64,000 nt of DNA from Membranipora membranacea (lineage: Eukaryota; Bryozoa; Gymnolaemata; Cheilostomatida; Membraniporidae): positions 5,456,001 to 5,520,000 of the forward strand of contig OU612073.1 of NCBI GenBank assembly GCA_914767715.1, in the 5' to 3' direction. The position numbers were made by a program, and so were the translations under genes. Of this stretch, positions 1 through 64,000 are shown piece after piece. Each line of letters starts with the position of its first letter. The first letter of the stretch is position 1. The notes beneath the pieces were generated by a model. That model was given only the letters and a program-made list of their open reading frames with translations, did no database searches and was not told where the DNA came from.

Positions 1-3000
1 GGCACTTCTGATTCTACTAGTCTGTCTGGAGTCTTCACTTCACCCAGCTATCCTAACCCTTACAGAGCTGGAATAAACTGTATACTCTACACCTTCATAG
101 CACCTGCCAACTCTAACATGATAGTAGAGCTCATCTTTCAAGACTTGGATCTAGGCGAGATCAATGACTACGGCAAGTAAGTACAGTAAAATCACATTGA
201 CACTGACATCTCATGTCAAGTGCTAGTAGAGATTATTGCTGGCAAGCATGAAAAAGGTATTATGGGATAGTGGCAAAAGGCAAAACTTGGTGTTAGTTAA
301 TTAAGAAACTGATTCTCCCTACTAACTAAGGTCTTTACATATCTCACTGGGATATGTTGAAAGGATAAACAACTTTATTCTTCATCATATTGACAGCTGC
401 ATTCAAAGAAGTACAAATCGAGGGATGCATGGCTATGTTGACAGAATAGAAAAATAATGATATCATGGCGATTCCCTTGAGATAATAATTCGTTGAATTG
501 GATCGTAATAAGTGAGCGTATAACTAGTGGTCTGATTCACAAAGCTTGTTCACTAAAAATTGGCAGCATCATCATAGTCAGGGATCATGACACCTGCGAG
601 TTAATTGCTTTTAAAGCTGACTTTTTTATTGGTTCGATGTAATGAAGAAAAAACTTTCACTGTAGCTAAGCAGATAGGTAATTTTAATAAACAGGTTGCT
701 GTAAATTTACTTCTACTAACTGTCATTTATTGCGGTAGAATTCCCAGCAATTTTCTTGTCAAGCCCCAAGTTTTTATGTAAAGTTTTGTCTTGGGTTGTA
801 AAGTTGTCCCGTTTATATGCGTGTAGCGGGACCAGAACATCAGCTAATAGAACATAATCTATATTTCTTTCAGCTGTAATTCAGGAGATAAGCTTCTAGT
901 TTACCTGAATCAGATGACACCAACTATAAACAAACGAGACCCTGCTAACACTCAGATATGTGGTAATATCAGCACTATGGCGAGGCAGACTTTTTATTCA
1001 GTAGGACATGTAGCGATGTTAGCTTTGTCTACAGATCGGAACACTCTACCTCACACTGGCTTTAAGGGAATATACAACTTTGTGGACTCAAGTAAGTGTC
1101 ACGAGTGAAATGTCATGTAGGGCAGAAAGCACTCACCAACTGAAAAATTTTATCATTCCAAGTCAACTCAGTGCGACATCACCGAGCAAGTGATGCTGAG
1201 TTTTTTCAGAGCCTCAGCTTGAGAAAATTGTGATATGGACAGTTGAGCTAATTAGGTGTGGCTTATTCTCAACTGCACTGTTACTTCTTAAAATTGTTGT
1301 CTGAACAAAATGCGGCGGCCGGCCGGCCCGGTGGGTACTGTGGTTGAAAGTCTGTGTTTTAGGGGAACACTCTTACATCTAATAAAAATGACCAGCCTTT
1401 AGCCCCCTTAGCACCTGCCTAGCCTCCTAGCACCTGCCTAGGTATGCCAATTTGGTTTTCACAGCTCTGTAATTATAGCAAATTAAGAATTATCATACTC
1501 TTTGTTTTCAATTTTTGAGTAAATTCCAGAAGATCTTTTGGTGGAATGTTAATAATAACCCTCAATTTTACTTAATTATGACTGGTATACTAATGAGGTG
1601 CCTGTAGCCTTAAGGTCTGTAGTTTAACTTTCAAGTAGCTTTGAATGCCATCTGTGCAGCGAAAATCATATCTTTAAACTCAGCTTAATAGGAAACAAAC
1701 AACTATATATCCTTCCTGTGTGACGGGTGAGAAAAACTCCCAGTGAATCCCCAGAGCTTACTCAACAATAAATTTCTATTTTAAATAGGCGTTTGCAATT
1801 TGTATGTTTGTGGGGGCGATATACTGTTGTGGAGTTTAATCCAGCTCAGTACCATAATGTTGAAAGAAATATCATACAAGTGGTTGGAGGGTTGCTTTGT
1901 TTTCTACTGGTCGGTTTTTGATCATGTTTGAACCTTATTTGTCACTTTGTTTCTGACAAAACAAAGGATGGGATGCCGCTAAAGATGGACACGAGTTGCC
2001 CGAAATCCTCATACTGAGAGTGTGATACATCCTAGAAAACTAGAATGCATCTTAGAGGTGTGGCCTTAGAGGATTTCTGAAGTTAAGTGTGCAGCGAGCT
2101 GCCACAAACTGAAACAGGCATTCGATCTTAGCCAATAGGCCGTGAAATTTATTTGTTGTTGGCAGCGAGTTGTAATATATTTTCTTTTTCACACAGGAGA
2201 GTTTGATACAGATGGTATAAGACAGAGAGGGCCACAATGTACTTATTACTTCTTATCCGCAGCCAGAAAACAAGGGAAATTCTTCTCACCTGGCTACCCG
2301 CAGGTTTGTCTCCACATGCTAGTTATTAGCTTATACTAAGAAGGTTGTACCATTTCAGCAAGAATTGTACTTTCAAAACTTGGTCATTATCCGTAAGTGA
2401 TCAAGGGAGATAACTCAAAAAAATATGACCTCATGATTTTCTCACTCACAACAAACTTAATGGCAGGCGGGTTTATGGAGAGATAATTAAGACTTTGATA
2501 CCTTATGGTGAATGTAGCAGTAGCATGGAACATAAACAGCTTGTAATGAAACACCACCACTGCTAGTAGGGGAAGAGATAGCCATGTCACGCAGCCACCC
2601 AAAACCGTGGTCGCCTGACTAAGCTAGTGTAGAGGGGTATAAACTATACTAGACCGGAAAGTCACCTCACGGACAAACAGTAGTGGTTGTGTCCCCCTGT
2701 TTATTATACCCTGGATGAGTAAGCATTTGCAGGAGGTAAACTTGGTCATTTCTGCAAGCTGAAAGGGTTGAAATTTATGGCTAGCTATCACTCAATCGCC
2801 CTCATTACTTCATAATATATACTCTCACCTTTGCTAGTGAATATGTTGTAGCTAGCGTTCAGTCATCCCTGAGTCAATAGGTAACCAGGTTCTATCTAAA
2901 ATTTACTCCTCTTGGGTATGTATGTATGTATACACATTGAATGTTTTCAACTCTGTCTCGTTATAGAATTATCCAGCAAGTGTAAACTGTGCGTGGATAT

Positions 3001-6000
3001 TCAAAGGTGACTGGGATGAGAAAGTGCAGATAACTTTTGTGAAGATAGATATGAGTACACAAGGATTAAAAGACTACACGTAAGTGATTTTCACCTCTCA
3101 AGATTTTTTATAGATCAGAGCACGCCAAATGGAAGTGCCCAGCCGAGGTCCTCGGCTGCTCTTGTTTATTATGTCAAGATAACAGCAATTACTTTGTATT
3201 TCAAGAAGCCTTGGAGTTACCATTGGATGGAAGCCAAGCAGGAAACACCGCCCAACAATCTCCTGCTTGCTAGCTCGGACAGCGTTCAATATAACCTACG
3301 CACACCCTGTTTGGACTTTTGTGAGCATAAACTCCACCAAAAAATAGCGTCACAATATGACAGATGACTTGAACTTTGCTAATCTCGACTATACAAAAGC
3401 TCATATCACAATGATATTTCGTCTCTGCCTTTTCTTAGTATACCCATATGCAGCCCTAGTACAAATAGTATTCAATGAGCTAAAGAAACGCAGAATTCTG
3501 TTTTCTAGGAGCGATAATTTGATAAGATCTTACAATCATCCTAATAGGTAAGAGGTTGCTCTGCTACCCAAGCTTCGATCTCTTCCCAGCTCTATTTTGC
3601 ATGCAGCAATTTCCTTTTACAGCTTATCGATGGCTAATTATAAAATAACTCTTTCATCCAGCTATAACCTATTCCTTTCTTTGCTTCTACTTAACTTTAC
3701 CCATCACCCTTTGGTTGACTTCTAAAAGTCTGCTTCCAGTATAACTTTTGTTCGGTACAGCAATGTTTAGATACAGGTGAGTTGTGGGTAGGGGATAGCG
3801 GGTAGCGGGGAGGGGGTAGCGGGTAGGGGGAGCGGATTGGTGGTTTGAATCCTCATGTTGAATGAAGATACTAATAGTATAACTTATTTCTTCTTGACGG
3901 TACAACGACCGATGATAATCGCCTTCTATCATTCAGACAGGATCTCTAACTAGACTACCCGATTGTTTTCCGTGACATATTCCCATGTGAAATCTTTGCT
4001 AAGATGTCATTGTTGACCACTGTACAGATATCCAATCGCATGTCACGTTATTAGTGATTAACTCTAATTACTGGATGTGATATCGACAAATTAGCAATTA
4101 CCGAGTCAGTTAATAAGCTATAGACGAGCCAGGGTCTGCGTTTCATGCGGTGCAAATGAATTGTGTGGGTCACAAGGGTTGAAGTGAAAAAAACAACTCC
4201 GTTAGCAAAGGAAAGGGCTTGTGAAATAATTACACTTTTTGGATTACTTTCTTTTTTCAAGATACATTATTTGGCAAACTAAATAACTTTTGGGAAAATG
4301 TCATACATATATGACTGCATCTGTGGCTCACAGGAAAATAGATTGGCGCACTTTTGAGCATGAAAATAGTTCACAAGTTTATCGTGACGGACAATGAGAA
4401 AGAGAACAAGGAACACGTCATTGTTAAACGGGGATGCTGACAAAAGCTTAGGCCAATCAGGTGCAGTCTGTCTTGGACAGAAAGTGCTGAATGCCATCAT
4501 CGATGCAGACAGCCATGTCAGAAATTGCATGTTACAGTCAGGCAGTTCCCACCATCAATAATACATACCAAGAAGAGCATCGAATTTTTAACCACGGAAA
4601 TCTGACATAACTTTATCATAAGTTACGGCCTGGCTATAACATGCATTGGTCTTTGGGTAGTCTTTAATATTTGAATGGCGAGATAATTGCAAAAATTTCA
4701 TTCCAATTTTACATCCATTCATGTTGCATTTTCTTTGTACATTCTTCCACAGGACATGCGACACAGGCACTAAACACATTGACAGTATATCTGTGTATGA
4801 TGGAGATAGTCGCAGCGCCCCAATCATATCACGATACTGTGGGAGACGTGACCATCAAGAGGTTCTGTCCACAGAGAGGCGACTACGCATAGAGTTCACA
4901 AGCAACCAGATCGCATACAAGATGTCAGGGTTTGCTGCACTGTTCAAGTTCGTCAAAATTACACCAGGTAATATATAGTAAATAGTTGATAGAATTCAGT
5001 ATTCCCCAACTGTAGAAATAAGGTAATACAAGTTAGACATGGATTTACGGCTAGAGGAATAGTTGATGTATTGATTCAGTTCCATGACAATTTGAATTTC
5101 AGTAAAATTGACAAGCTTCTTTTCTCGACGGTTAGGGAAGCGTTGGATCTCTAATTTAATTACTGAGTTATCTTCCTCTGATAAATAAGAGGGTAACTCC
5201 TAATTACCAGTTTGGTCACAAATTTAAGTCAAGGATCTGATGCTTTTTTCAGTAGACAAGCTGGAATCATGCGACCAAACATTGAACTCAACCTATCAGA
5301 AATCAGGAGTTATCACATCTGAAGGCTACCCTCGTCCCTATAAGGCTGGTACTGTATGCAGTTATCGACTCTATGGAGCTATAAATGAGAGGGTGGCTAT
5401 AAAATTCACAGACTTCCAGCTTAGCTCATCTCAAGATAGTACAAGTCTCCCTGGGTGTGTGAGAAGATAGGAGCCTTATAAACCTGTTAGGTGAACATAA
5501 ATAGGGCATGGTTATGCGTATCCCACAATGCAATTTTTTAGAATATGCAATATGATAGCATAACTTGATGACTTTGAAAATCCAGGTCAAAGTTACATTT
5601 TTGGAATGCTATTCATATAACTTTTAGATGAGTTTTCCTTTTCAATCATGAGTATAATATTTATGAGTTGATTGAAACAATGGCTTAAGATATCTCTAGA
5701 TATCTCTAGACTGTAAGTTATATTTAAACATTGCTTCTATTGCAGAGCATGTTATCCTTGAATTTGGTTAATTTTCTGAAAACTCGGTTTTTTGAGATTC
5801 GCCATGTTGTTGTACCGAATAGATATCTCAAGCGTCTAAGTGCGGTTTGTCCAACAGCCAGGAGATTATTATTTTAGGTGGCGGCTTGGCGACAAGGAAT
5901 CCAGAATGTCTGGCCTACTGTACACATAAATATTTTCATAATACATATCTCAACTTAACTGATGAGGCAATCATTAGTTATAAAAAAAAATCTAAGCCAG

Positions 6001-6047
6001 GAACTATTATCAGTATCGGTGTACTACTGTACCGGGTTCTTATGTAA
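1..6047 (+). CDS. Three-CUB-domain secreted protein, copy A (5' part outside window)
   Basis: Exons: 1-176 (partial), 874-1091, 2197-2303, 2967-3079, 4753-4967, 5253-5454, 5858-6047 with stop TAA. All junctions are GT-AG and phases agree. The product has three CUB domains, the extracellular beta-sandwich fold used in protein-protein and carbohydrate binding. CUB1 (exons 1-2) has the signature SPSYPNPYRAGINC; CUB2 starts QCTYYF and contains SPGYPQNYPASVNC; CUB3 starts ESCDQTL and contains SEGYPRPYKAGTVC. The last exon gives the CUB3 C-terminal strands with PECLAYC and ends shortly after. No protease, EGF or membrane segment follows, so the protein is probably secreted. Relative to copy B, the fifth listed exon has one extra codon (one more Arg before LRIEF). 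Exon 1 with the signal peptide must lie upstream of the window. CUB assignment is firm; the biological role is unknown. Confidence 0.85.
3783..3834 (+). repeat. G-rich GGGTAGC minisatellite in CUB intron
   Basis: Degenerate tandem units of the type GGGTAGCGGG occupy about 52 bp in the large CUB intron 3080-4752. The matching copy B array (36511-36590) is about 80 bp. Runs of G3-G5 could form a G-quadruplex on this strand (inference). Confidence 0.75.
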
Positions 6048-6122
6048 TGAAATTAATTATCAGCTAGTTTAAATGTCTTCTCCAATCACTTATTGTAAGG
6101 GTCAATCACTTATTGTATGGCC

Positions 6123-6128
6123 AATAAA
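6123..6128 (+). promoter_or_regulatory. Polyadenylation signal AATAAA, CUB gene copy A
   Basis: A canonical AATAAA lies 75 bp after the CUB stop codon and is also present in copy B at 38806-38811. It is the first such hexamer after the stop. Confidence 0.6.
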
Positions 6129-6164
6129 ATTATAAAAAAAATTATTTTGTAATTATATGGCCGC

Positions 6165-6891
6165 TGTAACGATACTAGACAAGAGGTAGCACAACTCCTT
6201 GTTATTCACAATTCCGCCAGACGAATTATGTAATTTCTGGAGAACTTAACCGATTAAATCTATTTTCAGACTCAGAGAAAATACCGAGTAAAATATTATT
6301 ATTATATAATTTTCACCGGTTACCAACGGTGCTGGAAAACATGCAATCTACTCTGCAACGGATTGCAAGTGCATGCCAGACCGTCCATAAACAATTTCAC
6401 TCTAATGTATGTTTGCCTCATTTGCCATTTATGAAAATGAATTGTTCTGTTGCCCTGTCCCCGTATTATATGCCCAGTCTGACTGATGTACCGCCCTCGG
6501 CCTTAGTTAGGATATATATATTATACTTTTTATATGTTAATCATGCCGTATATAAACCGATGCACGTACTGATTGAGGGATTCCGGAGTGCGCTGGTTAT
6601 TATTAACCATTTTAAATTGAGTAAATAGACCGTTTTTATTTCTAGATTAAATACTTTTTATTGGGTACATTTTTATGTGTTAGGACTCTGTCTCTTATTA
6701 TAAAAATAATTAAACTGGAATCATTGCTGCAATTCAACTTGAGTATTTAATTTAGTTAGGAGTATTAATAATGAGAAACATGTAAGAAATCACCATCACT
6801 CAATACTTGGTGCGCCCTGCGCCGGCCGTGCTACTTGATTAAAGGTGGAACGGTCCAACCATCACATCATTAAGGGTGCCTACCCACTACA
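6165..6891. mobile_element. Solo LTR of an LTR retrotransposon (copy A only)
   Basis: This 727-bp block begins TGTAACGATA and ends CCCACTACA, the TG...CA ends typical of an LTR. It is flanked by the 5-bp direct repeat GCCGC (6160-6164 and 6892-6896). Copy B has one GCCGC and no insert at 38842-38850, a clean empty site. There is no internal gag/pol region, so it is a solo LTR left by recombination, or possibly a non-autonomous element. The superfamily (Ty3/Gypsy likely) is inferred. The 99-codon frame inside it is not a gene. It lies 36 bp beyond the CUB polyadenylation signal. Confidence 0.82.
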
Positions 6892-6896
6892 GCCGC

Positions 6897-9636
6897 AACA
6901 TATCTTGGAACTGGAGTAGCAATTTTGACACTTCCTATGTAAAAACCAAAACAGACTTATGTCTAAAAACTGCAGTATGCTGCAAAAACCATCAACTCAG
7001 CAGAAATACTGGTTTATCTAATCTTCTTGAGTTTTGTGATGTCATTTTACCTCATGATTTGATTGTGTACATGTCTGTATCCCCATGTTTCATGTGTATG
7101 ACAAAGTACAGGGTGGGTGCGGGAGGGGTGCTGTTGCATCCTTCCAGGGGTTATAGTGTAAATAAAGTTCATACAGGACTGTTTTGATGGAGAAGGAAGT
7201 ATTTTCGCGAAGAGAAAAAAATTTTTTAAATATTTTCTGTGTCCTGTCAAAGTTTTCACCTTACAGCTCCCGCCCTCTCTCAAAGGAGGGAAATTTTTGC
7301 AAATGATTGTGAAATGAAGAATTCAATATGGAACATTTCAGCCATAATGCGGAGCAATTGTCACAAAGGGAATTTTTGTCCACAGAGACTGTTTTGCAAA
7401 AAAAATAAATTACTATAATGAAACTTGTAATTTTAACATTCAAAGGTCGCTGTTTTGTGTTATTTCGAAAGGGCAACAACTTGATAAAGTAATAAGAGTG
7501 GCTGGGAAGCTTAGCTACATGCATAATACAGAATGGCCACTATTTAGAAATATCTTGAGCTTATAGAGCGCTATGCATACTTGGTTCTCCACATTAAAAA
7601 AGGGGAATCAAAATTAATGTATAAAAAGTTTTACAGGCATAAGGCCCCAATTAGGCCCGCAAAATATTACCCATTAGGCCCGCACTGGCAAAAAGGCCGC
7701 AGGTTGCCCACAGCCGGTCTATACAATGATGATCATGCTATTGAATAGGGTCCTTTGATGTAGGATTAATTGGAATAGTTACCTAACCACAACCTAATGT
7801 TTGTTTTACAAACATTGATATTTATTAGCGAGAGCATCATATTAGCTGGCAAACTCATTCATGGTTATCAAGTTGGCCCTCAGACTTGAATCATGACTGA
7901 GCTGGCTCTTGACTGAGAGGGCAACTTCCAATTTAATTTTAAAATGTGCTGTATTCAGCAGGTTTTCAGTTTATGGCCAACTCAGAAACCGGTGCTACAT
8001 CCAAAACAATGCTATTTTTCATCATTTTTTTCATATTTTTTTACCCCTGCAAAGTCCTGAACCTCCAAGGTGTCAGGAATCCTTTAAGGCCAGCTGTGGA
8101 TGCCATCACCGGGCTTAGGGATGTTGGCGTCTCCACATCTATAGTCTGATCACATTCTATAGATGGAGGATTCTGTCATTGATCTCATACACGGCTCCAA
8201 GTTGGTTTCCATGCTTGTCAAAATAGGAAAAGAAGAGACTTGAAGGGCTTGAGAAAATATGCCTTAAGGATTATGTTGCCATTTGTAGAAATGTTATGAT
8301 GAGCGGCTTGCGGCAGTGAATTTAACAGAACATATGCTGCCTCAACTATGTCCATAATGTAACGGAGCACACCAGCCATCCACTTCACCATTACCTACAT
8401 TCAAACCTTGTTACATCATAAAACCCCGGCCCTTCCTTAATTTAACACAGCTCTTTGCGGAAAAAGCCTTTTTTTAAAAATTCACCTAACTACATCAATA
8501 CCTTTCTTATTTTTTGATGTTATTTACAAATACATGTTAATATTTGCTCCTTGAATTCATCGGTGTTAAAAATTATTTATCAAAATTGAAAAAACTAAGA
8601 AGCATAGAAAAAGAAATCATTATTTAATAATAAATTACATAGCGCAAAATACTATATTTGTTCGAAGCGCATCTGTAGTCCTCATAAGTTGTGCAGTAGC
8701 ATCCAGATTGGCAATATATCCCAAATTCGTTTGTTAAGTGACATTTATCATGACTATATCTGAGAGAGAGGGTCGGAGGTTGATTAGTCATCAGAGTGTA
8801 GATCGTAGAAAGGTGAGAACAATGCTCAATACCAGCTATAACATCATGTAAAGTCTGTAAATGAACTTTGATGTTGCCAATGTTTGCTGAAGTTGGAGTG
8901 ATCATTTGCTTGTTGAGGCACATCAAGTGACAAATGCACAAAACATGACACCATGTGAAAAACGTAACAAACTCTGGACAAAGTGTGACAACGTGCAAAA
9001 CCGACAACAATACGAAATGGGTCATTTCGGTGTAAATATCCAAATTTCCTTACCTACTATATCGGTTTTTGTTGCTAGAAAATTGGGGCATGTGACAACC
9101 CAAATGACTGTCAATGATATGACAGCAAGCGGATAGCCTTGCCCCAGTAATTGCACCTGCAATAAACACGCTTGGAAAAAATATATACGCTACTCAATGC
9201 TAATGTTGAACTTGATGTGTTTAGGGAATTATGAATAATCATAAAATGGAATTGAGGGTTTTGTTTTGACTTCTGAAAATATCTTAAGATATCCAAAATA
9301 CACACTGCTGCTATGTTATAGACAGCAAAATGTGTGGTGTAACATTACTATGAGACTTAATCATAACGAACAAAACTGCATGCCCACCATAAAATAAATG
9401 AAGAAGTTCATTGATCAAGAGATATACAAGAGAGATACAAGAGATAAAACAAGAGTCAACATAATAGCAATGTTACCAAAGTGAAACTGATACATGTGTG
9501 TAACTAGCCTAGGCCTGATCTCTTGTGTAGGGGGTATGTCATAACACCCCAGACAGCCTGCCAAGGCTGTGTAAATATTCCTCACTTTACCTTTAACTAT
9601 AACAATATTTAAATACAGTGCAGTAACATGTTCAAG
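6897..9636. other. Intergenic spacer without a supported gene (copy A)
   Basis: No splice-consistent coding region was found. Several chance frames exist. The longest, on the minus strand at 8624-9043 (139 codons), is frameshifted in copy B and gains several amino-acid changes over a short length, so it does not look constrained. The stretch 7633-7720 has GGCC-rich short repeats. The empty site for a copy-B hAT element is at 9024-9031 (ATTTCGGT). Confidence 0.6.
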
Positions 9637-9784
9637 GATTGGTTGGGTCATTTTCATGTAGGTGTCTGATTGGTTTGGTCATTTTCATGTAGGTGTCTGA
9701 TTGGTTGGGTCATTTTCATGTAGGTGTCTGATTGATTGGGCCATTTTCATGTAGGTGTCTGATTGGTTGGGTCATTTTCATTTC
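9637..9784 (+). repeat. 31-bp minisatellite, about 4.7 units (copy A)
   Basis: The unit reads GATTGGTTGGGTCATTTTCA followed by TGTAGGTGTCT. The copies are almost identical, with single-base variants such as GATTGATTGGGCC. Copy B has the same unit number at 42015-42161. Confidence 0.95.
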
Positions 9785-9842
9785 CAGTTATAGACTTTTT
9801 GTAACCTACCAATATCGGACAGCTTGAGATGACATTGACCTC

Positions 9843-9931
9843 GGGTCATTTTCATTATGTCGGTCATTTTCATTCCAGGTTATTTTCATCTCAGGTCATT
9901 TTCATTCTGGGTCATTTTCATAGTGATTCGA
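9843..9931 (+). repeat. Degenerate GGTCATTTTCATT tandem repeat (copy A)
   Basis: Five loosely spaced units of GGTCATTTTCAT(T) share the core of the neighbouring 31-bp minisatellite, so the two arrays probably have one origin. The copy B counterpart is 42231-42310. Confidence 0.85.
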
Positions 9932-10125
9932 TAGTTCACTCCGTTGGCCTCGTTTTGAATGAGGAAGTTTCAGCACAAACTTTTCCATTAGAAATTTTTG
10001 AGGTGAGTTGTTTCACTATTTTTGCAAGCCATCCCAGCGGGCAAATAGTTGTCTAAACTGAGTTGGAAAGAGGTTACCGGTAGAGGCTGAACACTGTTGC
10101 CAATAGTATGCCATATGGACCGGTG

Positions 10126-10163
10126 GAAGAGGTTGCCAAAAAGGGATTTTTAGCAACCTCTTC
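10126..10163. repeat. Short hairpin AAGAGGTTGC/GCAACCTCTT (copy A)
   Basis: An inverted repeat with arms of about 16 bp (one mismatch) reads AAGAGGTTGCCAAAAA and TTTTTAGCAACCTCTT around a short loop. It is retained in copy B with one change. It may be a foldback fragment of a transposon; no gene is attached to it. Confidence 0.6.
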
Positions 10164-10760
10164 AAGAAGTTTAATAGAGGTTTTATATCCTTCTCAGGGA
10201 AGGATATATCAGGGATATTATTAATTGTCTCTATCCAATATTATCCGATATTAAGATTATATCGTTAAATTATTTGTTATATTTATTTATTTTATAAAAT
10301 TACCTAGAAGGCCTGTGGGAGAGGGAGTAAGAGGTACTGGCTGAGTGGGGTCTGTAGTGTGCTTCTGCCTTGCTAAGAGCATTTAGCATTTGGTATTTAG
10401 ATACCTAGCAAAAATAATTAATTCATAATTTAACAAATGTATCACTTCCTGACCACCACTTGTTGTGTTGCGTATTAAGTGGTGCCAGAAGCAATTGATT
10501 CAATCAATTGCCACGTCTTATTTGCCTATTTCAAATTTCTTGGATGTGATACTGGTTCACAGGAATTAATTGAGGATGCTCATGTCTTATTTGATTACTT
10601 GGTGTCTGGATGTAAAGCATTCTCAAAAACAAGCACTTCGCTAGGGGAGACAAATGCTACATTGGTCTGCAAATTACATCGACCTAACCGTGACAACCAT
10701 TTTTACACTCAGCCTAGACCTCTAGGATTGGTACTGCAGTAAATTTGTACCATCGAAACC

Positions 10761-12249
10761 CAGGGCTCTCAACCTGGGAGGATTCGAAACCTGAGTTTTG
10801 ATATTAGCATGTCATATAGTGGTATTTTAAAGGTGTAAAACACCCTGAGCATAAACAGCTGAGGGTACGCCTGAGATGGCACAGAAATATTGTCGGGTGA
10901 AACCCCTGATATTTGAAGATTATGTGCAAAGAATAGCTGGCAAAGCAAGTCAAAGAATGTATGTTGTTAAAAAAATGTTGCATCTAAGTTCAAAGCCATT
11001 AGCTTTCATGATGTTCAAAGGTTTTGTAGTTTCCCTCTTGATGTACTGTCTGCCTGTTTTGCACATGAGCATATGTACCATAGACAAGAAATTACTAAGG
11101 AAAGTTTTTAATGTTGCCAAGAATTTGAGGCTTGACGTAGGCGACCTCGATATTATTGTGCTGTTTTGCTGATGAGCATCACATCAAACACAATTTTTTT
11201 AGAGCGATGCCCTCAAATGCAAGTTCCATACTCTAGCAACAAGCTCCTTTATTGACAAAGTGTATGCATCCTTTTCTCGCAACATTTCATGTTTGTGATA
11301 GCAAGTAAATCAATAAAAACCTAGAGCATTTCTTGTAAACATAAAATCGTAAACAATTTTAGATTTGATCCAGATGAACCAATTCATATGGACTAACCAA
11401 GGACGTCGCCACAGGCGAAAATGTATCCCCATGATGTTAAAATATGATGGTTGTAGAAATATTGATTTAAAGGCTGACGAGTAGAGGCGCCAGGGTAGAA
11501 AGCCATAATCAATGTAATTTGATGCTATTGAAATCATTGCCTGGATTTATCCGGTTCACCTGCAAAATCACTTTTTTAACATGTCTAAACTTCTATTTAG
11601 ACATAATAATCTATTTCGCAAATCACTGGGATTGGCAGTTCAATAAGAGCATAGCTTATCACAAATGAAATAAAATACCTACAACAAATACCACACATTA
11701 TTCTCATGCAAAAGTTTGATGTTATCTTTATTATTCATCTCAGTGGGGGTCTGGGTGTAATGTGTCGATATTTTATAATGCTTAGAAACCATTGTTTTTA
11801 AACAATTTTATTAATCGTTTCATAAATAGAATTTATTATTATTAGTGTATTCAAATTAGAGACTAGATTCATTCAATCATGTCAAGTTCGTTACGAGCTA
11901 AATTTTAAAAGCATTCTCGAATGCAAATTGGAATTAAGCCATATCGATTTCACATAAATGACTTGAATAGGCAGCGCAGTGAGAGTATTTATAATCTTTG
12001 GTATTATTAGTTTAGGCAGTGCAGTATTATTTACATAGCTTATCACAACTAGAATCTAATACCTGATCATTCATTAATAATATGACATAAATTATTGTAA
12101 GGCAACATTTAGCATTGTTTATATATTATTCATCTCTGCCAATGAGCAAAATCTGAGTTTTTAGCTTACATTCTCAAATCTCCTGAGTAGCCTGAGTTGA
12201 ACCCAAAATCTGAGTAACTCGGGCTAAACCTGAGTGGTTAAGAGCCCTG
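10761..12249. mobile_element. hAT-like TIR element, ~1.49 kb (copy A)
   Basis: The left end CAGGGCTCTCAACC and the right end (reverse complement CAGGGCTCTTAACC) form terminal inverted repeats. Flanking 8-mers TCGAAACC (10753-10760) and TCGAAAAC (12250-12257) match at 7 of 8 positions, as expected for an old hAT insertion. The interior carries a fragment of a non-LTR reverse transcriptase gene but no recognisable transposase, so the element is non-autonomous or a composite. The rest of the interior has no gene. Confidence 0.7.
10876..11172 (+). pseudogene. Non-LTR retrotransposon RT C-terminal fragment (copy A)
   Basis: The 98-codon frame reads like the C-terminal side of a LINE-type reverse transcriptase. 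A motif KASQRMYVVKKML is followed by FVVSLLMYCLPVLHMS and then DKKLLRKVFNVAKNLRL. This matches the usual order 'kasqRly-lrkl ... Y-PV-h-s ... lqk-a' in CR1/Rex/RTE-like elements. The catalytic RT core and the endonuclease are absent, so it is a dead, 5'-truncated fragment lying inside the hAT-like element 10761-12249. Confidence 0.65.
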
Positions 12250-12257
12250 TCGAAAAC

Positions 12258-12954
12258 AATGGGGAGTAAACTGTTCTCATTCTGGAGCCATACTAATAGA
12301 TGGTAAATACATTAATATTTGAGTGTTGGCTATGTGTTGTCAGTCCAGAAAGGTTATTTCTGCAACCGCCAATGGCAAGAAAATAGAGTATAAAAGCAGA
12401 AACATCTACAACCAATTATATCTGTTGCTGGGAAATTGGGATATCTGGCTCCCTCTGGCATACCTATCAAAGACAGGTGATGTCAGAGGATATTGGCCAA
12501 CAATAAAGCTGCCCCTTGGCAACCTCTACAGAAGGTTGCTGGCTAAACCTTGCTGGCTGGGATGATCCATACTTGATGTGTTTTACTTGTCTTATTTAGG
12601 ATCTAGAGCAAATTTAGCTTATTCATAAGGTGTCTTATCTTGATACATCAGTTTTTTAATTTTTTTGGGATCAACTAAGATATTCATGCGATGAACTCGA
12701 AGAGGGAGTTCATTGGTTCATGACTCCTTGCTAACACCAGAGCGCTTTTCTGGAAGACTCTCAAAAATCTGAGCACAGCTTGTGCTAAACTCGAAAAGGT
12801 GATATATCACCTTAAATATATTTTCGTGATGATTATGTTAACTTGTCTTAGAGGCAATGAGTTGGCACAGTATGACTGTGGCCTGTTGACCTGGTATCAC
12901 ACCTATAATGGAGCTATTTTCTTTTAATGATACAGATTTCGGAGGTGCAAAACC
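12258..12954. other. Upstream region of the ankyrin-like gene (copy A)
   Basis: No gene was identified. A splice acceptor-like TTTTAATGATACAG ends at about 12937, just before the start codon, so a 5' non-coding exon further upstream is likely. An 80-codon frame at 12323-12565 is not supported by splice sites or family resemblance. Confidence 0.5.
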
Positions 12955-15403
12955 ATGATGAATCCAGACCCAATCTTTGGTTTTGCTGAAGAAGATGAGG
13001 ATTTTGGAGGTGAAAACGAGCAGACCTCAGATGACAGCGGATATGAAACTAGAGAGATAAACTCAGACATTGATGACAACCAAGCCCAACGGCAGCAGCA
13101 GCAGTTCCAACCAGGTGGTGAATTGCATCAACTCCCTGAAAATGGTGATGACAATAATGTGCCTGAGGACAATAGGATGTTTGATAATGAGGAACAAAAC
13201 AATGACAGTGGCTATGAAACTGGGGAAGTTTCGCAAGACAATTTGTTTGGACCTGAAGACAGAGCGGGTGATTCTGGAGATGGTGGCGATAGCCCTGAGG
13301 AGAATGATGACAACAATGCACAGGGGGATGAGATGATGTCTGAAGATGAGGGGAGAAGTGATGAAGACTTTCAAGTTGAAATTTTCGGCTTTTTTGGCGA
13401 CAACGAAGACTTCTTTGATCAGTTAGAGAGAAGCACTGATGACAGTGGATATGGAACCGGAATGACTCAGTCAGACTCAGATCAGCTGTCTGATCATCCA
13501 CCACCACCACCTGGAGATCCAGAAGATCGACCATCTCAAGTAGACAATGAGGGAGGAGCTGAGTGGGATCCACCTGATCCAAACAGAGGCAATTATCCTA
13601 ATAACTATGGAATTAATCCTGTCCAGAGGATAGATGAGCCACGAAATCATCAACATCAGTCACACATTGCTGACGCTGACGCAGCTTCTACCTCCACAGC
13701 CAGTTCACCTCACATACGATTAGTCCATAACCGGGTTTTAAGACCGAGACCAGCAGATATGGACTGTTACTCCTCCTACCCAGCTTCAGAAGAATCATTA
13801 GTATCACAAACTACATCCCAACTCCCTGAGTCAGTGATAGACTTTCTACTGTTAAACAGCAGAGACCGCATGAAATTGTGTGGTGAGTTGATATTAAATT
13901 TAACCTAAGGCCAGGTAAAAGTAAAAATAAAAGCAGTGGCAATATTAGGTGTAACAACATGGTTAATCAATTAATCTATACACGTTCTTTGGGAAAATTT
14001 GAATATGGACACTCAAATGGGAATTGTGTTTTGTGCAATAAGTAGTTTTGCTTCTATATCAGCTACTTTCAATCCTCAGTGGCGCAGCAAGTTAACAGTT
14101 AGTTCATGTAATAGAAACATTTAATACGGTTGATTGATGTATAGTTTTGTGATGCCCTTTTGTTTGGTTGTAGATTGGCTGAGATGTGAATGGGACAGTA
14201 ATTCTGTTCTTCACAGACTCGCAAGTGAAGACAATCATCAACAGATGGGAGAGTTGATCTTAGTATTTGCAGCAATCGACCAACTGCCCTTGCTTCAAGA
14301 AAGAATTACCCAGTCTGTGAACGATGAGGGAAAAACTCCATTAGACCTCTTGATGAATGAAGGTATTTTCTAAATAATTTTTTTTTCAAAATCATCTGTA
14401 CACGTCTAAAAACAACGAGACACTGAACTCTATTGAGAAAATTCCCACAGCTGGTGTTGTAGAATCAAGTCCAAACAATCAAGGAATTATCTCCTCAGTA
14501 AAATAATCATAGGTACACAAGATACTAAATGTACAATGTTACACGGTAAAAAGACAACTCAGACACTCACTTACAATCAAGTTATGCTTCTATTCAGGCA
14601 TTCAAAACTTGATTACTGTTTAATTAATAGAATGTTTCCGCCTGTTGGAAAAAGTCTTCAGAAGAGATAAAGAGGGAAACACTCTCCTGCATCGGCATGC
14701 TGTGCGTGATGAAATTTATCTGATGGATGATTTGTTCAGCGATGTGAGATATGGTTCACTGATTAGGAAGGCAGCTTGTGCCCTCCCCAACAATGACAGT
14801 AGAACAGCGCTAGACCTAGCTGAGTCATTCACTATGAAGAGGCTGATACAAACTGGGAAATTTGTAACAATGAGCATAAATATTTATGCTGTAATGCTGG
14901 GCCCCCGGCTTGATCGGGACCTGCGGGAGCTGCATGAGCGGGAGCTGCGGGAGCTGCATGAGCAGGAGCAGCGGGTGCTGCGGGAGAAGCATGAGCGGGA
15001 GCTGCGGGAGCTGCAGGTGCAGCGGGAGCTGCAGGTGCAGGTACCATCTATATCATTTCTATTAATACTACTTTTTAATATTCATATGCTGGAGATGGAA
15101 TGGCCTGAGCTGGAGCTGCGGGAGCTGCATGGTCAGGAGCAGCGGGTGCTGTGGGAGCTGCATGAGCGGGAGCTGCGGGAGCTGCGGGAGTTGCAGGAGC
15201 AGCGGGAGCTAGAGCGATTGGAGCAGAAGCGGAGGAGTGTAGCCAAATTTAGCTTCCTAGCCTTCACAGACAGTTTACATCTTGCAGCCTGTTTGGCATT
15301 ATTGACTTTGTTCGCCTGGTCTGGTGATCTGTGCAACAAAGACTCTGTCTCATTAAGTGTAGTTGTGCTGCAGCAACAAGCAATCCAAACATTATCTCTT
15401 TGA
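12955..15403 (+). CDS. Acidic DSGY-motif, ankyrin-like, coiled-coil protein (copy A)
   Basis: Three exons, 12955-13882, 14174-14362 and 14631-15403, join in frame to 629 codons. The start is the first of two ATGs with A at -3. Residues 1-310 are acidic and disordered, with DSGYET at 27 and 84 and DSGYGT at 163, plus an internal repeat (IFGF...ED.DF...DDSGY). A conserved patch near 290-310 ([20 protein letters not shown]) leads into ankyrin-like repeats ([50 protein letters not shown]). A Glu/Leu/Arg-rich coiled coil of RELRELHE units follows, then a hydrophobic tail segment ([15 protein letters not shown]). DSG motifs before ankyrin repeats recall IkB proteins, whose DSGxxS is the beta-TrCP degron; that link is inference. 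Whether the AT-rich islands in the coiled coil are coding or small introns is unsettled. Confidence 0.75.
14918..15215 (+). repeat. Coding GGAGCTGCGGGAGCTGCAT minisatellite (copy A)
   Basis: GC-rich tandem units of 12-24 bp built from GAGCTGCGG and GAGCTGCAT encode REL/HEREL heptad-like repeats. They are broken by an AT-rich island at about 15041-15095 that encodes a hydrophobic segment (SFLLILLFNIHML). Copy B (47282-47715) has a longer array with different unit order. Confidence 0.9.
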
Positions 15404-16610
15404 TTATGATATCTAATCTGATCATGATTCATCAGTGGACACTGGACTGTTTAATCGACAATGGCTTTCTTCTTTGCTTCAAATATACCTGCAGCAGGTG
15501 TTATTATTACATTATTTCTATATATCCATGTATGCTGATGTTTCATTATTCTTGATGATAAAATGATTAGCTCTACTGTAACAGTGGGTGCCGACGTTCA
15601 GCTTTCAGGCTGACCTAAAATCTGATTAATGTGTGGAGTTATATCTAATATCTTGTATTATATATTACAGCTATAATTGTCACATATTTAGGCTCAGTAA
15701 AAATGCTTTCTATTCTGAGTTCTTGTTTATATGTATTTGTTTGTCTCCAAGTATCATAGTTGTTTCTTTTTAATACAAACAGCAAAAGGTTCTAGCTGTA
15801 CTATCATACGATATGAGTTAAAGACATTGTCACTTTATTCCTACTTCACCGACTGGCCTATCATTATGTAGTAAGATTAATTTGGTCATCACTTATTATA
15901 CCTGATACTGATAATGCGTTATATATATTAAATTTTGCTCAATAAAGCTTTAATGAAAATAATAAATAAAAATTTTGCAAGCCTTTGGAAGTTGTGGTCA
16001 TAGCACATTCATCAAATTCTTCAGGTATTCCCGGTTTAGATGGATATACCAAAACATACATACAGTGTTCTGAGTGAGTGGGAATTGAGTTCCCACAAAA
16101 ACATAAAAGGGGAACCTTTAGAACACAGTTCCCACTGGATTCTGCGGAAAACAGTGTGAAGTTATCTCTTTTGACCAAATATCAATCATACTATTACAGA
16201 TCAATAGTTTTGCATAATTTGTTCTATAAATTACAAAAAATTCTCAAAACGACTTCTAACCCAGAGAATTAGAGTGCCCACAAAGGAAAAAGTCCATTTA
16301 TACCACTGCATACATATAGCCGTATTTAGTTTGTATTACTGATACCAGGGACCACCCTCCCTGCTATTACTCTGTCCTCAGTGTTTTATGGGAGTTATCC
16401 GCTCACAGATATTAATGTTACAACTCCAGAATGGACTAAACTCCAGTGATAGTATCCTGTTTAGTTAGGGCATTGGGAGATGAGAGGGCTGTGAAAAGTT
16501 GATGAAAACCCCATATGGTCCCAATTTTATCTTTCAGGGAAAGGTAGACAATCTCTAGCTTCCCTTACCTAATTGTTTATGTGGCATGGATATGGGTATG
16601 CAAATATGAT
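15404..16610. other. 3' flank of the ankyrin-like gene; paralogous to 26.8-28.4 kb (copy A)
   Basis: This non-coding stretch holds AATAAA at 15941-15946, a plausible polyadenylation signal for the ankyrin-like gene. From about 15650 it resembles 26785 onward (shared GGCTCAGTA, GTTTGTCTCCAAGT, AGTTCTAGCTGTA and GTCACTTTATTC), with clear older divergence and indels. No gene was seen. Confidence 0.6.
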
Positions 16611-17054
16611 AATGAGAATGAGAATGGGTTTATTGAGTAATTATGCCATAGACATATTACAATTCAACATATGCTCTCTGTGAAATTACTAGTTATTTAA
16701 GACATGAATACTAAAAGGTATAAAACTATCTAGAAACCTGTAAGTGCGAGCTCTAAGCATCCTGTTATGATTACGATTTATCTCATAGCAGCTGTGTAAA
16801 ATATGGGTTGGATCGGTAATAAAATCCATAGCAGTTTTACTGACACAGTTTTCTAAATAAAAATTAATATCTAAATCATATATCCTCTGTTGAAAAGGCT
16901 TCGTGAGTTTCTCTTTCTGCTTGCCGGTAGCAGAGTTAAACCATAATTCAAAATTATAAGTTAAAACTGGCTCGATTAGGCTTTGAATAAAATAGTCTTT
17001 CTGAGCTCTATTAGGTTTGAAATTTATAGCCATTTTACTCTCTTGAATAATCAA
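16611..17054 (-). pseudogene. 5'-truncated LINE, RT C-terminal tail (copy A)
   Basis: The minus-strand frame of 121 codons resembles the far C-terminus of a non-LTR retrotransposon ORF2. It has SLIEPVLTYNFELWFNSATG, then KEKLTKPFQQRI, then DPTHILH and the closing RTYRFLDSFIPFSIHVLNN. The last block matches the familiar 'R-T-R--nSFvP-ai--lN' ending. On the minus strand the element ends with AATAAA and a CATTCTCATTCTCATT tail, as non-LTR 3' ends often do. No catalytic core remains. Copy B keeps the frame at 50359-50724. Confidence 0.75.
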
Positions 17055-18726
17055 TGAGAACGCTGATCATCAATCTTTAGCACTTCCCTGATACTTTTAG
17101 AGTTGTGTATTGTTTTTATTCTGTTTGTCATATGATGTCCACACCATAGTATCAAATTTCAAGGCCATCACTGACGCCAAAATCCAAGGTGATGAAAGTA
17201 TATTTAGTATGGTTCCTTAGCCTGTGCTCAGTCTTTACCATCTAGCTGTTTATGACTGAGGAGGGGCACTGGCACTTTGACATCAGCACATGCTTCTGAT
17301 TGCCGAATTTCGTGGGTCCTGGCACACATGGCACAGGTAGTTCAACCTAATTGTTTGTCCAAATCTTTGTCGGTTGTCTTGGTTTCCAATTGCAATGTGG
17401 ACGTAACTGCTCTCCATCTGTGAATAGACGCAAGCCTAATTTTTGCTGATGTTGTCTTCTCCTCCAATAGGATAAGATTTAACGTGTAGCAGTTTTATCT
17501 GGGTGGGCTAGTTCACTCCAAGCCACTGGTTGGAGGTTGAAATTTTACTGATGACTTAATCAAATTATTTTCGAATGAAATTGCATAAGTGTTTAATTAT
17601 AGTTTATTTAGGTTCCATCGAGTTATATCAAATAACACACCGTAAAACCTGAAAAATAATACCCACAAAATAGATGATAGAATGAGACCTCAATACAGGA
17701 TCAAAATAAGCTGACAATGACCAGATAACTCCAATACAAGGGTGAAATCAAGTTTCATAGTACTTTGTTTGATATGTTCAGGGAATAACTGGTCTGGTGA
17801 AATGCAAGTTTAATGGTATGAAATAATTTGCTCCTCTATAATAGCTTGATTACTCTGGCCATAAGAAATCTGCCTGGGTTTTCGATCCTTTTGAAGTCTA
17901 CTGACTTCTCGGCACTCAGATGGGTCTTCTTACTTTTCCTGTTATTATGTGAAATTTAATTTTTGAATATGATGTCAGATTTTTAACTGGCTCCTGGCCA
18001 TGTGGCTTCAACCATGTGACGACTGACGGGAGAAAATATATTCATTCATTTGGACTGATATGACTAAGACAACCTCCTACTTGTCCTTGATTTGATTATT
18101 CATTGTTAGTTTCATCTTGAAAGAAGGTGTTGCACGAATCCTCCTGCACCCAACAAGCTTGTAAATCTACAAGCAAACAGGTATTCACAGTTTCTACTGC
18201 AATTGAAGAAATAATGTTGTATTTACTATTAAAAAAAGTAGGAATCTTTCTCCGTTTCTGTGAATCCTTGTCTTTATTATGCGGATAAATGTAGTTTTGC
18301 TTAATAGTTAATAAAAGCAAATAAAAGACTAGACTGTCCCGATGGACACCCATGAAAAGTACCCACACAAGCCTCCTTCCTCCTCTTTGCTTCCTCCTTC
18401 CTCCAAGAACTTTCTACATTTCAACTACTGTCGCATTACTATTAAACTACAACCTCAACTATTAACCCTAGAAAGATTTTATAGTTCTCTCACTAAAGAA
18501 CCTCTCTGTTCGGCAGAGAGGCCTTGATGTCAAATTACGAGTAAGCCCACTGCCCACCGTCACACAATGATCCAAAGGCGGTCACACAGACCAGACATGA
18601 CATCGCTGCCAGATCCTGTCTAATCTTCATAAAGGTACCTGTTATACAACAGTGGCCACACATCTTTGTTGTTGCTAGCTTGAATTGATTTAGTATTTTT
18701 TGTTTGATTCAGTTTTCCTGCAAACT
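17055..18726. other. Spacer without a gene; ~390 bp absent from copy B
   Basis: No coding region is supported. Bases from about 17485 to 17870 are missing in copy B, where the flanks join at the microhomology ATAAGA, which suggests a deletion in B. The empty site for a copy-B tRNA-bearing hAT element (CTGCTCTC) is at about 17407. A 61-codon frame at 18342-18527 has no supporting signal. Confidence 0.55.
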
Positions 18727-18785
18727 AGTTGCTCCCCTTACACTGGTCGCGCGCCGGATTGTTGATCGGGGGAAGGGGAGCAACT
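18727..18785. repeat. Foldback AGTTGCTCCCCTT/AAGGGGAGCAACT (copy A)
   Basis: Perfect 13-bp inverted arms (18727-18739 and 18773-18785) surround a GC-rich centre with CACTGGTCGCGCGCC. The same family occurs at 31863-31984 with longer imperfect arms, and at 52283-52341 in copy B. It is probably a small foldback transposon family. Confidence 0.7.
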
Positions 18786-19195
18786 GCAAATGGACCAAAC
18801 TTAATCTAGCTAGACAATAATATGAACTGAGGCTCGAATTATCAAGATTATTTTCCAAACATCTTCCCAGCACATCGAGGCTCATGGATTGTGAAATTCG
18901 GCAGAGATCAAAAACCTAAAATCTTACAAATCTGAACAGGGATGTGTTGGCTGAGAAGCCCCTCCAACATGACTTATTCCTAAAATGAACACAATTTAAT
19001 GTCCTTTTCCTGTTGATAAAGGAAGTACAAATTTAGTGACGCGTCTATGATAACTAAAAAAAAACAACAGAAGTAACATCCTGCTGCTTAAAAGCCTGCA
19101 AAGCCATCCATAACAAGAAGCAAGGTTTTTTTATGGCATCAGTCAATAGGTCTAGGGGAAGGGGAGCCAAGGAGTTGCCAGTAGCTTTGACTTGT

Positions 19196-19638
19196 CTAGG
19201 AAAGCAAAAAACAACCACTGTTCATATCAAAGCTTTGCCATTGCAATGAACAAAAAAAGTGCGAGAATCCAGGGTCTAAGAGGGTCTAGAGTATGTTTTC
19301 TCCCCTGACACGGATTCACATTTAAATGATGATCCGCTACAGTATAACAGTAAGCCTAGCCCGTGCTTACCTAGGACAGTTACAAGGCTACAAGGCTGCT
19401 CTACTTACACTAGAAATGATCAAATAACAGTGTTGGACAACGGTAGCGTAGTCAAAGATATTTTGGTGTTAACCTGTAACAGGGGAGACAACATACTCTA
19501 GACCTTTCTACACCCTGGATTTTCGCACATTAAATTAGGTTACATCATTCAATGTTCTTGTTCGAAAAAATGTACTTTTTTTGTTCATTGCAATGGCAAA
19601 GCTATGATATGAACAGTGGTTGTTTCTTGCTTTCCTAG
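19196..19638. repeat. Long inverted repeat, arms ~112 and ~159 bp (copy A)
   Basis: The left arm 19196-19307 (starting CTAGGAAAGCAAAAAACAAC) is the reverse complement of the right arm 19480-19638 (ending TTGTTTCTTGCTTTCCTAG) at about 90% identity. The right arm has about 50 bp extra in its middle. The spacer of about 170 bp has no gene. It may be an old long-TIR MITE; as RNA it would fold into a long hairpin. Confidence 0.85.
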
Positions 19639-20478
19639 GCACTATAAGATCCTGTTAATGGGAAAAGCGCAATTCATAGATGAATAGGATATTTTTGCTT
19701 TCTTTTTTGAGAAAAGTGTTGTTTTCCTTATTGTGAGTGACTGTTTTTCTCGATCAAATCTCACATCAGCTGTCAAAAATTGAATTTGTTTTTGGAATAA
19801 ATTCAATTTTCCTCTGTTTTTCTCTTTTGTCAACTTCTTTCTTCTGTATTCCATTGAGATGACTGATCTAAGTAACGGGTCGCTTACTGTCATCCTCTGT
19901 CAGCTGTAATGAGCAGTTTAAAATGCTCTGAGCAGATATTACTTTCTCTGCTGTCGAAATTTGTTCATAATTGTGCGCAGTTATAGTCATCTACCAAGAT
20001 GTCTGCCAAAATAGCTACGCCTACAGATTGCATCATCCTATTGCATGATCACTTTTAGGTATTTATCAAGAACTTTATTAGGTAGACAAAACTTGACAGC
20101 GTAAGTCAAAAATATATCGCTGCTGAGAGATCATGGGGATATCTATTGGATGGTAAGTCATAAATGATATTATTTTGGTAGTTCAAAAATCTAACTCTTG
20201 GGCGGATATAATCATGTCTAGGTTAATCGGAGGTTATCTTATATATGCGCAGCAAACCTTTCGTGCAAATTGGTTTTTGGATTTTATGTTGTTTGGTGGT
20301 GAAATTCCCCATAGAAGATAATACAGCAATTTTCAAAATCCTCTCTGCTCATTTATCTTGTTTAACTTTCAGGACATCATTCCTCCTGACTGCGGTTTTA
20401 CTGTTTTACGTGGAACTACCGACCGTTACATCTAAAGACATATCTCTGAAGTCAGAGAGAGTGATTGATGAGCTACTC

Positions 20479-20643
20479 AAGAAAAACTTGGAGCAGGACA
20501 GAAAACTAGAAACAGTTACCGCCGATCTGAAAGCTACCAGAGAGTTACTTGGGAAAGCTACTGCTGATCAGAAAGCTACCAGAGAGTTACTTGGGAAAGC
20601 TACTGCTGATCAGAAAGCTACCAGAGAGTTACTTGGGAAAGCT
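20479..20643 (+). repeat. 42-bp coding repeat in the collagen coiled coil (3 units in A)
   Basis: Units encoding AD(L/Q)KATRELLGKAT (14 residues, two heptads) occur three times here and once in copy B (54421-54465). The difference is exactly 84 bp, so the frame and heptad register are kept. Confidence 0.95.
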
Positions 20644-20652
20644 GTGATTGCC

Positions 20653-21489
20653 GTGAGTTATCTTACAACTTTTAAGTGTAAGGTGTGGAAATGATATATT
20701 GACCCCTTAAATGTTGACATTACTCTCTGATCTCACTGTGACCACAGACTAAACCATTTAAGGCCAATAACGTCACTGATCACGGATATACTACTGAATA
20801 TATATCTCTGATCAATAGAGAGTGAGCTGATTCACTTAGCACAAGTACCATCACAGGATTCGGTTACAACCCCAGTTAAATTCTACTAATTAGGGGCTGG
20901 TACAGGTAGGGTACTGATTTAAATTGACTGTTATGATCAGAAATACAAATGATAATAGTGTAGTCTCGATGTCAGTGTTGCCAATAACCCTAAAATGTAC
21001 GGCGTATCAAAGATGTGGCATTGGTAGGATGGAGGATGTGGGATGCAAGTGCATGTCTCCAAGTGGTGAATAGCGGGCTTGCTTATTAGCGCCACAAACT
21101 CATTCTTGTCTTTGTGATGATGGAATGGGGCAAACGGTTCCCATGCATGCTATTCACTGTAAGGCGATTGGTGCCACAGGAGTTGTAGTTTTGAGTCCCA
21201 TTTGGGGATCTTTCATAATTGATTGCCCAAGCCCCCAGCACCCTCAGGTGAATATTTCTCATGTGTTTGATAGTGGAATCACTGGAAACTCCGAAAGAAT
21301 GCTGTCTGTACTCTGTACCCCAAACTGTAGTCTTTTGGTGTGTCTGTTGATGTCAGATTTAACTGATGTAAATCAATATCCTACGCTACAGCACGTAGTT
21401 ATTGTCCAAAATTGATGTCATAAACCACAGTGGATGTAGCTTCAGCTCATCAAATTCAAAGAACAAACGTATATAATTTCTACATTTAG
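20653..21489. other. Collagen intron 2 with a low-divergence patch
   Basis: The intron is 837 bp. Between about 20962 and 21585 the two copies differ at about one position, less than the roughly 1.5% norm. A 96-codon frame at 21125-21415 is identical in both copies, but it has no splice context tying it to the collagen gene and no family resemblance that I recognise. Confidence 0.4.
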
Positions 21490-24363
21490 TTAAGATTGAT
21501 CTCGAGTGCAGATACAAAACAGAGTGCTTCATCAGATGTTGGTGAGGATGAGCATGTGATAAGACGTAGGTCGGCTCCAGATTCAGACGACTCTCACTAT
21601 GATATCCACAGCCTATCATTAGATGGTAAGAGATCAGTTTTTAGTCCGTGAGTCTTTATATACAGATATGTCTGATACCCGCCTGTGTTGAGGATTACTC
21701 TTAAATGTCAGCTTTCGAAAACTGTTCATAGGGCTGATTCAGATGAGAATAAAGCTTTTAATTGTATACGTGAACAAGAGTGCTCAAATTTAGCGAGAAT
21801 GCGGTTTTATTAACTCTTAAAATCAATTTAAGTTTAAGGCTGCATAGCTTAAAGTAAAAAATTCTTCATGGGTTTACCTGTTTTGGACTTTCAATTTAAA
21901 TGACATAGAGCCTTGAAAGAATGAAAAAAAACGTTTACCTAGACCAGGCCTAAACTTTGTTTGTAAACGTGAAGTGATGATCCGAAAAAATTCGCTCATC
22001 AGAATAAAAACACTATATGGGGTCTTGCTCATAAATCTGTTATAATGGTTACAGAAATTATACCTCTTATATGCTCCATGTGTAAAGATGGTAAAGATGG
22101 TGTCAACGGGCGAGACGGTCGTGATGGAAAAGATGGAAAAGATGGAGTCAACGGAAAAGATGGAAAAGATGGAATCAACGGAAGAGATGGAATCAACGGA
22201 AAGGACGGAAAAGACGGAATCAATGGAATTAGTGGAAAAGATGGTAAGCCGTTCAGTAAATCTGGCTTCACACAGAAAAGGCTAACAACCTATGCTTACC
22301 ACTCATACACCTTCATTCTTTTATCACATTTCAGAGTTGGTGTTTTAAGCTAGATCAAGTTTGGCCTTAGTTGATTGCATTTGGAGTTTCGCCTTAGTTG
22401 ATTGCATTTGGAGTTTCTAGAAGAGTGAGAGCAACTCTAATGTTAGGAAAATTAGATTAATCTTGATTTAGGAGAGCGTACCAAATCTTGTCAGATACTG
22501 AACCAAAACCAGATCTTGCACTTGCTTGCCCCACTGCACAAAAAGTAAGCATATTGTTCCTGATTCAGGAGATCTTTTTTCTGGTTCTGCTTTCAAATTT
22601 ACACGCATATTATGCCATATCCCATGTGTTTTGTCCTAGTGGAACTGTTATGGAATAAAGCTCCGTAAGGACTCTTTTGCTTGAACTTCTAGAAACACCA
22701 CACTAATATAATCCTAGGGCCAGGAGATGGCTCTGTTGGTTAGAGTGTTGTGGTCTAATCATTTCAGTAGGTAAAATTTCCTTGCCAGGAAACGCGTCGA
22801 AAGTCTTTTCAAGGCCCAACCCATTAAACATCACTATGTTCTCACTGAAATTTGTATTTTTAGGGAGAGATGGATTGAGAGGCTCACCCAGTAATGATGG
22901 AGATGATGGAAACCCCGGACAGCAAGGACCGCCTGGACAACAGGGAGCCTCAGGTTATGCCACAGATGGTCAACCTGGTAGAAATGGAACACCTGGTCTT
23001 TCTGGAATGAGAGGACAGCCCGGAGTTGGAGGCTCACCTGGAGTGACAGGACCACCCGGAGTTGCAGGCTCACCTGGAGTAACAGGATCACCTGGCACAC
23101 CTGGTAATCATGGATAAGCTGGTACACAAGGCTCACCCGGACCAGCAGGAAGGCCTGGTAACTCTTCAAATGCAGGCGCGGTCTACACAAGATGGGGGAG
23201 AACCTCATGTGAAAGTGACGCTACACTGCTGTATCAAGGTTGGTAGAATTTTCATTTTTTCCTTTTATTTTAAGTAGAGGTGTAGATTATATGAATTAAT
23301 GGACAATCAGGTTTATTTCGACCCATTACTTGGAATTATTGTGTCTTTGATACTTTTACACTTTTATACTGAATGTATATTATATGGATAATTGCATTAC
23401 TGTACTTTAGCCTGCTGATGCATAAGTGAGGGAAACTCCATATGGTAAATGCATATTTGTATTTTTCACATCACAAAGTCATACTATAGGTATACTACAC
23501 ACATGGCCTGTCCGTATAGAATTTACGATTGAGTTAGTTTGTTTACAAGTGTTGTGTGTCCTGTGTGTATTATTTGTGAAAAATCTTGGGAATCCCAGGT
23601 GGGTTGGCCCACTGGAAAATATCAACAAATGAGGTCATAGTGAGTTAATTAGGGAAAAGACAGAGTTGAATCTGCAAGCAATAATGACAACAAATTTATG
23701 GCCGATCCAGATAGTGTCTTGCTATTCGCCCTATCAATCACAATGTGTCAAAAATTGATCATCTAAACCAACAAATTATGCAATGTCAGACATTAAGGAT
23801 TATGTTAATACTAACTAGAGACCACTGGTTAATTACCTAACCTAACTAAACTGGATAATACAGCGAGAGAGGGCATATGCGTTTTTTTATAATAATGTTT
23901 CCTTGTTCCTGTTATAATTTAAAGCCGTGATCAAGACTATTAAGCCCATGATCCATATAGTCCGTTACTTTCACTGGTTTTGTAGGTTTTGCTGCTGGAG
24001 GCGACACTGGTCATCAAGGAGGAGGTACGAACTATCAATGCCTCCATCTAAACCCAGAGTATAACTCTTACTACACGAGTAGTGGAGACTTCAGTGCCAT
24101 ATCTGGTGTTGAGTATGAGTCTAGAAACTATGGAATATTTCCCAGTGCAGCTCATGACCAGAATGTACCGTGTGCACGCTGTTACACACAGAGATCTGCT
24201 GTAGTGATGATACCTTCTAGAAGAAGCTGTCCCTCTGGATGGACAAAAGAATATGAAGGTGAGCCATTGGCACAATCTAACTATGAAAAGATGGTGGAAT
24301 ACTCGTTCCTTCACACATGAAGATAATGATTGCAAATAAAGCTGTATAAATAAATATACATGT

Positions 24364-24384
24364 ATATATATATATATATATATT
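24364..24384 (+). repeat. (AT)n microsatellite in collagen intron 6 (copy A)
   Basis: About ten AT dinucleotides. The array is not retained in copy B, where this intron is shorter and diverged. Confidence 0.9.
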
Positions 24385-24478
24385 TATGGATACACATTGG
24401 AACAATTAAAACTCCTGCTCTTCCATTTTGGGCTACATATACTTTCTTCATGTTCTTACACATGAACTCATATACAAT

Positions 24479-24528
24479 TAGCCTGTCTTGACAAGCTTTG
24501 TTCCAACAAAGCTTGTCAAGACAGGCTA
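24479..24528. repeat. Perfect 24-bp-arm palindrome in collagen intron 6 (copy A only)
   Basis: The arm TAGCCTGTCTTGACAAGCTT continues with TGTT. It is followed by a CC loop and its exact reverse complement (24505-24528). Copy B lacks it. It lies 29 bp upstream of the exon 7 boundary, so a transcript hairpin could crowd the 3' splice site. Confidence 0.95.
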
Positions 24529-24768
24529 TCTTACAATGTGCTGTGCGTGGTTTCAGGTTATTTGATGACTACCCACGGTAGAGAATTACACCCGATGACA
24601 TTCGAATGCATCGACCAAAATCCAGAGTACATAGCAGGACACAGTGCTGACACTAACGGAGTTAACCTTTACTTCGTAATACCAGATTGTAGTGGCCCAA
24701 GAACAATCGGTCACTGCCCTCCTTATGCCGGTAACAAACAGCTCACCTGTGTTGTCTGCTCTAAATAA

Positions 24769-27172
24769 GTGACTGTCAGCGTGTCAATTATAGTTTCCTC
24801 CCACATCAAGTTCAATACAATTTTGAGTCTCCCATTCTCTTCTGGTAAACTTGCTGCTGCTATGGGTGAACGACTTCAGGTGCAAGCAAATTATTGTTTT
24901 CACCTTTTCTATGCGAGCTAAGTCAAATGAAGCTAGTGAAGCACATGGACTGTTATTACTATGCTCTTGATGTCAAAATAATAATATGTAGTGGATCACT
25001 ATCACTATCTTTACACTAACTTTCTTTATTATCACCTTCACCTTCGAGTTTTCTTAACAACTGATTGATACATAGAGCCACTTCTATGCTTCCAAAATAT
25101 TAATACTTTATCGTACTCCGAACAGTTGAACTTCTTGTCACTTTACCGCCAGTAAATCAGAAGAACAATTCTTTATAAGTTTACTACTGATGTTACTCAT
25201 TTCAGCAGCAATACAGTATGTATTTCTATACAGCTTGAGTCAATTTACTAATACATTAGTTATCAATGCAAAAACTACACAAGAGAAGTTCTTCACAAAA
25301 AAAAAGGTATGATGCTGTTGACAGCCATCTTGAAGGCTACTTGAGAACATAATCAATATTACCATAAGTATTTGGTTACTATAATGCTCCTGATAGTGTC
25401 TTCTGAGGATTGACCCTCGTACCATACTCTGTAACCGCTGCTCAGCCCTTCAATGGTTGAAATGACAAGGCCGCACAAGTGAAATAATTGTACAATTTTA
25501 CAATTAATTTGTTGTTGTTTGTTGCAGTTTAATTTTGTTTATACCAAACACCAACAAAGCCTCACATTAATTGTCCGTACCATAACCTAGAGCAAGTTTG
25601 GTCTTATTTGTCTGCCTTTTTTGGCACTCCTGTTCTATTGGTAACCTACCGGCAGCTCAAAGGAGGAGCAACTCCGTCTCCATAAACAACTCAAACAAAA
25701 TCTGATCTAGCCAAGACAAGCACATAAAATCATCAGCATGTGTTAGTCCTGCATGAAATTGATATCTAAAATTAATATGGGATATAATCGATGATATAGC
25801 CCAGGAATTGTAATGAAATGTAGTACTAGTCAGTGAGACTGCTGCTTGTAGGAAGACCCCAACAGCTGATTGATTGATACTCAGCTCACTTTGATCTTAT
25901 TGCTTATTAAGGTCAGAAATATTAGGACAAGGTTGTTATAAACTTACGATTTAAAAAAAGGGATAAATATGTAAAACTATCAAGAGTAGTCCTCTCTTTT
26001 ACCATGAGGGTAAAACTCTTTTCCACCTCCACATCAAAACAAGTCATTGGTATAATATTATTCTTATTAAGGCAATAGAAATGGTTATGATGAGTCTAAG
26101 TGCACTAAATCTTGCCTGGTTGTTGGTTGTCACATTCCTTTTTCAAACACAGGTGGCTGTTGATGATGGGATGCCACTACCTGTAGCTGCGCCTTTGGGC
26201 AAAGTTGGAGTTTGAGTTTGAGTTATGCTATGAAGGTTTATAATTTCGTTACTGTTAGAACATTTCCCTTGTTGCATACTTACAATTTTAGAAATCAATT
26301 GTTCTGATTATCTTTTTCGTCATCTTAATTGAAAGTTTTTGTTTTTCCCTTTTTTTATTTCTTGGAAGGCTGATTTTGTAAAACATTCTCATCGAATGAA
26401 AATTAGGCCAATAAAGTGAGAAAAAAAAATCATGCTCTCAAAATTCTTCATATAAGCCGGCGTGGTGCGTGTAATTGATTTGGGTAGTGGTATATACAAA
26501 TTGATGTAATTTTATCACAGTTGTGAATGCGTAAGTCAGCATTTTTGTTTTTTTAATACTTTATTGGCATAATTTTCAATCTCAAAGTATGATTTACAAT
26601 ATTAGCCCTGAAAAGAAAAAGAAAAAAAAAAACATCAATAGTAGATTTACAGAAAAACTATTATCATGTCATCTGGGAAAAATAATGTTTAGAAGAATGA
26701 ATTTTGAATAAACTGACGGCCTTAGTGGCATGCAAGATTGAAGGTAATCTGTTATAACAGGATGCTTACCTGAGTAACTTTGTATTACAGATTACAACTA
26801 TATAATTGTTCCATATTTAGGCTCAGTAGATAACGCTTTCTATTCAGAGTTCTTGTTTATGTGTGTTTGTTTGTCTCCAAGTGTCATAGTTGTCTGCTTT
26901 TTATACCTACAGCAAAGAGTTCTAGCTGTATAATCATACATGGCTTATAGACTTTGTCACTTTATTCACTACTTAACATATTGATAATGATTTGTATATA
27001 TTAAATAAGCTTTTCTCAATAAAGTGGTGATGAAGCTTCTGAAACTGTGGTCTTAACTAATTGATTATCATCCTCAGGCATTCCCAGATGGATGGAAAGA
27101 CCTTTGCGTGCACATAGCAATGAATTCGTATTACTGATGCTTGATCGATGTGAATAAGCTCATTGATTAGAT
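24769..27172. other. Intergenic spacer after the collagen gene (copy A)
   Basis: No gene is supported. Divergence from copy B stays high to about 24930 and again over about 25730-26000, and is near zero between (for example 24950-25020). About 230 bp (26158-26388) and about 80 bp (26439-26520) are absent from copy B. From about 26785 the sequence is an older paralogue of 15650 onward. Confidence 0.55.
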
Positions 27173-27524
27173 CAGGGCTGCCCAACGAGTGGCCCTGGGG
27201 CCGCATACGGCCCCCGACACAATTTTATGCGGCCCCCAATCCGTCTGAGAAAATTGTGTAATCGCAAAAAAACAATTTTCACCCCTATATTTATTACATT
27301 CCTCATTTGTACAATAATAAGGAACGCTCTACATCTAGTCACAGTATTTTGGAATTCCCCAACCATTGCATATGAGTGAGCTCCAATAAATAAATTCCCC
27401 CCTGCAGAGATGAAAATACTGCACACCCATATATGAATGTTTGATTTATGGCGAGGTTGCGGGCCCCCAGGGACATTGCAATATGTGGATGCGGCCCCCT
27501 CCATGAAAAGGTTGTGCACCCCTG
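27173..27524. mobile_element. hAT MITE, 352 bp (copy A)
   Basis: Terminal inverted repeats CAGGGCTGCCCAAC and GTTGTGCACCCCTG are flanked by the perfect 8-bp duplication GATTAGAT (27165-27172 and 27525-27532). Ends and TSD length are those of hAT elements. Open frames inside are too short and featureless for a transposase. The same family is at 60655-61006 and, as a B-only insertion, at 53052-53401. Confidence 0.92.
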
Positions 27525-27726
27525 GATTAGATACTCTGTCCTCAGTGTAAATAAGGAGTTATCTCCGCATAGTTATTAACGTCGCAACTCCAGTAATAAG
27601 TATCCTGTTTAGCTAGGAATAATAAATAGATTTTGATTCGAAGGTGAACTTGACTATTTTGGTTGATCAGCAACTGTTACATTTACTACAAGGGGTTGAG
27701 CTTGTTTAGCGACAGATCATGTGTGA

Positions 27727-28068
27727 GATATTCCTACAGCTGACTCTCTCTCCGTCTTCTTAGTATGGATTGAGGACCCGTTCTCTGCTCACTCAGGGTT
27801 TGAGTTACCCCTCCCTTACATCTTATCGTCATCTCTGTCTGTGGAAGTATTGGTGCTCGGTCTAGCATTTTGTATCAGTAGAGTAGTGTATATAGGAGAA
27901 GGCACTGGGGGAGAGACGAGTCTGTATGCTCATGATAGAACAAATTCCGATTTTAAAGAAAAGACAAGTTTTCTCTTGCTTCCCTTACCTAACCACGCCC
28001 ACCCCCAACCCCCCCCCCAAAACCTCTACAGGGATTATAAGGAGATTTGGCTGTTCCCTGAAAAGTAA
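27727..28068 (+). other. Open stretch of unknown status (copy A)
   Basis: A 113-codon open stretch without a convincing start encodes a hydrophobic run (LSVEVLVLGLAFCIS) after WIEDPFSAHSGF. An acceptor-like TTCCTACAG ends at 27739. It stays open in copy B (about 61209-61550), but several changes between copies alter amino acids. It may be an exon of an unrecognised gene or chance. Confidence 0.15.
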
Positions 28069-28928
28069 GCCATGTAAAAAAACTTTTTTAATTGAAGTAT
28101 ATGAAACCAACGGGATTAATTTTTGGTTTGTTTGAAACTAAGCTGGGTTTGCAAATTCAGTCAACTCAAATTAGCCTCTATGCTATTTTTTTGCGTGCCT
28201 GTGGTGTTAGTTATCAATGAGACATTTGATAATAACACAAAATAAGGATAATAATATCCTTACTCAGTGGTAATAACCTATTGTACTTCCTTGATGCTTC
28301 CAGTGATATATGCATTGTTTTTATTCTGTTTGTCTTATGATGTCCAGGATATCAAATTTCAAAGCCATTACACACCCAAAAACCTTTAGATGTAAAAGTG
28401 ATAATTTAATTAGAAGTTTATCCGATACAACAAGTCTTTAGCCTGTTCTCAACTTAGGGGGGAGGGGATTCTGCAAAAGTGTGGTGGGCTCAGGCTACTT
28501 AGGGAAAGGTCAAGTTAAGTTGCTTTTAATTTTAGTTAAATAAATCCAATAGTTCTTCTTTTCAAAGCTACTTAATGTGGTTAATTAGAGCTGACCTGTA
28601 CAAATTTCTGCTGTAGCCACAAATATTTTTTTGAAGATGGATAACACTTCACATCATGAGCAGGTATGTACATGATGTATTATTTGTTGTTCTAGGACTT
28701 GTTACATTTTGTTCTCATTAACACCTTTGCGATTGTGATAGCTGTGCATTGAAGTTACTGGAATATTGGGATAAATATCTAGTGATTCAGGAGTGTATTG
28801 TTAACCTAAGGCAATTTCAGCTCAAAGTTTGCTGCACTTGTAATGATTTTACCATCAAACCGTCATATTACATGCACTGATTTATAACACATCAGTGCAT
28901 GTATTATAAATCAGTGTATTATAAATCA
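28069..28928. other. Spacer without a gene (copy A)
   Basis: Up to about 28450 this is the older paralogue of about 17100-17240 (shared CATTGTTTTTATTCTGTTTG and TATCAAATTTCAA). A tiny ATG exon with a donor at 28637-28663 (nine codons) can be paired with an acceptor at 29733, but it gives only a 20-residue peptide whose end is altered in copy B. Confidence 0.4.
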
Positions 28929-28964
28929 GTATGTATGTATGTATGTATGTATGTATGCATGTAT
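28929..28964 (+). repeat. (GTAT)n microsatellite (copy A)
   Basis: About seven GTAT units with one GCAT variant, flanked on both sides by the repeated word TATAAATCAGT. Copy B (62411-62450) has about one more unit. Confidence 0.95.
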
Positions 28965-28991
28965 TATAAATCAGTGATTACATGCATTAGA

Positions 28992-29291
28992 TAGTCTGGT
29001 GGCAGCCTATACAAAATGCTGCTAGAAATGCAACTTCATTTACGGAAATGGGAGCATAGGGTCACCTGACACAGCCAGCCCTTAACGTCATTTGGGATGG
29101 TGATTGCGGTCGTAGGGGGCTGAATGACCGCCTACGGCCGCGCCCGCCATCCCGAACGCCATTTAGGGCTGGATGTGGATTGGGTGCGACAGTTGACAGC
29201 ACGTAAAACTCTCCCAGAAATAACTGACAAACCCTACCCACCCAATTTCGTAAAGTTAAGTGAAAGAGAGAAGGAGGCTGCCACCAGACTA
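28992..29291. repeat. Foldback with 17-bp perfect outer arms and a GC-rich inner hairpin (copy A)
   Basis: TAGTCTGGTGGCAGCCT (28992-29008) is the exact reverse complement of 29275-29291. Inside, about 29083-29182 forms a second imperfect hairpin whose arms both read like CCAGCCCT...GGGATGG...CGGTCGTAGG. The structure is kept in copy B at 62472-62776. No transposase is present. The frame at 29124-29333 crosses these arms and is not credible as a gene. Confidence 0.7.
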
Positions 29292-30382
29292 AGAAGTATG
29301 GGACTGTATAAGTGTTGTTATAAGTCCTCATGAGATTTAGACATATACAAATCCATAGTCTGAGCCCCCCCAAGACTTTTGCCCCCCCCCCGGCCGGCGG
29401 TCCCCCGCCGGGGGAAATCCTGTGTTCTAAAATATCTACCACATATTAGATTCAATCCGGCCTCATTAATGTTCCTGCCTTTTTGTCTCATTTACGCATG
29501 TCGTGGTACAGTCAATGACATGATGATCTCAAACTGTACTTAGCCATAGAAGTGACAAGTGTAACTGTGTCATCATAATATGATAATAACTTCATAAAAT
29601 AATCAATGATTTTATGTCAATTAATGCGCAGCTCAGTTGAGCTTTGAGCTGATGATGCTGTGGGAATTTATAATCACAAGCTTTGCATACTAACGACCTG
29701 TGAAGTCTACAGACGCTGTCGGTGTTCTCATTTCAGACTGAGGAAAGAAGCAAAGCTGAAGAAGAGGTCTAAATAGGATTTATTTCTACTGCTGACAAAA
29801 GCATTGGATTTTCTTGTACTGGAAAATTGAGAACATTTTTGTGAGATTGTCTACCTGCCTACTATAGAAAGTTTACAACTGTGATGTTGAGATATCAGCT
29901 TTATATTTTTTTCTGATACTAGACGCAAAGGAGGCCTACTTGGGACAGTGGATATATTTATCATTCCTTTATAAAGTAAGTGGTAATATCCCATTTCTGC
30001 TGCTCGTATTGTCAGGACTCCTATTGCTTGAAATATAATTCTAACAGCTTTAATTTTCCAACTCGTGTATATTTTCCAAACATCAAATTTTCTCTGAGAC
30101 TCGAGTTTTTTTGTATTTTCCACCTTCGTATTTTGTGTCGGTTAAATACCCAAAGAGGAGCAGAGCAGACCATTCACAAGATATAAAGTTGAATATATTG
30201 ACAGATATATCTGGTGCAGAGTTTGATTGCAAGGAACCTCAAAATACCAAAAAATCAGCCATGAATACAATCAAAATAATACACAAAATATACTCAAAAG
30301 ATCAAACCATCTACATTTGCTAACGCAATACGCATCCATCACATTGTATTGCCCAGACCTTTGTTTCTGGATACCTTGTAGA
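29292..30382. other. Upstream region of the CUB gene (copy B gene)
   Basis: It holds a C-run next to GGCCGGCGG (29375-29411) and no supported gene. About 30240-30382, immediately before the CUB start codon, differs markedly from the matching 63690-63832, including several short indels, although the exon that follows is identical. Confidence 0.5.
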
Positions 30383-33300
30383 ATGGCCGTTGAGGGTGAG
30401 TTTTATCGACACACATGGAGATGTTTTCAGGCACTGTCAGTGTTCTTATTGATGCAAACCATTCATAAGACATCAGGTGACATCAACCCAGGTAGGTCTA
30501 TATAGACATTATTATCATAATACTCCAACCGTTGCCACCATTATATTTTCAAAAATTTGAGAATTTTAGGTGAAGAATGCTTTATTTAATTTGATTGAGG
30601 CGCAAAATCTTTGACCTGCTCCCCCACCAGTAGCATAAAAGGGAGAAATTAACAAGTACCGCTCTTCCTTTAGAATCTTTGTACTAGCTAAGGCTTTGCG
30701 GGTCAATGCTAGAACAAGCGTGTTCCCTCTGGCAGCTGCAGGTTAAAAAAGTCAATTACAAAAGTCTTGTATCAAGGTAGCAGCTTTTCTACCTCTGGCC
30801 TTTGTAATGATATAGAAAACAGATATGTTCTAGGCCAAGGCAATTTATTTTTGAATACCCATAGCATGCGTTGGTTCATACTGGTTTTATTACATGGCTG
30901 GTTAAAGTTGCGGGCATTCATGAATAACTTAAAATGGATCTTGTTACGGTAGCATGAGGTTAGCTCCTGGGCACATCCAAACAAAATTTCTGTGATCAAT
31001 CCCACGAGACATCATGTATTTGATGATGTATTCTTCTAAGCGCGGATGTGTTGTATTGAATATTCTTGTTGTCTGATCATAACCTTTTGTAGATTAGGTT
31101 TATCAATTATACATCTGATGAGAGAGCATCTAAAATGAGCAACATCAGCATTTACATTGTACACCACAGATAACATAAACACGGCAGTGATCTGTACCTA
31201 TAAATGGCTGTTAATACAAATATTCAGTTTCTGAATTATGAATTCAAACTTTCCGCCTATTACTTACTTTAAGGGCTACACTGCCATCGAGTAACTACTC
31301 TAGTTTTGATCATTACATAATCATACCTTGGAAAGATGCCTGATGCATACTGCATAGGCGTGGGAGCTAGATGATGCTACAATTATTTTCATCCAAAAGT
31401 GATGGCTGCTTGAATTTACCTGAATGAAATTTGTCACTTTCTTATTAACTAATCCAAATCAAATCAACAGCATTGCAAACCAACACCTATTATCCTACAA
31501 ACTGTTTACAAACTATAAAGTCTAGCTAATATTATTGTGGCTGCCACTTGACAATCTGGTTTGCACAGCAATCCAATTCCTCTATCACCAATACTTGAGT
31601 AGTGTGACACACATTCTCGCTGACGCTGTATTACAACTACCGTGTACAAGACAACCTTGCAGATCAATTAGCACATAATTACCATTGGATAAATTCATCT
31701 TATAATCCTGTAAATATGATAAGCGCATTCTGAAGGCGCATCAACCATCACGCCAGTACGTGTAATCTAAATACTATAGTCAAGAATAGGACAGTTATTT
31801 ATGGCGGAATATTGCAAATATCTTTCCTCCCACCCATGTATCTACCTACATGTAACTAGATAAAGTTTAAACCAATCGCCTGCATTCCAGTTGCTCCCTT
31901 CCACTGGTTATGCCGCAGCGGCCTCCGCGGGGTGACCAGTGGATCGGGAGTAGTTCCGAATGCGGGCAAATGGTCCAAACTTCGTCTAACATGCAACAGA
32001 CTGGTAGCTGGTTTTGCAGCAGTGACTTTCTATTGATCTCCTGGCATGACTATATGGGTTCATCAAAATATATAAGATAGATTTCCTCAAATGAATCGGC
32101 CTGTAGCTATAGCAATGTGATAGAGGTTCGCCACACCAACACTACTAGTCTTCTGCTGTAATCACTACCATACAAACACAGATTTGAAATTCAACTATTT
32201 TGCGCATATTTGAGTTTGCCCAGCCCTACCATGCCAGGATTCAAAACCGGGAATAAGTTGTTTTGGCAGATATTCACTTAGTTTCCTTGTGTATGCAGGT
32301 TGAAACAATAGCAACCCCGTTAAAGTATGTAAACCAAAGATGTTGGAAATTCCCTTTGATGTCTATGTATTGATGCATTGTGGTAAGGAATAGGGATACT
32401 ATTAATCTTTATCACACATGCATGTGGCTTTAGAAACGAAATAAAACAGAGTTAAGAACAGCAGTGTGTTGATAAGCTAACAAATATTAGCAAGAGTTAT
32501 GTACGCAAGTTTAGGGGGACTTAATATTAGCTAGCATCAATGTCAGCTAGCTATGGGGGGGGGGGGAGGGGGGCTCTTATATCAAATAAAGAGGATGTGG
32601 TGATGTTAACTAGCAGTAAATTTCACTATTTCAAGCATGTGAAAAAAAGCAAACTTTTCGTCCTGCAAATACTTTACTGGCCACTGGTATCAGATAAATT
32701 ACCTTAATTGGAACATTTTGAAATATTAACAGGCTGTAAATGTGTGACCTATCAGGGCACTTCTGATTCTACTAGTCTATCTGGAGTCTTCACTTCACCC
32801 AGCTATCCTAACCCTTACAGAGCTGGAATAAACTGTATACTCTACACCTTCATAGCACCTGCCAACTCTAACATGATAGTAGAGCTCATCTTTCAAGACT
32901 TGGATCTAGGAGAGATCAATGACTACGGCAAGTAAGTACAGTTAAATCACATTGACACTGACATCCCATGTCAAGTGCTAGTAGAGATTATTGCTGGCAA
33001 GCATGAAAAAGGTATTATGGGATAGTGGCAAAAGGCAAAACTTGGTGTTAGTTAATAAAGAAACTGATTCTCCCTACTAACTAAGGTCTTTACGTATCTC
33101 ACTGGAATATGTTGATAGGATAAACAACGTTATTCTTCATCATATTGACAGCTGCATTCAAAGTAGTAGAAATCGAGGGATGCATGGCTATGTTGACAGA
33201 ATAGAAAAATAATGATATCATGGCGATTCCCTTGAGATAATAATTCGTTGAATTGGATCGTAATAAGTGAGCGTATAACTAGTGGTCTGATTCACAAAGC

Positions 33301-36300
33301 TTGTTCACTAAAAATTGGCAGCATCATCATAGTCAGGGATCATGACACCTGCGAGTTAATTGCTTTTAAAGCTGACTTTTTTATTGGTTCGATGTAATGA
33401 AGAAAAAACTTTCACTGTAGCTAAGCAGATGGGTAATTTTAATAAACAGGTTGCTGTAAATTTACTTCTACTAACTGTCATTTATTGCGGTAGAATTCCC
33501 AGCAATTTTCTTGTCAAGCCCCAAGTTTCTATGTAAAGTTTTGTCTTGGGTTGTAAAGTTGTCCCGTTTATATGCGTGTAGCGGGACCAGAACATCAGCT
33601 AATAGAACATAATTTATATTTCTTTCAGCTGTAATTCAGGAGATAAGCTTCTAGTTTACCTGAATCAGATGACACCAACTATAAACAAACGAGACCCTGC
33701 TAACACTCAGATATGTGGTAATATCAGCACTATGGCGAGGCAGACTTTTTATTCAGTAGGACATGTAGCGATGTTAGCTTTGTCTACAGATCGGAACACT
33801 CTACCTCACACTGGCTTTAAGGGAATATACAACTTTGTGGACTCAAGTAAGTGTCACGAGTGAAGTGTCATGTAGGGCAGAAAGCACTCACCAACTGAAA
33901 AATTTTATCATTCCAAGTCAACTCAGTGCGACAACACCGAGCAAGTGATGCTGAGTTTTTTCAGAGCCTCAGCTTGAAAAAATTGTGATATGGACAGTTG
34001 AGCTAATTAGGTGTGGCTTATTCTCAACTGCACTGTTACTTCTTAAAATTGTTGTCTTAACAAAATGCAGCGCCGGCCGGCCGGTGGGTACTGTGGTTCA
34101 AAGTCTGTGTTTTAGGGGAACACTCTTACATCTAACTAAAATGACCAGCCTTTTAGCCCTCTTAGCACCTGCCTAGCCTCCTAGCACCTGCCTAGGTATG
34201 CCAATTTGGTTTTCACAGCTCTGTAATTATAGCAAATTAAGAATTATCATACTCTTTGTTTTCAATTTTTGAGTAAATTCCAGAAGATCTTTTGGTGGAA
34301 TGTTAATAATAACGCTCAATTTTACTTAATTATGACTGGTATACTAATGAGGTGCCTGTAGCCTTAAGGTCTGTAGTTTAACTTTCAAGTAGCTTTGAAT
34401 GCCATCTGTGCAGCGAAAATCACATCTTTAAACTCAGCTTAATAGGAAACAAACAACTATATATCCTTCCTGTGTGACCGGTGAGAAAAACTTCCAGTGA
34501 ATCCCCAGAGCTTACTCAACAATATATTTCTATTTTATATAGGCGTTTGCAATTTGTATGTTTGTGGGGGCGATATACTGTTGTGGAGTTTAATCCAGCT
34601 CAGTACCATAATGTTGAAAGAAATATCATACAAGTGGTTGGAGGGTTGCTTTGTTTTCTACTGGTCGGTTTTTGATCATGTTTGAACCTTATTTGTCACT
34701 TTGTTTCTGACAAAACAAAGGTTGGGATGCCGCTAAAGATGGACACGAGTTGCCCGAAATCCTCATACTGAGAGTGTGATACATCCTAGAAAACTAGAAT
34801 GCATCTTAGAGGTGTGGCCTTAGAGGATTTCTGAAGTTAAGTGTGCAGCGAGCTGCCACAAACTGAAACAGGCATTCGATCTTAGCCAATAGGCCGTGAA
34901 ATTTATTTGTTGTTGGCAGCGAGTTGTAATATATTTTCTTTTTCACACAGGAGAGTTTGATACAGATGGTATAAGACAGAGAGGGCCACAATGTACTTAT
35001 TACTTCTTATCCGCAGCCAGAAAACAGGGGAAATTCTTCTCACCTGGCTACCCGCAGGTTTGTCTCCACATGCTAGTTATTAGCTTATACTAAGAAGGTT
35101 GTACCATTTCAGCAAGAATTGTACTTTCAAAACTTGGTCATTATCCGTAAGTGATCAAGGGAGATAACACAGAAAAAATATGACCTCATGATTTGCTCAC
35201 TCACAACAAACTTAATGGCAGGCGGGTTTATGGAGAGATGATTAAGACTTTGATACCTTATGGTGAATGCAGCAGCAGCATGGCACATAAACAGCTTGTA
35301 ATGAAACACCACCACTGCTTGTAGGGGGAAGAGAAAGCCGTGTCACGCGTTCACCCAAAACCGGCTAGTGTAGAGGGGTATAAACTATACTAGACAGGAT
35401 AGTCACCTCACGGACAAACAATAGTGGTTGTGTCCCCTGTTTATTATACCCTGGATGAGTAAGCATTTGCAGGATGTAAACTTGGTCATTTCTGCAAGCT
35501 GAAAGGGTTGAAATTTATGGCTAGCTACCACTCAATCGCCCTCATTACTTCATAATATATACTCTCACCTTTGCTAGTGAATATGTTGCAGCTTGTGTTC
35601 AAACATCCCTGAGTCAATAGTTAACCAGGTTCTATCTAAAATTTACTCCTCTTGGGTATGTTTGTATGTATACACATTGAATGTTTTCAACTCTGTCTCG
35701 TTATAGAATTATCCAGCAAGTGTAAACTGTGCGTGGATATTCAAAGGTGACTGGGATGAGAAAGTGCAGATAACTTTTGTGAAGATAGATATGAGTACAC
35801 AAGGACTAAAAGACTACACGTAAGCGATTTACGCCTCTCAAGATTCTTTATAGATCAGAGCATGCCAAATGGAAGTGTCCAGCCAAGGTCCTCGGCTGTT
35901 CTTGTCTGATATGTCAAGATTACAGAAATTACTTTGTATTTCAAGAAGCCTTGGGGTTACCATTCGATGGAAGCCAAGCCGGAAACACCGCCCAACAATA
36001 TCCTGCTTGCTAGCTCGGACAGCGTTCAATATAACCTACGCACACCCTGTTTGGACTTTTGTGAGCATAAACTCCACCAAAAAATAGCGTCACAATATGA
36101 CAGATGACTTGAACTTTGCTAATCTCGACTATACAAAAGCTCATATCACAATGATATTTTGTCTCTGCCTTTTCTTAGTATACCCATATGCAGCCCTAGT
36201 TCAAATAGTATTCAATGAGCTAAAGAAACGCAGAATTCTGTTTTCTAGGAGCGATAATTTGATAAGATCTTACAATCATCCTAATAGGTAAGAGGTTGCT

Positions 36301-38730
36301 CTGCTACCCAAGCTTCGATCTCTTCCCAGCTCTTTTTTTGCATGCAGCAATTTCCTTTTACAGCTTATCGATGGCTAATTATAAAATAGCTCTTTCTTCC
36401 AGCTTTAACTTATTCCTTTCTTTGCTTCTACTTAACTTTACCCATCACCCTTTGGTTGACTTCTAAAAGTCTGCTTCCAGTATGTCCAGTACAGCAATGT
36501 TTAGATACAGGTGAGTAGCAGGTAGGGGGTAGCTGGGAGCGAGTAGGGGGTAGCGGGGAGCGGGTAGGGGGGAGCGGGGAGGGGGAGCGGATTTGTGGTT
36601 TGAATCCTCATGTTGAATGAAGATACTAATAGTATAACTTATTTCTTCTTGAATGATGATGATAATCGCCTTCTATCATTCAGACAGGATCTCTAACTAG
36701 ACTACCAGATTGTTTTCCGTGACATATTCCCATGTGAAATCAGAAGATGTCATTGTTGACCACTGTACAGATATCCAATCGCATGTCACGTTATTAGTGA
36801 TTAACTCGAATTACTGTATGTGATATCGACAAATTAGCAATTACCGAGTCAGTTAATAAGCTATAGAGCCAGGGTCTGCGTTTCATGCGGTGCAAATGAA
36901 TTGAGTGGGTCACAAGGGTTGAAGTGAAAAAAACAACTCTGTTAGCAAAGGGAAGGGGCTTGTGAAATAATTACACCTTTTGGATTACCTTCTTTTTTCG
37001 AGCTACATTATTTGGCAAACTAAATAAATTTTGGGAAAATGTCATACATATATGACTGCATCTGTGGCTCACAGGAAAAAAGATCGGCGCACTTTTGAGC
37101 ATGAAAATAGTTCACAAGTTTATCTTGACGGACACTGAGAAAGAGAACAAGGAACACGCCATTGTTAAAAGGGGACGCTGACAAAAGCTTAGGCCAATCA
37201 GGTGCAGTCTGTCTTGGACAGAAAGTGCTGAATGCCATCATCGATGCAGACAGCCAAGTCAGAAATTGCATGTTACAGTCAGGCAGTTCCCACCATCAAT
37301 AATACATACCAAGAAGAGCATTGAATTTTTAACCACGGGAATCTGACATAACTTTATCATAAGTTACGGCCTGGCTATAACATGCATTGGTCTTTGGGTG
37401 GCCTTTAATACTTGAATGGCGAGATAATTGCAAAAATTTCATTCCAATTTTACATCCATTCATGTTGCATTTTCTTTGTACATTCTTCCACAGGACATGC
37501 GACACAGGCACTAAACACATTGACAGTATATCTGTGTATGATGGAGATAGTCGCAGCGCCCCAATCATATCACGATACTGTGGGAGACGTGACCATCAAG
37601 AGGTTCTGTCCACAGAGAGGCTACGCATAGAATTCACAAGCAACCAGATCGCATACAAGATGTCAGGGTTTGCTGCACTGTTCAAGTTCGTCAAAATTAC
37701 ACCAGGTAATATATAGTAAATATTTGATAGAATTCAGTATTCCCCAACTGTAGAAATAAGGTAATACAAGCTAGACATGGATTTACGGCTAGAGGAATAG
37801 TTGATGTATTGATTCAGTTCCATGACTATTTGAATTTCAGTACAATTGACAAGCTTCTTTTCTCGACGGTTAGGGAAGCGTTGGATCTCTAATTTAATTA
37901 CTGAGTTATCTTTCTCTGATAGATTAACAAATTTAAGTGAAGGATATGATGTTTTTTTCAGTAGACAAGCTGGAATCATTTGACCAAACATTGAACTCAA
38001 CCTATCAGAAATCAGGAGTTATCACATCTGAAGGCTACCCTCGTCCCTATAAGGCTGGTACTGTATGCAGTTATCGACTCTATGGAGCTATAAATGAGAG
38101 GGTGGCTATAAAATTCACAGACTTCCAGCTTAGCTCATCTCAAGATAGTACAAGTCTCCCTGGGTGTGTGAGAAGAGCCTTATAAACCTGTTAGGTGAAC
38201 ATAAATAGGGCATGGTTATGCTAGAATATGCAATATGATAGCATAACTTGATGACTTTGAAAATCCAGGTCAAAGTTACATTTTTGGAATGCTATTCATA
38301 TAACTTTTAGATGAGTTTTCCTTTTCAATCATGAGTAAAATATTTATGAGTTGATTGAAACAATGGCTTAAGATATCTCTAGATATCTCTAGACTGTAAG
38401 TTATATTTAAACATTGCTTATATTACAGAGCATGTTATCCTTGAATTTGGTTAATTTTCTGAAAACTCGGTTTTTTGAGATTCGCCATGTTGTTGTACCG
38501 AATAGATATCTCATGCGTCTAAGTGCGGTTTGTCCAACAGCCAGGAGATTATTATGTTAGGTGACGGCTTGGCGACAAGGAATCCAGAATGTCTGGCCTA
38601 CTGTACACATAAATATTTTCATAATACATATCTCAACTTAACTGATGAGGCAATCATTAGTTATAAAAAAAAATCTAAGCCAGGAACTATTATCAGTATC
38701 GGTGTACTACTGTACCGGGTTCTTATGTAA
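30383..38730 (+). CDS. Three-CUB-domain secreted protein, complete (copy B)
   Basis: Exons: 30383-30491, 32733-32931, 33629-33846, 34951-35057, 35707-35819, 37494-37705, 37962-38163, 38541-38730. These total 1350 nt, 449 aa, with every phase consistent. Exon 1 encodes MAVEGEFYRHTWRCFQ, then ALSVFLLMQTI, a plausible signal peptide. CUB1 is about residues 38-174, CUB2 188-317 and CUB3 322-446; no other domain is present. The start is chosen because exon 1 joins in phase to the CUB1 exon (GC|KC). In CUB3 the first conserved cysteine is Phe (ESFDQTL, while copy A has ESCDQTL), so one of the two usual CUB disulfides cannot form. Intron 1 (30492-32732, 2.2 kb) may contain the junction between units. 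The partner and role are unknown; an extracellular adhesion, recognition or matrix role is inferred from the fold and the neighbouring collagen gene. Confidence 0.85.
31863..31984. repeat. Foldback element related to 18727-18785
   Basis: Imperfect inverted arms of about 50 bp (AAGTTT.AACCA...GCATTC...CTCCC..CCACTGG and its complement) flank a GC-rich loop. The ends CCACTGG and GGTCCAAACTT are shared with the 18727 family. It lies inside CUB intron 1. Confidence 0.65.
32554..32573 (+). repeat. Poly-G tract in CUB intron 1
   Basis: A run of 13 G, one A and then 6 G lies about 160 bp upstream of the CUB exon 2 acceptor. It could form a G-quadruplex and is a likely place for base-calling error. 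Confidence 0.9.
36511..36590 (+). repeat. G-rich GGGTAGC minisatellite in CUB intron (copy B)
   Basis: This is the expanded counterpart of 3783-3834, with extra GGGTAGGGGGGAGC-type units. Confidence 0.75.
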
Positions 38731-40966
38731 TGAAATTAATTATCAGCTAGTTTAAATGTCTTCTCCAATCACTTATTGTAAGGGTCAATCACTTATTGTA
38801 TGGCCAATAAAATTATAAAAAAAATTATTTTGTAATTATATGGCCGCAACATATCTTGGAACTGGAGTAGCAATTTTGACACTTCCTATGTAAAAACCAA
38901 AACAGACTTATGTCTAAAAACTGCAGTATGCTGCAAAAACCATCAACTCAGCAGAAATACTGGTTTATCTAATCTTCTTGAGTTTTGTGATGTCATTTTA
39001 CCTCATGATTTTATTGTGTACATGTCTGTATCCCCATGTTTCATGTGTATGACAAAGTGCAGGGTGGGTGCGGGAGGGGTGCTGTTGCATCCTTCCAGGG
39101 GTTATAGTGTAAATAAAGTTCATACAGGACTGTTTTGATGGAGAAGGAAGTATTTTCGCGAAGGGAAAAAAATTTTTTAAATATTTTCTGTGTCCTGTCA
39201 AAGTTTTCATCTTACAGCTCCCGCCCTCTCTCAAAAGAGGGAAATTTTCGCAAATGATTGTGAAATGAAGAATTCAATATGGAACATTTCAGCCATAATG
39301 CGGAGCACTTGTCACAAAGGGAATTTTTGTCCACAGAGACTGTTTTGCAAAAAAAATAAATTACTATAATGAAACTTGTAATTTTAACATTCAAAGGACA
39401 CTGTTTTGTGTTATTTCGAAAGGGCAACAACTTGATAAAGTAGTAAGAGTGGCTGGGAAGCTTAGCTACATGCATAATACAGAATGGCCACTATTTAGAA
39501 ATATCTTGAGCTTATAGAGCGCTATGCATACTTGGTTCTCCACATTAAAAAAGGGGAATCAAAATTAATGTATAAAAATTTTTACAGGCATAAGGCCCCA
39601 ATTAGGCCGCAAAATATTACCCATGAGGCCGCACTGGCAAAAAGGCCGCAGGTTGCCCACAGCCGGTCTATACAATGATGATCATGCTATTTAATAGGGT
39701 CCTTTGATGTAGGATTAATTGGAATAGTTACCTAACCACAACCTAATGTTTGTTTTACAAACATTGATATTTATTAGCGAGAGCATCATATTAGCTGGCA
39801 AACTCATTCATGGTTATCAAGTTGGCCCTCAGACTTGAATCATGACTGAGCTGGCTCTTGACTGAGAGGGCAACTTCCAATTTAATTTTAAAATGTGCTG
39901 TATTCAGCAGGTTTTCAGTTTATGGCCAACTCAGAAACCGGTGCTACATCCAAAAAAATGCTATTTTTCATCATTTTTTTCATATTTTTTTACCCCTGCA
40001 AAGTCCTGAACCTCCAAGGTGTCAGGAATCCTTTAAGGCCAGCTGTGGATGCCATCACCGGGCTTAGGGATGTTGGCGTCTCCACATCTATAGTCTGATC
40101 ACATTCTATAGATGGAGGATTCTGTCATTGATCTCATACACGGCTCCAAGTTGGTTTCTATGCTTGGCAAAATAGGAAAAGAAGAGACTTGAAGGGCTTG
40201 AGAAAATATGCCTTAAGGATTATGTTGCCATTTGTAGAATGTTATGATGAGCGGCTTGCGGCAGTGAATTTAACAGAACATATGCTGTCTCAACTATGTC
40301 CATAATGTAACAGAGCACACCAGCCATCCACTTCACCATTACCTACATTCAAACCTTGTTACATCATAAAACCCCGGCCCTTCCTTAATTTAACACAGCT
40401 CTTTGCGGAAAAAGCCTTTTTTTTAAAATTCACCTGACTACATCAATACCTTTCTTATTTTTTGATGTTATTTACAAATACATGTTAATATTTGCTCCTT
40501 GAATACATCGGTGTTAAAAATTATTTATCAAAATTGAAAAAACTAAGAAGCATAGAAAAAGAAATCATTATTTAATAATAAATTACATAGCACAAAATAC
40601 TATATTTGTTCGAAGTGCATCTGTAGTCCTCATAAGTTGTGCAGTAGCGTCCAGATTGGCAATCTATCCCAAATTCGTTTGTTAAGTGACATTTATCATG
40701 ACTATATCTGAGAGAGAGGGTCGGTGGTTGATTAGTCATCAGAGTGTAGATCGTAGAAAGGTGAGAACAATGCTCAATACCAGCTATAACATCATGTAAA
40801 GTAATGAACTTTGATGTTGCCAATGTTTGCTGAAGTTGGAGTGATCATTTGCTTGTTGAGGCACATCAAGTGACAAATGCAAAAAACATGACACCATGTG
40901 CAAAACGTAACAAACTCTGGACAAAGTGTGACAACGTGCAAAACCGACAACAATACGAAATGGGTC
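38731..40966. other. Intergenic spacer (copy B)
   Basis: It begins with the polyadenylation signal AATAAA at 38806-38811. The intact empty site for the copy-A solo LTR follows at 38842-38850. There is no supported gene. The minus-strand frame seen in A at 8624-9043 is shifted here near 40800. Confidence 0.55.
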
Positions 40967-40974
40967 ATTTCGGT

Positions 40975-41388
40975 CAGGGGCGTATATTCTAAAAAATTTC
41001 ACTCACTGACTTTTCAGAGATGAGCATAATAATCGGGCGCAGCCCGATCCACACGCCGTAGGCGTGGCGGAGAGGGTGTGGGAGGGGCGCTTAAGCGCCC
41101 TCCCATCACGGAAATTTTTGCATATCGGTAGCAAAATAGTGCAAGCAGAGAGGTATTTCAATAGCTCACTGAGCTGTTGGGTACTTTCAGAAAACAACTC
41201 AATAGCAGTAGAAGATTACGGTAAAAATGCTCCAGTTATAAAGCACCTATTTGAAAAAAACTGTCCTTGATGGGATTCGAACCCACGACAATCTTATTAA
41301 CTGAGATTGTAAGGCGGACGCTCTACACACTGAGCTATTCAGCCACTCACGGATATCTGTGGGCCGCTAGTGCTAATATACGCCACTG
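40975..41388 (-). mobile_element. hAT MITE carrying a tRNA-like Pol III unit, 414 bp (copy B only)
   Basis: Ends CAGGGGCGTATATT and AATATACGCCACTG are inverted repeats (one mismatch) between 8-bp duplications ATTTCGGT (40967-40974, 41389-41396). Copy A has a single ATTTCGGT at 9024-9031 and no insert. On the minus strand a tRNA-like sequence (about 41348 to 41262) has an A box TAGCTCAGTGTGTAGAGC and a B box GGGTTCGAATCCC, then a T7 run that fits a Pol III terminator. The anticodon arm has extra bases, so it is not a working tRNA. A second member is at 51085-51357. Confidence 0.9.
41262..41348 (-). ncRNA. tRNA-like (SINE-type) Pol III unit inside the hAT MITE
   Basis: A and B boxes, an acceptor-like end matching CAAGGACA, and a downstream T run are present. 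The anticodon loop position would read TAC (Val-like), but the stem does not pair and about 10 nt are inserted before the T arm. It is a tRNA-derived sequence, not a tRNA gene. Confidence 0.65.
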
Positions 41389-42014
41389 ATTTCGGTGTAA
41401 ATATCCAAATTTCCTTACCTACTATATCGGTTTTTGTTGCAATCATTGCTAGAAAATTGGGGCATGTGACAACCCAAATGACTGTCAAAGATATGACAGC
41501 AAGCGGATAGCCTTGCCCCAGTAATTGCACCTGCAATAAACACGCTTGGAAAAAATATATACGCTACTCAATGCTAATGTTGAACTTGATGTGTTTAGGG
41601 AATTATGAATAATCATAAAATGGAATTGAGGGTTTTGTTTTGACTTCTGAAAATATCTTAAGATATCCAAAATACACACTGCTGCTATGTTATAGACAGC
41701 AAAATGTGTGGTGTACCATTACTATGATACTTAATCATAACGAACAAAACTGCATGCCCACCATAAAATCAATGAAGAAGTTCATTGATCAAGAGATATA
41801 CAAGAGTGATACAAGAGGTAAAACAAGAGTCAACATAATAGCAATGTTACCAAAGTGAAACTGATACATGTGTGTAACTAGCCTAGGCCTGATCTCTTGT
41901 GTAGGTAGGGGGTATGTCATAACACCCCAGACAGCCTGCCAAGGCTGTGTAAATATTCCTCACTTTACCTTTAACTATAACAATATTTAAATACAGTGCA
42001 GTAATATGTTCAAG

Positions 42015-42161
42015 GATTGGTTGGGTCATTTTCATGTAGGTGTCTGATTGGTTTGGTCATTTTCATGTAGGTGTCTGATTGGTTGGGTCATTTTCATGTA
42101 GGTGTCTGATTGATTGGGCCATTTTCATGTAGGTGTCTGATTGGTTGGGTCATTTTCATTT
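42015..42161 (+). repeat. 31-bp minisatellite (copy B)
   Basis: Counterpart of 9637-9784, with the same unit and number of units. Confidence 0.95.
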
Positions 42162-42230
42162 CCAGTTATAGACTTTTTGTAACCTACCAATATCGGAATG
42201 AGTCGGACAGCTTGAGATGACCCTGACCTC

Positions 42231-42310
42231 GGGTCATTTTCATTATGTCGGTCATTTTCATTCCAGGTTATTTTCATCTCAGGTCATTTTCATTCTGGGT
42301 CATTTTCATA
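42231..42310 (+). repeat. Degenerate GGTCATTTTCATT tandem repeat (copy B)
   Basis: Counterpart of 9843-9931. Confidence 0.85.
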
Positions 42311-43122
42311 GTGATTCGATAGTTCACTCCGTTGGCCTCGTTTTGAATGAGGAAGTTTCAGCACAAACTTTTCCATTAGAAATTTTTGAGGTGAGTTGTT
42401 TCACTATTTTTGCAAGCCATCCCAGCGGGCAAATAGTTGTCTAAACTGAGTTGGAAAGAGGTTACCGGAAGAGGCTGAACACTGTTGCCAATAGTATGCC
42501 ATATGGACCGGTGGAAGAGGTTGCCGAAAAGGGATTTTTAGCAACCTCTTCAAGAAGTTTAATAGAGGTTTTATATCCTTCTCAGGGAAGGATATATCAG
42601 GGATATTATTAACTGTCTCTATCCAATATTATCCGATATTAAGATTATATCGTTAAATTATTTGTTATATTTATTTATTTTATAAAATTACCTAGAAGGC
42701 CTGTGGGAGAGGGAGTAAGAGTTACTGGCTGAGTGGGGTCTGTAGTGTGCTTCTGCCTTGCTAAGAGCATTTAGCATTTGGTATTTAGATACCTAGCAAA
42801 AATAATTAATTCATAATTTAACAAATGTATCACTTCCTGACCACCACTTGTTGTGTTGCGTATTAAGTGGTGCCAGAAGCAATTGATTCAATCAATGGCC
42901 ACGTCTTATTTGCCTATTTCAAATTTCTTGGATGTGATACTGGTTCACAGGAATTAATTGAGGATGCTCATGTCTTATTTGATTACTTGGTGTCTGGATG
43001 TAAAGCATTCTCAAAGACAAGCACTTCGCTAGGGGAGAAAAATGCTACAAATTACATCGACCTAACCGTGACAACCATTTTTACACTCAGCCTAGACCTC
43101 TAGGATTGGTACCATTGAAACC

Positions 43123-44612
43123 CAGGGCTCTCAACCTGGGAGGATTTGAAACCTGAGTTTTGATATTAGCATGTCATATAGTGGTATTTTAAAGGTGTAA
43201 AACACCCTGAGCATAAACAGCTGAGGGTACGCCTGAGATGGCACAGAAATATTGTCGGGTGAAACCCCTGATATTTGAAGATTATGTGCAAAGAATAGCT
43301 GGCAAAGCAAGTCAAAGAATGTATGTTGTTAAAAAAATGTTGCATCTAAGTTCAAAGCCATTAGCTTTCATGATGTTCAAAGGTTTTGTAGTTTCCCTCT
43401 TGATGTACTGTCTGCCTGTTTTGCACATGAGCATATGTACCATAGACAAGAAATTACTAAGGAAAGTTTTTAATGTTGCCAAGAATTTGAGGCTTGACGT
43501 AGGCGACCTCGATATTATTGTGCTGTTTTGCTGATGAGCATCACATCAAACACAATTTTTTTAGAGCGATGCCCTCAAATGCAAGTTCCATACTCTAGCA
43601 ACAAGCTCCTTTATTGACAAAGTATATGCATCCTTTTCTCGCAACATTTCATGTTTGTGATAGCAAGTAAATCAATAAAAACCTAGAGCATTTCTTGTAA
43701 ACATAAAATCGTAAACAATTTTAGATTTGATCCAGATGATCCAATTCATATGGACTAACCAAGGCCGTCGTCACAGGCGAAAATGTATCCCCATGATGTT
43801 AAAATATGATGGTTGTAGAAATATTGATTTAAAGGCTGACGAGTCGAGGCGCCAGGGTAGAAAGCCATAATCAATGTAATTTGATGCTATTGAAATCATT
43901 GCCTGGATTTATCCGGTTCACCTGCAAAATCACTTTTTTAACATGTCTAATATTCTATTTGGACATAATAATCTATTTCGCAAATCACTGGGATTGGCAG
44001 TTCAATAAGAGCATAGCTTATCACAAATGAAACAAAATTCCTACAACAAATACCACACATTATTCTCATGCAAAAGTTTGATGTTATCTTTATTATTCAT
44101 CTCAGTGGGGGTCTGGGTGTAATGTGTCGATATTCTATAATGCTTAGAAACCATTGTTTTTAAACAATTTTATTAAGCGTTTCATAAATAGAATTTATTA
44201 TTATTAGTGTATTCAAATTAGAGACTAGATTCATTCAATCATGTCAAGTTCGTTACAAGCTATATTTTAAAAGCATTCTCAAATGCAAATTGGAATTTAG
44301 CCATATCGATTTCACATAAATGACTTGAATAGGCAGCGCAGTGAGAGTATTTATAATCTTTGGTATTATTAGTTTAGGCAGTGCAGTATTATTTACATAG
44401 CTTATCACAACTAGAATCTAATACCTGATCATTCATTAATAATATGACATAAATTATTGTAAGGCAACATTTAGCATTGTTTATATATTATTCATCTCTG
44501 CCAATGAGCAAAATCTGAGTTTTTAGCTTACATTCTCAAATCCCCTGAGTAGCCTGAGTTGAACCCAAAATTCTGAGTAACTCGGGCTAAACCTGAGTGG
44601 TTGAGAGCCCTG
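43123..44612. mobile_element. hAT-like TIR element, ~1.49 kb (copy B)
   Basis: Counterpart of 10761-12249. Here the terminal repeats match perfectly over 14 bp (CAGGGCTCTCAACC at both ends), which supports the element boundaries better than copy A does. No transposase is present. Confidence 0.72.
43238..43534 (+). pseudogene. Non-LTR retrotransposon RT C-terminal fragment (copy B)
   Basis: It has the same predicted peptide as copy A 10876-11172, including KASQRMYVVKKML and YCLPVLHMS. It is nested in the hAT-like element 43123-44612 and lacks the RT core. Confidence 0.65.
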
Positions 44613-45317
44613 TCGAAAACAATGGGGAGTAAACTGTTTTCATTCTGGAGCCATACTAATAGATGGTAAATACATTAATATTTGAGTGTTGGCTATGTGT
44701 TGTCAGTCCAGAAAGGTTATTTCTGCAACCGCCAATGGCAAGAAAATAGAGTATAAAAGCAGAAACATCTACAACCAATTATATCTGTTGCTGGGAAATT
44801 GGGATATCTGGCTCCCTCTGGCATACCCATCAAAGACAGGTGATGTCAGAGGATATTGGCCAACAATAAAACTGTCCCTTGGCAACCTCTACAGAAGGTT
44901 GCCAGCTAAACCTTGCCGGCTGGGATGATCCATACTTGATGTGTTTTACTTGACTTATTTAGGATCTAAAGCAAATTTAGCTTATTCATAAGGTGTCTTA
45001 TCTTGATACATCAGTTTTTTAATTTTTTTGGGATCAACTAAGATATTCATGCAATGAACCCGAAGAGGGAGTTCATTGATTCATGACTCCTTGCTTACAC
45101 CAGAGCGCTTTTCTGGAAGACTCTCAAAAATCTGAGCACAGCTTGTGCTAAACTCGAAAAGGTGATATATCACCTTAAATATATTTTCGTGATGATTATG
45201 TTAACTTGTCTTAGAGGCAATGAGTTGGCACAGTATGACTGTGGCCTGTTGACCTGGTATCACACCTATAATGGAGCTATTTTCTTTTAATGATACAGAT
45301 TTCGGAGGTGCAAAACC

Positions 45318-47907
45318 ATGATGAACCCAGACCCAATCTTTGGTTTTGCTGAAGAAGATGAGGATTTTGGAGGTGAAAACGAGCAGACCTCAGATGACAG
45401 CGGATATGAAACTAGAGAGATAAACTCAGACATTGATGACAACCAAGCCCAACGGCAGCAGCAGCAGTTCCAACCAGGTGGTGAATTGCATCAACTCCCT
45501 GAAAATGGTGATGACAATAATGTGCCTGAGGACAACAGGATGTTTGATAATGAGGAACAAAACAATGACAGTGGCTATGACACTGGGGAAGTTTCGCAAG
45601 ACAATTTGTTTGGACCTGAAGACAGAGCGGGTGATTCTGGAGATGGTGGCGATAGCCCTGAGGAGAATGATGACAACAATGCACAGGGGGATGAGATGAT
45701 GTCTGAAGATGAGGGGAGAAGTGATGAAGACTTTCAAGTTGAAATTTTCGGCTTTTTTGGCGACAACGAAGACTTCTTTGATCAGTTAGAGAGAAGCACT
45801 GATGACAGTGGATATGGAACCGGAATGACTCAGTCAGACTCAGATCAGCTGTCTGATCATCCACCACCACCACCTGGAGATCCAGAAGATCGACCATCTC
45901 AAGTAGGCAATGAGGGAGGAGCTGAGTGGGATCCACCTGATCCAAACAGAGGCAATTATCCTAATAACTATGCAATTAATCCTTTCCAGAGGATAGGTGA
46001 GCCACGAAATCATCAACATCAGTCACACATTGCTGACGCTGACGCAGCGTCTACCTCCACAGCCAGTTCACCTCACATACGATTAGTCCATAACCGGGTT
46101 TTAAGACCGAGACCAGCAGATATGGACTGTAACTCCTCCTACCCAGCTTCAGAAGAATCATTAGTATCACAAACTACATCCCAACTCCCTGAGTCAGTGA
46201 TAGACTTTCTACTGTTAAACAGCAGAGACCGCATGAAATTGTGTGGTGAGTTGATATTAAATTTAACCTAAGGCCAGGTAAAAGTAAAAATTAAAGCAGT
46301 GGCAATATTAGGTGTAACAACATGGTTAATCAATTAATCTATACACGTTCTTTGGGAAAATTTGAATATGGACACTCAAATGGGAATTGTGTTTTGTGCA
46401 ATAAGTAGTTTTGCTTCTATATCAGCTACTTTCAATCCTCAGTGGCGCAGCAAGTTAACAGTTAGTTCATGTAATAGAAACATTTAATACGGTTGATTGA
46501 TGTATAGTTTTGTGATGCCCTTTTGTTTGGTTGTAGATTGGCTGAGATGTGAATGGGACAGTAATTCTGTTCTTCACAGACTCGCAAGTGAAGACAATCA
46601 TCAACAGATGGGAGAGTTGATCTTAGTATTTGCAGCAATCGACCAACTGCCCTTGCTTCAAGAAAGAATTACCCAGTCTGTGAACGATGAGGGAAAAACT
46701 CCATTAGACCTCTTGATGAATGAAGGTATTTTCTAAACAATTTTTTTTTCAAAATCATCTGTACACGTCTAAAAACAACGAGACACTGAATTCTATTGAG
46801 AAAATTCCCACAGCTGGTGTTGTAGAATCAAGTCCAAACAATCAAGGAATTATCTCCTCAGTAAAATAATCATAGGTACACAAGATACTAAATGTACAAT
46901 GTTACACAGTAAAAAAACAACTCAGACACTCACTTACAATCAAGTTATGCTTCTATTCAGGCATTCAAAACTTGATTACTGTTTAATTAATAGAATGTTT
47001 CCGCCTGTTGGAAAAAGTCTTCAGAAGAGATAAAGAGGGAAACACTCTCCTGCATCGGCATGCTGTGCGTGATGAAATTTATCTGATGGATGATTTGTTC
47101 AGCGATGTGAGATATGGTTCACTGATTAGGAAGGCAGCTTGTGCCCTCCCCAACAATGACAGTAGAACAGCGCTAGACCTAGCTGAGTCATTCACTATGA
47201 AGAGGCTGATACAAACTGGGAAATTTGTAACAATGAGCATAATTATTTATGCTGTAATGCTGCTGCTGGCCCCCCGGCTTGATCGGGACCTGCGGGAGCT
47301 GCATGAGCGGGAGCTGCGGGAGCTGCATGAGCAGGAGCAGCGGGTGCTGCGGGAGAAGCATGAGCGGGAGCTGCGGGAGCTGCGGGAGCTGTGGGAGCTG
47401 CATGAGCGGGAGCAGTGGGAGATGCAGGAGCAGCGGGAGCTAGAGCGGTTGGGGCAGAAGCATGGGAGGCTGATACAATCTAGAACATCTGTAAGAACAA
47501 TACTTCTTTATGTTTTATTGCTGTTGATGGAACGGCATGAGCGAGAGCTGTGGGAGCTGTGGGAGCTGCGGGAGCCGCGGGAGCTGCGGGAGCTGCGGGA
47601 GCTGCGGGAGCTGCGGGAGCTGCGGGAGCTGCGGGAGCTGCATGCGCAGGAGCAGCGGGTGCTGTGGGAGCTGCATGAGCGGGAGCTGCGGGAGTTGCAG
47701 GAGCAGCGAGAGCTAGAGCGGTTGGAGCAGAAGCGGCGGAGTGTAGCCAAATTTAGCTTCCTAGCCTTCACAGACAGTTTACATCTTGCAGCCTGTTTGG
47801 CATTATTGACTTTGTTCGCCTGGTCTGGTGATCTGTGCAACAAAGACTCTGTCTCATTAAGTGTAGTTGTGCTGCAGCAACAAGCAATCCAAACATTATC
47901 TCTTTGA
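45318..47907 (+). CDS. Acidic DSGY-motif, ankyrin-like, coiled-coil protein (copy B)
   Basis: Exons 45318-46245, 46537-46725 and 46994-47907 join in frame to 676 codons. The N-terminal half differs from copy A at only a few residues; the second motif is DSGYDT here and DSGYET in A. The ankyrin-like exon 2 is identical. The coiled-coil exon is 141 bp longer through extra GAGCTGCGG units, including a run of seven RELs. Its middle island ([18 protein letters not shown]) replaces the SFLLILLFNIHML island of copy A, while the start ([13 protein letters not shown]) and the C-terminal hydrophobic tail are shared. A GLRLIQ-type word recurs before each island, suggesting the islands are part of a larger repeated module. 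Localisation and role are uncertain; the architecture is compatible with an IkB-like regulator, which is inference only. Confidence 0.75.
47282..47715 (+). repeat. Coding GAGCTGCGG minisatellite, expanded (copy B)
   Basis: A longer version of 14918-15215, encoding [11 protein letters not shown] units. It is in frame and free of stops. Confidence 0.9.
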
Positions 47908-48812
47908 TTATGATATCTAATCTGATCATGATTCATCAGTGGATACTGGACTGTTTAATCGACAATGGCTTTCTTCTTTGCTTCAAATATACCTGCAGCA
48001 GGTGTTATTATTACATTATTTCTATATATCCATGTATGCTGATGTTTCATTATTCTTGATGATAAAATGATTAGCTCTACTGTAACAGTGGGTGCCGACG
48101 TTCAGCTTTCAGACTGACCTAATTGTCACATATTTAGGCTCAGTAAAAATGCTTTCTATTCTGAGTTCTTGTTTATATGTATTTGTTTGTCTCCAAGTAT
48201 CATAGTTGTTTCTTTTTAATACAAACAGCAAAAGGTTCTGTACTATCATACGATATGAGTTACAGACATTGTCACTTTATTCCTACTTCACCGACTGGCC
48301 TATCATTATGTAGTAAGATTAATTTGGTCATCACTTATTATACCTGATACTGATAATGCGTTATATATATTAAATTTTGCTCCATAAAGCTTTAATGAAA
48401 ATAATAAATAAAAATTTTGCAAGCCTTTGGAAGTTGTGGTCATAGCACATTCATCAACTTCTTCAGGTATTCCCGGTTTAGATGGATATACCAAAACATA
48501 CATACAGTGTTCTGAGTGAGTGGGAATTGAGTTTCCACAAAAACATAAAAGGGGAACCTTTAGAACACAGTTCCCACTGGATTCTGCGGAAAACAGTGTG
48601 AAGTTATCTCTTTTGACCAAATATCAATCATACTATTACATATTAATAGTTTTGCATAATTTGTTCTATAAATTGCAAACAATTCTCCAAACGACTTTTA
48701 ACCCAGAGAATTAGAGTGCCCACAAAGGAAAAAGTCCACTTATACCACTGCATACATATAGCCGTATTTAGTTTGTATTACTGATACCAGGGACCACCCT
48801 CCCTGCTATTAC
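47908..48812. other. 3' flank of the ankyrin-like gene (copy B)
   Basis: Non-coding. It lacks about 57 bp present in copy A near 15616-15672. The A-copy AATAAA at 15941 reads CCATAAA here, so a different polyadenylation signal may be used. Confidence 0.5.
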
Positions 48813-50032
48813 CAGAGACTATAGATATAGAGACCTTCCACTTGCGCATAAAATGCGAATAGCCAATCAGCTTTATTTAACGGTCACGCCCACTTCTGGT
48901 TGTAAAGTAAGCGCTGCTGCCTTGGACAGCAATGGGTTTCTCAATAAAATTTCAGGTTTTTCACCTGAGTTATTTGAGGCAAAATCACCACAATCTTGAT
49001 GACAAAAGCAGATCAGACAGCAACGAAGTCACTATCAACTTGTTATTGCATTCTTAGCCAGAGATTTATATTATACAGGCCTGTATTTTTGTAAGAAAGT
49101 AAGGGGGCTGTGCAGTATAATCCATCATTGTTGCCCACTGCGATGTATTGATGGCCTGACATAGGTTAGCTGTCGTGATGAGTTTCATGGACAAAGTTTT
49201 CATGTGTGAGGACAAGAGGAAGAGGGCTTCTTTTTGTTTGTTAATATATGCTCTAAGATTAATATAAACAAATTTAATCATGGTGACTAGTACCATACAC
49301 ACACATTCAAAACTGAAGTAAGAATGGCATCAGAGTAAAGTGCATCGTCAGCAGATTCATACTGACAATTCAATGCTGACAAATGTAAAGAATATACTGC
49401 ACTGAGAGATAGAAGACCTCCCTCTCTGCCTCAAAGTTGTTGTGGGATGGTTGGGGCTATGAAAAGCTTCTTTTACAAATCGCAGTTCAAAGCACATATC
49501 TTCAGGCAACAACCTGCAATATGTGGACTTTAAACAGGAAAACTTAGACTTTTTGAGGATGATACTTTTCTCAGACCTTTGCTATAGAAAGTTTCTGTGC
49601 TGGCCTAACTGATGAATTCAATTCAGTCACCGGAACTGGTGAATATAACATCAGTGCTTGTTCACATTTAACTATTCTCACATTGAATATTCAATTGTCT
49701 ATACATATGGGGGCTACATTACCAAAAGGTTTTATCATTCACCAAGTATTTTGTTTCCTTGATGCCTATGGCCGCCCATATTTTATATAAAAGTCACATC
49801 TTAGGTTTCATTTGTCCCAGTTGATATTATTGAGAGTTTTGTGTGAATGTACTTATAAAATAAACAACTAAATCATTCACCTTGTCAATTTTTGATAGTA
49901 AATTCATAGCACTGGGTACGCTTACCTCCAAGCGATTACCACCGGAAAGGGGCGGAGCCTAATTTTCAATGTGTTCGCATCGGTTATATACGCGATCATG
50001 GCAAGTGGAAGGTCTCTATATCTATAGTCTCT
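48813..50032. mobile_element. TIR DNA transposon, ~1.22 kb (copy B only)
   Basis: Inverted ends of over 30 bp start with CAGAGACTATAGATATAGAG and continue ACCTTCCACTTGC. They are flanked by a direct repeat of CTATTAC (7 bp), or GCTATTAC if the shared G is counted (8 bp). Copy A has the empty site CTGCTATTACTCTG at about 16361. No intact transposase is visible; the longest frame is a 78-codon minus-strand stretch (49066-49302). TSD length fits hAT or P-like elements; the family is undecided. Confidence 0.88.
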
Positions 50033-50280
50033 GCTATTACTCTGTCCTCAGTGTTTTATGGGAGTTATCCGCTCACAGATATTAATGTTACAACTCCAGA
50101 ATGAACTAAACTCCAGTGATAGTATCCTGTTTAGTTAGGGCATTGGGAGATGAGAGGGCTGTGAAAAGTTGATGAAAACCCCATATGGTCCCAATTTTAT
50201 CTTTCAGGGAAAGGTAGACAATTTCTAGCTTCCCTTACCTAATTGTTTATGTGGCATGGATATGGGTATGCAAATATGAT

Positions 50281-50724
50281 AATGAGAATGAGAATGGGTT
50301 CATTGAGTAATTATGCCATAGACATATTACAATTCAACATATGCTCTCTGTGAAATTACTAGTTATTTAAGACATGAACACTAAAAGGTATAAAACTATC
50401 TAGAAACCTGTTAGTGCGAGCTCTAAGCATCCTGTTATGATTACGATTTATCTCATAGCAGCTGTGTAAAATATGGGTTGGATCGGTAATAAAATCCATA
50501 GCAGTTTTACTGACACAGTTTTCTAAATAAAAATTAATATCTAAATCATATATCCTCTGTTGAAAAGGCTTCGTGAGTTTCTCTTTCTGCTTGCTGGTAG
50601 CAGAGTTAAACCATAATTCAAAATTATAAGTTAAAACTGGCTCGATTAGGCTTTGAATAAAATAGTCTTTCTGAGCTCTATTAGGTTTGAAATTTATAGC
50701 CATTTTGCTCTCTTGAATAATCAA
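50281..50724 (-). pseudogene. 5'-truncated LINE, RT C-terminal tail (copy B)
   Basis: Counterpart of 16611-17054. It has the same SLIEPVLTYNFELWF and FLDSFIPFS blocks, with three amino-acid differences. The AATAAA of the 3' end is changed here. Confidence 0.75.
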
Positions 50725-51084
50725 TGAGAACGCTGATCATCAATCTTTAGCACTTCCCTGATACTTTTAGAGTTGTGTATTGTTTTTATTCTGTTTGTCA
50801 TATGATGTCCACACCATAGTATCAAATTTCAAGGCCATCACTGACGCCAAAATCCAAGGTGATGAAAGTATATTTAGTATGGTTCCTTAGCCTGTGCTCA
50901 GTCGTTACCATCTAGCTGTTTATGACTGAGGAGAGGCACTGGCACTTTGACATCAGCACATGCTTCTGATTGCCGAATTTCGTGGGTACTGGCACACATG
51001 GCACAGGTAGTTCAACCTAATTGTTTGTCCAAATCTTTGTCAATTGTCTTGGTTTCCAATTGCAATGTGGACGTAACTGCTCTC

Positions 51085-51357
51085 CAGTGGCCTATATTAC
51101 CACTCACGGCCCACGGATGTCGTGCATGGCTGAATAGCTCAGTGTGAAGAGCGTCTGCCTTGTACTCACTGTTCATAAGATTGTTGTGGGTTCGAATCCC
51201 ATCAAGGTCAGTTTTTTTTCAAATGGGTGCTTTATAACTGGAGCATTTTTACCGTAATCTTCTACTGCTATTGAGTTGTTTTCTGAAAGCTGCGCCCGAT
51301 CATTATGCTCATCTCTAAAAAGTCAATGAGTGAAATTTTTTAGAATTTACGCCCCTG
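51085..51357 (+). mobile_element. hAT MITE carrying a tRNA-like Pol III unit, 273 bp (copy B only)
   Basis: This is the same family as 40975-41388 in opposite orientation, with about 140 bp of the interior missing. Ends CAGTGGCCTATATTA and TTACGCCCCTG lie between 8-bp duplications CTGCTCTC (51077-51084, 51358-51365). Copy A is empty here. Confidence 0.9.
51126..51210 (+). ncRNA. tRNA-like (SINE-type) Pol III unit in the second hAT MITE
   Basis: A box TAGCTCAGTGTGAAGAGC, B box GGGTTCGAATCCC, and an immediate T8 run. The anticodon position reads TGT here and TAC in the other member, and the anticodon arm is not foldable, so it is tRNA-derived but not a functional tRNA. Confidence 0.65.
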
Positions 51358-51365
51358 CTGCTCTC

Positions 51366-52282
51366 CATCTGTGAATAGACGCAAGCCTAATTTTTGCTGA
51401 TGTTGTCTTCCCCTCCAATAGGATAAGATCTGCCTGGGTTTTCGATCCTTTTGAAGTCTACTGACTTCTCGGCACTCAGATGTGTCTGCTTACTTTTCCT
51501 GTTATTATGTGAAATTTTATTTTTGAATATGATGTCAGATTTTTAACTGGCTCCTGGCCATGTGGCTTCAACCATGTGACGACTGACGGGAGAAAATATA
51601 TTCATGCATTTGGACTGATATGACTAAGACAACCTCCTACTTGTCCTTGATTTAATTATTCATTGTTAGTTTCATCTTGAAAGAAGGTGTTGCACGAATC
51701 CCTGCACCCAACAAGCTTGTAAATCTACAGGCAAACAGGTATTCACAGTTTCTACTGAAATTGAAGAAATAATGTTGTATTTACTATTGAAAAAAGTAGG
51801 ACTCTTTCTCCGTTTCTGTGAATCCTTGTTTTTATTATACGGATAAATTTAGTTTTGCATAATAGTTAATAAAAGCAAATAAAAGACTAGACTGTCCTGA
51901 TGGACACCCATGAAAAGTACCCACACAAGCCTCCTTCCTCCTTGCTTCCTCCTTCCTCCAAGAACTTTCTACATTTCAACTACTGTCGCATTACAATTGA
52001 ACTACAACCTCAACTATTAACCCTAGAAAGATTTTATAGTTCTCTCACAAAAGAACCTCTCTGTTTGGCAGAGAGGCCTTGATGCCAAATTACGAGTAAG
52101 CCCACTGCCCACCGTCACACAATGATCCAAAGGCGCTAACACAGACCAGACATGACATCGCTGCCAGATCCTGTCTAATCTTCATAAAGGTACCTGTTTT
52201 ACAACAGTGGCCACATATCTCTGTTGTTGCTAGCTTGAATTGTTTTTAGTTTTTTTTGTTTGATTCAGTTTTCCTGCAAACT
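51366..52282. other. Spacer without a gene (copy B)
   Basis: Counterpart of about 17415-18726 minus the ~390 bp missing in B. No supported coding region. Confidence 0.5.
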
Positions 52283-52341
52283 AGTTGCTCCCCTTACACT
52301 GGTCGTGCGCCGGAGTGTTGATCGGGGGAAGGGGAGCAACT
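52283..52341. repeat. Foldback AGTTGCTCCCCTT/AAGGGGAGCAACT (copy B)
   Basis: Counterpart of 18727-18785. The arms are perfect and there are two changes in the loop. Confidence 0.7.
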
Positions 52342-52750
52342 GCAAATGGACCAAACTTAATCTAGTTAGACAATAATATGAACTGAGGCTTGAAATATCA
52401 AGATTATTTTCCAAACATCTTCCCAGCACATGGAGGCTCATGGATTGTAAAATTCGGCAGAGATCAAAAACCTAAAATCTTACAAATCTGAACAGGGATG
52501 TGTTGGCTGAGAAGCCCCTCCAACATGACTTATTCCTAAAATGAACACAATTTATTGTCCTTTTCCTGTTGATAAAGGAAGTACAAATTTAGTGACGCGT
52601 CTATGATAACTAAAAAAAAACAACAGAAGTAACATCCTGCTGCTTAGAAGCCTGCAAAGCCATCCATAACAAGAAGCAAGGTTTTTTTATGCCATCAGTG
52701 AATAGGTCCAGGGGAGGGGAGCCAAGGAGTTACCAGTAGCTTTGAAGTGT

Positions 52751-53546
52751 CTAGGAAAGCAAAAAACAACCACTGTTCATATCAAAGCTTTGCCATTGCC
52801 ATGAACAAAAAAAGTGCGAGAATCCAGGGTCTAGGAGGGTCTAGAGTATGTTATCTCCCCGGTCACGGATTCATATTTAAATTATGATCCACTAACAGTA
52901 TAACAGTAAGCCTAGCCCGTGCTTACCTAGGACAGTTACAAGGCTACTCTACTTACTCTAGAAATTATCAAAAAACAGTGTTGGACAACAGTAGCGTAGT
53001 CAAAGATATTTTGGTGTTAGCCTGTAACAGGGGAGACAACATACTCTAGACCAGGGGTGCCCAACCTTTTCATTGAGGGGGCCGCATCCACATATTGCAA
53101 TTTCCCTGGGGGCCCGCAACCTCGCCATAAATCAAACATTCATATATGGGTGTGCAGTATTTTCATCTCTGCAGGGGAGAATTTATTTATTGGAGCTCAC
53201 TCATATGCAATGGTTGGGGAATTCCAAAATACTGTGTCTAGATGTAGAGCGTTCCTTATTATTGTACAAATGAGGAATGTAATAACTATAGGGGTGAAAA
53301 TTGTTTTTGCAACTACACAATTTTCTCAGACGGGTTGGGGGCCGCATCAAATTGGGTCGGGGGCCGTATGCGGCCGCTGGTCCACTCGTTGGGCAGCCCT
53401 GCTCTAGACCCTTCTAGACCCTGGATTTTCGCACATTAAATTAGGTTACATCATTCAATAATGTTCTAGTGCGAAAAAATATACTTTTTTGTTCATTGCA
53501 ATGGCAAAGTTTTGATATGAACAGTGGTTGTTTCTTGCTTTCCTAG
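52751..53546. repeat. Long inverted repeat with a hAT MITE in its right arm (copy B)
   Basis: The left arm 52751-52860 and the right arm 53028-53546 correspond to 19196-19638. The right arm is split by the 350-bp hAT insertion. Confidence 0.85.
53052..53401. mobile_element. hAT MITE, 350 bp (copy B only)
   Basis: Ends CAGGGGTGCCCAAC and GTTGGGCAGCCCTG are flanked by the 8-bp duplication CTCTAGAC (53044-53051, 53402-53409). Copy A has the empty site at about 19495-19502. Same family as 27173-27524, in the opposite orientation. Confidence 0.93.
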
Positions 53547-54038
53547 ACACTTTAAGATCCTGTTAAGGGGGAAAGTGCAATTCATAGATGTACAGGATAT
53601 TTTTGCTTTCTTCCCTGAGAAAAGTGTTGTTTTCCTGATTGTGAGTGGCTGTTTCACTCCATCAAATCTCACATCAGCTGTCAAAAACTGAATTTGTTTT
53701 TGGCAGAAATTCACTTTGCCACTGTTTTTCTCTTTTGTCAACTTTTTTTTCTGCATTCCATTGAGATGACTGATCTAAGTAACGGGTAGCTAGCTGTCAC
53801 CCTCTGTCAGCTGTTATCAGCAATTTAAATGCTCTGAGCAGATATTACTTTCTCTGCTGCCGAAATTTGTTCATAATTGTGCGCAGGTATAGTCATCTAC
53901 CGAGATGTCTGCCAAAATAGCTACGCCTACAGATTGCATCATCCTATTGGATGATCACTTTTAATTATTTATCAAGAACTTTATTAGGTTGACAAAACTT
54001 GACAGCGCAAGTCAAAAATATATCGCTGCTGAGAAATC

Positions 54039-57000
54039 ATGGGGATATCTATTGGATGGTAAGTCATAAATGATATTATTTTGGTAGTTCAAAAATCTAA
54101 CTCTTGAGCGGATATAATCATGTCTAGGTTAATCGGAGGTTATCTTATATATGCGCAGCAAATCTTTCGCGCAAATTGGTTTTTGGACTTTATGTTGTTT
54201 GGTGGTGAAATTCCCCATAGAAGATAATACAGCAATTTTCAGAATCCTCTCTGCTCATTTATCTTGTTTAACTTTCAGGACATCATTCCTCCTGACTGCG
54301 GTTTTGCTGTTTTACGTGGAACTACCGACCGTTACATCTAAAGACATATCTCTGAAGTCAGAGAGAGTGATTGATGAGCTACTCAAGAAAAACTTCGAGC
54401 AGGACAGAAAACTAGAAACAGTTACCGCCGATCTGAAAGCTACCAGAGAGTTACTTGGGAAAGCTGTGATTGCCGTGAGTTATCTTACAACTTTTAAGTG
54501 TAAGGTGTGGAAATGATATATTGACCCCTTAAATGTTGAAATTACTCTCTGATCTCACTGTGACCACAGACTAGACCATTTAAGGCCAACAACGTCACTG
54601 ATCACGTGATATACTATTGAATATATATCTCTGATCAATAGAGAGTGAGCTGATTCACTTAGCACAAGTACCATCACAGGATTCGGTTACAACCCCAGTT
54701 AAATTCTACTAATTAGGGGCTGGTACACGTAGGGTACTGATTTAAATTGACTGTTATGATCAGAAATACAAATGATAATAGTGCAGTCTCGATGTCAGTG
54801 TTGCCAATAACCCTAAAATGTACGGCGTATCAAAGATGTGGCATTGGTAGGATGGAGGATGTGGGATGCAAGTGCATGTCTCCAAGTGGTGAATAGCGGG
54901 CTTGCTTATTAGCGCCACAAACTCATTCTTGTCTTTGTGATGATGGAATGGGGCAAACGGTTCCCATGCATGCTATTCACTGTAAGGCGATTGGTGCCAC
55001 AGGAGTTGTAGTTTTGAGTCCCATTTGGGGATCTTTCATAATTGATTGCCCAAGCCCCCAGCACCCTCAGGTGAATATTTCTCATGTGTTTGATAGTGGA
55101 ATCACTGGAAACTCCGAAAGAATGCTGTCTGTACTCTGTACCCCAAACTGTAGTCTTTTGGTGTGTCTGTTGATGTCAGATTTAACTGATGTAAATCAAT
55201 ATCCTACACTACAGCACGTAGTTATTGTCCAAAATTGATGTCATAAACCACAGTGGATGTAGCTTCAGCTCATCAAATTCAAAGAACAAACGTATATAAT
55301 TTCTACATTTAGTTAAGATTGATCTCGAGTGCAGATACAAAACAGAGTGCTTCATCAGATGTTGGTGAGGATGAGCATGTGATAAGACGTAGGTCGGCTC
55401 CAGATTCACACGACTCTCACTATGATATCCACAGCCTATCATTAGGTGGTAAGAGATCAATTTTTAGTCCGTGAGTCTTTATATCCAGATATGTCTGATA
55501 CCCGGCTGTGTCGAGGATTACTCTTAAATGTCAGCTTTCGAAAACTGTTCATAGGGCTGATTCAGATGAGAATAAGAGTGCTCAAATTTAGCGAGAATGC
55601 GGTTTTATTAACTCTTAAAATCAATTTAAGTTTAAGGCTGCATAGCTTAAAGTAAAAAATTCTTCATGGGTTTACCTGTTTTGGACTTTCAATTTAAATG
55701 ACATGAAGCCTTGAAATAATGAGAAAAAACGTTTACCTAGACCAGGCCTAAACTTTGTTTTTCGGGTAAACGTGAAGTGCTGATCCGAAAAAATTCTCTC
55801 GTTAGAAAAAAACACTATATGGGGTCTTGCTCACAAATCTGTTATAATGGTTACAGAAATTATACCTCTTATAAGCTCCATGTGTAAAGATGGTAAAGAT
55901 GGTGTCAGCGGGCGAGACGGTCGTGATGGAAAAGATGGAGTCAACGGAAAAGATGGAAAAGACGGAATCAATGGAATTAATGGAAAAGATGGTAAGCCGT
56001 TCAGTAAATCTGGCTTCACACAGAAAAGGCTAACAACCTATGCTTACCACTGATACACCTTCATTCTTTTATCATTTCAGAGTTGGTGTTTTAAGCTAGT
56101 TTGGCCTTAGTTGATTGCATTTGGGGTTTCTAGAAGAGTGAGAGCAACTCTAATGTTAGGAAAATTAGATTAATCTTGATTTAGGAGAGCGTACCAAATC
56201 TTGTCAGATACTGAACCAAAACCAGATCTTGCACTTGCTTGCCCCACTGCACAAAAAGTAAGCATATTGTTCCTGATTCAGGAGATCTTTTTTCTGGTTC
56301 TGCTTTCAAATTTACACGCATATGCCATATCCCATGTGTTTTGTCCTAGTGGAACTGTTATGGAATAAAGCTCCGAAAGGACTCTTTTGCTTGAACTTCT
56401 AGAAACACCACACTAATATAATCCTAGGACCAGGAGATGGCTCTGTTGGTTAGAGTGTTGTGGTCTGTGGTAAGAGTGTCAAAGGTTGTGTGTTTATTTC
56501 CCAAGCTGCCATCAAGTGAGTTTGGTTGGCCCCAGGTGTGCTCCAATCTGCTTCAAAATAGAGAGTCTTGCCCTTAAGTGCTGCCTATGCTTAGGGATGT
56601 GGCCTGTGATAAGACCACATGATTCCAAACAATTTTTTTAATCATTTCAGTAGGTGAAATTTCCTCGCCAGGAAACGCGCAGAAAGTCTTTTCAAGGCCC
56701 AACCCATTAAACATCACTATGTTCTCACTGGAATTTGTATTTTTAGGGAGAGATGGATTGCAAGGCTCACCCGGTAATGATGGAGATGATGGAAACCCCG
56801 GACAGCAAGGACCGCCTGGACAACAGGGAGCCCCAGGTAATGCCACAGATGGTCAACCTGGTAGAAATGGAACACCTGGTCTTTCTGGAATGAGAGGACA
56901 GCCCGGAGTTGGAGGCTCACCTGGAGTGACAGGACCACCCGGAGTTGCAGGCTCACCTGGAGTAGCAGGATCACCTGGCACACCTGGTAATCATGGATTA

Positions 57001-58558
57001 GCTGGTACACAAGGCTCACCCGGACCAGCAGGAAGGCCTGGTAACTCTTCAAATGCAGGCGCGGTCTACACAAGATGGGGGAGAACCTCATGTGAAAGTG
57101 ATGCTACACTGCTGTATCAAGGTTGGTAGAATTTTCATTTTTTCCTTTTATTTTAAGTAGAGGTGTAGATTATATGAATTAATGGACAATCAGGTTTATT
57201 TCGACCCATTACTTGGAATTATTGTGTCTTTGATACTTTTACACTTTTATACTGAATGTATATCAGATAATTGCATTACTGTACTTTAGCCTGCTGATGC
57301 ACAAGTGAGGGAAACTCCATATGGTAGATGCATATTTGTATTTTTCACATCACAAAGTCATACTATAGGTATACACACATGGCCTGTCCGTATAGAATTT
57401 ACGATTGAGTTAGTTTGTTTACAAGAGTTGTGGGTCCTGTGTGGATTATTTGTGAAAAATCTTGGGAATCCCAGGTGGGTTGGCCCACTGGAAAAAATCA
57501 ACAAATGAGGTCATAGTGAGTTAATTAGGGAAAAGACAGAGTTGAATCTGCAAGCAATAATGACAACAAATTTATGGCCGATCCAGATAGTGTCTTGCTA
57601 ATCGCCCTATCAATCACAATGTGTCAAAAATTGATCATCTAAACCAACAAATCATGCAATATCAGATTATGTTAATACTAACTAGGGACCACTGGTTAAT
57701 GACCTCACCTAACTGAACTGAATAATACAGCGAGAGAGGACATACACGTTTTATATTAGTGTTTCCTTGTTCCTGTTATAATTTTAAGCAGTCATCAAAA
57801 CAATGATGATATGATAATCATTTTTATTATAAGCCCATGATCCACATAGTCCATTATTTTGTAGGTTTTGCTGCTGGAGGCAACACTGATAATACAGGAG
57901 GAGGTACAAACTACCAGTGCCTTCATCTTCAGCCAGAGTATAACTCTTACTACACGGGAAGTGGAGCCTTCAGTATTATATCTGGTGCTGAGTATGAGTC
58001 TTTTAGAAACTATGGAATATTCCTCAGTGCAGCTCATGACCAGAATGTACCATGTGCACGCTGCTATACCCAGAGATCTGCCGTAGTGATGATACCTTCA
58101 AGAAGAACCTGTCCCTCTGGATGGGCAAAGGAATATGAAGGTGAGTCATTGGCACAATCTAACTATGAAAAGATGGGGAAATCTTTGACCCTTCTCACAT
58201 GAAGATGATGAATGCAAATTAAACTGTATATGTTTATATTCATATATGTACACACTGCAACAAATAAAACTCCAGCTCTCCTTTTTGGGTTACTTTCTTC
58301 ATTTTCTTACACATGAACTCTTACAGTGTACTGGGTATGGTTTCAGGTTATTTGATGACTGCCCACCATTCCCATGCCCATCCGACCACATACGAATGCA
58401 TCGACAAAAATCCAGAATACATATCAGGACACAGTGCTGACACTGACGGAGCATGCTTATACTTCGTAACACCAGATTGTGACGGCCCAGGAACCATCGG
58501 ACATTGCCCTCCATATGCCAGTAACAAACAGCTTACCTGTGTCGTCTGCTCAAAATAA
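54039..58558 (+). CDS. Membrane/secreted collagen with Cys-rich C-terminal head, intact (copy B)
   Basis: Exons: 54039-54058, 54279-54474, 55313-55448, 55857-55991, 56747-57121, 57865-58140, 58347-58558; total 1350 nt, 449 aa. Residues 8-24 are a hydrophobic signal anchor or signal peptide. Residues 28-72 form a coiled coil (one KATRELLGK unit) and 73-117 an acidic linker with RRRSAPD, a possible basic cleavage site. Residues 120-162 are proline-free Gly-X-Y (GKDG, GVNG, GINGI), and 163-270 proline-rich Gly-X-Y with one GNATDG interruption. The Cys-rich head is about 288-449. The head carries CARCYTQRS, MIPSRRTCPSGW, EYEGYLM, HCPPY and the final LTCVVCSK, hallmarks of 'short-chain collagen C4-like' proteins. 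A trimeric extracellular stalk-and-head protein is expected. The exon 4 start could alternatively be 32 bp downstream in the same phase. Exons 6-7 differ from copy A by about 11-16%. Confidence 0.85.
55992..56746. other. Collagen intron 4 with tRNA-SINE-like fragment (copy B)
   Basis: About 56431-56515 reads like a degenerate tRNA head (GGCTCTGTTGGTTAGAGTG as A box, GGTTGTGTGTTTATTTCCC as a decayed B box). Bases of about 56467-56639 are missing in copy A, so A retains only the 5' part of this SINE-like sequence. Confidence 0.5.
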
Positions 58559-60654
58559 GTGACTGTCAGCTTATGAAGAAAAGTTTCCTCCCATATCAAG
58601 TTCAATCCAATTCGTCTGCATTTTGAGTCTCCCATTCTCTCCTGGTAAACTTGCTGCAGCTATGGGTGAACGACTCCAGATGCAAGCAAATTGTTTTCAT
58701 CTTTTCTATACGAGCTAAGTCCAGTGAAGCTAGTGAAGCACATGGACTGTTATTACTATGCTCTTGATGTCAAAATAATAATATGTAGTGGATCACTATC
58801 ACTATCTTTACACTAACTTTCTTTATTATCACCTTCACCTTCGAGTTTTCTTAACAACTGATTGATACATAGAGCCACATCTATGCTTCCAAAATATTAA
58901 TATTTTATCGTATCTCCAAACAGTTGAGCTTCTTGTCACTTTACCACCAGTAAATCAGAAGAACAATTCTTTATTTACTACTGATGTTAATCATTTCAGC
59001 AGCAATATAGTATGTATTTCTATACAGCTTGAGTCAATTTACTAATACATTAGTTATCAATGTGAAAACTACACAGGAGAAGTTCTTCACCAAAAAAAAG
59101 TATGATGCTGTTGACAGCCATCTTGAAGGCTACTTGAGAACATAATCAATATTACAATAAGTATTTGGTTACTATAATGCTCCTGATAGTGTCTTCTGAG
59201 GATTGACCCTCGTACCATACTCTGTGACCGCTGCTCAGCCCTTCAGTGGTTGAAATGACAAGGCCGCACAAGTGAAATAATTGTACAATTTTACAATTAA
59301 TTTGTTGTTGTTTGTTGCAGTTTAAATTTGTTTATACCAAACACCAACAAAGCCTCACATTAATCGTCCGTACCATAACCTAGAGCAAGTTTGGTCTTAT
59401 TTGTCTGCCTTTTTTGGCACTCCTGTTCTATTGGTAACCTACCAGCAGCTCAAAGGAGGAGAAACTCCGTCTCCATATACAACTCTATCAGATAAAATCT
59501 TATCTAACCAAGACAAACACATAAAATCATCAGCATGTGTTAGTCCTGCATAAAATTGATATCAAAACTAATGCGGGATATGATTGTTGATGTAACCCAG
59601 GAGTTGTAATGAAATTAAGTACTACTCAGTGAGACTGCTGCTACAAGAAAGACCCCATTAATTGATTGATACTCAGTTCAGCTCACTTGGATCTTATTGC
59701 TTAACAAGGCGAGAAATATTGGGGCAATGTGCTTATAATATTACAATTTTAGAAAGGATAAATAAGCCAGACTATCAAGAGTAGTCCTCTCTTTCATCAT
59801 GAGAGAATAACTCTTTTCCACCTACGCATCAAAATAAGTCATTGGTATAATATTATTCTTATTAAGGCAATAGAAATGGTTATGATGAGTCTAAGTGCAC
59901 TAAATCTTGCCTGGTTGTTGGTTGTCACATTCCTTTTTCCAACACATTCTCATCGAATGAAAATTAGGCCAATAAAGTGAGAAAAAAAAATCATGCTCTC
60001 AGTTGTGAATGCGTAAGTCAGCATTTTTGTTTTTTTAATACTTTATTGGCATAATTTTAAATCTCAAAGTATGATTTACAATATTAGCCCTGAAAAGAAA
60101 AAGAAAAAAAAATACATCAATAGTAGATTTACAGAAAAACTATTATCATGTCATCTGGGAAAAATAATGTTTAGAAGAATGAATTTTGAATAAACTGACG
60201 GCCTTAGCGGCATGCAAGATTGAAGGTAATCTGTTATAACAGGATGCTTACCTGAGTAACTTTGTATTACAGATTACAACTATATAATTGTTCCATATTT
60301 AGGCTCAGTAGATAACGCTTTCTATTCAGAGTTCTTGTTTATGTGTGTTTGTTTGTCTCCAAGTGTCATAGTTGTCTGCTTTTTATACCTACAGCAAAGA
60401 GTTCTAGCTGTATAATCATACATGGCTTATAGACTTTGTCACTTTATTCACTACTTGACATATTGATAATGATTTGTATATATTAAATAAGCTTTTCTCA
60501 ATAAAGTGGTGATGAAGCTTCTGAAACTGTGGTCTTAACTAATTGATTATCATCCTCAGGCATTCCCATATGGATGGAAAGACCTTTGCGTGCACATAGC
60601 AATGAATTCGTATTACTGATGCTTGATCGATGTGAATAAGCTCATTGATTAGAT
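58559..60654. other. Intergenic spacer after the collagen gene (copy B)
   Basis: No gene is supported. It matches 24769-27172 with two deletions relative to A and a strongly diverged patch at about 59540-59790. Confidence 0.55.
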
Positions 60655-61006
60655 CAGGGCTGCCCAACGAGTGGCCCTGGGGCCGCATATGGCCCCCGAC
60701 CCAATTTTATGCAGCCCCCAATCCGTCTGAGAAAATTGTGTAATCGCAAAAAAACAATTTTCACCCCTATATTTATTACATTCCTCATTTGTACAATAAT
60801 AAGGAACGCTCTACATCTAGTCACAGTATTTTGGAATTCCCCAACCATTGCATATGAGTGAGCTCCAATAAATAAATTCCCCCCTGCAGAGATGAAAATA
60901 CTGCACACCCATATATGAATGTTTGATTTATGGCGAGGTTGCGGGCCCCCAGGGACATTGCAATATGTGGATGCGGCCCCCTCCATGAAAAGGTTGTGCA
61001 CCCCTG
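60655..61006. mobile_element. hAT MITE, 352 bp (copy B)
   Basis: Counterpart of 27173-27524. It has the same TSD GATTAGAT on both sides, so the insertion predates the duplication (or the split of haplotypes). Confidence 0.92.
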
Positions 61007-62410
61007 GATTAGATACTCTGTCCTCAGTGTAAATAAGGAGTTATCTCCGCATACTTATTAACGTCGCAACTCCAGTAATAAGTATCCTGTTTAGCTAGGA
61101 ATAATAAATAGATTTTGATTCGAAGGTGAACTTGACTATTTTGGTTGATCAGCAACTGTTACATTTACTACAAGGGGTTGAGCTTGTTTAGCGACAGATC
61201 ATGTGTGAGATATTCCTACAGCTGACTCTCTCTCCGTCTACTTAGTATGGATTGAGGACCCGTTCTCTGCTCACTCAGGGTTTGAGTTACCCCTCCCTTA
61301 CATCTTATCGTCATCTCTGTCTGTGGAAGTATTGGTGCTCGGTCTAGCATTTTGTATCAGTAGAGTAGTGTATATAGGAGAAGGCACTGGGGGAGAGACG
61401 AGTCTGTATGCTCATGATAGAACAAATTCCGACTTTAAAGAAAAGACAAGTTTTCTCTCGCTTCCCTTACCTAACCACGCCCACCCCCACCCCCCCCCCC
61501 AAAACCTCTACAGGGATTATAAGGAGATTTGGCTGTTCCCTGAAAAGTAAGCCATGTAAAAAAACTTTTTTAATTGAAGTGTATGAAACCAACGGGATTA
61601 ATTTTTGGTTTGTTTGAAACTAAGCTGGGTTTGCAAATTCAGTCAACTCAAAATAGCATCTATGCTATTTTTTTGCGTGAATGTGGTGTTAGTTATCAAT
61701 GAGACATTTGATAATAACACAAAATAAGGATAATAATATCCTTACTCAGTGGTAATAACCTATTGTACTTCCTTGATGCTTCCAGTGATATATGCATTGT
61801 TTTTTTTCTGTTTGTCTTATGATGTCCAGGATATCAAATTTCAAAGCCATTACACACCCAAAAACCTTTAGATGTAAAAGTGATAATTTAATTAGAAGTT
61901 TATCCGATACAACAAGTCTTTAGCCTGTTCTCAACTTAGAGGGGAGGGGATTCTGCAAAAGTGTGGTGGGCTCAGGCTACTTAGGGAAAGGTCAAGTTAA
62001 GTTGCTTTTAATTTTAGTTAAATAAATCCAATAGTTCTTCTTTTCAAAGCTACTTAATGTGGTTAATGAGAGCTGACCTGTACAAATTTCTGCTGTAGCC
62101 ACAAATATTTTTTTGAAGATGGATAACACTTCACATCATGAGCAGGTATGTACATGATGTATTATTTGTTGTTCTAGGACTTGTTACATTTTGTTCTCAT
62201 TAACACCTTTGCGATTGTGATAGCAGTGCATTGAAGTTACTGGAATATTGGGATAAATATCTAGTGATTCAGGAGTGCATTGTTAACCTAAGGCAATTTC
62301 AGCTCAAAGTTTGCTGCACTTGTAATGATTTTACCATCAAACTGTCATATTACATGCACTGATTTATAATACATCAGTGCATGTATTATAAATCAGTGTA
62401 TTATAAATCA
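61007..62410. other. Spacer (copy B), includes the uncertain open stretch
   Basis: Counterpart of 27525-28928. The open stretch of about 61209-61550 stays open but is not recognised. No other gene was seen. Confidence 0.4.
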
Positions 62411-62450
62411 GTATGTATGTATGTATGTATGTATGTATGTATGCATGTAT
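62411..62450 (+). repeat. (GTAT)n microsatellite (copy B)
   Basis: Counterpart of 28929-28964 with about one extra unit. Confidence 0.95.
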
Positions 62451-62471
62451 TATAAATCAGTGATTACATGC

Positions 62472-62776
62472 ATTAGATAGTCTGGTGGCAGCCTATACAA
62501 AATGCTGCTAGAAATGCAACTTCATTTACGGAAATGGGAGCATAGGGTCACCTGACACAGCCAGCCCTTAACGTCATTTGGCATTGTGATTGCGGTCGTA
62601 GGGGGCTGAATGACCGCCTACGGCCGCGCCCGCCATCCCGAACGCCATTTAGGGCTGGATGTGGATTGGGTGCGACAGTTGACAGCACGTAAAACTCTCC
62701 CAGAAATAACTGACAAACCCTACCCACCCAATTTCGTAAAGTTAAGTGAAAGAGAGAAGGAGGCTGCCACCAGACT
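62472..62776. repeat. Foldback with 17-bp outer arms (copy B)
   Basis: Counterpart of 28992-29291. The outer arms TAGTCTGGTGGCAGCCT and its complement are unchanged. Confidence 0.7.
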
Positions 62777-63832
62777 AAGAAGTATGGGACTGTATAAGTG
62801 TTGTTATTAGTCCTCATGAGATTTAGACATATACAAATCCATAGTCTGAGCCCCCCCAAGACTTTTGCCCCCCCCCCCCGGCCGGCGGTCCCCCGTCGGG
62901 GGAAATCCTGTGTTCTAAAATATCTACCACATATTAGATTCAATCCGGCCTCATTAATGTTCCTGCCTTTTTGTCTCATTTACACATGTCGTGGTACAGT
63001 CAATGACATGATGATCTCAAACTGTACTTAGCCATAGAAGTGACAAGTGTAACTGTGTCATCATAATATGATAATAACTTCATAAAATAATCAATGATTT
63101 TATGTCAATTAATGCGCAGCTCAGTTGAGCTTTGAGCTGATGATGCTGTGGGAATTTATAATCACAAGCCTTGCATACTAACGACCTGTGAAGTCTACAG
63201 ACGCTGTCGGTGTTCTCATTTCAGACTGAGAAATAGGATTTATTGCTACTGCTGACAAAAGCATTGGATTTTCTTGTACTGGAAAATTGAGAACATTTTT
63301 GTGAGATTGTCTACCTGCCTACTATAGAAAGTTTACAACTGTGATGTTGAGACATCAGCTTTGTATTTTCTTCTGTGACTAGACGCGAAGGAGGCCTACT
63401 TGGGACAGTGGATATATTTATCATTCCGTTATAAAGTAAGTGGTAATATCCCATTTCTGTTGCTTGTATTGTCAGGACTCCTATTGCTTGAAATATAATT
63501 CTAACAGCTTTAATTTTCCAACTCGTGTATATTTTCCAACATCAAATTTTCTCTGAGACTCGAGTTTTTTTGTATTTTCCACCTTCGTATTTTGTGTCGG
63601 TTAAGTACACAAAGAGGAGCAGAGCAGACCATTCACAAGATATAAAGTTGAATATATTGACAGATATATCTGGTGCAGAGTTTGATTGCAGGAACCATAA
63701 AATAATACCTAAAAATTCAGCCAGGAATACAATCAAAATATACTCAAAAATCAAACCATCTACAATCACTAACGCAATGCACCTCCATCGGTTTGTATTG
63801 CTTAGAAGGTTTTTCCTGGTTAATTTTGTAGA
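62777..63832. other. Upstream region of the third CUB gene copy
   Basis: No gene is supported. A 28-bp deletion relative to copy A lies near 63229. The last ~140 bp before the start codon is diverged from 30240-30382. Confidence 0.5.
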
Positions 63833-63941
63833 ATGGCCGTTGAGGGTGAGTTTTATCGACACACATGGAGATGTTTTCAGGCACTGTCAGTGTTCTTATT
63901 GATGCAAACCATTCATAAGACATCAGGTGACATCAACCCAG
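63833..63941 (+). CDS. CUB-protein exon 1 of a third unit (partial)
   Basis: It is identical in coding sense to 30383-30491: ATG, charged n-region, hydrophobic SVFLLMQTI, ending CATCAACCCAG before GTAGGT. The remaining exons would lie beyond the window. Its presence after the copy B collagen gene shows that the repeated unit reaches into the next CUB gene, so either a third unit follows or the duplication breakpoint lies in CUB intron 1. Confidence 0.75.
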
Positions 63942-64000
63942 GTAGGTCTATATAGAAATTATTATCATAATACTCCAACCGTTGCCACCATTATCTTTTC

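Follow-up and report, generated by a model that had tools for sequence, protein, structure and literature searches.

An old, sharply bounded divergent tract in a single member of a young tandem array of spongin short-chain collagen genes in the bryozoan Membranipora membranacea

How can two exons of a gene be far more divergent than their surroundings when the copies that carry them belong to a single young tandem array? The question arises from a 64,000-nucleotide stretch of the genome of the bryozoan Membranipora membranacea (contig 9:5456001-5520000, chromosome 9; hereafter the window), which contains units of a tandem array carrying a spongin short-chain collagen gene. A preliminary description of the window had placed a peak of divergence on the two exons encoding the head of this collagen, and had attributed it either to gene conversion from another paralogue or to long-held diversity in a recognition domain.

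The array is young, with units of about 33-35 kb and copies about 1.5% apart. A self-comparison of 164 kb revealed, in addition to the two gene copies of the window (A and B, Table 1), a third gene copy (C) upstream and a partial further unit downstream; older fragments of the unit, more strongly diverged, are found a little further upstream, beyond copy C, a sign that this place once held an older set of copies. Outside the patches described below, A and B differ at 1.49% of aligned sites (two-state HMM), as the earlier estimate of about 1.5% had anticipated. Genome searches covered the primary assembly, namely 339,339,785 bases in 18 contigs; the available extracts of the genome note (PMC10290214) give 339,374,674 bases in 21 scaffolds. 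Further open frames of the array unit were observed at 12931-13908 and 14624-15403, corresponding to an acidic low-complexity protein and to a frame that looks ankyrin-like by eye, with a Glu/Arg-rich repeat sitting in a stretch whose length depends on the copy.

Table 1. Positions, in the window, of the gene copies, exons, head loops and divergent patches discussed in the text
Feature	Position	Strand	Remark
Copy A, spongin short-chain collagen gene	20133..24768	+	seven putative exons; exon limits deduced from frames and splice motifs
Copy B of the gene	54039..58558	+	exon comparison with A and C
Copy A, collagen exon 5	22865..23241	+	Gly-to-Ser change within a Gly-X-Y triplet
Copy A, in-frame TAA in exon 5	23115..23117	+	sense codon in B and C
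Copy A, exon 6 (first head exon)	23987..24261	+	placed from frames and splice motifs
Copy A, exon 7 (second head exon, stop codon included)	24558..24768	+	placed from frames and splice motifs
Fast loop 1 of the head	24000..24017	+	exon 6 codons 5-10
Fast loop 2 of the head	24571..24588	+	exon 7 codons 5-10; equivalent place in the second subdomain
Divergent head patch, copy A	23783..24931	+	covers collagen exons 6 and 7, intron and flanks; HMM and three-way alignment
Equivalent of the head patch, copy B	57659..58728	+	background divergence from copy C
Second deep A-only patch	25663..26043	.	downstream of the gene; 60/378 differ from B; 57 private to A
Third deep A-only patch	30227..30380	.	outside the gene; 29/141 differ from B; 23 private to A

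The gene encodes a spongin short-chain collagen whose head resembles the NC1 domain of collagen IV. In the joined protein of copy B, the Pfam Collagen model (E 1.7e-19) is followed by a head of about 185 residues. As described in the available text of PMC5395295, spongin short-chain collagens combine a short collagen part with a collagen-IV-NC1-like head devoid of HSQ motif and featuring ten conserved cysteines, seven common to collagen IV and three of their own. In our alignment of 57 homologues, ten cysteine columns were invariant or at least 90% conserved, and a test of the head for the NC1 fold of collagen IV was positive; ten cysteines were counted in the heads of A and C and eleven in that of B, and inspection by eye of the three translated heads found no HSQ motif. 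No Pfam model matched the head in copy B or in six homologues, and a PDB sequence-profile search based on 21 homologues was also negative. Among named proteins, the best relatives come from bryozoans, several of them being called short-chain collagen C4-like. A JGI protein, P0001, looks by eye almost the same as the head exons L037/L038, and its contig may originate from this bryozoan or a close one.

A genome search with exon 6 returned at least 150 matches (225 candidates) at 33-100% identity, some of which carry stops or are split in two. Tandem sets of heads occur on several chromosomes, e.g. at chromosome 2:24.08-24.32 Mb and chromosome 7:4.78-4.89 Mb, and chromosome 2 harbors near-identical head copies. 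Judged from these matches, the head family is very large in M. membranacea, the figure of at least 150 being a count of exon matches and not of working genes. None of the papers available to us unites bryozoans, collagen and gene family expansion.

Within the array, two exons vary in length through in-frame differences in repeat number, namely the coiled-coil exon 2 (difference at 20529-20612; exon of 281, 197 and 239 bases in A, B and C, respectively) and the collagen exon 4 (difference at 22131-22184; exon of 187, 133 and 169 bases). Copy A carries the nonsense codon listed in Table 1, absent from the preliminary description, and is probably not functional. The exon-5 splice acceptor of copy C (L013:8382-8383) shows AC in place of the AG of A and B, and no disabling change was seen in the exons of copy B that were compared.

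Sliding windows and a two-state HMM both recovered the divergence peak between A and B, which excludes uniform divergence. In the head patch, 138 of 1037 aligned columns differ (13.3%), and the mismatches are clustered far above chance, the densest 1000 columns containing 136 of them against a maximum of 49 in 500 permutations. The counts first put forward were close to ours: exon 6 differs at 30 of 273 positions plus a 3-base gap (about 31 and a 3-base indel in about 273 bp had been announced), exon 7 at 38 of 212 when counted from 24557 (about 35 in 212 bp), and the peak includes about 160 bp of 3' flank (about 150 bp). Its abrupt end was also recovered, both ends being sharp in the HMM; the left end, previously set at 23650, is moved by the HMM to nearer 23783. 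Outside the patch, divergence amounts to 9/535 in the preceding part of intron 5 and 17/726 in the 3' flank beyond. The edges of the patch, with 18/183 in its intron 5 part and 16/160 in its 3' flank part, are shallower than its middle, so that more than one event or source may have contributed.

Two repeats lie in this region. The left end of the patch falls within a dispersed repeat (23700-23886) found at many sites of the genome with up to 92% identity, and intron 6 of copy A contains a perfect 23-base inverted repeat with a 2-base loop (24480-24527), which sits in a 61-base stretch missing from copies B and C.

Which copy is the odd one emerges from a three-way alignment of A, B and C, used to assign private sites. 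In the head patch, A has 127 private sites, B 6 and C 7 (1032 columns), and the corresponding numbers outside the four largest patches are 94, 64 and 67 (9991 columns); B and C hence diverge at the ordinary rate within the patch, and the excess resides in A alone. Between A and B, dS is raised in both head exons (exon 6, 0.29; exon 7, 0.40), where dN/dS is 0.26 and 0.42, respectively. The three pieces of intron 6 give JC values of 0.17-0.21, and those portions of the patch that lie in intron 5 and in the 3' flank about 0.11. Since silent, intron and flank sites are all raised and the ends are sharp, the tract has an older ancestry and did not undergo faster protein change: the common ancestor of the patch middle is roughly ten times older than that of its surroundings.

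These values dispose of the idea that the head merely evolved faster in A, through positive selection or through constraint lost after the stop codon. Exon 5 of copy A does show 6.5 amino-acid-changing against 1.5 silent differences from B, as such an acceleration would predict. However, silent sites, intron and flank are raised as much as the exons, and relaxed constraint cannot give a tenfold silent and intron divergence in a 1.15-kb tract. Faster head evolution is thereby refuted as the main cause and is left with hardly any probability, and positive selection as the origin of the patch is ruled out by the parallel rise of silent and intron sites.

The peak on the head exons is real, as first described, but it does not stand alone. 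The HMM delimited 11 patches in the A/B comparison, the head patch being the longest, and two others are deep and confined to A (Table 1). Both equal or exceed the head patch in depth, with a JC value of 0.18 for the one at 25663-26043, and a genome search with either of them matched the three array copies only (3/3 candidates scored in each case). Just upstream of the gene, a patch at 19556-19923 of A (53465-53829 of B) is mainly B-only, with 35/365 differences, 28/365 of them private to B.

Where the tract came from was examined by a tree of exons 6 and 7 built on 12 of 16 head sets, and by searches of the primary assembly. With both exons, copy A is sister to B+C (support 95/96) on a long branch, and the exons taken singly give 86/90 and 69/82 for the same grouping. 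In a search of the primary assembly with 23700-24930 of A that scored 40 of 424 candidates, array copies alone aligned over nearly the entire length, at 80-83% identity, and matches to other head genes were broken up, none exceeding about 400 bases; the closest of them, over exon 6, reaches 87% over 311 bases, and no near-identical donor for the head patch came to light. The identity of exon 6 between A and B is 89%. A search of the primary assembly with the exon-7 region of A (15 of 15 candidates scored) likewise disclosed no closer donor: array copies are 82% identical and the best outside sequences 80% over 240/245 bases or 83% over 178.

A different, distant head gene located elsewhere in the genome could in principle have been the donor: the very large family would offer many candidates, and the 87% outside match of exon 6 is near the identity of this exon to B. 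Nevertheless, no outside match among the 40/424 candidates scored nears identity over the tract, A groups with B+C, and the second and third deep patches lack any outside match, so that we regard a distant donor as highly improbable. The preliminary proposal thus holds in part. The greater age of the patch, whether through conversion or through long-held diversity, is supported by the excess in one copy, the raised silent and non-coding sites, the abrupt ends and the background divergence of B and C, but conversion from another known paralogue is not supported, because the genome search for such a paralogue yielded no closer sequence in the primary assembly (40/424 candidates scored) and the head of A groups with B+C.

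An assembly artefact, i.e. falsely duplicated haplotypes or a chimeric join, was also considered, since copies about 1.5% apart could be allelic. Nonetheless, three head copies together with partial units are more than two haplotypes can give, HiFi reads are usually longer than the 1.15-kb patch, and the old patch would need explaining even if two of the copies were alleles. The available extracts of the genome note state on the one hand that the assembly is not fully phased and on the other that it was built with HiFi reads, hifiasm, purge_dups, Hi-C and manual curation (PMC10290214). Altogether, we consider an artefact very unlikely.

In a diversifying recognition domain, dN/dS would be expected to exceed 1 at sites of the binding surface. 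Codon counts were made on 12 of 16 head sets and site models on 11 of 16 (L017, L020, L026, L027a and L028 left out), stop codons, together with codons 1-4 of L024b exon 7, being treated as missing. Two equivalent loops of the head change fast (Table 1), and the site test places its favored selected sites in both. With both exons and 11 rows, the LRT was 18.07, a value as high being reached in 0 of 100 simulations; it was 10.35 without A (reached in 6/100 simulations), 16.74 without the array, and 7.78 (p 0.02) with the eight rows left after dropping L019, L022 and L024b. Taken alone, exon 6 gave p 0.07 (0.02-0.13 across runs) and exon 7 p 0.056 (0.056-1 across runs). The exon-7 loop has a dS of its own of 1.04, so its own dN/dS is 0.71. 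Between B and C, 4 of the 10 changed residues fall within the loops, which make up 12 of 161 codons (p 0.0045, a figure that is not independent since this alignment of the family had already served to choose the loops). Fifteen other pairs, built from 30 of 40 head loci, gave a loop dN/dS of 0.74, with loops faster than the rest in 10/15; in these pairs, codons 30-35 of exon 6 were faster than the exon-6 loop. Positive selection in the loops is hence suggestive, not proven, and the two fast loops leave room for a recognition role of the family.

A peak aimed at a recognition domain, in the form initially put forward, is not supported: there are two other deep patches beyond the limits of the gene, A is interrupted by a nonsense codon and C has lost its exon-5 acceptor AG, the latter two making an active recognition pair unlikely. 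The same observations bear on long-held balanced diversity, by which A-like and B-like heads would be old alleles selected on a recognition or assembly surface, both captured by unequal crossing over. A depth about ten times that of the array and two fast loops where the site test favors selected sites would fit this scenario. In contrast, deep patches outside the gene, the stop codon in A, the acceptor lost in C and a head dN/dS of 0.26-0.42 between A and B argue against it, and we hold it to be unlikely.

The likely explanation, in our opinion, is that copy A is a recombination mosaic containing pieces of an older sister lineage of the same locus. A 1.15-kb tract over the two head exons and two shorter, similarly deep tracts would derive from this lineage, which may have been an old allele or else a diverged tandem copy, now lost or absent from the assembly, and gene conversion or double crossing over would have set these old tracts beside young sequence. 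We infer both that recombination made the mosaic and that a single source provided all three tracts. Because no donor has been identified, the direction of transfer is not proven, and the same appearance would result if homogenization of the array had spared the old tracts of A. Against the mosaic, some outside heads match exon 7 of A almost as well as B and C do (82%), and tree support per exon is modest.

The type of mechanism is already known, and the well-bounded old patch in one copy of a young array is real. A third copy reveals which copy is odd, and the mean divergence of such copies would be a misleading basis for dating. The heads of this bryozoan, collagen-IV-like and provided with two equivalent fast loops, form a very large family that has been little described and merits a separate study. 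It is conceivable, albeit improbable, that M. membranacea turned spongin short-chain collagens into a large secreted repertoire of heads, whose twin hypervariable loops, one per subdomain, would recognize microbes or other colonies, recombination among array copies swapping whole head cassettes, one old cassette being caught in copy A. If heads did bind microbes or mark colonies, they would constitute a testable candidate recognition system in Bryozoa, a phylum for which we know of no identified recognition molecule.

Three known systems invite comparison. The gene shares with spongin short-chain collagens the short collagen part, the NC1-like head, the ten cysteines and the lack of HSQ motif, and differs from them by the very large size of the family here and by array copies with a stop (A) or a lost acceptor (C). 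Old allelic lineages are found at recognition loci such as fuhc of Botryllus and the Hydractinia complex; divergence far older than the surroundings and a secreted domain with variable loops are common to these loci and to ours, whereas here there is one assembled haplotype, patches lie outside the gene and copy A is probably not functional. Finally, the array departs from interlocus gene conversion tracts in young arrays in that no donor was found in the assembly (40/424 candidates scored for the head patch) and tracts also lie outside the gene, and it resembles them in its sharp tracts of old divergence, set on a homogeneous background and present in one copy only.
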